Positions 1 through 40,337 of a stretch of 40,337 nt of DNA are shown here, piece after piece (position 1 is the stretch's first letter; each line of letters starts with the position of its first letter). Below the pieces are notes generated by a model. That model saw only the letters and a program-made list of their open reading frames with translations, did not search any database and was not told the origin of the DNA. The stretch comes from Thermoplasmata archaeon (GTDB taxonomy: Archaea; Thermoplasmatota; Thermoplasmata; Thermoplasmatales; ARK-15), in NCBI GenBank assembly GCA_038729465.1, contig JAVYRZ010000008.1:1-40337 (forward strand), written 5' to 3'. Made by a program: the position numbers and the translations under genes.

Positions 1-340
1 TGATACTTTTTAATGTTTTATCTATGTTTATCTTTTTGTTATATGCATCTTTTATTAGAGTTATTGCTCTTGGTTTAATCTGATCTAAATCAGTCTTGAT
101 AGCTACTAAATAATCAAATGTTTTTGCTGCGTTTGAAATATCGGAAATAGATATATAACTATCAAAAAGATTTAGAAATATCTTACGTATCTGACGGTAC
201 TCTGACGGCATGACACCTTCTTCATCTAGGCTTCTAAGAATCTTTTCCATCTCTCTTTTAGCACTTTCTACATCATTCTTCTTTAAATAGTTCTTATATC
301 GTATTTCATAGCCAGACAGGATATCTACTAAACTTAACAC
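1..340 (-). CDS. Unknown helical protein, 3' part cut off by window edge
   Basis: An open frame of 113 codons runs leftwards off the window with no stop. It begins at a GTG (338-340); the frame is closed upstream by a TAA. A TATA-like element centred about 26 nt upstream (361-370) makes a leaderless start at this GTG plausible; the first in-frame ATG lies about 100 nt further in. The product is rich in Lys, Glu, Ile and Leu and looks entirely alpha-helical, with no membrane segment and no motif that I recognise; a repeat-type helical scaffold is possible. It is not followed by any gene in this window, so context gives no clue to function. Confidence 0.55.
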   Translation of the reverse strand, partial: MLSLVDILSGYEIRYKNYLKKNDVESAKREMEKILRSLDEEGVMPSEYRQIRKIFLNLFDSYISISDISNAAKTFDYLVAIKTDLDQIKPRAITLIKDAYNKKINIDKTLKSI

Positions 341-360
341 GAATACTTAATAGTATTATT

Positions 361-370
361 AATATATAAA
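361..370 (-). promoter_or_regulatory. TATA box for the partial gene at 1-340
   Basis: Read on the minus strand the sequence is TTTATATATT, centred about 26 nt before the GTG start at 340, the distance expected when transcription starts at or next to the start codon. Confidence 0.45.
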
Positions 371-733
371 CATTATTATGCTGTATAAATACTCAATACT
401 CTATAATATATATGTTTATAGCTTTTTATCAATTTATGACTTTGCTAAAGATTTTTGGATAAGCAGTAAAGCTACTATTTTTTTAGTGAACGGATATGCG
501 AAATTCCATTAATATCTTAAATTTAACCTTTCGAACGAGAAGTCCCTTTGATTCGACAAGGGAATTAAAGCGATCTACTGTGCTAAATCTTCGTTAATAT
601 GAAAATATTATTTCATTATGCTGAACGTTTTTATCTGAATCATTTAATTTGTTTTCGAAATATATGAGCTGTGTTAATTGATAATATCTTTCAGCGGAGA
701 ATTGACAAATCTTAAAAAAGAAATTACATATAT
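371..733. other. Gene-poor stretch, about 360 bp
   Basis: No convincing ORF is visible on either strand. The only structure noted is a short inverted repeat (TCCCTT / AAGGGA, 543-548 and 558-563). Base composition is less extremely AT-rich around 530-600 than in the flanks, so decayed coding DNA is possible, but nothing recognisable remains. Confidence 0.4.
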
Positions 734-770
734 AAAAAAATGCTATTACCTGGTTATTGAAATCAGGTAA
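734..770 (-). terminator. Hairpin plus T-run terminator after the malic enzyme/GNAT pair
   Basis: On the minus strand a perfect 7-bp stem (TTACCTG / CAGGTAA, 11-nt loop, 746-770) is followed after a few bases by seven T residues (734-740). It lies 14 nt past the stop codon of the acetyltransferase gene and is the natural end of that transcript. Confidence 0.6.
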
Positions 771-783
771 ATCTTTTATATAC

Positions 784-1254
784 TTATTTTAAACTTTTAC
801 CATAGACTGAGATTATGCTTCTCATTTCCTGTCCGGTATAAAATTTATGTGCCAACAGATTTTCTGAGGGAAACTCAACTGTAAGGATCATACAACCTTT
901 TTTCGCTTCTCTTTCCATAATTTGGTTGACTAATTTTCCACCCATCCCTTTTTTTCTATATTCTGGTAATATATAGATTTCAGTTATCCGAGCCTCATTT
1001 TTTGGTTTATAAAATAACCTGTCAATGATTTCAACCATAATTATTCCAACAATCTTTCCATTATCTTCTGCTACCAGCGCATCTCTCTCTTTGCGGCCTA
1101 TAGAATCTTTCAAGTATTTTTTTACTATTTCTTCAAGATTTTCGTTCAAAGAAAATAATGTATCATGCTCTGCATTAAATCTCTTCAGTCTGGATATTAA
1201 ATTCGTAGCCTCATTTAGATCCTTTTCTTCTAATTCTCTTATTTTTATTTCCAT
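784..1254 (-). CDS. GNAT-family N-acetyltransferase
   Basis: A 156-residue single-domain acetyltransferase that should transfer an acetyl group from acetyl-CoA to an amine; the substrate cannot be told from sequence. The acetyl-CoA pyrophosphate-binding motif A is clear around residues 88-112 (ITEIYILPEYRKKGMGGKL, the R-x-x-G-x-G pattern), and the C-terminal strand/helix with N-x-x-A-x-x-F-Y follows as in the family. The start codon sits 4 nt after the malic enzyme stop, and its GAGGTGAT ribosome-binding site overlaps that stop, so the two genes are translated from one mRNA. A link to malate metabolism is only suggested by position; regulation of an enzyme by acetylation is a speculation. Confidence 0.85.
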   Translation of the reverse strand: MEIKIRELEEKDLNEATNLISRLKRFNAEHDTLFSLNENLEEIVKKYLKDSIGRKERDALVAEDNGKIVGIIMVEIIDRLFYKPKNEARITEIYILPEYRKKGMGGKLVNQIMEREAKKGCMILTVEFPSENLLAHKFYTGQEMRSIISVYGKSLK

Positions 1255-1258
1255 AATA

Positions 1259-2596
1259 TCACCTCTCTATATCCTTTATAAAACCTTCCTTCATTAACTT
1301 TTCAATTATTTCTCTATTTTTTCCAATTATTTCCTTAGCTTTAATATAAAATTCTTCTCTTGTAGCCTTTTTTCTAGCAAGTCCCTCTTCAACAGATTTA
1401 TTTGCTATAGCGGCTGCAACATTTGGAAAAACTTCCCACTCTTCCATATTGGGTATTATATAGTTCTCATTTATCCCTCTCTTTTCAGCAAAAGATGCCA
1501 GTTCTTGAGAAGCCTCGATAATCATCGGCTCATTAATTTTTCGAGTACGAGAATCAAGAGCACCTCTAAAAACGCCTGGAAATACAATACTGTTATTTAT
1601 CTGATTTGGAAAATCAGATCTTCCGGTTGCTACAATCTCCGCTCCGCTTGCCTTAGCTTCATGTGGCCATATTTCAGGGACAGGGTTTGCAAGAGCAAAT
1701 ACAATTGCACGTTTTTCCATTTTCTTAATCCATTCTCCTTTAATGACACCAGGCCCTGGACGTGAAGCACTAACGAGAATATCTGCACCGACAAGAGCAT
1801 CCTGAATACTTCCTTTTAATTTTCGCCCGTTTGTTTTTAATCCAAGATCATATTTCCAAGGATTATTATTCATTAAACTATCCATGTCCTCTCTCTCTGC
1901 ATGCAGTATGCCATGTGAATCTACCATGATGATATTCTCCATATTAAATCCAGCGGCTCTGAACAGTTTTACGGTTGCTATATTAGCAGCACCTGCGCCC
2001 ATAAATACTACCTTTGTATCTCTTACACTTCTTCCAGTTAATTTCAATGCATTAAATACACCGGCCAGAGTGGCACCAGCGGTTCCCAGTTGATCATCGT
2101 GCCATACTGGTATCTCCATAGACTCACTCAATTTTTCTAGAAGATAAAAACATTTTGGAGATTCTATATCTTCAAGGTTTATACCTCCAAATGCGGGCTC
2201 AATCGCCTTTACAGTATCCATAATCTTATCTTTGTCATGAACATTAACAGGAATAGGCACTGCATCTACACCTCCCAGATATTTGAATATTAGCGCTTTA
2301 CCTTCCATTACCGGTAATGAGCCATAAGGGCCAATGTTTCCAAGTCCTAATACTCTAGTGCCATCTGTTATTATCGCTACAGAGTTCCATCGCCATGTCA
2401 TATCATACGAAAGATCAGCATCTTTCGCGATAGCTAAAGATACCGCTGCAACGCCTGGAGTATACCAAATTGAAAAATCATTAAGTTCCTTTACAGGGAC
2501 CTTTGGCAAAGTTTGGATCTTACCATTATATTTTTTTGAGTATTCTAACGCTTTTTCTGAATATTTTGGATTTCCTGCAGAATCTTCATTTTCCAT
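1259..2596 (-). CDS. NAD(P)-dependent malic enzyme
   Basis: Cytoplasmic oxidative decarboxylation of malate to pyruvate and CO2 with reduction of NAD(P). The 445-residue product has the N-terminal malic domain (VLGLGNIGPYGSLPVMEGKA, near residues 82-101), the metal/malate site EDIESPKCF and WHDDQLGTAG, and a Rossmann domain opening with FMGAGAANIATVKLF. Length is slightly above the usual 380-430 of the short prokaryotic form; the C-terminal extension is charged. Cofactor choice (NAD or NADP) cannot be read. A TATA box 27 nt before the ATG (2619-2627) indicates a leaderless transcript. The gene is followed directly by a GNAT gene. In a heterotroph using organic acids it would feed pyruvate and NADPH. 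Confidence 0.93.
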   Translation of the reverse strand: MENEDSAGNPKYSEKALEYSKKYNGKIQTLPKVPVKELNDFSIWYTPGVAAVSLAIAKDADLSYDMTWRWNSVAIITDGTRVLGLGNIGPYGSLPVMEGKALIFKYLGGVDAVPIPVNVHDKDKIMDTVKAIEPAFGGINLEDIESPKCFYLLEKLSESMEIPVWHDDQLGTAGATLAGVFNALKLTGRSVRDTKVVFMGAGAANIATVKLFRAAGFNMENIIMVDSHGILHAEREDMDSLMNNNPWKYDLGLKTNGRKLKGSIQDALVGADILVSASRPGPGVIKGEWIKKMEKRAIVFALANPVPEIWPHEAKASGAEIVATGRSDFPNQINNSIVFPGVFRGALDSRTRKINEPMIIEASQELASFAEKRGINENYIIPNMEEWEVFPNVAAAIANKSVEEGLARKKATREEFYIKAKEIIGKNREIIEKLMKEGFIKDIER

Positions 2597-2618
2597 ATGA
2601 CCTTATATTTCATATGAC

Positions 2619-2627
2619 TATTTAAAC
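2619..2627 (-). promoter_or_regulatory. TATA box of the malic enzyme gene
   Basis: On the minus strand GTTTAAATA is centred about 27 nt before the ATG at 2596, so the transcript should be leaderless. Confidence 0.5.
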
Positions 2628-2653
2628 TTAAAGACGTCTTGATCTTTATTTTG

Positions 2654-3415
2654 TTACTTCTTAGCTATTATAACCGCCCTTTTTTTTATAAAAGTTAAAC
2701 TATTTTCATCAAATTGAATAATTTCTTTTGCCTCTTCTTTTAGATTTTTTAAAAATCTCAAGCAGTTAATACCTTCTATGCTGTCTACCGCCAGTGGGTA
2801 TAACCAATCTTTAAAATTCATCTTTTCAATAAAAAGTTCTGAACGATCTATTGTAAAATCAAATTTTTCCAACATAGCCAGCCATTCTGTATATTTTAGA
2901 GCTTCATTATGCGAAGAATCCCTTGTTTTTTCAAGGGTATTGAAAAAACTGATATTGTCACTCTCGGGTATCACCATATCTACAATACCTAATTTTCCAC
3001 CATTTTTCAATATTCTTCTAACTTCCAAAACAAAAGCTTGTTTATCTGAAAAATGATGTGCAGCTCTTCTTGTAACTACTATATCTAAGGAATTGTCCTT
3101 AAATGAGGTACAAGTTACATTCTCATTTAGAAATTCTATATTTGTTATGTTGTTATTTACAGCTAATTTCTTTGCTTCAGCAAGCATTTCAACAGTAATA
3201 TCAATAGCAAAAACTTTGTTTACATATCTGGACAAAGCGATAGCTGTAAAACCGGTGCCTGTAGCAAAATCTGCAGCGATATCTGAACTTTCAGGCTCTA
3301 AAAGCGCTAATAGTCTATACAGATCTCCACCTTTTTCATGAGATAAACTCTTCACGTATTTATCTGCATTTTTTCCAAAGAATTCTTTTACTTTCTCTTC
3401 TTTATTTTCTTGCAT
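2654..3415 (-). CDS. SAM-dependent methyltransferase (UbiE/Methyltransf_11 type)
   Basis: A 253-residue class I methyltransferase. Motif I (DFATGTGFTAIAL, about residues 49-61) binds S-adenosylmethionine, the acidic residue of motif II follows (VFAIDITVEML), motif III is around NSLDIVVTRRAAHHF, and GGKLGIVDM forms the post-motif strand. This is the layout of UbiE/MenG and of many small-molecule methyltransferases; the substrate is unknown. No quinone-biosynthesis neighbour supports a MenG role. TATA-like sequence at 3437-3446 lies 26 nt before the ATG, suggesting its own leaderless transcript. The stop is 57 nt upstream of the malic enzyme start. Confidence 0.85.
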   Translation of the reverse strand: MQENKEEKVKEFFGKNADKYVKSLSHEKGGDLYRLLALLEPESSDIAADFATGTGFTAIALSRYVNKVFAIDITVEMLAEAKKLAVNNNITNIEFLNENVTCTSFKDNSLDIVVTRRAAHHFSDKQAFVLEVRRILKNGGKLGIVDMVIPESDNISFFNTLEKTRDSSHNEALKYTEWLAMLEKFDFTIDRSELFIEKMNFKDWLYPLAVDSIEGINCLRFLKNLKEEAKEIIQFDENSLTFIKKRAVIIAKK

Positions 3416-3447
3416 AGCATTTTATTACCTAGACCTATATTTAAAAA

Positions 3448-3825
3448 CTACCTAATTTTCCAATTCTGCTTTTTTTCTTTTAATATATCTTGATATCTTG
3501 GCCCTAATTTATAAGATATTACTTCAAGATCCTTCATGTGCTTTATAAAATTTGCTTTACTGTCAGTATTAATATATTCTTCAAATTTTCTTCTTTTTTT
3601 AATTGTGTCATAAGTGTACCAAGCACCTATGAATATTACAATAATTGAAAGTATAAGTATCCAGACAGTCCAGTATCCTAATGTATCATTGATTATTTTG
3701 AAGAAGTCTGGTTGATAGGTACTTAGAAATACTCCATAAAAAGAACTAATTGCAGCGAATAGTCCTAATCCTATAATCAGTACGGAGAAAAATATTATAT
3801 ATTCACGTAAACTTTTGAAATTCAT
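3448..3825 (-). CDS. Small two-helix membrane protein, unknown
   Basis: A 125-residue protein with two hydrophobic stretches (about residues 9-33 and 49-72), followed by a basic cytoplasmic tail rich in Lys and Arg (KKRRKFEEYI and beyond). It resembles the small conserved membrane proteins of unknown function reported from Thermoplasmatales (DUF3198-like in my memory, not verified). It lies 32 nt upstream of the methyltransferase gene on the same strand, so co-transcription is possible although a separate TATA element precedes the methyltransferase. No catalytic motif is visible. Confidence 0.65.
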   Translation of the reverse strand: MNFKSLREYIIFFSVLIIGLGLFAAISSFYGVFLSTYQPDFFKIINDTLGYWTVWILILSIIVIFIGAWYTYDTIKKRRKFEEYINTDSKANFIKHMKDLEVISYKLGPRYQDILKEKKQNWKIR

Positions 3826-3935
3826 AGTCTCTGGCTTCCATAATATATTATGTATTATAATACTTTTTTGCTCATATATTATTTATCTGAAAAAACATCT
3901 TTTATCAATTAGTCGGGAAATAGCTTAAAATTAAA

Positions 3936-4481
3936 TCAGAGATTTAGGAATTTTACAAGGCTCATTATTGCCAATCCTCGATGCGAAATTCTATTTTTTT
4001 CATGAATATCCAGTTCTGCAAACGTTCTTTTTTCGTTTTCTGGTATAAAAATAGGATCGTAGCCAAATCCATTATTACCTTTTGGTTCTTTAGCAATAGA
4101 TCCTTTACATATTCCCGTGAAATAATAAAATTTATGAGATCTAGATAACCCAATTACAGTTTTGAAATAAGCGTTTCTATTATCTGCATTTTCCATCAAT
4201 TTGAGTATTTTACTGTTTCCAAGCGTTTTAAAAACATAGGAAGAATATACTCCTGGAAATCCGGCCAAAAAATCTATAAAAAGACCAGAATCGTCTATTA
4301 TGAAGTTGTCATATTTTTCAGATAGTGTTAATAGCCCAAATTTTACCACTTCTTCCGTATTATCTGCCTGAATTTCAAGATACTCTTGATGAATAAAATT
4401 TGTTTTTATATTGTATTCCTGTAATATTTCTGAAAATTCCCTGTATTTTCCAATGTTGGATGTGATTATATTAAGTGTCAT
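3936..4481 (-). CDS. rdgB: XTP/dITP pyrophosphatase (Ham1/RdgB family)
   Basis: Cytoplasmic housecleaning enzyme that hydrolyses non-canonical XTP, dITP and ITP to the monophosphates. The 181-residue length is typical. Diagnostic elements are the N-terminal TSNIGKYREF (variant of T-x-N-x-x-K), IDDSGLFIDFLAGFPGVYSS, GNNGFGYDPIFIP and the C-terminal KNRISHRGLA. Its ATG overlaps the TGA of the upstream Kae1-Bud32 gene by four bases (ATGA), so translation is coupled. Linkage of this gene to Kae1 is seen in other archaea. A short internal ORF in another frame is a shadow. Confidence 0.95.
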   Translation of the reverse strand: MTLNIITSNIGKYREFSEILQEYNIKTNFIHQEYLEIQADNTEEVVKFGLLTLSEKYDNFIIDDSGLFIDFLAGFPGVYSSYVFKTLGNSKILKLMENADNRNAYFKTVIGLSRSHKFYYFTGICKGSIAKEPKGNNGFGYDPIFIPENEKRTFAELDIHEKNRISHRGLAIMSLVKFLNL

Positions 4482-6088
4482 GAATATCTTCTCCTCTTCT
4501 CGATCTCTTCTAATTTATCCAAGATTTCAGAGCTACTATTACAATATTTTTGGTAACTCTCTATTATTTTACCAAAATAATCGTAATATTTATAATGTGC
4601 ACTCAAAAAAGATTCCTTTAAAAGGTGTAGATCTACACCAAAGTCTTCAAGTTCTGCGTTCTTATCCCCCATACTAAAATCTATAAAATAAAGTTTGTTG
4701 TTATAATATATTATATTGCTTGTGGTCAAGTCTCCGTGTACAATCTTGTTATTATGCAAAGTTGCAACAGCCATTCCTAGATTATCAGCTACTTGATCTT
4801 TCTCAGAACCGGAAAGGTTGTCAAAGATCTCTCTTAAAGTGGGCCCGGGGATATATTCCATCACAATAGACATCTCCACTAAATCTATATCGTAAACTAT
4901 TGGCACATTGATCCCTATCTTTTTAGTTTCTATTAGCAATCGTACCTCTTTTTTCAATCTTTCTTTTCTTAGCTCTAAATCTAATTTTTTATCACGATAA
5001 TTTTTTACAATTCTTGTTTTCTTTATTGCTTTTCTGCCAAAAAATTCGGTGTTTAATATTTCAGCCTCCGCTCCGGGTAAAGTGCCATAATCTTTAAAAT
5101 GCTCAGAATATTTTAGCCATGTAACATTTACTTCATCTGTTCTAAATTTTTGATCTACTTCCGTGTCTTTAATATCCATGCGAATTCCACTTTTATACAT
5201 TAAATAGCCCAAATATCCAATCATTGCGCCATTATCAATACACACTTCTCCTGGTGGAGAATAAAAATGTGCCCCTCTATCTTCTGCCATGATCTTTAGC
5301 ATTTCTTGCACTCTCCTGTTTCTGGCCACACCTCCACCTAAAAGAATTTCATCTTTGTTCAAATGTGAAAGTGCACGTTCTGTGACTTCTGTTATCATTG
5401 AAAACACGGTCTCTTGAACACTTTTAGAGATATCTTCCTGACTGATGCCTTTCTTATAATATGCCATTGAAGCTGTAAAAAGGCCAGAAAAAGAAACATC
5501 CATGCCTTTTACAGAATATGGTAAGGGATATAGCTTTTCTCCAGCCAATGCCATTTTTTCAATTTTAGGACCTCCCGGAAATGGCAATCCAAACTCTCTC
5601 GCAACTTTATCCAGTAAATTGCCAATTCCAATGTCAAGCGTTTCTCCAAATACCCGATATTTTCCATCTTTGTAAGAAATGATCTGAGTGTTCCCGCCTG
5701 ATAGATAAACGAGAATAGGATCTTCGGCACCGGTTAGCAACTTTCCAATTTCCAAATGTGCAATACAATGATTCGCTCCAATAATCGGCACTTTTAACTT
5801 TAAAGATAATGCTCTTGCTGCAGTAGCTACAGTACGTAAACATGGACCAAGGCCAGGACCCATGGAAAATGAGACAAGGTCTAGATCATCTATTTCAACA
5901 TTTGCCAGCGCTAAAGCCTGTTTCAGCAATGGTACTAAATTATCTGCATGATGATTTGCCGCTTCTCTGGGATGAATGCCACCCTCTTTTGGAATATACA
6001 TCTTTGTGAGATTTGCCAGTATTTTATCATCTTTTAATATTCCAACGCCTACTGTATGAGCAGTGCCTTCTATGCCTAAAGTTATCAT
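4478..6088 (-). CDS. Kae1-Bud32 fusion, tRNA t6A37 synthesis (KEOPS)
   Basis: A 536-residue fusion. Residues 1 to about 325 are Kae1, the ASKHA-fold threonylcarbamoyl transferase that makes t6A at position 37 of ANN-decoding tRNAs; the metal-binding HCIAH is at 107-111 and LLGGGVARNRR near 249-259. Residues from about 345 are the small atypical kinase/ATPase Bud32, with HGDLTTSN near 451 and IDFSMGD near 469. Both domains look intact. An ATG 45 nt further upstream is in frame, but the Kae1 family begins with MITLGIEGTAHT, so I start at 6088; a TATA-like AT stretch lies 15-30 nt before it. It forms a translationally coupled pair with rdgB. Cgi121 and Pcc1 subunits are not seen here. Confidence 0.96.
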   Translation of the reverse strand: MITLGIEGTAHTVGVGILKDDKILANLTKMYIPKEGGIHPREAANHHADNLVPLLKQALALANVEIDDLDLVSFSMGPGLGPCLRTVATAARALSLKLKVPIIGANHCIAHLEIGKLLTGAEDPILVYLSGGNTQIISYKDGKYRVFGETLDIGIGNLLDKVAREFGLPFPGGPKIEKMALAGEKLYPLPYSVKGMDVSFSGLFTASMAYYKKGISQEDISKSVQETVFSMITEVTERALSHLNKDEILLGGGVARNRRVQEMLKIMAEDRGAHFYSPPGEVCIDNGAMIGYLGYLMYKSGIRMDIKDTEVDQKFRTDEVNVTWLKYSEHFKDYGTLPGAEAEILNTEFFGRKAIKKTRIVKNYRDKKLDLELRKERLKKEVRLLIETKKIGINVPIVYDIDLVEMSIVMEYIPGPTLREIFDNLSGSEKDQVADNLGMAVATLHNNKIVHGDLTTSNIIYYNNKLYFIDFSMGDKNAELEDFGVDLHLLKESFLSAHYKYYDYFGKIIESYQKYCNSSSEILDKLEEIEKRRRYS

Positions 6089-6303
6089 TACACAGAGATA
6101 TATTACATTTAATTTAATCTTTTTGTCTTTCATTGAAAGTTGACTCAGGTCATATACATCTTTAGATCGTTTTTGATCATGAGTTTTCTAGTCTAGTGCA
6201 AGGTCTCCGTCCACGAACTTTGAAAAATGATAAGATCGAAAAACATAAAAAATGAGAATCTAAATTAGCCATGGAAAATAAAAAATCAAATAATTGAAAG
6301 GTA

Positions 6304-6311
6304 TTTATAAT
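6304..6311 (+). promoter_or_regulatory. TATA box of the glmM-like gene
   Basis: TTTATAAT is centred about 26 nt before the ATG at 6333. This supports a leaderless mRNA starting at that ATG rather than at the longer in-frame start codons at 6294 or 6324. Confidence 0.55.
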
Positions 6312-6332
6312 ATATGTTCATGCATGATTAAC

Positions 6333-7682
6333 ATGGAGCATCAGAAACTGTTTGGAACTAATGGAATCAGAGGTATAGTCAATCAAGATCTTACTCCTGA
6401 TTTTGTTCTTACCGTGGCTAAGGCTATAGGCACATATGTGGGTACTGGCAAAATTGTAATAGGTAGAGATACCAGATTTTCGGGCGAATATTTAAAAAAC
6501 ATTGTTGCATCAACATTAATCTCTTTAAATATTGACGTGATCGATGTGGGTATCGCCCCAACTCCCGCTATACAACTTTATTGCAAAAAAAACAATCTGT
6601 TTGGAGTTATAATCACGGCATCTCATAACCCTCCGGAATATAACGGTATTAAATGCATTGATACTGATGGCACAGAGCTATCTAAAGAGAAAGAAGATGA
6701 AATAGAAAGTATTTTTTATTCGGGAAAATTTATAGAAAACCATAATTTACAAATTGGAAACTTATACATTTTTAATGATGTGAATGAAGAATATATTAAT
6801 TCAGTAATTTCTAAAGTGGACTCAAAGCTTATTAAAAGCAAAAAATTTAAAGTTCTGGCCGATTGTTCAAACGGTGCATCTTATTATACTACACCAGAGC
6901 TTTTAAGAAGACTGGGATGCACCGTAGTTACCCTAAATGCTAATCCTGATGGCTACTTTTCTGGACATTATTCTGAGCCAAGACCTGAAAACTTAAAAGA
7001 TCTCATAAGTCTTATGCACACCTCTGAATTTGATCTTGGAATAGCACATGACGGTGATGCAGATAGAGCAATATTTGTAGATAATGTTGGTAACTTCATA
7101 TACGGCGATAAAACATTGGCACTTGTTACCAAGTATATGCTCATCAAAAAAAGTGGCATAATCGTCACACCCGTAAGTACTTCCAGCATTGTCGAAGAAA
7201 TAGTGAATAAACATAATGGCAAGATTGTTTACACAAAAGTGGGTGCTCCGATCGTTTCAAGAACAATGATTGAAAACGGAGCCCTGTTTGGCGGTGAAGA
7301 AAATGGCGGCTTAATATTCCCAGAACACCAATATTGCAGGGACGGTGCCATGGCTCTTGCTAAAATACTTGAAATTATGGCGGATACAAGTAAAAAAATA
7401 CAAGCTCTTATTGAAGAGCTGCCAAAATATTATCAGTCTAAAGATTCTGTAAAGATATCAAATAATCAAAAAGAATTGATTATAAATAAACTTGCTGAAA
7501 AAGTTAAAAATAAAAAAATTGATTTTCTTGATGGCTTGAAAATATACGAAAAAGAAGGATGGGTATTGATAAGAGCCTCGGGTACAGAAGACATAATCAG
7601 GATTTATTCAGATGCAAAGTCTGAATCTGATGCTTTAAACTTAAAGAATAAATACAAAAAAATGCTGTTAGAGCTCGCTTAA
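6333..7682 (+). CDS. glmM: Phosphoglucosamine / phosphohexose mutase (alpha-D-phosphohexomutase)
   Basis: Interconverts the 6- and 1-phosphate forms of a hexose (glucosamine-6-P to glucosamine-1-P, or the glucose/mannose equivalents) for activated-sugar synthesis. The four hallmark sites are present in order: phosphoserine loop TASHNPPEYNGIKC with the active Ser at residue 97, Mg-binding DGDADR, sugar-binding GGEENGG, and phosphate-binding RASGTEDIIRIY. Length (449 aa) is normal. Archaeal members can be broad in specificity, so glmM is the best label rather than proof. It converges on the PfkB kinase gene, overlapping its 3' end by 15 bp. Confidence 0.9.
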   Translation: MEHQKLFGTNGIRGIVNQDLTPDFVLTVAKAIGTYVGTGKIVIGRDTRFSGEYLKNIVASTLISLNIDVIDVGIAPTPAIQLYCKKNNLFGVIITASHNPPEYNGIKCIDTDGTELSKEKEDEIESIFYSGKFIENHNLQIGNLYIFNDVNEEYINSVISKVDSKLIKSKKFKVLADCSNGASYYTTPELLRRLGCTVVTLNANPDGYFSGHYSEPRPENLKDLISLMHTSEFDLGIAHDGDADRAIFVDNVGNFIYGDKTLALVTKYMLIKKSGIIVTPVSTSSIVEEIVNKHNGKIVYTKVGAPIVSRTMIENGALFGGEENGGLIFPEHQYCRDGAMALAKILEIMADTSKKIQALIEELPKYYQSKDSVKISNNQKELIINKLAEKVKNKKIDFLDGLKIYEKEGWVLIRASGTEDIIRIYSDAKSESDALNLKNKYKKMLLELA

Positions 7683-8537
7683 GAGATCCTCTGAATTTAT
7701 CTTATAAATTCCATGTTTTATAACGATAGCTGCAACTTTATTTGCAATTTTGCATGCTTCAATAATATCATGATTATTTTTCAGTGCATAATATAGCCCA
7801 GCTCTAAATGCATCACCAGAACCTGTAGTCTCTCCTGCATATACTTTTTCTTGCTCAATAGTTACGGATCTCGTAAAATATTCACAACCTTTGGCACCCT
7901 TGGTAATAATTATGTTTTTCGCGTTTTTAAATGTGTTGATACCTACCATTTTTCTGGCAAACTCAAACTCTTTTTCATTCATTACCGTTATCTCAGCACT
8001 GTCCAACAGTGATAGAAAACTCTTTTTATCATACCTGTATGTGAGCTCTTGCCCCGGATCAAACAATATCTTGGATTTTTCAAGATCATATTCTCGCATT
8101 ATATTAATGTAAAATTCAGGCTTTCCAGTGGCAAAATGAATCCATGTTCCTGCAGGTTTGCTTTTTATCTTGAAATTTTCCATGGTTTCCATGGGCCCCT
8201 GATCTATGTAAGCAACTTGCTTTTCTCCATCTGATACTATATAACAGCTTGGCCCATGCGATATATCTTTGTCAATTTGCAAATTTTTTGTGTCTATTCC
8301 CAATGTCTCCAGATACTTTATATACTGTCTAGGAAAACTGTTGCTGACTATTGAATAAATCTGAACACTTAACCCTAGCATGGCAGAAACTTTGGCAATG
8401 TTTACAGCTGTGCCACCTAAATATGTATTTCTCTCTGTTATATTTATTGACCCGAAATTTGGAATTTTTGGAACTTTTATGTATTCATCAATGTTTACAT
8501 GACCAAACACTGAAAGATCTACATTTTTTTTAACCAT
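7668..8537 (-). CDS. PfkB/ribokinase-family sugar or nucleoside kinase
   Basis: ATP-dependent phosphorylation of a sugar or nucleoside. Family signatures are the N-terminal NIDEYIKVPKIP followed by GGTAVNIAKVSAMLGL (signature 1) and the C-terminal GETTGSGDAFRAGL (signature 2), whose GSGD contains the anion hole and the catalytic Asp. The 289-residue length fits. Archaeal relatives include nucleoside kinases and ADP- or ATP-dependent sugar kinases; the substrate is not readable. I start at the second ATG (8537), because GGTGAG precedes it at a short but workable distance, while the ATG at 8546 would abut the ribosome-binding site. The 3' end overlaps the convergent glmM by 15 bp. Confidence 0.88.
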   Translation of the reverse strand: MVKKNVDLSVFGHVNIDEYIKVPKIPNFGSINITERNTYLGGTAVNIAKVSAMLGLSVQIYSIVSNSFPRQYIKYLETLGIDTKNLQIDKDISHGPSCYIVSDGEKQVAYIDQGPMETMENFKIKSKPAGTWIHFATGKPEFYINIMREYDLEKSKILFDPGQELTYRYDKKSFLSLLDSAEITVMNEKEFEFARKMVGINTFKNAKNIIITKGAKGCEYFTRSVTIEQEKVYAGETTGSGDAFRAGLYYALKNNHDIIEACKIANKVAAIVIKHGIYKINSEDLLSEL

Positions 8538-8579
8538 ACATCTCACCGCTTTTTATTGTTCTTGGATTCTAATAAAAAT

Positions 8580-9623
8580 CTAAAATGCCCGATTTTTAAA
8601 TTTATCATATTCCGCTTCTTTTCCAATTGTTTGTAATGTATAATCTTCAATTTCTAAAATCTCTTTCCAGTACTCTTTACATTCACAATCCAGTTCTTGA
8701 TCCAATACGCTCTTGTCCTGTGTTAATGAAAAATTTGTAATGATGCTCAAAGCCTTTTCATTACATTTTTTGCAGTTATGCGCACCGCGCTCAAAGCTTC
8801 CAGTGGGATACGAAACCACTATTCCCAGCCCTGCAGTCCTCTTTAAGATCTCGATTATGCTCCATAACCATGGTGGCCTGTAAGACCCCTCTTTCCATAG
8901 CTCTTCAACCAGTGTGAAACTCTGTATGTTTACAGGGTTAAATGAAATATAAGAAGAATACTTGGCTGCGAATTTTGCAGTAGAAACTGCATATTCAATA
9001 GCCTCTTTTTCTGTGGTGTATGGTGGCTTGACTAATATATATGTTTTTAAAGGTATACTGTGTTCATTGAGCAATCTTGCAGCCCGTTCAAAATCGCTGA
9101 CAGTAAACCCTTTGTTAATCGAATTTTTAAGTATTTCATCATTGGCACATTCTAGTCCTATCGCAATGATAAGCTGTTCTTTATATTTGGCAAGTGCCTT
9201 TAGTTTTGAATCCGTCACAAATTCTGGCCTGGTTTCAATTATTATCTTTTTTGCATCTTTAAATTTTTCTAATATTTCATATTGAACTTGAAATGGAACT
9301 TCTCTATCATCCAGAAAACTGCCAGATGTATAAATCTTTACAAGCTTTTCACCATTGTATTTTTTTAGCGCTTTGTCCAGCTGCTTCTCTAAATTATCTG
9401 ATTTTATGTCACTTTTGTTTGTATCATTAAAATATCCGCACATGCTGCAACCTGATATATGTGCCCAAAAACAACCGTTTGTTCTAAATATTAAAACAAA
9501 AGCCTCTTCTATTCCAGTATTAAGCCTGTCTTTTTCATGCCATGCCGCAATGTAGTCATCAGGCTTGTCTACACGATTAGCATGCTCTCGTAAATTTTTT
9601 ATTTTTATAGCTAGATCATCCAT
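8580..9623 (-). CDS. RaSEA, radical-SAM archaeosine synthase subunit
   Basis: Works with ArcS to convert preQ0-lysine at tRNA position 15 into archaeosine. The 347-residue protein carries an Elp3-like radical-SAM core: Cys51, Cys59 and Cys62 (CFWAHISGCSMCGYFND, CX7CX2C) should hold the 4Fe-4S cluster, with YTSGSFLDD and IETRPEFV strands after it. Two further cysteine pairs occur in the C-terminal part (HNCKKC and DCEC). This cysteine pattern is that of the TIGR01210/RaSEA family. The frame extends to a TTG at 9641, but the ATG at 9623 is more likely. It lies 70 bp downstream of tRNA-Thr on the same strand. Confidence 0.88.
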   Translation of the reverse strand: MDDLAIKIKNLREHANRVDKPDDYIAAWHEKDRLNTGIEEAFVLIFRTNGCFWAHISGCSMCGYFNDTNKSDIKSDNLEKQLDKALKKYNGEKLVKIYTSGSFLDDREVPFQVQYEILEKFKDAKKIIIETRPEFVTDSKLKALAKYKEQLIIAIGLECANDEILKNSINKGFTVSDFERAARLLNEHSIPLKTYILVKPPYTTEKEAIEYAVSTAKFAAKYSSYISFNPVNIQSFTLVEELWKEGSYRPPWLWSIIEILKRTAGLGIVVSYPTGSFERGAHNCKKCNEKALSIITNFSLTQDKSVLDQELDCECKEYWKEILEIEDYTLQTIGKEAEYDKFKNRAF

Positions 9624-9692
9624 CCTTTTATCGTTCTCCAATTACATTTTTTGTATCATAATATCATAAGGGATCTTTACTTCTATAAGAAA

Positions 9693-9764
9693 GCCACCGC
9701 TGGGAATCGGACCCAGGGCCTCGTGCTTACCAAGCACGCGCTCCACCGACTGAGCTACGGTGGC
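9693..9764 (-). tRNA. tRNA-Thr (GGT anticodon)
   Basis: A complete 72-nt cloverleaf without intron and without encoded CCA. Acceptor stem GCCACCG pairs perfectly with CGGTGGC; D stem is GCTC/GAGC; anticodon stem CGTGC/GCACG encloses TTGGTAA with anticodon GGT; the variable loop is 5 nt; T stem CTGGG/CCCAG encloses TCCGATT. G15 is present, the site of archaeosine. The T loop has C rather than T at position 55. The first ten bases overlap the end of the winged-helix gene. A weak TATA-like AAATAT lies about 33 nt upstream inside that gene. Confidence 0.97.
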
Positions 9765-9967
9765 AATTGTTTTTTACCTTTTTCACTTAAGGCATATTTG
9801 CATCTGGCAGGAGAATTTATAAGTTCATCCTTAGCTAGAATTTTTAGCTTAGCAGATATTTTATTGGCTGGTAATCCTGATAGTTTGCCAATTTCTGCAG
9901 AGCTCAAAGGTTTATCTGCATCGGATAATACTTTCAAAATCTTCTCTGTTATTTCGTCAGGCGCCAT
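9755..9967 (-). CDS. Small winged-helix DNA-binding protein
   Basis: A 70-residue protein that is essentially one winged helix-turn-helix: helix 1 EITEKILKVLSDADKP, then SSAEIGKLSGLPANKISAKLKIL as the HTH, and a wing ending in KYALSEKGKKQL. It resembles small archaeal MarR/ArsR-like regulators; target unknown. The start at 9967 is chosen because AGGTGA lies 5 nt before it; an in-frame start at 10000 lacks this. The last codons and the TAG stop are made from bases 1-10 of tRNA-Thr, so the gene overlaps the tRNA by 10 bp. Confidence 0.72.
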   Translation of the reverse strand: MAPDEITEKILKVLSDADKPLSSAEIGKLSGLPANKISAKLKILAKDELINSPARCKYALSEKGKKQLPP

Positions 9968-10106
9968 ATATTTCACCTGAAATAGATTATTGAAATACAC
10001 TATTTAATCATTTTGATTATTTTTATTTAAAAATGATATATAATTATTGACCTTAATAGAATCTGTTTGCAATAAGAGCTCAATAGCTTTTCTGACATTT
10101 ATAATC

Positions 10107-11015
10107 TCAACCATTAATTATTTCCAGTGCCTTTCTTAAAACTATATCATTAGCAATTTCTGGATTACTAGAATTTGTTGAAACTAATACTACGACATTA
10201 TAATAATCTTTTGAAACTGCAAGAACTTTTATATCAAATCCAATCCCATTGTTCACAATATTTTCTTCTTTTAATTTTTCTATCATTTTTTCTTTAAATC
10301 TAGCCACTGGTATACTCGTAGGGACATCTATCCTAGTCCTAGAGAGCTTACTTTTAGATAACGTATGATTATATATCATCGCCTGTATTACTATAGAATT
10401 TGGGATAGATATTAGCAGATTTTCATCATTCAATACTTTAGTATAAAGAAATCCAAGCTCTTCCACTCTTCCCCTATAGCCAGGCACTATATTTTCGTGC
10501 GGATATGTAGCCCCGACCAATCCAAATTGCCATGTAACTATCGTAATTGTATCTCCTATTTTAAAAGGCTTGGAAAATAAGATATAAAACCCTGCAAATA
10601 TATTAGACAAAACTTGCTGGGCTGCAATGCCCAGCACGATACCTAAAAATCCAGCACTTAGCAGTGCAATAGTAATGTTTACACCCACAGTAAAAAGTAT
10701 TAAAAATATGAGGATCGAGAATACAGTTATTTCAAAAACAGTTCTTAATCTTTTGCTATCATTTTCACCGATTCTTTTAGATGCATAATAGTATACAGTT
10801 TTTCCTATAAATTTTGTAACTAGGTATGCCATTAAAGAGAGGATTATTATTATTATTACAGTGTTCAATATTGATATAGAGATGTTGAATCCTTTTAATA
10901 ATGATTTTATAGCCGGCAAAGTTAACAAAAAATCTATAGTAAATATAGTTGCAGACCCTAATATTATCGTAATTAATGCACCGATAAAATATCTTATCCA
11001 TTTACTATTATTCAT
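10107..11015 (-). CDS. MscS-family small-conductance mechanosensitive channel
   Basis: Membrane channel that releases solutes on hypo-osmotic shock. Four hydrophobic helices occupy roughly residues 8-160, followed by the MscS pore/beta-domain signature: GIAAQQVLSNIFAGFYILFS, KPFKIGDTI, and a beta domain with EELGFLYTKV and ISIPNSIV. The C-terminal cytoplasmic part is short. The frame is open further upstream to 11108. I favour the ATG at 11015, because a TATA-like AATTTTTAT (11041-11049) lies about 30 nt before it; the ATG at 11024 is an alternative. A single gene with no operon partner. Confidence 0.9.
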   Translation of the reverse strand: MNNSKWIRYFIGALITIILGSATIFTIDFLLTLPAIKSLLKGFNISISILNTVIIIIILSLMAYLVTKFIGKTVYYYASKRIGENDSKRLRTVFEITVFSILIFLILFTVGVNITIALLSAGFLGIVLGIAAQQVLSNIFAGFYILFSKPFKIGDTITIVTWQFGLVGATYPHENIVPGYRGRVEELGFLYTKVLNDENLLISIPNSIVIQAMIYNHTLSKSKLSRTRIDVPTSIPVARFKEKMIEKLKEENIVNNGIGFDIKVLAVSKDYYNVVVLVSTNSSNPEIANDIVLRKALEIING

Positions 11016-11207
11016 AATTGTCATGAAAACACTATCATAGATAAAAATTTCTAAAATTAAAATATGGTAATGATCTGAGATATTAGTGTAAAAAATTGAT
11101 GTAGACAATAAAAAATATAACTTTAATAGGTAATTATTGACAATTTATACTAACCTATATGTTACTGGATTTTTTAAAAAAAGTCTTTCCGATTTTTTCG
11201 TTAATTT

Positions 11208-11549
11208 TCAAGGTGGTCTCAAAAATCTGAAAAAATATCTAACAATCGTTTCCCTTACCACAATTTCAATAAAACTCCCTCTTAAACTATCACATCCACA
11301 AACTTCAGAAATTGCGTCAAGAATAATGTTTGTTATGTCAGTATTTGGACCAGCCATTTCCAAGATTATTTGTTCACCATTTTTCTTCTTGTTTGTTATA
11401 CTCTCACAAAGCTCTTTTATCTGTTCATCATTCTTTAGCTCTTTCGCAATACCATGCACACCCTTTTTTAAAATGTAGTGCCCAAAACCCTTTCTTGACA
11501 TTTTATCCCACTCAGCTAATTTTCTATATAAAAAATCATTTATGATCAT
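11208..11549 (-). CDS. Unknown small soluble protein
   Basis: A 113-residue protein I do not recognise. It has a basic N-terminal part, a central amphipathic Lys/Glu region (about residues 35-58), the segment ILEMAGPNTDITNIIL, and three cysteines including C-G-C near residue 90. No signal peptide or membrane helix is evident. A TATA element (TTTAAATATT, 11572-11581) is centred 28 nt before the ATG, which gives good promoter support for a real leaderless gene. The C-terminal end is Arg/Phe-rich and stops at 11208, just before a poor intergenic stretch. Confidence 0.6.
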   Translation of the reverse strand: MIINDFLYRKLAEWDKMSRKGFGHYILKKGVHGIAKELKNDEQIKELCESITNKKKNGEQIILEMAGPNTDITNIILDAISEVCGCDSLRGSFIEIVVRETIVRYFFRFLRPP

Positions 11550-11571
11550 AAATTAGTTATCAAAATAAACC

Positions 11572-11581
11572 TTTAAATATT
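11572..11581 (-). promoter_or_regulatory. TATA box of the unknown gene at 11208-11549
   Basis: The AT element is centred 28 nt before the ATG at 11549. It is one of the main reasons for treating that gene as real. Confidence 0.5.
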
Positions 11582-12190
11582 TTACCTAAAAAATAAATGA
11601 ACGATATTAATTTTTTCTAGACAAATTGTAAAACTTTTGACTCTTTTTAACATTTGCAAACAGGAATTCTCCCTTATCAAGATGAGAGCGAGAAAGGCTT
11701 ATTCTATATGATTAGATCTAGATGACGAGCAAATCTGACTATTCACTGTTCTGTCCACTTCATTCATGCCATGAACAGGCAGAAATTATTCATCAATAAT
11801 GCAATAGTATATTTTCTCTAGGCAAGTAAAATAGCCAGAACTATCAATTTGATAAAGACTATTTTCAAACTAACACTATTTCTCAATATTTTCCAGTTCA
11901 TTAACAGGTTGAAACAATAACTTTTGGGGCGGTACAGCGAAATTTCAAAAGAATTATGAAATTGGAAGTTCTGGATTTCCTCATATTTCCATGCAACAAA
12001 GAGGCAGATTATCATTGACATCCTGAAAATTATGGAAGTGAAATCTTGCTTTTGATTTATGCGGCACCCAAAATGGCAAATCTGGTCACTGAGGTTGAAA
12101 ACCAGCTGTGTAAGCTGTGGGGTGGAAATCACGTAAGTTCAAATCAATGCTTTAAATCCAATGCTCTAGATATCGATAAATGCACAGACT
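11582..12190. other. About 600 bp without an intact gene; possible decayed plus-strand ORF
   Basis: No intact gene with a plausible start is found. On the plus strand one frame, beginning at ATG 11722 (MTSKSDYSLFCPLHSCHEQA), can be followed to about 12200 with only a few in-frame stops, the first at 11797-11799; its last 55 codons (ending in ENQLCKLWGGNH and beyond) read like coding sequence. This may be a degraded gene, perhaps a transposase, but I cannot name a family. A 104-codon minus-strand ORF over the same DNA (11818-12132) looks like a chance frame. Confidence 0.3.
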
Positions 12191-12213
12191 CTTTTTATTA
12201 GCCTAATAAAAAG
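12191..12213 (-). terminator. Perfect hairpin downstream of pepA
   Basis: CTTTTTATTA and TAATAAAAAG form a perfect 10-bp stem around a 3-nt GCC loop, about 50 nt after the pepA stop codon. The stem itself supplies a T run on the minus strand. A terminator for pepA is the likely reading; no long T tract follows the stem. Confidence 0.45.
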
Positions 12214-12261
12214 CATTTTCAGCCTAAATTCTTATAAATTATCATATAGAATGTGAGCGTT

Positions 12262-13716
12262 CTAAGATATTGACTTTAGGTATTCATATAGTAATCTTGT
12301 ACCAAATCCAGTAGCTCCTTTAGTGAAAATAGCCAGGTTCTTTTTTGTGCTTGCAGTCCCAGCAATATCAAGGTGAATCCAGGGCTTTTCACCGACAAAA
12401 TTGCTTAAAAATGCAGCAGCAGTTTCTGCTCCTCCTGGTCTACCACCTGTATTTTTTATGTCTGCTACATCACTTTTTATCTGCTCTTTGAATTCTTCAT
12501 CTAGGGGCAGCGGCCATAATTTTTCCCATGTCCGTTTTGATACGTCTATCATTTTTTGCTGAAAATCTTGGTTGTTTGAAATTATCCCTGCAATATTATC
12601 GCCCAGAGCGACTACACAGGCCCCTGTTAAAGTTGCTAGATCTATTACATGGGCAGGATCATATTTTTCTGTGCCATATGCAAGTGCATCTGCTAAAATT
12701 AGCCTACCTTCTGCATCTGTAGATAAGATCTCGGACGTTTTACCATTGTAATGTTTAAGTATGTCTCCAGGCTTGTAAGCATTACCGCCAGGTAGGTTCT
12801 CGGTCAGTGGCATTATGCCTACTACATGAACTTTCAGTTCTGATTCTGATATAGCTTTCATAGCGCCTAAAACCGCAGCAGCACCACATTTATCAAATTT
12901 CATATCTTCCATTCCTTCTGTTGATTTTATTGATAGTCCACCACTGTCAAATGTTATGCCTTTTCCAACTAAAAGTTCTGGTTTGGATTCTGAATTTTTG
13001 TATTCCATAATAACTAATTTTGCTGGTTCTCTAGCTGCTCTAGATACACCTTCCAATCCACCCATTCCTAATTTTATAAAATCTTCTCTACCGAGTACCG
13101 TAATTTTTATACCCTCAATTTTTCTTGCTTCTTTCTCAAAATATGTCGGAGTTCCGACAGATGGAGGCAAATTACCTAATGTACGGCTTAGATTAACAGC
13201 CTCTCCTACTATTCTCCCTTCTTCTATATTTTTTGCAATATTAGATTTACTGTGTATTTTCACGATCTTAATAGTATCATTTTTCTCTGCTTTATACTGT
13301 GAAAAATCATAATTCACTACTACCGAAACAAACGAAGCTTCATATCCCGCTATCTCTGGCTCAAAAACTGAAGGTAGCTCAATGGAAATAGTATTGAATT
13401 TTCTTTTTTTGGAGCTGTTTAAAGCCTGTGCAAGCATATTTCTGTACAGTTGAATATTGAAACTTGCTTTTTTTCCAAATCCAATGAGTAATAAATTGCC
13501 CTTATCAGATGGTAAAAGCAATTCTTCTTTAATCTTTCCCTGAAAATTCAATTTTTCAAGCTGTTTTTTTGTACCACTGGCAATCAATATCTTATCTGTT
13601 TTTTCAGGCAGATAATCTTCAAATAAACCTATTATCTTTACTGCAGAATCACTTTCTATTATATCCTTTTTTTCAAAGGTTACCATTAATTTATTGTTTG
13701 TTTCTTTACTTTTCAT
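12262..13716 (-). CDS. pepA: Leucyl aminopeptidase, M17 family
   Basis: Cytosolic two-metal aminopeptidase that removes N-terminal residues from peptides. The 484-residue protein has the N-terminal macro-like domain and the C-terminal catalytic domain. Catalytic and metal residues are in place: K252 and D257 in GKGITFDSGG, K264, D275, then D334, E336 and R338 in STDAEGRLILADALAYG. The family usually has N before TDAEGR; here it is S. GGTGAT lies 5-7 nt before the ATG at 13716. Together with the M32 carboxypeptidase in this window it fits a peptide-consuming organism. Confidence 0.95.
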   Translation of the reverse strand: MKSKETNNKLMVTFEKKDIIESDSAVKIIGLFEDYLPEKTDKILIASGTKKQLEKLNFQGKIKEELLLPSDKGNLLLIGFGKKASFNIQLYRNMLAQALNSSKKRKFNTISIELPSVFEPEIAGYEASFVSVVVNYDFSQYKAEKNDTIKIVKIHSKSNIAKNIEEGRIVGEAVNLSRTLGNLPPSVGTPTYFEKEARKIEGIKITVLGREDFIKLGMGGLEGVSRAAREPAKLVIMEYKNSESKPELLVGKGITFDSGGLSIKSTEGMEDMKFDKCGAAAVLGAMKAISESELKVHVVGIMPLTENLPGGNAYKPGDILKHYNGKTSEILSTDAEGRLILADALAYGTEKYDPAHVIDLATLTGACVVALGDNIAGIISNNQDFQQKMIDVSKRTWEKLWPLPLDEEFKEQIKSDVADIKNTGGRPGGAETAAAFLSNFVGEKPWIHLDIAGTASTKKNLAIFTKGATGFGTRLLYEYLKSIS

Positions 13717-13812
13717 GATATATCACCATATACTCTGATAAATAGCAGATCTCTTATATAATATATACGCTCTTTCTGACTAATTTAATTGATTTTTCAT
13801 AGGCATTAATAA

Positions 13813-14568
13813 TTATTCTCTCCATTTAGATTTTTTAATTGCAAGAAATAACATGAAAAGAGTGACGATTATTAATACTGCCCAGGTAAGTACCAAGCTA
13901 ATATAGTTTAGGTGAATATATCCTGCAGCGTTTTGTGCTATTTCAGCTGAGTATGTAGTCGGGGATATATAGGATAAATATCTGTATGGATATGGAATAT
14001 AACTTATTGGATAGTAAACTGGAGGAATGGTAGATAATAATGGGGAAAGTATGCCAGAGAATGCCCAGCTCTGGACAATGTCTGATGAAAGTGTTGAAAG
14101 CAAGAATCCAAGAGAAACTGAAAAAGTAAATATTAAGGACATATCGAAGAAAATAGTTATACCCCCTACAAGCGTGATTTTTACAAAAATAATATTCAAT
14201 ATTACCAAGAGCGTTATTGTAGGAATTGAATATACTATCTCCGAAATTGCCATGCCTAACACATAAACACTTGCAGGAGTTGGTGAACTTACTATCATAT
14301 CCTGTAATCTCATATCATTTTTTAAGTGTGATAAATCACCTTGCATTGATATCCCACTTGAAACCATGTTCATTATCAACGCACCTTCTGCAGCGATAGG
14401 CAGCAAAGTGCCATGGCTCGCAAATGTAACTACAGCAAGCAATGATAACGGTGCAAGTAGTGTGTTAATAAGCACTACCGGATAGTTTAACATGGCATAT
14501 ATCGAATTTACAAGTACAGATGCAGTGACTTGATAAAATAATTTTTTACTAATCTTCAATGTGATCAC
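13813..14568 (-). CDS. ABC-2 type transporter, permease subunit
   Basis: Membrane subunit of an ABC exporter, 251 residues with six hydrophobic segments and the SMQGDLSHLKNDMRLQDMIV loop typical of ABC-2/DrrB-type permeases. The gene overlaps the 3' end of the ATPase gene by 20 bp. The start is uncertain: the frame opens with GTG at 14568, but an AGGTGAT ribosome-binding site overlaps that codon and stands 4 nt before an in-frame TTG at 14559, the spacing used by other genes in the window. The exported substrate is unknown; drug, lipid or polysaccharide export are all known for this class. Confidence 0.9.
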   Translation of the reverse strand: MITLKISKKLFYQVTASVLVNSIYAMLNYPVVLINTLLAPLSLLAVVTFASHGTLLPIAAEGALIMNMVSSGISMQGDLSHLKNDMRLQDMIVSSPTPASVYVLGMAISEIVYSIPTITLLVILNIIFVKITLVGGITIFFDMSLIFTFSVSLGFLLSTLSSDIVQSWAFSGILSPLLSTIPPVYYPISYIPYPYRYLSYISPTTYSAEIAQNAAGYIHLNYISLVLTWAVLIIVTLFMLFLAIKKSKWRE

Positions 14569-15445
14569 CTACTAAAAATTCAAAAATATTTCCCAGTGAA
14601 ACTTCTTGAACTGTAAACCTTATATTCTCTGTTATCAACTTCATGGCTATTTTATAAACTTGATCTTTTGTTGTATATACCTGTATTTCTCCATTTGCTG
14701 ATTTTTTTATTAGCCCATCTTCCACATTTATGTTTAATTTGTCTGAATAAACTTTCAAGCTGTATGAATATTTCATTTTTCCTCTTAACTCATCAATATT
14801 GCCTATTCCAATTAACTTTCCTTGATCAAGAATGCCTATCTTGTCTCCCAGAATCTCGGCTTCCTCTAGGTAGTGGGTGGTCAATATTATCAATCTATCC
14901 TTTTTAATGGTGGATAATAGGTTCCAAAGCTCTTTTCGCGAAAGATAATCAAGACCCGTGGTAGGTTCATCCAAAAATATTAGCGGCGCTTCGCTCGCTA
15001 TGACGGTTGCAACTAAAACTTTTCTTTTTTGCCCTCCAGAAAGCTTTCTGTTTTTTTCATTTTCTACATCTCCTAAACCGAGGCTTCTGAGCGCATCCTT
15101 TCCCTTTTCTTTTGCTTCACGATATGAATAACCTCTCCACATAAGATAAGACAATACAGTCTGTATCGGTGTGAGCCAGGGGATAGCTCTTGCTTCCTGC
15201 GGCACGGCGGCGATAAACTCTCTTATATTTTCAGCATCCGTCACCACATCATATCCCTTTATTGTTATTTTGCCAGAAGTTGGCAAAAGCTGAGTTGAAG
15301 AAATTCTTATTAATGTTGTTTTTCCTGCACCATTTTTTCCAATTATAGTGAATATTCCATTTAAATCAATATCAAATGAAACTTCTTTTAAAGCATAATT
15401 TTTGGAGCCGTATATTTTAGATACTTTTTCAGCTCTAAATTTCAT
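14549..15445 (-). CDS. ABC-2 type transporter, ATP-binding subunit
   Basis: Cytoplasmic ATPase of 298 residues driving the permease encoded just after it. Walker A is GKNGAGKTTLI (about residues 37-47), the Q loop is near VPQEARAIPWLTP, the ABC signature is KLSGGQKRKV, Walker B is LIFLDEPTTGLDYLS and the switch His is in LTTHYLEEAEIL. The C-terminal 80 residues are the extension common in DrrA/CcmA-like exporters. A TATA box (15468-15476) centred 27 nt before the ATG suggests a leaderless transcript for the two-gene operon. Confidence 0.95.
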   Translation of the reverse strand: MKFRAEKVSKIYGSKNYALKEVSFDIDLNGIFTIIGKNGAGKTTLIRISSTQLLPTSGKITIKGYDVVTDAENIREFIAAVPQEARAIPWLTPIQTVLSYLMWRGYSYREAKEKGKDALRSLGLGDVENEKNRKLSGGQKRKVLVATVIASEAPLIFLDEPTTGLDYLSRKELWNLLSTIKKDRLIILTTHYLEEAEILGDKIGILDQGKLIGIGNIDELRGKMKYSYSLKVYSDKLNINVEDGLIKKSANGEIQVYTTKDQVYKIAMKLITENIRFTVQEVSLGNIFEFLVGDHIED

Positions 15446-15467
15446 ATTGGGTTATAGTGTATTCTGG

Positions 15468-15476
15468 ATATTTAAT
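15468..15476 (-). promoter_or_regulatory. TATA box of the ABC exporter operon
   Basis: ATTAAATAT on the minus strand is centred about 27 nt before the ATG at 15445; it forms a divergent promoter region with the gene at 15551. Confidence 0.5.
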
Positions 15477-15550
15477 ATTTTTTTACTTTTTTCTGACCGT
15501 ATGAAATTTTAATTAAATTATATATATCCGATTTATATACTCTCTCACTT

Positions 15551-15994
15551 ATGATTGATATCCTGACCATTATGAATAATTCTTTCGTTCCTCTTGCGAT
15601 CATTACTGGAATTGCTCTCTTAATTTTAGGTATAAATGAAAGATATTCAAGGGTTATGGAAAGCATAAGGTCATTGCACAGGGAATTGATCAGAGAAGAT
15701 ATAAAAAATGAGAACCTTATAAAATGCTATAAAAAGCAAATATCCACCTTGATTCGAATGGCAAAAGTATTGCGTACTGCACTGTTACTGATGTATATTG
15801 CCATTTTTTTCTCTATTGCTTCAAGTATTGCGATACTGCTCTCATCTCTTGAAAATATACAAACTACTGAATTTATGATTATTACAATGATATTTAGTTT
15901 GGGATCTTTATTTTTTGGTATAGTTTTTGTTATTATTCACATTTTCATATCTTTAAATGCAATAGAGATCGATTTAAAAGAGGATATAAAATAG
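15551..15994 (+). CDS. DUF2721-like membrane protein
   Basis: A 147-residue protein with three hydrophobic helices (about residues 13-29, 76-98 and 108-132). The first helix is followed by NERYSRVMESIRSLHREL, an amphipathic cytoplasmic stretch with the Arg-rich pattern that I associate with DUF2721 proteins. Function unknown; no catalytic motif. A TATA stretch at 15518-15526 lies about 28 nt before the ATG, pointing to a leaderless transcript diverging from the ABC exporter operon. Confidence 0.7.
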   Translation: MIDILTIMNNSFVPLAIITGIALLILGINERYSRVMESIRSLHRELIREDIKNENLIKCYKKQISTLIRMAKVLRTALLLMYIAIFFSIASSIAILLSSLENIQTTEFMIITMIFSLGSLFFGIVFVIIHIFISLNAIEIDLKEDIK

Positions 15995-15997
15995 ATC

Positions 15998-16020
15998 TGA
16001 AGATAAAAACAGCATCTTCA
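15998..16020. terminator. Hairpin after the DUF2721-like gene
   Basis: TGAAGAT and ATCTTCA form a perfect 7-bp stem with a 9-nt loop, overlapping the region just past the stop codon at 15994. No T run follows, so a termination role is only a possibility. Confidence 0.3.
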
Positions 16021-16123
16021 ACCATCATATATATTCCTACGAAAAATAAAGAACTTTAAAAATTAGATAAATGCAAAGGTATGAACAATATCAAAATTTA
16101 AATGATCGTAAAAAAGTTAAAAA

Positions 16124-16294
16124 TCATTTTTTTACTGTTGTAATGGGTATAAGGTTCCTATCAAATTCATAAAGGGCTATATCTACTGGGTCAGTAATCT
16201 TTTCAGGAATATCTATAAGTACAGGAGCTCCCATTGATATTTGTAATGCTCTTGCACCAATAATCCTTGCCTTTTCAAATCTTGTAAACTTCAT
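16124..16294 (-). CDS. rpoK: DNA-directed RNA polymerase subunit K (Rpb6/omega homologue)
   Basis: Small essential subunit that helps assemble and stabilise archaeal RNA polymerase. The 56-residue product is dominated by the diagnostic [20 protein letters not shown] motif and ends in a short acidic/basic tail. I start at the ATG at 16294 because GGTGAT is placed 4 nt before it; the ATG at 16306 would lie upstream of the ribosome-binding site. It stands alone rather than with the usual rpoN/rps9 neighbours. Confidence 0.95.
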
Positions 16295-16381
16295 CACAAT
16301 CACCAAAATCAGTAGAAATAGGTATATATTATTACTATATATAATTTACTTATATTTTTTTAACATTGCCAAAGACAGCTA

Positions 16382-16669
16382 TTAAATCATTTTTACAAAT
16401 TGTGCATAAGGTACATTTTTTAAACGAATTACATTTTCCTTATTTATATATCCTTCTTCTATTGCTATTGATACAACTTCTTCTCCAACAAGATTAGCAA
16501 TTGTAGCCATTTTCAGTGCATTTACAAAAGTTCTTGAATCCACAAAAACTTCATAATAAAAGTCTTTTTTTATATGTAATTTAAGTTCCCCATCTTTCAG
16601 AATTTTCCCCAGTAATTTTTTGTCGCATGCTGCCAAAAGTATCTCTGAACCGGATTTTATTACATGCAT
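16382..16669 (-). CDS. DUF424 family protein
   Basis: A 95-residue archaeal protein of the DUF424 family, recognised from the N-terminal HVIKSGSEILLAACDKKLLG, the following GELKLHIKKDFYYE and the centre with NALKMATIANLVGEEVVSIA. The family is widespread in archaea and is often near translation genes; its molecular role is not established to my knowledge. The frame opens at 16678, but TATA-like ATTATAATA is better spaced for the ATG at 16669. It is the gene upstream of rpoK on the same strand, 88 nt away. Confidence 0.8.
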   Translation of the reverse strand: MHVIKSGSEILLAACDKKLLGKILKDGELKLHIKKDFYYEVFVDSRTFVNALKMATIANLVGEEVVSIAIEEGYINKENVIRLKNVPYAQFVKMI

Positions 16670-16742
16670 TGAAATCATATAAAGTTAGTATTATAATTAC
16701 AGTTATTAAATTTTTTTAAAAATCTTTAATTTTCACAGTTTT

Positions 16743-17996
16743 TTACAACATATTTTTTCTCCATGATGCTTCAACAGTTGGAGCATATAATTTTTTCAAA
16801 CTAAAATTTAAAAATAGATCTAGATTATGCGATAGATCTTGAGATACCGCCTGCCATACTTTGATATTATGCCTCAAAAGTATTGAAAAAGTGATCTCGC
16901 CAATATTAATAATTATTACATCAGTATACTCATTTTCAGCTAAATATTCCATAAATTCAGCTCCGGCTAGGTTTTTATTACTTTCAAAAAAGATATTTTT
17001 TACTATTTCCACATTTTTTATTTTTCTGTCCTCTACAATTACTTTTGCAAAAAATGGGGCTTTAGTAAAGTTATCTGAGATAATATATGGAGGCTCATTA
17101 TTTTCTAGAGGTACACTTATCTTAAAGTTATTTCTGATATTTGGCTCTATATGTATCGAGACACTTTCCAATGAAGGAAAGTCTTCATAAAGCTTATTTT
17201 CTATTCTATCTGTAATACTATGAGCATCTTCAATAGTTAATTGCGGGTTGAATTCCAAAACAAGCTCTAAAAAAGTAACCGGCCCTGCCCACCTAACTTT
17301 AATAGACTTTGTATTGTAAATTTCTTTGAAATCGCTCAGGATATTAGTAATCTGTAAATTCAGTTTTTTGTTTTTTGGGATATCTAGAATGCTGTATACG
17401 CTATCTTTAAAAATGTCTATGGCAATCATAAACAGAGCTAAAATAGCTACGATCAAGGCAACATAATAGTAAATTTCACTATGCAAAATTACAGCTAAAT
17501 ATAAACCTATGCCCACGATCGATCCTTCCAGCACATCTGTTATTACATGAAATGCATCAGAGTGTAAAGATGGGGAGTTTATTTTTTTGCCAGCAATAAA
17601 TTTTACATATCCAGATAAAAATAGCGGGATCAAAGAAACAAACTCAAATATTGATGAATATATAGAGAGTTTTGGAACTGCTGAAAACATACTTTTTGCG
17701 AAATCTAAAGTCATGACAAATATCATAACACTGATTAAAATAGCAGTGAGGTCTTCAATCTTATAGAGGCCATATGGATATTTTTTGTTAACAGGTGATC
17801 TTACAAAATATATTACTATGATTACCAATATTGTAATTATTACATCCATTAACATATGTATTGATTCAATATACAAAGCATAGTTCTGGAACAGTATATA
17901 TCCAGCAAATCTAATGAGCATAGCTGCTATTATAAATACTAGGGATAGAATTATATAGTTTTTTATGTTTGCTACATCCAAGTTTTTTCTTTCCAT
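16743..17996 (-). CDS. Cation diffusion facilitator with C-terminal NifX-like domain
   Basis: A 417-residue membrane transporter expected to export divalent metal ions (Fe, Zn, Mn or Co) against protons. Residues 1-200 hold six hydrophobic helices; the metal-site residues H47/D51 (ESIHMLMD) in helix 2 and H150/D154 (DAFHVITD) in helix 5 match the CDF pattern. Residues about 205-285 form the cytoplasmic CDF dimerisation domain, ending with SVSIHIEP. Residues 291 to about 400 (FKISVPLENN onward, with a long VIIINIGEITFSILL core) resemble the Nitro_FeMo-Co (NifX/NifB C-terminal) fold. A TATA element lies about 25 nt before the ATG. Confidence 0.88.
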   Translation of the reverse strand: MERKNLDVANIKNYIILSLVFIIAAMLIRFAGYILFQNYALYIESIHMLMDVIITILVIIVIYFVRSPVNKKYPYGLYKIEDLTAILISVMIFVMTLDFAKSMFSAVPKLSIYSSIFEFVSLIPLFLSGYVKFIAGKKINSPSLHSDAFHVITDVLEGSIVGIGLYLAVILHSEIYYYVALIVAILALFMIAIDIFKDSVYSILDIPKNKKLNLQITNILSDFKEIYNTKSIKVRWAGPVTFLELVLEFNPQLTIEDAHSITDRIENKLYEDFPSLESVSIHIEPNIRNNFKISVPLENNEPPYIISDNFTKAPFFAKVIVEDRKIKNVEIVKNIFFESNKNLAGAEFMEYLAENEYTDVIIINIGEITFSILLRHNIKVWQAVSQDLSHNLDLFLNFSLKKLYAPTVEASWRKNML

Positions 17997-18072
17997 ATCT
18001 TACTAAACTCCATACCATAATATTTTACTGGAAATTTCAACTTATTTTTCACGTTATTATGCTCATATAAGC

Positions 18073-18537
18073 TCAGATTGTATTTAATTTTTCTTTAATT
18101 TCCTTAAATCTTTTATATAGTTCTACATCACTCTTTAATTTTTCCTCATTATCCTTCAAAAAATCTGCAAAGCCATCCATCAAATCTATTGTGTCTCTAA
18201 TATTATCAGCTCTGTCAAAAGCTCTAAATCTTTGTCTAGGTAGCCAAAGCATCTCTTCCAGTATAGATGAGCCCTTCTCGGTCAAAGAATAATATCTTTT
18301 GTTTAGGTCTTCTCTTGATTTAACATATCCCTCTCTTTCCAGGTCTTTTAAAATAGGGTACACACTCCCGGGCGAAGGCCTCCACATACCCATAGACAAC
18401 TCTTCAATTCTCTCCATTATCTCTGCTCCGGTCATCTCTTTCTTAGAAATCAGGTTCAGAATCCAGAATCTTATGCCTACAAATCCTCTGGCTCTATAAT
18501 GTATAGGCTCCGAGGAACCACGCATTCCAAACATATT
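18073..18537 (-). CDS. PadR-family transcriptional regulator
   Basis: A 154-residue DNA-binding repressor. The N-terminal winged helix has the PadR hallmarks: FWILNLISKKEMTGAEIMER, then GMWRPSPGSVYPILKDLER, the wing YYSLTEKGSSILEEM, and a C-terminal amphipathic helix for dimerisation. PadR proteins often control exporters and usually their own gene. The ATG at 18537 is chosen because GAGGTGAT precedes it by 4-5 nt; the frame opens earlier. Two abutting palindromes sit between its TATA box and ribosome-binding site, which strongly suggests autoregulation. The CDF gene follows 76 nt downstream on the same strand and could be a target. Confidence 0.92.
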   Translation of the reverse strand, partial: NMFGMRGSSEPIHYRARGFVGIRFWILNLISKKEMTGAEIMERIEELSMGMWRPSPGSVYPILKDLEREGYVKSREDLNKRYYSLTEKGSSILEEMLWLPRQRFRAFDRADNIRDTIDLMDGFADFLKDNEEKLKSDVELYKRFKEIKEKLNTI

Positions 18538-18557
18538 AATCACCTCTTTATCTATTA

Positions 18558-18581
18558 ACAGATATCTGTATATCGATATAC
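18558..18581. promoter_or_regulatory. Probable PadR operator: two overlapping palindromes
   Basis: ACAGATATCTGT (18558-18569) and GTATATCGATATAC (18568-18581) are both perfect palindromes and share two bases. They lie just downstream of the TATA box of padR and cover the expected transcription start, so a bound dimer would block initiation. Confidence 0.65.
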
Positions 18582-18584
18582 TAT

Positions 18585-18598
18585 TTAAATATTTGCTA
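18585..18598 (-). promoter_or_regulatory. TATA box of padR
   Basis: On the minus strand AAATATTTAAATAG precedes the palindromes; a start site about 25 nt downstream would fall at the far edge of the palindrome pair, leaving a leader that carries GAGGTGAT. Confidence 0.5.
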
Positions 18599-18786
18599 AT
18601 TATTATCAACAAATCTTTTACTCAATATCTTATATATGTGATAAGATTTGCTTTTAGATTATGTTTCAAGCTTATTTTATACATATTGGCACTATAAAAA
18701 TTTCAGCGAGAATTGAAAGCAACTAAAAATCGAATAACAGAACAGAGCTATGATGATCACTTAATATTTGCATTGCCCCGAATAAT

Positions 18787-18795
18787 TTATATATA
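18787..18795 (+). promoter_or_regulatory. TATA box of the rps15-recJ operon
   Basis: TTTATATAT followed by a leader of about 15-20 nt containing GGTGAT (18820-18825), which is placed 7 nt before the rps15 ATG. Confidence 0.5.
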
Positions 18796-18832
18796 GAAAT
18801 CCTTTAATCTTTTCCGATAGGTGATTATATAT

Positions 18833-19288
18833 ATGTCAAGAATGCATTCGAGCAAGAAAGGTAAATCTGGATCAAAATTGCCGTTTAGAGTTGAAAGCCC
18901 TGACTGGGTTGAATTTAAGGGAAAAAAGGCAGAAGATATAGCGATTACTGTTGCAAAACAAGGACACACTATGGCATATACAGGTTTGATTTTAAGGGAT
19001 CTCTATGGTATCCCGAGAGTAAAGCTTATGACAAACAAGAAGATGGGGCAGATATACAAAGAAAATAATCTATTGCCACCAATCCCTGACGACCTTATAG
19101 CATTAATGAGAAAAGCTGTAAATCTCAGCAAGCATTTAAAAAATAACCCGAAAGATATCAGCAATAAAAGAGGCTTGATATTAATTGAAGCTAAGATAAA
19201 AAGATTGAGTGACTATTATAAACTAAAAAATAGGATACCTAAAACTTGGAAATATAGCATTGATACTGCTGAAGTTTTAACTAAGTAA
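18833..19288 (+). CDS. rps15: 30S ribosomal protein S15 (uS15)
   Basis: Component of the small ribosomal subunit. The 151-residue archaeal/eukaryotic-length form starts MSRMHSSKKGKSGS, has the S13/S15 N-terminal domain (SPDWVEFKGKKAEDIAITVA) and the S15 core with GLILIEAKIKRLSDYYKLK. GGTGAT lies 7 nt before the ATG. The stop is two nt before the recJ start, a gene order that is common in archaea, so the two form an operon. Confidence 0.97.
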   Translation: MSRMHSSKKGKSGSKLPFRVESPDWVEFKGKKAEDIAITVAKQGHTMAYTGLILRDLYGIPRVKLMTNKKMGQIYKENNLLPPIPDDLIALMRKAVNLSKHLKNNPKDISNKRGLILIEAKIKRLSDYYKLKNRIPKTWKYSIDTAEVLTK

Positions 19289-19290
19289 AT

Positions 19291-20598
19291 ATGTTAAACA
19301 TACCAGAACCATTAAACAGCAGATATGTTCAGGCAATAAATAAGATAAATAGCTCAACTTTTATACGAGTTCTTGCGCACTACGATGCTGATGGCGTAAC
19401 TTCTGCTGCAATAGTATCTAAAATTCTGATATCAGCGGAAAAGAATTTTCAGGTTACTTTCATAAAAGATCTAAGTGTTAAAAACATAGAACGCAATCTA
19501 AAAAATGAAAATTGTACATTTTTGCTATTAGATTTAGGGGCTTCTCTGATTACTTTACTAGAGAAGTATCAGAACGTAATTGTATTAGATCATCATCCTC
19601 TTGAAAAAGATTCTGAAATAATAATTAACATAAATCCTGTCCTTATAAAGATGGATGGAGGCAAAGATGCATGTGGCGCTACATTATCTTTTATTCTTGC
19701 TCAATACTATGATAAGTCTTTATTCTCTCTTTATCCTATCTATCTAGCGGGAATGATAGCGGATAAACAGGATCTGGACGAATATTCTGGATTAAATAAG
19801 ATATTAATTGATGAGATAGAAAAAATAAATCCATCAAAATTTGAGTTTAGGTTTGAGGGGATCACAATAAAAGATATGTTAATGAATGCTACTGAGCCTT
19901 ATCTTGCAGACATTAGCGGAAATAAAGATAATATAGAAAAATTATTGAAGAGTTTAGGTATCGGAGAAGAAGATACCTTCGAAAGTCTATCAGAGGACAA
20001 AAAGATAAATTTTGGGTCTATTATTACTTTAAAATTGATTGAACAGGGTGCAAATACTGACACAATTAAAAATATTTTTGCAAAAAAATTCGATGTCTGG
20101 AACTCTAATGATCGTACAATTTCTAGCATCGTAAACGCATGTGCCAGGTCTGAAAAACAAGCACTTGCTGTGAGCTATTTATTGGGTGATCTGAATAATG
20201 TAGATGAAGTAAACAAGATATGGAATGAGTATAGAAACAGATTGATTAATGAATTGAGAAGAATAGAAAAAGATTGCAAAAAACTGAATTTTATCCAGTA
20301 TTTTTATAGTTATGAAGAATCTATGTGCGGAGAATTGTCTGGAATAGCTATGCTATATTTTCTAGATCAGAATCTGGCGACCATATGCATGCATTCAGAA
20401 GACTCTGAAATACATGTTTCTGCCAGAGCTACAAAGCTATTGATAGACCGTGGAATAGATCTAGGGTTAAGCATGAGCAATGCTGCAAAAGAAGTGGGTG
20501 GCTTTGGTGGAGGACATAAAATTGCGGCAGGGGCAACGATCCCTAAAGGCAAAGAAAATGAATTCTTAAAGCTCTTGGATGAGAATTTGAAAATATAA
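19291..20598 (+). CDS. recJ: DHH-family nuclease, archaeal RecJ/GAN homologue
   Basis: Predicted single-strand-specific exonuclease; the archaeal homologue GAN associates with the GINS complex at replication forks. The 435-residue protein has motif I HYDADGVTSAAI near residue 31, the DHH motif in VLDHHPLEKD near residue 108, and a C-terminal DHHA1 domain ending with GGFGGGHKIAAGA. It starts 2 nt after the rps15 stop and should be translated from the same mRNA. The length matches archaeal RecJ-like proteins rather than bacterial RecJ, since the OB-fold tail is missing. Confidence 0.93.
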   Translation: MLNIPEPLNSRYVQAINKINSSTFIRVLAHYDADGVTSAAIVSKILISAEKNFQVTFIKDLSVKNIERNLKNENCTFLLLDLGASLITLLEKYQNVIVLDHHPLEKDSEIIININPVLIKMDGGKDACGATLSFILAQYYDKSLFSLYPIYLAGMIADKQDLDEYSGLNKILIDEIEKINPSKFEFRFEGITIKDMLMNATEPYLADISGNKDNIEKLLKSLGIGEEDTFESLSEDKKINFGSIITLKLIEQGANTDTIKNIFAKKFDVWNSNDRTISSIVNACARSEKQALAVSYLLGDLNNVDEVNKIWNEYRNRLINELRRIEKDCKKLNFIQYFYSYEESMCGELSGIAMLYFLDQNLATICMHSEDSEIHVSARATKLLIDRGIDLGLSMSNAAKEVGGFGGGHKIAAGATIPKGKENEFLKLLDENLKI

Positions 20599-20700
20599 AA
20601 GTATGAAAAAAATCGTCTAAATCTTAGGTTTCGAGATAGAATAATTTATTACCTTTGAAATAATGTCTCATCAAGCTAATTGGAAGAGAGATAGGTAAAT

Positions 20701-21453
20701 ATGAATAACGAGCATATTACAATTCCGAAAACACATCCTAGATATATTTCGTTATTAAAACGAGAAAAGATTATAGATGGTTTTAATGATGGGCTTGTTG
20801 CGACAGCTGGACTAATAGCACATGGACGTGGGGAAGCATTTGATTATCTAATTGGTGAAAAAACTCAAGATTTTGCAATTGCAGCTGAAAAAGCAGCGAT
20901 TGCAGCTTTAAAACTCGCATCAAACCCAGTAATATCAGTTAACGGTAACGTTGCTGCGCTAGTACCTGATGAAATTATCAAACTGTCAAAAATCTTAAAT
21001 GCCAGGTTAGAACTTAATCTATTCTATAGAACAGACGATCGTGTTAGAAATATTAATGAACTTTTTTTGAAAAAAGGTGTGAACTTGCTGGGCATAGAGC
21101 CGGACGCAAAAATACCGGGATTAGATCATAAAAGAGCTCTGTGTTCAAAAGTAGGCATATTCTCTGCAGACGTGGTGCTTATTCCGTTAGAAGATGGTGA
21201 TCGCGCTTTAGCACTTAAAAACATGAACAAAAAAGTTATTGCAATTGACCTGAATCCGCTTTCTAGAACAGCGCAGGTATCAGACATTACAATAGTAAAC
21301 GAGCTTACAAGGACTGTTACTGAACTTATAGAACTAGCAGAAAATATTAAAGATCCTAAAAATATAATAAAAAGTTACAATAATAAAAAAACATTAAGCG
21401 ATAGTTTAAATTTTATTAAAGAGCGATTAGAATATTTAGCTACTTTGTCTTAG
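20701..21453 (+). CDS. 4-phosphopantoate--beta-alanine ligase (phosphopantothenate synthetase)
   Basis: Archaeal coenzyme A pathway enzyme that joins 4-phosphopantoate to beta-alanine with ATP, replacing bacterial pantothenate synthetase. The 250-residue length and the segments TIPKTHPRYISLLKREKI, LIAHGRGEAFDYLIGEKT, SVNGNVAALVP and DLNPLSRTAQVSDI are diagnostic of the COG1701 family. The gene is preceded by about 100 bp containing an AT-rich promoter-like stretch. Its last 14 bp overlap the 3' end of the convergent coiled-coil gene. Pantoate kinase, its usual partner, is not in the window. Confidence 0.93.
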   Translation: MNNEHITIPKTHPRYISLLKREKIIDGFNDGLVATAGLIAHGRGEAFDYLIGEKTQDFAIAAEKAAIAALKLASNPVISVNGNVAALVPDEIIKLSKILNARLELNLFYRTDDRVRNINELFLKKGVNLLGIEPDAKIPGLDHKRALCSKVGIFSADVVLIPLEDGDRALALKNMNKKVIAIDLNPLSRTAQVSDITIVNELTRTVTELIELAENIKDPKNIIKSYNNKKTLSDSLNFIKERLEYLATLS

Positions 21454-22168
21454 GCTCTTCCAAAGCTTCTGGCTTCAGTAAATATCCACAGGCATAGCAC
21501 ATGATAGCATCCTTCGATATCATAGTTCCGCAATTTGGACAAGGAACTAGATCTTCTTCTTCTACTTTAGGTGCAGGTATTGCCACATTTACATTTTCGT
21601 ATTTAGGTGCAGGGGCAACAGGTTCCGAGCTGACTTCAATTTTAGGTGCCAGCTTTTGAACTGTTTTTAACAGATCCTCCTTGTATGAGCTTAGGTCTTC
21701 ATATAATTTTACAATCTTCTTTTCATTTTCTATATAAGTTGCTCTCTTTTCTATATAGCTGTTAATTAGCTCTTTAAGTTCATTTCCCATTGCGCTATTA
21801 GATTTTTCAAGATCTGTCACTGCATTTTTTATCTTGGACATATTAATTTCATAAGAGTTTAGCTTTTTGGTTAAATCATCGATAACAGCATCTTTTTGGT
21901 TTAATGCGTCAATCTTGCTTTTTAAATCTTTTTCTTTATTTTGGATAGCTTCTGAGTATTTTTCTAGCTCTGTTAATTTTGAGTGAATTGTCTCTTCTTT
22001 CTTTTTCAACTGTTCATCTGTGCTCTTTGCTTTATCTTCCCACTCTGATATACGTTTTGCACGATCATTTAGCTCTTTCTCACGTTGTTTGATGGCCTCA
22101 GATTGTGCTTTAATTTTTTTCAGGTAAGATTGAACCTGATCAAGAATATTTAATTCGGAGTTCTCCAT
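21440..22168 (-). CDS. Coiled-coil protein with C-terminal zinc ribbon
   Basis: A 242-residue protein of unknown role. Residues about 5-165 are an almost uninterrupted Lys/Glu/Ser-rich heptad-type coiled coil. Then comes a Pro/Ala/Val-rich linker (VSSEPVAPAPKYENVNVAIP) and a zinc ribbon, CPNC-x11-CYACG, close to the C-terminus. The ribosome-binding site AAGGAGGT is the best in the window and suggests strong translation. Related archaeal proteins pair coiled coils with a zinc ribbon, possibly as scaffolds or in chromosome or cell-division functions, but I cannot assign one. The 3' end overlaps phosphopantothenate synthetase by 14 bp. Confidence 0.75.
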   Translation of the reverse strand: MENSELNILDQVQSYLKKIKAQSEAIKQREKELNDRAKRISEWEDKAKSTDEQLKKKEETIHSKLTELEKYSEAIQNKEKDLKSKIDALNQKDAVIDDLTKKLNSYEINMSKIKNAVTDLEKSNSAMGNELKELINSYIEKRATYIENEKKIVKLYEDLSSYKEDLLKTVQKLAPKIEVSSEPVAPAPKYENVNVAIPAPKVEEEDLVPCPNCGTMISKDAIMCYACGYLLKPEALEEPKTK

Positions 22169-22234
22169 ATTTTTACCTCCTTATTTCTCAAGTAATAGAT
22201 ATATTATAGTATAAATGTTTCTATTATTTTTAAT

Positions 22235-22747
22235 TTATAGTCCCATCCATGGAGAGCTCTTATATGCCTTAGCAACAACGTATGTAAATGATGATTCTAT
22301 ACCATCTGCTTTTAGTGTTGTATCTTTAAATTCCTGTAGCTCTGCCATTGATATGAACAGGCCCTCTCCTACAAGCTCATATTGTTCAATAAGCCTATAC
22401 AGAGTTATAATTCTAGGATTTTTCAATATTATGTCTGCTACTTCATTTATTCTTTCTGGCTTTACTTTAATGTGTAAAAATACTTTTATGCTATTTTCAA
22501 TAGCAGGCACATTGACTAATGCTGAAAACCCCAATATTATCTTTCTATCTTGCATATCTCTTATTCTTCTTCTTACTGTAGCTTCACTGATCCCCAAAGC
22601 TTCTGCGATCTCAGAATTTGTAGTTCTTGCATCGTGTCTTAAATAGCACAAGATCTGTAAATCAGTACGATCTATAGGTAATAAAGAAGGATCTATACTA
22701 GCCCATCGCTCAGAAATATCACATCTCAACTTGTTGTAATCTACCAT
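22235..22747 (-). CDS. Lrp/AsnC-family transcriptional regulator
   Basis: A 170-residue regulator. A 22-25-residue N-terminal extension precedes the HTH (DRTDLQILCYLRHDARTTN, then IAEALGISEATVRRRIRDMQ), followed by a RAM/ASNC ligand-binding domain (VFLHIKVKPERINEVADIIL and beyond). Such proteins sense amino acids or related small molecules; ligand and targets are unknown here. The frame opens with a GTG at 22756; I choose the ATG at 22747 because GAGTGAT stands 4 nt before it. The upstream 110 bp to the Taw1 gene are extremely AT-rich. Confidence 0.92.
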   Translation of the reverse strand: MVDYNKLRCDISERWASIDPSLLPIDRTDLQILCYLRHDARTTNSEIAEALGISEATVRRRIRDMQDRKIILGFSALVNVPAIENSIKVFLHIKVKPERINEVADIILKNPRIITLYRLIEQYELVGEGLFISMAELQEFKDTTLKADGIESSFTYVVAKAYKSSPWMGL

Positions 22748-22867
22748 TTTTATCACTCTCTAATTCTCTTCAACAATTAGACTATAATTATATTTAATAT
22801 TTAAATTTTTTTTAATTATCGTTTAATAAAGTATAAAAACTGACAATTTTTGTTAAAAAATATAAAT

Positions 22868-23794
22868 TTAAAATAGCTTATAATTATTTTTATGTTTAGA
22901 GAGTAAAGTCACTCTGCTATCTTCTCTCTGGTCCTTAATTTCAAAACCGGTCTTAAGGCTTAATTGCTCAGAAAAATCTTTTATTTTTTGAAAAGATGGC
23001 ATATTTGACATATTTAATCTTTCCCTCGAATATCCTACATAAACATATGCTTTGGGTTCTATAAAATCTGGATCGGCTTTTAAATCCAGTTTTGCATAGT
23101 CATCAATATAGTTTATGTTCCAGCCATCGACAAGAGTATGCCTTATAACTTTTCTTGTATCTAAAGAGGGTAACAGTTCCAACGTTCTATTTAGCCGGTT
23201 CCAGCCATCTTTTATCATCGGCGCCAAGAGCCTTTCATAAATTTTATCGTTTGGTGCAGCTACTGTTATATAAAGCTGAGTTGGCAGGGGATTTAAGTTT
23301 TCTAATACATTAGGCATTGTGCCGTTGGTTACCAGAAATGTAGTGATCCCTCTACTATGATACTCTTTAATAAGATCTCCAAGATATGGATATAAAGTTG
23401 GCTCTCCGGTCAAAGATATTGCTACATGTTTTGGATCATTCGCTTCTTTCCATTTATCTTTATCGGTTTCTGGGTTACCTTTAAATCCACTTATCAGCCT
23501 TCTCTGAGCCTTAATGCTCTCTTCAACCACAAATTTAGGTTCGTCAGCATCCTTTAGATCAATCTCAGAAAAACCCTGAAATCTCCAGCAAAACAGGCAA
23601 TTTTGAGTGCACTGATCCATTGCCGGGCTCATCTGAATACACCTATGCGATTGAATGCCATAAAAGCTCTGTTTGTAACAAGACCTTCCACCCACAATGC
23701 TTTCTTTAAGCCAATGACATAATTTAACTCCCGAGTTCTCGCCTATTAATCCATATCCTTGCTTTTTAAGGATCTGTTTTAAAGCATCATTCAT
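22868..23794 (-). CDS. taw1: 4-demethylwyosine synthase, Taw1/TYW1
   Basis: Radical-SAM enzyme that condenses N1-methylguanosine-37 of tRNA-Phe with pyruvate to give the tricyclic imG-14, the first committed step to wyosine derivatives. The radical-SAM cysteines are C62, C66 and C69 (QCTQNCLFCWRFQGF); C26, C39 and C52 match the positions of the second Fe-S cluster in archaeal homologues. SLTGEPTLYP is also present. The 308-residue archaeal form lacks the flavodoxin domain of eukaryotic TYW1. A TATA element (23818-23826) is centred 28 nt before the ATG, so the gene is probably leaderless. Confidence 0.96.
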   Translation of the reverse strand: MNDALKQILKKQGYGLIGENSGVKLCHWLKESIVGGRSCYKQSFYGIQSHRCIQMSPAMDQCTQNCLFCWRFQGFSEIDLKDADEPKFVVEESIKAQRRLISGFKGNPETDKDKWKEANDPKHVAISLTGEPTLYPYLGDLIKEYHSRGITTFLVTNGTMPNVLENLNPLPTQLYITVAAPNDKIYERLLAPMIKDGWNRLNRTLELLPSLDTRKVIRHTLVDGWNINYIDDYAKLDLKADPDFIEPKAYVYVGYSRERLNMSNMPSFQKIKDFSEQLSLKTGFEIKDQREDSRVTLLSKHKNNYKLF

Positions 23795-24013
23795 TAAAGA
23801 ACAGCTAAGTTAGTACCATATTTAATTTTTTTCGTTGATGTGTTTTCTAAAATTAACGTCTTTAAGAAAATATTCAGCAAGGCCATTAAAAAATATTTAG
23901 ATTGATAGTAGGCATTAAAATTTTTTTTGTGTTGAATATATAACAATTTATATCTAAAAAATATAATTTATAGATATATAAAACAAATAAGTAAATAATA
24001 TATATTAATATTT

Positions 24014-24024
24014 ACGATATTCGT
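24014..24024. promoter_or_regulatory. Short palindrome upstream of the acetate transporter promoter
   Basis: ACGA-TAT-TCGT is a perfect inverted repeat, flanked by TTT and AAA, some 20 bp upstream of the TATA box at 24041. It is placed where an activator would bind, but the motif is short. Confidence 0.25.
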
Positions 24025-24040
24025 CATAAATTTTAGAAAT

Positions 24041-24050
24041 ATTTAAATAC
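24041..24050 (+). promoter_or_regulatory. TATA box of the YaaH-type transporter gene
   Basis: ATTTAAATAC, preceded by a purine-rich BRE-like GAAAT. Transcription should begin near 24070, leaving a short leader with GGTGA before the ATG at 24084. Confidence 0.5.
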
Positions 24051-24083
24051 TGGCATTTTAATATCTTATATTGGTGAAAACCG

Positions 24084-24719
24084 ATGGTAGATGAAATAAA
24101 GAAAAAAGGAGATCCAACAGCTCTTGGAATTTTTGCCTATGGATTTAGCTTATTTTTGTTATCTATCTACGCGATGGGGTTTTATCCATGGTCTGAGAGT
24201 ATAGTAATGATTGCCCCTGCAATGATGTTTGGAGGTACATTCCTTCTTATAGCTTCAGTCTGGGAATATAACAATGGAAACACTTTTGGAGCTACGGCTT
24301 TTGGAACTTATTCTGCCTTTTTCCTAACCTTTGGATTAGCACATATAGGAATAGAACTAAAATGGTTTTCTTCTCTTACTGTGGGTCACTTGATAGGCAT
24401 TTTGGCAATAGCTTTTGTAATAATGACTTTGATTTTCTGGATCGGAAGCTTTAGGATGAACCTGGCACTGAACCTGACGCTGTTGTTCCTGTTGTTTACT
24501 TTTATACTCTATGCCATACCGCTTTCCACTCTCACCGCATCTATGTCAACTGCTATGGGAACTTTTCCGGGTGCTCTAAAAGCAGCAGGCTATGTGGGAT
24601 TTATTGACGCTCTGTTTACGATGTGGGTTGGTGCTGCAACAGTCATTAATGATAGATGGGAAATTACTGGAGCTAAAGGACCAATACCAGTATTTCCATT
24701 GGTAAAAGCTAAAAAATAA
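24084..24719 (+). CDS. Acetate/succinate transporter, GPR1/FUN34/YaaH (AceTr) family
   Basis: Six-helix membrane protein of 211 residues that should carry acetate, succinate or other short monocarboxylates. The N-terminal DPTALGIFAYG corresponds to the family N-P-A-P-L-G motif, with Asp in place of Asn; the helix-1 to helix-3 segments with FGGTFLLIASVWEYNNGNTF match the conserved filter region. GGTGA lies about 7 nt before the ATG and a hairpin/T-run terminator follows the stop, so it is a stand-alone unit. The beta-oxidation and malic enzyme genes in the window fit growth on organic acids. Confidence 0.9.
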   Translation: MVDEIKKKGDPTALGIFAYGFSLFLLSIYAMGFYPWSESIVMIAPAMMFGGTFLLIASVWEYNNGNTFGATAFGTYSAFFLTFGLAHIGIELKWFSSLTVGHLIGILAIAFVIMTLIFWIGSFRMNLALNLTLLFLLFTFILYAIPLSTLTASMSTAMGTFPGALKAAGYVGFIDALFTMWVGAATVINDRWEITGAKGPIPVFPLVKAKK

Positions 24720-24721
24720 AT

Positions 24722-24757
24722 ACTTCAAACTAAAAATTTGAAGTTTTTTTCTTTTTT
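24722..24757 (+). terminator. Hairpin plus T-run terminator of the YaaH-type gene
   Basis: ACTTCAAA and TTTGAAGT form a perfect 8-bp stem with a 7-nt loop (24722-24744). The T tract TTTTTTTCTTTTTT follows directly. It lies 3 nt past the stop codon and looks like a textbook intrinsic terminator. Confidence 0.75.
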
Positions 24758-24821
24758 ATACTCTATAGAAAATATCCTAATTTTTTTCTTTTTGAAAAGT
24801 CATAAAACCGGACCTAACAAT

Positions 24822-24830
24822 AAATATATA
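24822..24830 (+). promoter_or_regulatory. TATA box of the hem operon
   Basis: AAATATATA is centred 29 nt before the ATG at 24855. This favours that leaderless start over the longer in-frame ATG at 24738, which would fall inside the terminator of the previous gene. Confidence 0.55.
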
Positions 24831-24854
24831 TTGTTAATATTTATATCAGAATAC

Positions 24855-26114
24855 ATGAATTCTGAAAATTTATACAATTTAGCCAAGCAATATTTTCCGG
24901 GCGGTGTAAATTCTCCGGTTCGTTATTATGCCCCTTACCCGATTTTCATGAGCCGTGGCTACGGTTCAAAAATATATGATGTAGACAATAAAGAATACAT
25001 AGATTATTGCCTTGGGTTTGGACCCTTAATTCTAGGACATTCAAATGACAAAATCAAAGAAAAAATGAAAGAGTCGATGGATAGATCCTGGCTTCTTGGT
25101 ACCCCGACAGAGTATGAGATCAATCTTGCTAAACTGATCAGAACAGGAATTCCTAACATAAAATTGATGCGATTTACTAATTCAGGCACTGAAGCTACCA
25201 TGCATGTAATTAGAGTAGCCAGAGCTTTTACCAATAAAATGAAGATTATAAAAGTTTTAGGTGGATACCATGGAGCGCATGATTCAGTGCTTGCAAAAGC
25301 AGGCAGTGGAGCGGTTGGCATACCATCCTCTCCTGGAATTCCTGAAGAAGTAACAAAAAATACGCTTCTGGTTGATTACAATAATATAGCTAAACTTGAA
25401 GAGGTTATAAATAAAAATAAAAACAGCATAGCTGCCATGATCTTAGAGCCTGTGCTGGGAAATATTGGTGTTATTACTCCAGATAAAGATTATCTTGCTC
25501 AAGTTCGTGAAATTACTGAAAAAAACGATATATTATTGATTTTTGATGAGGTAATTACTGGATTTAGAAATAGGTTTGGCAGTGTTCAGGATCATTTTAA
25601 AGTATATGCAGACTTGATTACTTTAGGGAAGATAATAGGCGGAGGTTTGCCAATCGGCGCATTCGGCGGTAGAGATGACATAATGAAAAAAATTAGCCCT
25701 GAAGGCAATGTTTACGAGGCTGGAACTTTCTCTGGCAATCCGCTTAGTATAATTGCGGGAACTGAAACTCTGAACATTTTAAAAGAACAAGACTACTCTA
25801 TTTTAAACAATAATACAGAGATGCTCACAAAAAAGATTGGCAATGAGTTAAACATAGAAATAAATAGGTTTGGATCAATGTTTCAAATATTTTTCAAAAC
25901 TGGGCCTGTAAGAGATTATGCTACGGCCATGAAGGCTGACTCTACAAAATTTTTCAAATTTTTCAAATTACTTTTAAATGAAGGAATATACTTACCGCCG
26001 AGCCAGTATGAAACTAATTTCTTGAGTTTTGCGCATACAAACAAAGATCTAGATTACACCAGCACTGCAATGATCAAAGCAATTGAGATGATAAATAATG
26101 ATAATGGGAGCTAG
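24855..26114 (+). CDS. hemL: Glutamate-1-semialdehyde 2,1-aminomutase
   Basis: PLP enzyme converting glutamate-1-semialdehyde to 5-aminolevulinate, the tetrapyrrole precursor. The 419-residue product has all family landmarks: FPGGVNSPVRYYAPYP at the start, TNSGTEATMHVIRVAR near 108-123, GGYHGAHDS, DEVITGFR near 231-238, and the PLP lysine K259 in TLGKIIGGGLPIGAFGG. The start follows from the TATA position and from the family N-terminus. It leads a four-gene operon; the next gene, hemC, overlaps its end by 17 bp. HemA, which makes the substrate, is not in the window. Confidence 0.97.
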   Translation: MNSENLYNLAKQYFPGGVNSPVRYYAPYPIFMSRGYGSKIYDVDNKEYIDYCLGFGPLILGHSNDKIKEKMKESMDRSWLLGTPTEYEINLAKLIRTGIPNIKLMRFTNSGTEATMHVIRVARAFTNKMKIIKVLGGYHGAHDSVLAKAGSGAVGIPSSPGIPEEVTKNTLLVDYNNIAKLEEVINKNKNSIAAMILEPVLGNIGVITPDKDYLAQVREITEKNDILLIFDEVITGFRNRFGSVQDHFKVYADLITLGKIIGGGLPIGAFGGRDDIMKKISPEGNVYEAGTFSGNPLSIIAGTETLNILKEQDYSILNNNTEMLTKKIGNELNIEINRFGSMFQIFFKTGPVRDYATAMKADSTKFFKFFKLLLNEGIYLPPSQYETNFLSFAHTNKDLDYTSTAMIKAIEMINNDNGS

Positions 26115-26946
26115 AGGCAGTAAGTTATCTTTAATTCAGGCGAATATAGTATCGAACTTATTGAAAAACATAGGTATAATAGCCGAAACAAAAGCAATTA
26201 AGACACTGGGTGATGTAAATCTCAAGCCGATATCCAATATTAATGAAAGAGGCATATTTTCCAAAGAGCTTAACAGGCATGTGATAGATGGGGACATTGA
26301 TGCTGCAGTCCATAGCATGAAAGATCTGGATACTGAACTGGAAAATGATTTAGAAATTTCTGCAATTTTAGAACGTGGAGCTGTAGAAGATGTACTGGTA
26401 TCAAAATGGGACATAGAATCTTTTCCAGAACATTATAAAATAGGCACATCCAGTATAAGAAGAAAGATGTTTTTAAAGCATTACAGGCCAGAGATAGAGA
26501 TTGTGGATATTAGAGGAAATGTGGATACCAGAATAAGGAAATACAATGAAAATGAAGTTAATGGAATAATAGTTGCAAAGGCCGGATTGGATCGTTTAAA
26601 CTTGCAAGTGCAATATACAGTGTTAGACAAGCGGATATTTGTGCCTCAGGCAAATCAAGGTGCTATAGCTGTAATTGCCAGAAAGGATAGTGAGAGTTCA
26701 AAGATTTTAAAAAAGCTGGATCACTTAGAAACCAGGATCTCATGTATGATAGAGCGAGAAATTTTAAGCATATTAAAAGCAGGGTGTCATGCGCCCATAG
26801 GCATATATTCATGGATTCAAGACAGTCAGATAAATCTGCAAGTTTCTGAGATATCTGAAGACTCTAAGTCCAGAAAAGATTTATTCTTGAAAAAACATGT
26901 TTCAGAGCAGAAAGAATTGATAAGAGAATTTAAAAAGAGGTGGTGA
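26098..26946 (+). CDS. hemC: Hydroxymethylbilane synthase (porphobilinogen deaminase)
   Basis: Polymerises four porphobilinogens to linear hydroxymethylbilane on a dipyrromethane cofactor. The 282-residue protein has GARGSKLSLIQANIV, VHSMKDLD (catalytic Asp region), IGTSSIRRKMFLK, VDIRGNVDTRIRK and the cofactor-binding Cys230 in AGCHAPIGIYS. It overlaps hemL by 17 bp; either ATG 26098 or ATG 26104 may start it, and the conserved motif begins within five residues of both. It is slightly short at the C-terminus relative to bacterial enzymes (about 310). Its TGA stop is in the same frame as the following cobA. Confidence 0.96.
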   Translation: MIMGARGSKLSLIQANIVSNLLKNIGIIAETKAIKTLGDVNLKPISNINERGIFSKELNRHVIDGDIDAAVHSMKDLDTELENDLEISAILERGAVEDVLVSKWDIESFPEHYKIGTSSIRRKMFLKHYRPEIEIVDIRGNVDTRIRKYNENEVNGIIVAKAGLDRLNLQVQYTVLDKRIFVPQANQGAIAVIARKDSESSKILKKLDHLETRISCMIEREILSILKAGCHAPIGIYSWIQDSQINLQVSEISEDSKSRKDLFLKKHVSEQKELIREFKKRW

Positions 26947-26949
26947 GTT

Positions 26950-27666
26950 CTGTCAGGAATAGTTTATTTAGTAGGTGCTGGGCCAGGAGATCCGGAGCTA
27001 TTAACGTTAAAGGCATTAAATATATTAAAAAAAGGGGACATTGTAATGTATGATTACTTGATAAACAAGAACATATTAAAGCTGTTACCCCCGCAAGTTA
27101 AGAAAATAGCAGTTGGCAAAAATAAAAAAGAAGACACGGATGTACAACAGGACCGAATTAATAAACTGTTAGTTAAATATGCGAAAGAGGGCAAGAAAGT
27201 AGTGAGGTTGAAAAGTGGAGACCCGTTTTTGTTTGGCAGAGGTGGCGAAGAAATAGAATATTTAAAAAGCCAAAAAGTGAGGTTTAGGGTAATACCTGGC
27301 ATTAGCTCGTCAATAGGTGTGCCCACATACGTTGGGTTACCGTTGACACATCGAAATTTTTCGTCATCGATAATGATCATATCTGGGCAACTTAGAAAGG
27401 GTAATACGCTGGATTGGGATTATATTGCAAAATTTAAAGGTACGTTAGTGATATTAATGGGTGCTAAAAACCTTGAGGATATTATAGCTTCATTATTGAA
27501 AAACGGAAAAGATGCAGATACACCAATATGTCTGATTAGAAATGGAACATTAAAATCACAGATAGTTTTGAAAGGATCATTGCAAAACATAATAAAAACA
27601 GCTAAAGCCAATAACATAAAGGCTCCGTTAATTACTGTTATAGGATCAGTAGTGAATTTGCTATGA
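26950..27666 (+). CDS. cobA: Uroporphyrinogen-III C-methyltransferase, probable CTG start
   Basis: Adds two SAM methyl groups to uroporphyrinogen III to give precorrin-2, the branch point to siroheme, cobalamin and archaeal (siroheme-derived) heme. No ATG, GTG or TTG is available at the right place: the conserved GIVYLVGAGPGDPELLTLKA is complete only if translation starts at CTG (26950), giving M-S-G-I-V as in relatives. GAGGTG (26937-26942) is 7 nt before it. The first ATG, at 27046, would delete the SAM-binding loop. Other motifs are VRLKSGDPFLFGRGGEE and IPGISSSIGVPTYVGLPLTH. It is 238 residues and in frame with hemC, separated by one TGA. Confidence 0.93.
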   Translation: MSGIVYLVGAGPGDPELLTLKALNILKKGDIVMYDYLINKNILKLLPPQVKKIAVGKNKKEDTDVQQDRINKLLVKYAKEGKKVVRLKSGDPFLFGRGGEEIEYLKSQKVRFRVIPGISSSIGVPTYVGLPLTHRNFSSSIMIISGQLRKGNTLDWDYIAKFKGTLVILMGAKNLEDIIASLLKNGKDADTPICLIRNGTLKSQIVLKGSLQNIIKTAKANNIKAPLITVIGSVVNLL

Positions 27667-28406
27667 TCAAAATAGCAATGTTTAGACCTGAGAGCAAGAA
27701 CATTGAGTACAAGATCGAGGATGTTGAGGTAATTAATATTCCGGTCACAAAAACAGTAGACACGAACATAGACATTTTAAATTTTTTAAAATCGATAGGT
27801 CCTGTAGAGTATTTGATATTTACAAGCACACTGGCAGCTCAAAAATTTAGAAGATCTATAGGTGATCAATTTGATCTATATTTAAACCAAGCTAAAGAAG
27901 TCATCGCGATCGGAACAGAAACTGCAAAGGCAATACGTTCAAAGGCCACAGTGGTTCCGCCAGTGCAGTCTACTGCGGGCATTGCTGAACATCTAAAATC
28001 AAAGAGTGGAACAGTTCTTTTAGTGCGCAGCAGGCAGGGAAATCCAACACTTATTAAAGAGCTTGGTTCTCATATGTCAGTTTATGTTCTTGATATCTAT
28101 AGTTCTCAACAGCTATTGCCAGATCAAAGGCACATAGAGTTTTCAAAAGAGTTAATCAATAAACATGTAGACGCTTTAATTTTTACATCTTCAATGATTA
28201 CAACCTCTTTCTACAATATATTTTCCGTGCTGGATTCTAAACTTGTCGAGCATTTAACAGAAGTTTTGAAAATTGCTATCGGCAAAGAAACAGAAAATAC
28301 CATGACCTCCCTAAATTTAGTGCCAGATCATACATTGTCAAAACCCGAAATATTGAAAGCCATAAAAATTGTAAAAGAGATCTGTTCAAAAAGAGGAAGG
28401 CAATAA
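27663..28406 (+). CDS. hemD: Uroporphyrinogen-III synthase
   Basis: Cyclises hydroxymethylbilane with inversion of ring D to form uroporphyrinogen III. The family is poorly conserved, but the 247-residue length, two-lobed organisation, and the segments YLIFTSTLAAQKFRR, VIAIGTETAKAI, VPPVQSTAGIAEHL, VLLVRSRQGNPTLIKEL and DALIFTSSMITTSF fit well. Its ATG overlaps the cobA stop by four bases (ATGA), so translation is coupled. It ends the operon; a 69-bp gap with a fresh promoter follows. Confidence 0.93.
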   Translation: MIKIAMFRPESKNIEYKIEDVEVINIPVTKTVDTNIDILNFLKSIGPVEYLIFTSTLAAQKFRRSIGDQFDLYLNQAKEVIAIGTETAKAIRSKATVVPPVQSTAGIAEHLKSKSGTVLLVRSRQGNPTLIKELGSHMSVYVLDIYSSQQLLPDQRHIEFSKELINKHVDALIFTSSMITTSFYNIFSVLDSKLVEHLTEVLKIAIGKETENTMTSLNLVPDHTLSKPEILKAIKIVKEICSKRGRQ

Positions 28407-28423
28407 AATTAGAAAAAATAAAA

Positions 28424-28432
28424 TTTTTATAG
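28424..28432 (+). promoter_or_regulatory. TATA box of the trmI-3HCDH operon
   Basis: TTTTTATAG lies about 50 nt before the trmI ATG; transcription would start near 28455, leaving a short leader containing GGTGAT (28461-28466). Confidence 0.4.
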
Positions 28433-28475
28433 GTTAGTATCTCTATCTATTTTAAATTAAGGTGATTGAATTTTT

Positions 28476-29228
28476 ATGGTCATTCTAAATTGTACAAAGA
28501 TGTTAATCGATGAAAAAAATAAGAAGTATTTGATTAGAGTTACGGGTAAGTTTGAACATGTTAAAGATCTTGGAATAATAGATACTTCCAGATTTATCGA
28601 TAAGAATAATGGTGATAAAATAGAAATTTATGACCGTAATTTTTGGATTTTAGAGCCTACAACCGAAGACATGCTCGGGTTTTTAGAAAGATCAGCACAA
28701 ATCGTGTCATCCAAGGATATTGCATCAATCTTGTATAAGTGTAATATCAGATCTGGATCTATGGTAGTAGAAGCAGGTGCAGGATCTGGATTTATGAGCA
28801 TAGCTCTGTTAAATACAGTAAGGCCTGCAGGTAAAGTGATCACTTATGAGCTAAGGTCTGATTTTGCCGAAGTTTCCAGAAAGAACATAGAACTTGCAGG
28901 ACTGGAAGAATACTGGACCTTAAAACTAGACAATATAGCGAACATAAGCGAGAAAGATATTGATTCTGCGATCATAGATATTCCGGAGCCATGGACCGCA
29001 GTTTCTGCAATATATGACGCTTTAAAAAGCTCAGGGTGGCTTTCTGCATATGTGCCGACAGTGGCGCAGGTTGAGCGTACTGTAAAAAGTCTGAAATCTC
29101 ATAATTTTGTTGATATTGAGGTAAAAGAGATACTTGAGAGAAAATGGGTAGTGGGAGAGATGGGATCCAGGCCCGAAACACAGATGCTCGGGCATACTGG
29201 ATTTCTGATATTTGGAAGAAAGGTGTAA
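28476..29228 (+). CDS. trmI: tRNA (adenine-N1)-methyltransferase TrmI
   Basis: Methylates N1 of adenine 57 and/or 58 in the tRNA T loop; archaeal enzymes can do both. The 250-residue protein has an N-terminal beta domain and the class I SAM fold: ILEPTTEDML, VVEAGAGSGFMSIALL (motif I), VITYELRSDFAEVSRKNI, DSAIIDIPEPW (motif IV, D-x-P) and ERKWVVGEMGSRPETQMLGH near the C-terminus, all typical of TrmI. GGTGAT is 9-10 nt before the ATG, slightly long. The fused acyl-CoA enzyme starts 16 nt downstream and is probably co-transcribed. Confidence 0.95.
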   Translation: MVILNCTKMLIDEKNKKYLIRVTGKFEHVKDLGIIDTSRFIDKNNGDKIEIYDRNFWILEPTTEDMLGFLERSAQIVSSKDIASILYKCNIRSGSMVVEAGAGSGFMSIALLNTVRPAGKVITYELRSDFAEVSRKNIELAGLEEYWTLKLDNIANISEKDIDSAIIDIPEPWTAVSAIYDALKSSGWLSAYVPTVAQVERTVKSLKSHNFVDIEVKEILERKWVVGEMGSRPETQMLGHTGFLIFGRKV

Positions 29229-29244
29229 AGGAGTGATAAAAAAA

Positions 29245-31161
29245 ATGAAAAATGTAGTAGTAGTAGGTGCCGGAACAATGGGGCACAGCATAGCTGAGAT
29301 CTCTGCGCAGGCAGGATATGCTGTTAGTATTATAGATGTAAATGATGCATTGCTTGAAAAAGCAAAATCTAAGATTAAATGGAGCTTGGACAAACTGGCT
29401 GAAAAAAACAGGCTTAGAGAGCCTGTGAAAACGATATTTGAAAGAATAAAATATAGCACAGACCTAAAAGAGGCTGCTAAAACTGCAGATTTAGTAATCG
29501 AGGCAGTGTCTGAAGATGAAAAACTGAAAAAGAGCATATTTCAGCTATTAGATAATACAGTTCCAGAACATTGTATTATGGCCACCAACACCTCATCCAT
29601 TCCTATCTCATACTTAGCTGAAGGGCTATCTAAAAATAAAAATGTGATCGGACTTCATTTTTTCAATCCTCCCTCGCTCATAAAGCTGGTAGAACTAATT
29701 GTTATAGATAAAACAGACATTAAGACTATAACGACAGCAGAGAAATTTATAGACACTCTGAATATGTCCTATATCAAAGTAGAGAAAGATGTACCGGGTT
29801 TTGTAGTAAACAGGCTCAATATCCGCATCTTTTTGCAGGCACTAAGACTAGTAGAGCAGGGCTATTCTCCAGAAAGCATAGACATTGTTGCAAAACAGAG
29901 GCTCGATTTTCCAATGGGGTTATTAGAGCTTATAGATTTTATAGGGTTGGATGTATTGAATAGGGTTATTATAGAACTGAAAGCGCACGGCTTTGATATT
30001 GAAGAATCTAGTATACTAAAAACAAAGGTATCTGAAAACAAATTAGGAATGAAAACTGGTGAAGGATTTTATAAATATGGAAAAAATTATGAGAGAATCG
30101 AATTTTCAGAGATAGATATTTTCAGGGTAGATCCTTTAATGCTGATTGCACCGGCGATAAACGAGGCAGCATGGCTTATAGCTAACAAGGTAGCGGACAG
30201 TGCGGTAATAGATAAAGGAATGAAAATCGGCATGAATTTTCCGAAAGGATTATTAGAATATTCGGATGAATATGGGTTAGATCTGGTACTTGAAACGCTT
30301 AAAAAACTCGGTGTAAAGCCAGAGCAGTTATTGGAAAATATGATAAAAGAAAACAAGTTGGGAATGAGTACAGGAGAGGGATTTTACAGATGGAACTATA
30401 AAAAGAGAGCATATAAAACGATAATATATGAAAAAAGGAGCAGTTATGCGCTAATAACTTTTAATAGACCTCAAAAACTAAACGCTTTGACAAAAGATAC
30501 ATGGCTAGAATTAAAAGAAGCGCTCATTGAAGCAGATTCTGATTCTGATGTAAAATCCATACTTTTGACCGGTTCAGGCAAGGCATTTTGCACTGGTGAT
30601 GATATTGCAGTGATGGCATCATGGAAAGATAAAAGTGATGCTTCTGAGTTTTTTGATCAAGCTGATACATTTACGGAGCAGGTATTAAAAACGAGCAAAC
30701 CGATAATAGGCCTGGTTAACGGTTTTGCTTACGGTGGTGGATTTGAGATATTATTGTTGTTTGATATGGTATTTATCGCAGAAAATGCAAAACTATCTTT
30801 GCCAGAGCTAAAGATAGGTGCAATACCGCCAATTGCTGCAACATACGGAGTCATAAAATACAGAAAAGAGCTGATCAAACATATTTTCACAGCAGATGTT
30901 ATCTCTGTAAAAACAGCAAAAGAGATTGGCATTGCAGATGAGATAGTACCTAATGAACAGTTATTAGAAGCAGGTATAGAAACAGCTTTAAAAATATCAA
31001 AAATGCCATTGAGCGCCATTAAAGCAGCTAAAAAGCTGGTGAACATAGATAAACAGAGCTACCGTAAAACATTGAAAGCCGGCCTGGATGAATTGATCGA
31101 GATCGCGGATACTGATGATTTTAAAACTGGCATGACCAGATTCTTAGAGAAAAAACGTTAA
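29245..31161 (+). CDS. Fused 3-hydroxyacyl-CoA dehydrogenase / enoyl-CoA hydratase
   Basis: Bifunctional enzyme for hydration of enoyl-CoA and NAD-dependent oxidation of the 3-hydroxyacyl-CoA. The 638-residue order is dehydrogenase first, hydratase second, the reverse of bacterial FadB, as in other archaeal fusions. The NAD loop is VVVGAGTMGHSIAEI, the catalytic region TNTSSIPIS and HFFNPP, followed by two 3HCDH C-domains (each ending in a KLGM-(K/S)-TGEGFY repeat), then a crotonase domain from about residue 395, with the oxyanion helix GFAYGGGFEILLL and both catalytic glutamates (GGGFE and LPELKIGAIP). The start at 29245 follows GGAGTGAT; an ATG 33 nt upstream is less likely. The 3' end overlaps the convergent carboxypeptidase gene by 4 bp. 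Confidence 0.95.
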   Translation: MKNVVVVGAGTMGHSIAEISAQAGYAVSIIDVNDALLEKAKSKIKWSLDKLAEKNRLREPVKTIFERIKYSTDLKEAAKTADLVIEAVSEDEKLKKSIFQLLDNTVPEHCIMATNTSSIPISYLAEGLSKNKNVIGLHFFNPPSLIKLVELIVIDKTDIKTITTAEKFIDTLNMSYIKVEKDVPGFVVNRLNIRIFLQALRLVEQGYSPESIDIVAKQRLDFPMGLLELIDFIGLDVLNRVIIELKAHGFDIEESSILKTKVSENKLGMKTGEGFYKYGKNYERIEFSEIDIFRVDPLMLIAPAINEAAWLIANKVADSAVIDKGMKIGMNFPKGLLEYSDEYGLDLVLETLKKLGVKPEQLLENMIKENKLGMSTGEGFYRWNYKKRAYKTIIYEKRSSYALITFNRPQKLNALTKDTWLELKEALIEADSDSDVKSILLTGSGKAFCTGDDIAVMASWKDKSDASEFFDQADTFTEQVLKTSKPIIGLVNGFAYGGGFEILLLFDMVFIAENAKLSLPELKIGAIPPIAATYGVIKYRKELIKHIFTADVISVKTAKEIGIADEIVPNEQLLEAGIETALKISKMPLSAIKAAKKLVNIDKQSYRKTLKAGLDELIEIADTDDFKTGMTRFLEKKR

Positions 31162-32624
31162 AAGTGAACATATTTAGAATCCAGGTATTGAATCAGCCGA
31201 TCAGAATTGTAATGTTCTCCAAACACCTGCTGTTGCAAAGTTTTAGGATCATATATACTGCCCCATCTGTGTATGTTTTGATATAGCCATTGTTTCATAT
31301 CCAAATAGCTCATAGATTCTAGCTTATCATTCAGCTTGAACCATATCATACCTGCAATAATGTTGCCGAGAGAGTATGTTGGAAAGTATCCAAAGCTGCC
31401 GTTGCTCCAGTGTGTATCCTGCAATACACCCTCTTTATCATTTTTGGGCACAATGTCTAACAATTGGCCCATCATATCATTCCATACAGTGGGCAACTCA
31501 TCAACATTAATCTTGCCAGAAATCAGATCTTTTTCAATGTTGTATCTCAGTATTATATGAAAATTATAAGTTAATTCGTCTGCATCGACCCTGATCAGAC
31601 TCGATTTGACTGTGTTTACGTACCTATAAATATCCTCTGCCGAGTATTTTGAGACAAAGTTAAGTTCTGATTTTATAATAGGATATACTTTATTTATAAA
31701 TGCTCTGCTTCTGCCAATCACGTTTTCCCAGAATCGAGACTGCGATTCGCCGATACCTAAAGAGTTACTGTCTGCGATGGGTGTGTAATTGAGCTCAGGA
31801 TCCTGTTGAAGTGCATGAATAGCATGTCCACTTTCGTGTATGGTAGAATACATTGTTTTCTTAAAATCTGTGCCCTCATAGCGGGTAGTAATTCGAACAT
31901 CATCAGGTCCTATCTTGGTAGTAAATGGATGTGTTGATACGTCCATTCTAAATTTGGTGGTAGGCATGTCCAACAACTTTATGATCTTGAAGTTAACTTC
32001 TCTCATTGCATTAACATCATATTTCATATGTTCCAGTGGATGATCCTGCGGAAAATAGTTTTCTGACATCACTTTATTTTTAATTTTTAGGGACTCTGAT
32101 GAAAGTCTGGAAAAGATAGAGTCGAGGTCAGATACGCGCATGCCTTCTTCATATAGATCTAAAAGAGCATTATATGGATTTGCCACATAACCTAAGTAAT
32201 CTGCTTCTTCTCTGCTAAGTTCTACGATCTTCTCAAGATACGGTTTAAACATTTTAAAATCAGATTTTTCCCTGGCCTCTCTCCATTTTATTGTAGCTTG
32301 CGCGGTAATTTTATTGTATGTCTCTATAAATGATGCGGGTAAAACATTATAAAAATGTAGGGTTCTATTCATCACTCTCAATACTCCAAGCTCCTGATCG
32401 TTAAGGTCAGTTTCATTTTTAGCACGGGATACTAGCAAATTCAAGTTCTGTATCATTTTTTGTTTTAATACTGCAATTTCTGCAAGAGCATTGGATCTTG
32501 CCTCTATACCCTCTACAGGCATGTTTGTTTCCAAGTCCCAGCCAAATAATGAATTTGCACTGTCCAATGACCAAATCGATTTATAATTATCTAATATCTC
32601 CAAAACCACTTTGTTTTTAAACAT
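31158..32624 (-). CDS. Carboxypeptidase Taq (M32 family)
   Basis: Cytosolic metallocarboxypeptidase that removes C-terminal residues from peptides. The 488-residue, mostly helical protein has the zinc motif HESGH at about 263-267 (TIHESGHAIHALQQDP), the third zinc ligand in GIGESQSRFWEN, and the M32 segments SLFGWDLETNMP, FTTKIGPDDVRITTRY and RVDADELTYNFHIILRY. The start at 32624 is supported by GGTGAG 4 nt upstream; the GTG at 32633 overlaps that site. It is the last gene of a thiolase-DUF35-carboxypeptidase unit, 31 nt after DUF35; a functional link is not obvious. Confidence 0.95.
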   Translation of the reverse strand: MFKNKVVLEILDNYKSIWSLDSANSLFGWDLETNMPVEGIEARSNALAEIAVLKQKMIQNLNLLVSRAKNETDLNDQELGVLRVMNRTLHFYNVLPASFIETYNKITAQATIKWREAREKSDFKMFKPYLEKIVELSREEADYLGYVANPYNALLDLYEEGMRVSDLDSIFSRLSSESLKIKNKVMSENYFPQDHPLEHMKYDVNAMREVNFKIIKLLDMPTTKFRMDVSTHPFTTKIGPDDVRITTRYEGTDFKKTMYSTIHESGHAIHALQQDPELNYTPIADSNSLGIGESQSRFWENVIGRSRAFINKVYPIIKSELNFVSKYSAEDIYRYVNTVKSSLIRVDADELTYNFHIILRYNIEKDLISGKINVDELPTVWNDMMGQLLDIVPKNDKEGVLQDTHWSNGSFGYFPTYSLGNIIAGMIWFKLNDKLESMSYLDMKQWLYQNIHRWGSIYDPKTLQQQVFGEHYNSDRLIQYLDSKYVHF

Positions 32625-32655
32625 GTCTCTCACCTAAATATCTTAATTTATAATT

Positions 32656-33087
32656 TTATTCACTCTTAAAAAATTCATAGGTCAAATTATTTTCTTCTCT
32701 CTTTACCACTTTCAATTTTAGTTTCATGCCTATTTTTATCTCTTTGCGATCTTTGATGTTCAACCATGCCAATACTTTCACCCCTTCTTTCAACTGCCCA
32801 ATAGCAACTATATACTCTGGAAAACCCTCAAATGATGTTGGCTTCACATTTATAATAGTGTATGTATCGAGTATCGCATCTCCATCAAGTTCGATCCATT
32901 CCATATTACTGGTCTTACATGAAGGACAATCTGCCTGCGGTGGGAAATATAACGTTTTACAATCCCTGCATCGAGTACCCATAATCTTATCCTGTTCTAG
33001 TCCTTTGAAAAAAGGTTCTATGTTCTTGATAGGGATCTGGTATTTTAATTCCAATTTGCGTTTATCTAAGAACAATGGATAATCCAT
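32656..33087 (-). CDS. DUF35 OB-fold acyl-CoA-binding protein
   Basis: A 143-residue protein with an N-terminal helix, a rubredoxin-like zinc ribbon (CRDCKTLYFPPQADCPSC, two CxxC pairs) and an OB fold. In archaea such proteins bind CoA thioesters and bridge acetoacetyl-CoA thiolase and HMG-CoA synthase in a complex that channels the intermediate. It starts 2 nt after the thiolase stop with its GAGGTGAT overlapping the stop, so partnership with that thiolase is nearly certain. HMG-CoA synthase, the third member of the archaeal complex, is not adjacent. Confidence 0.93.
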   Translation of the reverse strand: MDYPLFLDKRKLELKYQIPIKNIEPFFKGLEQDKIMGTRCRDCKTLYFPPQADCPSCKTSNMEWIELDGDAILDTYTIINVKPTSFEGFPEYIVAIGQLKEGVKVLAWLNIKDRKEIKIGMKLKLKVVKREENNLTYEFFKSE

Positions 33088-33089
33088 AT

Positions 33090-34259
33090 TTAATCACCTC
33101 TTGAGTAAATTGTTACGTATGCATAGTGCCCAGTTCCGCCTACATTATGTGCCAGTGCTCGACCATGCTTGATCGTTGCCTGCCTATTTTTTTCTGCCTC
33201 GTTTCTGAGCTGCTTTGTTATCTCAACTGCCATGCTTACTCCTGTAGCTCCAATAGGATGCCCTTTTGCTTTTAAGCCACCGTCAAGGTTCGCAGGAAAC
33301 TTTCCATCATGATAGGTTTGCATGTCCCTTAACAATTCTATAGCCTTACCCTTCTCTGCAATTTTCAGATCTTCATAAGCAAGTATTTCAGCAATAGAAA
33401 AACAGTCATGTACCTCAAAAAGATCAAATGCATTTTTTGGATCTGCAATCTTGGCTTTTTTATAGGCAATATTCGCAGCTTGCCTGCTAGCATTCAATTC
33501 CAAGAAATTTTCTCTTTTGCTAAGATTTGCAGAACCTGTTGCGGTTCCCTGTGCATCGATATATACAGGTGTATCCGTGAACTTTTTTGCAATCTCAGCA
33601 TTTGCCAAAATTATTGAAGCAGATCCATCAGTGATAGGCGAGGCATCAAATAATTTTAGAGGCCAGGCTACATATCTGGCTTTTAAACAATCATCCATTG
33701 TAATCTCTTTCTGAAATTGAGCGTAAGGATTAAGAGCTCCATAATGATGTGCTTTGATTGATGCCCTGCAAAGATCTTCTTCTGTAGCACCATACTCATG
33801 CATATATCTCGTAGCGTATAATGCATAATAGCCTGGAAACGTCAATCCAAAATTTTCAAACTCCCAAAAATAGTTGCCTGCTCTCCCGATCAGTTCTATA
33901 ATCGTGGGATTTGGCGAATCATACATTTTTTCTACACCCATAGCCATTGCAATATCAGTGTTTCCAGAGGCAACACTGTCATACGCAACCTTAATTGCAG
34001 CGCTACCTGACGCACATGCAGCCTCAGTTTTTAATGTACCGCCACTTAATCCGCAATACTCTCCGACCGTCACTGCAGGTAACAATTCCTCGCTCCAGAA
34101 ACCAAGGTTTCCAACACTGTAAAACTCAATGTCTTTCTGATCCATTCCTGCATCCAAAAGTGCTTTTTTTACAGATTCCCAGGCCAGTTCGTTGATGTTC
34201 ACATCCATCCTTTTACCAAACTTTGAATGGCCTATGCCTACAATTGCAACCTTATTCAT
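33090..34259 (-). CDS. Thiolase (acetyl-CoA acetyltransferase, SCP-x-like)
   Basis: Condenses two acetyl-CoA to acetoacetyl-CoA, or cleaves 3-ketoacyl-CoA in the reverse reaction. The 389-residue protein has the nucleophilic Cys in EAACASGSAAIKVA, the active-site His in FEVHDCFSIAE, and GGLKAKGHPIGATG. The C-terminal catalytic stretch is HNVGGTGHYAYV, as in the archaeal/SCP-x branch, instead of CxGGGQG. The start at 34259 matches the family N-terminus MNKVAIVGIGHSKFGKR; a TTG 12 nt upstream is in frame. It heads an operon with DUF35. Mevalonate synthesis is the best-known role of the pair; fatty-acid breakdown is the alternative. Confidence 0.95.
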   Translation of the reverse strand: MNKVAIVGIGHSKFGKRMDVNINELAWESVKKALLDAGMDQKDIEFYSVGNLGFWSEELLPAVTVGEYCGLSGGTLKTEAACASGSAAIKVAYDSVASGNTDIAMAMGVEKMYDSPNPTIIELIGRAGNYFWEFENFGLTFPGYYALYATRYMHEYGATEEDLCRASIKAHHYGALNPYAQFQKEITMDDCLKARYVAWPLKLFDASPITDGSASIILANAEIAKKFTDTPVYIDAQGTATGSANLSKRENFLELNASRQAANIAYKKAKIADPKNAFDLFEVHDCFSIAEILAYEDLKIAEKGKAIELLRDMQTYHDGKFPANLDGGLKAKGHPIGATGVSMAVEITKQLRNEAEKNRQATIKHGRALAHNVGGTGHYAYVTIYSRGD

Positions 34260-34326
34260 AGAAATTACCAATTTAAAATAATTAACGCGATATATTAACT
34301 TTTTGTCAGGTTATGATTTTTGGCGT

Positions 34327-34848
34327 TTAGAGATCTAAAAACATGGAGAATGTGCCTATGTATTCTCCTTTTCTCTTAATTCCCCTGGGTAAATATGCAT
34401 ATTTTTTGAACCCAAGCTTCTCGTATAAATGAATGGCTATGTCATTTGTCTCAAATACATCCAAAATTAGAACGTCAAATTTGCGTTTAGAAAGCTTTAT
34501 CGCCTTTTTCATCAAAAGCGTACCAATTCCCATATGCCGGTACTCTTTTTTAACAGTAATTCCCAGGCTGCCAATGTGCGAAAGCTCAGAATTAGGGCGC
34601 TTACTATAAACATCGCATAGCCCCACAACCTTTCCTGAATATTCTGCCACAACTGCAATCGCTTCTCCCCTGTTTTGCGAAACTATCATGTTCGAAAACC
34701 ATGCAATCTCCGAATTAATGTTCGGTGGATTCTTATGAAATACTAGCCCTATGCTAGAATCAGTCTTAAACTCTTCATAGTAGCTGTAATAGTTTTCTAT
34801 AACATCTTCAAAATCTTCCCATTTAACCAGTCTTACAACGAGCTTCAT
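34327..34848 (-). CDS. GNAT-family N-acetyltransferase (RimI-like)
   Basis: A 173-residue acetyltransferase. Motif A, with R-x-x-G-x-G/A, is in GITVKKEYRHMGIGTLLMKK, and motif B in LDVFETNDIAIHLYEKLGF, both well preserved. The C-terminal GIKRKGEYIGTFSMFLDL is common in archaeal RimI-like or antibiotic-type GNATs. The acceptor amine is unknown. A TATA element (34873-34881) is centred 29 nt before the ATG, suggesting a leaderless transcript of its own. The thiolase gene follows 67 nt downstream. Confidence 0.9.
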   Translation of the reverse strand: MKLVVRLVKWEDFEDVIENYYSYYEEFKTDSSIGLVFHKNPPNINSEIAWFSNMIVSQNRGEAIAVVAEYSGKVVGLCDVYSKRPNSELSHIGSLGITVKKEYRHMGIGTLLMKKAIKLSKRKFDVLILDVFETNDIAIHLYEKLGFKKYAYLPRGIKRKGEYIGTFSMFLDL

Positions 34849-34909
34849 AAAAACAGATATTCTCTGATGTTATTAAAATATTTCATCTGTCTGACTTTAT
34901 GTCTATGGG

Positions 34910-36184
34910 TTATCTCCTTCCGTGTGCCATCTTTAATGATTCTGGCAAGCTTCTAAGCTTTAACATTGAAATGATACCTATAATTGGGCCTATCGCCAGT
35001 ATATCAAAACTCCATCTCCAACCAATCAAAGATTGAAGAAATTCAACAAGATATATGGAGAATATGGTCACTAAAAATCCTATGGACATCTGAAATGTTA
35101 GCGCACTTCCAGTTCTATATGCAGGATTAAGCTCTGTTACCGCCGTGGAAAATTGCGCTGAATCTGCTATGACCGCTGCGCCCCATATCAAAGCTATCGT
35201 AACAGTGATAATAGGGATGGCTCTGAACGTGAGCCCAATAAAGATAGCGCAAAAGCCACTAATTGAAAGGTAAATTGAAGTAGATAAGGTTCTGCCAATT
35301 CGATCTGCGATAATGCCCCCGAACAGTGCACCGACTAATCCTGCAATGCCAATTACAGAGAAAGATAATATTTCAACTGTAAAATTATAATCCTTTAAAG
35401 GGAAATATGATAATAATGAGATGGATAAAAACACTGGAATCCAGGTCCACATTGCATAAAGTTCCCACATATGCCCAAAATAGCCAATGTTTGCTAACAT
35501 GGTCGGTTTATCTTTGACCACTTCTCTTACCAAACGCCAGTTAAAGTTGGACTTTTTTGTTTTTAGTGGATTATCTTTCAACACAAATAATATAATTAAT
35601 GCTGAAATAAAAGCCAGAATAGAAGAACCTTCAAGAACGTTTTCCCATGAATAAATTAGATTGAAAGAAAGTATAAATTCTGGGATTGCAGATCCAACCG
35701 TTAATCCTGCAATCACAGCTCCAACTGCTAATCCCCTTCTGTTAGGAAACCAGCTTGAAACCAACTGTACTGCTACAGGGTAAACTCCTGCCAGAGACAT
35801 GCCTGTCAAAAACCTTAAAAGTATACCTATGCTGAAAATATGGCCATAAAATAAGTATAAGATATTAAAAAATGCGCCTAGTATAGAAGCTATTGCAAAT
35901 AACATCCTTGAGTTAACAGAGTCTGGTATTGCAAAAGTGGCACTGATAAGAGTGCCAACAACAAATCCCAGTTGAAGGGACAATGTAATAAATACCGTTT
36001 CAAGAGAGCTTAGACTCCACTCTGTTTTGATCATAGGTATAATTGCTGTGGCACTGAACCATAAGCTCATTGACATTAGTACAGATATTGTGATAAGTAC
36101 CAGAGCAACCCACCGATACTGCTCCGATTTTCTGGCTATCATATGATCTTTTAGATTCTCAATAAACTCTGATACTTTATCCAT
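34910..36184 (-). CDS. MFS transporter
   Basis: A 424-residue transporter with 12 predicted hydrophobic helices, beginning after a 25-residue charged cytoplasmic N-terminus. The helix 2-3 loop carries a poor version of the MFS motif (IPDSVNSRM), while FGGIIADRIGRTLSTS between helices 8 and 9 is a good one. SWFPNRRGLAVGAVIAGLTVGSA is typical of the nitrate/oxalate/monocarboxylate group. The substrate cannot be named. A TATA element (36202-36210) is about 26 nt before the ATG. Confidence 0.9.
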   Translation of the reverse strand: MDKVSEFIENLKDHMIARKSEQYRWVALVLITISVLMSMSLWFSATAIIPMIKTEWSLSSLETVFITLSLQLGFVVGTLISATFAIPDSVNSRMLFAIASILGAFFNILYLFYGHIFSIGILLRFLTGMSLAGVYPVAVQLVSSWFPNRRGLAVGAVIAGLTVGSAIPEFILSFNLIYSWENVLEGSSILAFISALIILFVLKDNPLKTKKSNFNWRLVREVVKDKPTMLANIGYFGHMWELYAMWTWIPVFLSISLLSYFPLKDYNFTVEILSFSVIGIAGLVGALFGGIIADRIGRTLSTSIYLSISGFCAIFIGLTFRAIPIITVTIALIWGAAVIADSAQFSTAVTELNPAYRTGSALTFQMSIGFLVTIFSIYLVEFLQSLIGWRWSFDILAIGPIIGIISMLKLRSLPESLKMAHGRR

Positions 36185-36240
36185 ATACCATGATTTGGAA
36201 ATTAATATTAAAAATTATTGTATTCTGAACATTGTCAATT

Positions 36241-36306
36241 ATCTGTTAAAAGATATTGAACAGATGAGCTATTAACACAGCTCACATGTTTTGAAAACTA
36301 TTCAAA
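36241..36306. repeat. Three consecutive perfect inverted repeats between divergent promoters
   Basis: ATCTGTT/AACAGAT (36241-36265, 11-nt loop), TGAGCT/AGCTCA (36265-36284, 8-nt loop) and TTTGAA/TTCAAA (36290-36306, 5-nt loop) follow one another in 66 bp. They lie upstream of both the MFS promoter (leftward) and the promoter of the gene at 36414 (rightward). They could be operators or a small structured RNA; the stems are short. Confidence 0.3.
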
Positions 36307-36413
36307 TTAAAAGATCCAGACAAAATCGATGGTTCAGGTAAAATAAAACAATATTCACTTATCAAAGAATAATTGAAAAAATAAAAATAGTAAATATAAA
36401 TATAGCATTAAAG

Positions 36414-37106
36414 ATGGATATTATATTTCAGATCAGTGCAATAATTGGAATTGCTCCGGCATTTGTATTACTCTATTTTATATGGAATAAGTTTGAGAAC
36501 TTTTTTGATGAAAAATTACTTTTTTTCAATCTTGTAATGGGCTTGATTATAGGAACTTTTGTTGCAGCAGTGTTTCTCTTGATTTCTTATTCCTCTTCAA
36601 AATACATTGATCTATCCATTATATTCATTATAACATTCGCCTTTTTTTCAGAACTTATCAAGTTCCTATTCTTGAACAGAAAAAGAACAAGCAGAACATA
36701 TATCGTTACCTTTAACGGCATGACTTTTGGGCTGGGTATTGGAGCTATATGGGCTGTTGCGTTAACTTATTATTATTCAAGAATATTTTTTGATATCTAC
36801 ATAGCTTTTTATTTTGTGATCATGAGCTTTGCATTTTCTCTGATACATTCAAGTACAGGAGCAATGATAGGATACGGGATATATGTTAATAGGAGAATGA
36901 AATATTTATTCAATGCTATCCTGATCATAATACTTTTTAATTTTACTTTACTGCCATACATTTGGGGCTTTCCGCCATATTATTCGGTGATCAGCCTGAT
37001 TATTGCCGTTCCAATATTTTATTATCTGGTATATAACAGAATATTAATAGATACCTTACCTCAGGAGCTAAAAAGAAAATGGAGAAAACGAAGCTATGAA
37101 AAGTAA
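36414..37106 (+). CDS. PrsW-like polytopic membrane protein
   Basis: A 230-residue protein with seven to eight hydrophobic helices. Its motif layout resembles PrsW intramembrane proteases: FFSELIKFLFL (E80, K83) stands where PrsW has EExxK, FNGMTFGLGIGAIWAVA matches the second motif but lacks its Glu, and SLIHSSTGAMIGYGI (H145) matches the His motif. The incomplete motif set means the protease may be divergent or inactive. AATAAAAAT about 29 nt before the ATG can serve as TATA box. The last 11 bp overlap the transglutaminase gene, so the products probably work together at the membrane. Confidence 0.7.
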   Translation: MDIIFQISAIIGIAPAFVLLYFIWNKFENFFDEKLLFFNLVMGLIIGTFVAAVFLLISYSSSKYIDLSIIFIITFAFFSELIKFLFLNRKRTSRTYIVTFNGMTFGLGIGAIWAVALTYYYSRIFFDIYIAFYFVIMSFAFSLIHSSTGAMIGYGIYVNRRMKYLFNAILIIILFNFTLLPYIWGFPPYYSVISLIIAVPIFYYLVYNRILIDTLPQELKRKWRKRSYEK

Positions 37107-38208
37107 ATATATTGCAGGATTGATCTTTGCTGTTTCGATTTTGATAATTGCCAATTTTATTTTTTTTGCACCCGCATCAGAGATTCTAGCAAATCCGCCA
37201 TCTCCCAATATCGAAATATTGCCCGCTTACTCCAATACTCTCATTGACCAGAACATTTATGTGAATATCAGCTCTGGTAAAGCGATTTTGAATATCTCCA
37301 TTCCTGAAAATATCTCGAATATACAGTATGTGACAGTTAATGAAATATCAGATTCACCATATACTATTAATAATGAATACAACAGGACCTGGTGGAGCTG
37401 GGATCTATACAAAAGTGCTGATGTGCAAATTATCTATAAAGCTACACTGTATACGCATAGAACGTATATTAATCCTGCAGAGAGCGGAACCGTTTCCCAA
37501 ATACCGCAATATTTAAAAAACGAGTATGATCATCCTGAATACCTGTTTAATAAGTTGGAGGTTATAGATCCTGCATATTTTGCAAATAATAGTGCGATAA
37601 AAAATATTACAATGGGGCAGAATACTGTATACGGAACACTTATGGCAATATACAATTATATTGTTAAAAATTTTAAATATGATATAATATACAATTTTCC
37701 AAATATGCCAATAACAGCCGTGCAGACATGGAATCAGAAAGAAGGTGACTGCGCAGAACTATCATTTTTATACGTATCCATTGCCAGAGCTCTGGGCATT
37801 CCTGCATGGCTTGAATTTGGGCTTGGCTATTCTGGTACTAACTGGGGTGGTCATGCATGGGTAGGTACCGATATACCCTTAAAAAATGGGACTCTGGTAA
37901 GCGGCATAATTGATTTAACTGCAGAGGTTGGAACTGGCAATGACTATGGCACAGGATTCTTTATTAGCTCTCCTTACAGAATTACAGAATGGATTGATGA
38001 TGGAAACAGTACTCATCTGACCCAATTCTATACACTTATGCTATCTTCCGGACTTAGCAGCGTTAACGATACTTTTAACACTGTGTTTTATAGACCTACT
38101 GGAAACTACATAATAGATTTCAGCAATTATACGTTACCGTCATGGATAATATACACAATAATTATAGCGGCAGATGCTGTTATATTAGCTTTCATTATCA
38201 AAAAATAA
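37096..38208 (+). CDS. Membrane-anchored extracytoplasmic transglutaminase-like protein
   Basis: A 370-residue protein with an N-terminal signal/anchor helix (about residues 5-25), an Asn/Thr/Ser-rich beta-type region to about 170, a transglutaminase-like core and a C-terminal helix (WIIYTIIIAADAVILAFIIKK region). The catalytic triad is readable: C219 in KEGDCAELSFLY, H253 in WGGHAWVGTD and D273 in IIDLTAE. Such domains hydrolyse or form amide bonds in proteins or peptides, and are common in archaeal surface proteins. Several NxS/T sites suggest glycosylation. It overlaps the PrsW-like gene by 11 bp. Confidence 0.88.
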   Translation: MKSKYIAGLIFAVSILIIANFIFFAPASEILANPPSPNIEILPAYSNTLIDQNIYVNISSGKAILNISIPENISNIQYVTVNEISDSPYTINNEYNRTWWSWDLYKSADVQIIYKATLYTHRTYINPAESGTVSQIPQYLKNEYDHPEYLFNKLEVIDPAYFANNSAIKNITMGQNTVYGTLMAIYNYIVKNFKYDIIYNFPNMPITAVQTWNQKEGDCAELSFLYVSIARALGIPAWLEFGLGYSGTNWGGHAWVGTDIPLKNGTLVSGIIDLTAEVGTGNDYGTGFFISSPYRITEWIDDGNSTHLTQFYTLMLSSGLSSVNDTFNTVFYRPTGNYIIDFSNYTLPSWIIYTIIIAADAVILAFIIKK

Positions 38209-38215
38209 AAATATA

Positions 38216-39205
38216 TTACTGTTGAGCATTCTCAATTTCTGACCCGTCAACAGCGTTCATTTTTAATGTGCCACGTGCTCCACTGACTATCCAATAAGGC
38301 CAATAATAGATTCCCAGCTCGTTCAGTTTCATAGAATCTTCTTTTGGTCTCTGTCTCTTTTTCTCGATAATGATCACATTTTCTTTTGGAATAGTATCTT
38401 CTTTAGGCTTCGAATATTCCAGTAGTATAATTTTTTTAGCTTTAGCTTCAGCCTCTGTAACATCAAGGTCTATCTTCAATCGCTCATGAGATTCAGATAT
38501 TGAGGAAAGTGTTTCTAACCCTTTATCTAAGAAAATAAACTCTTTATGTTCTGGTTGCGTGTTCAAATTTACACATATAATTCCTTTTTTAGATTTAGGT
38601 GTAAGCTCATTTTCTACGTAAATGTCCAGAGTAAACTCAAAAATTAAATATGGCACTAGTACTAACGATATATTAAACCCATGTATTTTTCTCTGAGCAT
38701 TTATCATAGCTTCTTCTTTTGAAATAATCGGTTTGATTATCTGCTCATTTAGCTTTGGCACTTCTTCTAGAAATATAGGTATCGCATCTTTATCTGCTTC
38801 TGTTTCTGGAGGTTCTCTTTCTATTTCTTCTATCTCGAAATTTTCATCTTCAAAAAGCTCTTCTAAATTATACTCTTCCTTATCCTCTATCTTTTTAAGA
38901 ATAAATTCGCCAATGTCATTAGCTAGATCTTTTCTGTTATTTAATATTATATTATATTTATGCGCAGTTTCAAAAGCATCTGGTGTATAGTCTTTCAGGC
39001 AAATTATGTATTTTTCACCATCTAGCTGTTCTAAAGTTCTGGCATGTTTTAGCACTTCCTCTCCCGTAACCTTTTTTTGAGCAACATATATTATAAGCAT
39101 TTTAGTGCCTAAGCTTAAAAATAAATAATCTTTAGGACCTTGCTCAATTTTAGTGTATCCGTACTCGCTCATCATTTTGAGGATTATATCTGAATATGTT
39201 AGCAT
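38216..39205 (-). CDS. Unknown acidic two-domain protein
   Basis: A protein of 329 residues. The N-terminal about 105 residues alternate helices and hydrophobic strands (YLFLSLGTKMLIIYVAQKK, KYIICLKDYTPDAF) in a way compatible with a restriction-endonuclease-like or Mrr-type fold, though the Asp/Glu-x-Lys site is not certain. A very acidic linker follows (Glu-rich, about 110-145), then an alpha/beta domain and a hydrophobic end with YYWPYWIVSGARGTLKMN. I cannot name a family. The frame opens to 39277; I prefer the ATG at 39205, which has TATATAAATA (39233-39242) upstream. The 39259 ATG would fit another TATA box shared with truA. Confidence 0.6.
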   Translation of the reverse strand: MLTYSDIILKMMSEYGYTKIEQGPKDYLFLSLGTKMLIIYVAQKKVTGEEVLKHARTLEQLDGEKYIICLKDYTPDAFETAHKYNIILNNRKDLANDIGEFILKKIEDKEEYNLEELFEDENFEIEEIEREPPETEADKDAIPIFLEEVPKLNEQIIKPIISKEEAMINAQRKIHGFNISLVLVPYLIFEFTLDIYVENELTPKSKKGIICVNLNTQPEHKEFIFLDKGLETLSSISESHERLKIDLDVTEAEAKAKKIILLEYSKPKEDTIPKENVIIIEKKRQRPKEDSMKLNELGIYYWPYWIVSGARGTLKMNAVDGSEIENAQQ

Positions 39206-39276
39206 TTCTGATATGAATATATTTCCTATGTCTATATAAATATTTTTTAATCTTTGCATATTCAGTCTCAAAAACA

Positions 39277-39288
39277 TTAATATATTTT
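39277..39288. promoter_or_regulatory. TATA box of truA, possibly bidirectional
   Basis: TTAATATAT is centred 26 nt before the truA ATG at 39307, indicating a leaderless mRNA. Read on the other strand, AAAATATATT would serve an ATG at 39259 of the divergent gene. Confidence 0.45.
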
Positions 39289-39306
39289 TAATAAGTTAAA
39301 GTTAAT

Positions 39307-40062
39307 ATGTATTTGCTATTAAAATTTGCATATTTAGGCTCTGAGTTTGAAGGATATCAAGTGCAGCCAGATAAGATCACGGTCGAAGGGGAAATTTTGA
39401 AAGTGTTGAAAAAATATAAAATTGCCGAGAATTTAAAAAGCGCTAGCAGAACTGACAGAGGAGTATCCGCAATTGGAAACGTAATAAAAATAGAAACTGG
39501 CAGAGATGTAAAAACAGTATTTGGCATATTGAATTCTCAATTACGCAATATATATTTTTACTCTTACGCAATAACTACTAAAGATTTCAACCCCAGAATA
39601 GCATCTGAAAGATTTTATAAATACTATTTTTTAGATCTTGGATTCGATTTAAAAAAGATGAAAGCCTGTGCAGAGTTATTTTTAGGAACCCATGATTTTA
39701 GTGCATTTTCTAAATCAGATGGCAGAAACAGTACAAGAACTGTCAAGAGGATTGTTATTAAAAAACTGAATAATTTTTACGTTTTAGAAATTGTAGGAGA
39801 GAGTTTTATGTGGAATATGGTTCGCAGAATAGTAGGTGCAATACAACAGGTTGGGCTCCATAAAATTGATATTGATGATGTAAAAGATAGTCTCTATAAT
39901 AAAAAAAGTAGCAAATTTATAGTTAATGCAGAAAATCTAATTCTCGTGAATGTAAAATATTCTCAGAAATTTAGAAAAATTGAAAAGAATAAAATACCAA
40001 TTGAAGAGTATGAAAAATCGTTTATTATCCATAATTTCTATAATGAGCTGTTGAAGATGTGA
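39307..40062 (+). CDS. truA: tRNA pseudouridine synthase TruA
   Basis: Isomerises uridines 38-40 of the tRNA anticodon stem to pseudouridine. The 251-residue protein has the family layout: FAYLGSEFEGYQVQP, the catalytic Asp50 in SASRTDRGVSA, FNPRIASERFYKYYF, GTHDFSAFSK and SFMWNMVRRIVGAIQQVG. The C-terminus is somewhat extended and basic. It is leaderless by the TATA position. A small hairpin follows the stop; the IS200/IS605-type tnpB end converges on it 115 bp downstream. Confidence 0.95.
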   Translation: MYLLLKFAYLGSEFEGYQVQPDKITVEGEILKVLKKYKIAENLKSASRTDRGVSAIGNVIKIETGRDVKTVFGILNSQLRNIYFYSYAITTKDFNPRIASERFYKYYFLDLGFDLKKMKACAELFLGTHDFSAFSKSDGRNSTRTVKRIVIKKLNNFYVLEIVGESFMWNMVRRIVGAIQQVGLHKIDIDDVKDSLYNKKSSKFIVNAENLILVNVKYSQKFRKIEKNKIPIEEYEKSFIIHNFYNELLKM

Positions 40063-40068
40063 GACTAA

Positions 40069-40083
40069 ACTATCGAATTGATA
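40069..40083 (+). terminator. Small hairpin after truA
   Basis: CTATC and GATAG form a 5-bp stem with a 5-nt loop, 7 nt past the truA stop, followed by ATTTTATC. A weak terminator at best. Confidence 0.3.
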
Positions 40084-40169
40084 GATTTTATCATTAAAAA
40101 CCAGTGTTAACGTTTACTGTTAAAGAGGATGGTTATCTAATATTGTTTTAATCGAATACCTGACATACT

Positions 40170-40190
40170 CTCCACCCTAAAGGGTTGGAG
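40170..40190 (-). repeat. GC-rich stem-loop over the tnpB stop codon
   Basis: CTCCACCCT and AGGGTTGGAG pair over nine positions with one bulged base and a two-base AA apex (read on the plus strand). It is the most stable hairpin in an AT-rich window and sits at the 3' end of tnpB, where IS200/IS605-type elements encode their guide (omega/reRNA) scaffold. Confidence 0.5.
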
Positions 40191-40337
40191 GTTCTAAGGT
40201 CTCCATCATTCTTGAAGTTGCCTCTTTGGGGGTATCAGTGCTCCCTTTGTATGCATCCCTGTCTGCATACAATCGATCTATGCCTTCCTCAAATACTGGA
40301 CGCAATGCTATGTTGAATGATGCATTGACATCGGCAT
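40177..40337 (-). CDS. tnpB: TnpB (IS200/IS605-type RNA-guided endonuclease), C-terminal end only
   Basis: The last 52 codons of a tnpB gene; the rest lies beyond the window. The fragment opens with ADVNASFNIALRP, the third RuvC motif (D-x-N-A-x-x-N-I) carrying the last catalytic Asp; in full-length TnpB this directly follows the zinc finger. A 35-residue polar tail follows. Whether the gene is intact, and whether a tnpA partner exists, cannot be seen. Downstream DNA (to about 40120) should contain the right end of the element and the reRNA. TnpB proteins cut DNA under guidance of this RNA and help retain the transposon. Confidence 0.85.
   Translation of the reverse strand, partial: ADVNASFNIALRPVFEEGIDRLYADRDAYKGSTDTPKEATSRMMETLEPPTL

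Follow-up and report, generated by a model that had tools for sequence, protein, structure and literature searches.

Why should a small gene for a DNA-binding protein take its stop codon from inside a tRNA gene, and are the two made from one RNA? The question is raised by a 40,337-nt stretch of DNA from a Thermoplasmata archaeon (here called the window), one contig of a 40-contig, 1.34 Mb assembly (genome G000), in which a winged-helix gene runs into tRNA-Thr on the same strand. For one protein of the window, the closest relatives bearing a name were Thermoplasmata MAGs. The junction comprises the following features:

9755..9967, minus strand: winged-helix DNA-binding protein gene, 70 codons, span including the stop codon (translation, Pfam, orthologs)
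9692..9764, minus strand: tRNA-Thr, anticodon GGT (ARAGORN; Rfam RF00005, 66.8 bits)
9755..9764, minus strand: overlap of gene and tRNA, tRNA bases 1–10 (from the sequence; same in genomes G003 and G004)
9973..9978, minus strand: Shine-Dalgarno-like AGGTGA, 5 nt before the winged-helix ATG (read from the sequence)

Translation of 9967..9755 on the minus strand yields MAPDEITEK...KGKKQLPP, a 70-residue frame terminated by TAG, and the ARAGORN placement of the tRNA puts this TAG on bases 8–10, confirming the original prediction that the winged-helix stop codon is T8-A9-G10 of tRNA-Thr. The codons are split across the junction such that TT together with G1 encodes Leu, bases 2–4 (CCA) and 5–7 (CCG) each encode Pro and bases 8–10 (TAG) are the stop. 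The overlap as first described stood, whereas the tRNA end did not: ARAGORN places it at 9692, one base beyond the earlier 9693. Among approximately 135 sampled tRNAs from five genomes (listed tRNAs, not complete sets), 70 carry TAG at or adjoining positions 8–10, so that TAG ends any frame read into such a tRNA in that phase; the exact choice of this stop is not surprising in itself.

Pfam searches assigned the protein to HTH_12 (25.4 bits, cut-off 21.4) and HTH_24 (23.3 bits, cut-off 21.9); the matches were to winged-helix families only, and a tRNA-related domain was absent from them. The frame can be extended to a GTG at 10000; the ATG at 9967 lines up with the start codons of both orthologs (G003 and G004). 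Within the five genomes of the family that were compared (f1: G000–G004), orthologs at the tRNA-Thr position were found only in these two, which belong to another genus and encode proteins 43% identical to that of the window. Comparison of the gene–tRNA junction in relatives, to which the original prediction had pointed, revealed an identical junction in both: the proteins end in LPP or MPP, and the TAG that follows is bases 8–10 of the same tRNA. The values of pN and pS were 0.11 and 0.76 between G003 and G004, and 0.34–0.35 and 0.76–0.90 between the window gene and either ortholog. As pN is far below pS, the sequences indicate that the winged-helix gene is real, translated and under strong purifying selection. 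Synonymous sites are saturated and the junction is still retained in three genomes of two genera, which argues that the overlap is not due to chance.

The remaining two family members are uninformative on the junction, because the G001 contig begins exactly at tRNA-Thr, which leaves the upstream gene position outside the contig, and G002 contains no close copy of tRNA-Thr(GGT), the winged-helix gene or the downstream gene. In G028, which is placed in a different family, tRNA-Thr is 96% alike and the flanking genes are as in G003, with the winged-helix gene absent between them. When 117 genomes of the order were searched with a profile, strong winged-helix matches came only from G000, G003 and G004, the others being weak and more distant, and nine more distant winged-helix loci from the first search had no tRNA nearby; the homologs in family f4 lie before a redox-like gene, not a tRNA. 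As a side observation, the small winged-helix homologs in families f4 and f5 (L006–L012) are directly upstream of redox-like genes that by eye resemble peroxiredoxin or rubrerythrin.

Next, the same junction was found at an unrelated gene, that for KptA (RNA 2′-phosphotransferase, Pfam PF01885), which in G028 and each of the five f1 genomes is followed directly by tRNA-Ala(TGC):

L068:2178-2936 (G003), L105 (G004), L141 (G028), L048 (G000), L129 (G002) and L165 (G001): KptA/tRNA-Ala(TGC) loci

The KptA stop codon is T8-A9-G10 of this tRNA in G003, G004 and G028 and lies 0–1 nt before it in G000, G001 and G002, and in several genomes of the related family f4 tRNA-Ala begins 22–66 nt past the stop. 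The KptA junctions form a graded series from spacer through abutment to overlap, with the stop inside the tRNA in some relatives and outside it in others, which is what near-neutral compaction would lead one to expect. KptA/Tpt1 is itself a tRNA-related enzyme.

Tight packing extends to further genes. A single base is shared, the G of TAG being G1 of the tRNA, between a membrane protein gene and tRNA-Thr(CGT) in G003 and G004 and at tRNA-Ala(CGC) and tRNA-Arg(CCG) in G012, a genome of another family; other genes that abut a tRNA or share one base with it are PdxS (tRNA-Arg), S3Ae (tRNA-Ser), an Lrp-type regulator gene (tRNA-Pro) and a TrmB-type regulator gene (tRNA-Ala(CGC)), and abutments recur in genomes of other families (G007 and G012). 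Per f1 genome, 4–8 of the 23–31 sampled tRNAs overlap an upstream stop codon or follow it by no more than 12 nt, and the share abutting one is approximately 1/6 to 1/4. The arrangement at tRNA-Thr looks like the extreme of the tight packing of tRNAs behind genes that is common in this order, and is not special to a regulator. Separately, tRNA-Arg(TCT) with a near-identical upstream coding sequence occurs on two G000 contigs (L053 on C20 and L054 on C33), representing a small duplication or an assembly artefact.

We then turned to the promoters. Unsupervised motif finding gave position-free, unreliable matrices for the tRNA promoter and was replaced by a seeded, position-weighted TATA/BRE matrix built from tRNA upstream regions. 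The median TATA score was −0.4 for tRNAs that follow a gene by 12 nt or less (n = 20) versus 7.0 for tRNAs whose nearest 25 nt contain no gene end (n = 79; Mann–Whitney p = 9e-8); orthologs are non-independent data points in this comparison, and parts of both sets had been used to train the matrix. tRNAs that abut upstream genes are mostly without a TATA box. Two sites concern the window:

10001..10014, minus strand: AAAATGATTAAATA, highest-scoring BRE/TATA-like site ahead of the winged-helix gene, at −47 of its ATG (PWM 5.2)
9788..9801, minus strand: weak TATA-like site, a possible separate tRNA promoter, GCAAATATGCCTTA, at −37 of tRNA-Thr, inside the gene at wing codons K-Y (PWM −0.1)

In the orthologs, near-perfect promoter-like sites are located 36 nt before the winged-helix ATG (10.5 in G003 and 10.1 in G004), and these are also the best such sites within 270 nt before tRNA-Thr. 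In G028 the same strong element is retained, without the winged-helix gene, 136 nt before tRNA-Thr.

A single transcript for gene and tRNA, on which the original prediction was premised, is likely on this evidence, because the junction leaves no space for a terminator, the promoter of the winged-helix gene is the strongest upstream site in two orthologs and abutting tRNAs lack TATA boxes. We therefore consider it probable that tRNA-Thr is the 3′ cistron of the winged-helix transcription unit and that the overlap reflects compaction through loss of the spacer; most likely, the 3′ end of the winged-helix transcript would be the source of at least part of the tRNA. RNA polymerase would start at the winged-helix promoter and read through into tRNA-Thr, RNase P would cut at G1 and 3′ trimming, presumably by RNase Z, would yield the mature tRNA. 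The protein would come from uncut transcripts, or from ribosomes that had finished before cleavage, and the cut mRNA would end ..AAA-CAA-UU, with no stop codon, and be handled by Pelota/ABCE1 rescue. Genes for RNase P RNA and for the nonstop-rescue factor Pelota were found in G000, G003 and G004. After the gene's own stop codon had gone, the conserved U8-A9-G10 would have been a ready and strongly constrained replacement. We infer in this way read-through transcription, cleavage of the mRNA and the absence of a dedicated regulatory role. Simple gene compaction, offered by the original prediction as the alternative, is favoured over regulatory coupling, since KptA has the same overlap, moving in and out among relatives. 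The retention of the overlap in all three winged-helix orthologs speaks against this reading, in that constraint beyond compaction could also account for it.

The strongest rival, which we regard as unlikely but worth weighing, combines compaction with separate promoters, such that tRNA-Thr has its own TATA box at −36 within the coding sequence and a short transcript supplies most of the tRNA. The best site of the tested interval lies at −36/−37 in each of the three orthologs, which is the usual distance for tRNAs of the family; it scores 5.1 in G003 and 4.4 in G004, values near the middle of the leave-one-out scores of other tRNAs and reached by only 6–9% of random coding windows. Against this, the site of the window genome scores only −0.1, like random coding sequence, and the protein accounts for the conservation of the site, since conserved wing codons occupy the same bases; the codons TTC-CTT give C where the matrix prefers T or A. 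Even with such a promoter, transcripts of the winged-helix gene would by necessity extend into the tRNA.

In a second rival, RNase P cleavage is in competition with ribosomes on their way to the stop codon inside the tRNA, such that fast tRNA processing yields less regulator and slow processing more; in addition, the tRNA would fold less readily while a ribosome terminates at its base 10. The geometry of the overlap, its retention in three of three orthologs at saturated synonymous divergence and the same model proposed for selB and tRNA-Sec (PMC8124441) speak for this reading. We nevertheless judge it improbable, as KptA shows the same overlap, gained or lost between relatives, the abutting genes, including those for ribosomal protein S3Ae and PdxS, have no apparent common logic and G028 has tRNA-Thr without the winged-helix gene. 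Coupling of regulator level to tRNA supply through RNase P cleavage is unsupported, given that the unrelated KptA shares the overlap and the stop shifts between relatives; a regulatory switch at this junction is possible, with nothing specific in its favour.

Downstream of tRNA-Thr, the next gene in G003 and G004 (seen in loci L072:4810-6719 and L004:226-1507, respectively) starts 4 nt past the 73rd base of the tRNA, so that the mRNA set free by 3′ processing would have almost no leader. By eye from its sequence, we take this gene to be S-adenosylmethionine hydroxide adenosyltransferase-like. The cluster of tRNA-Thr, this gene, a YjbQ-like gene and a membrane protein gene is conserved in G001, G003 and G028 and partly seen in G004; no copy of this neighbour or its cluster was found in the window genome, in which a radical SAM gene follows tRNA-Thr. 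At the tRNA-Thr(GGT) loci of family f4 (L020–L038), the ATG of another gene (MFKSK...) lies a few nucleotides after the tRNA. A broader form of control, for which we see little chance, would have a set of Thermoplasmata proteins (the winged-helix regulator, KptA and others) governed by tRNA maturation: transcripts that yield a tRNA would become nonstop mRNAs, processing in G003 and G004 would free a near-leaderless downstream mRNA and archaeal tRNA punctuation would balance tRNA against protein. Last, that the frame is a spurious ORF merely running into the tRNA is hardly credible: it is short, and a tRNA gives a stop in one of three phases, but the Pfam scores exceed the curated cut-offs, the orthologs have pN far below pS and promoter-like sites stand at the right distance.

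The arrangement resembles systems that are already known. In animal mitochondria, tRNAs abut coding sequences without spacer, and processing at their 5′ and 3′ ends defines the ends of the mRNAs. The present loci likewise have same-strand tRNAs directly abutting coding sequences in spacerless junctions, and processing would define mRNA ends; unlike mitochondria, this archaeon has no genome-wide polycistrons, and its RNase P is archaeal and RNA-based.

Another close parallel is selB, which overlaps selC (tRNA-Sec) in Proteobacteria and Nitrospirae, with stops within the tRNA included (Mukai 2021, PMC8124441); in Dyella and Luteibacter the selB stop lies at tRNA-Sec bases 46–48 (PMC8124441). It was hypothesized there, as a hypothesis only, that processing of tRNA-Sec yields a nonstop selB mRNA, and tRNA genes within protein genes in mitochondria are cited (PMC8124441). 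In both cases an upstream protein gene on the same strand ends inside the tRNA, relatives exist with and without the overlap and, in ours, the overlap is kept among relatives while the protein diverges. By contrast, SelB handles that very tRNA, and the whole tRNA is often inside the ORF, whereas the winged-helix protein matches winged-helix families only and is unrelated to the tRNA that it overlaps, the overlap is limited to 10 bases, in the genome of an archaeon, and the conserved U8-A9-G10 serves as the stop. In Archaea, tRNA-Lys is located in the 5′ UTR of TK0306 in Thermococcus kodakarensis (PMC4247193), and tRNA precursors merge with mRNA in Nanoarchaeum equitans (PMC3491384). These examples also place tRNA and mRNA on one archaeal RNA, as proposed here, but in them the mRNA follows the tRNA (or tRNA half), and coding overlap is absent. 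Our literature search found no paper on U8-A9-G10 stop codons or tRNA punctuation in Archaea. As far as the literature searched shows, the kind is already known, and the archaeal setting, the U8-A9-G10 stop and the recurrence in unrelated genes are new.

If co-transcription holds, an archaeal order would obtain a sizeable share of its tRNAs by cutting them out of mRNA 3′ ends, and translation of some mRNAs would need tRNA bases in order to terminate. It would then be possible to test in Archaea what becomes of nonstop mRNA once RNase P has cut, and real genes would be overlooked by annotation pipelines in which ORFs that overlap tRNAs are discarded.
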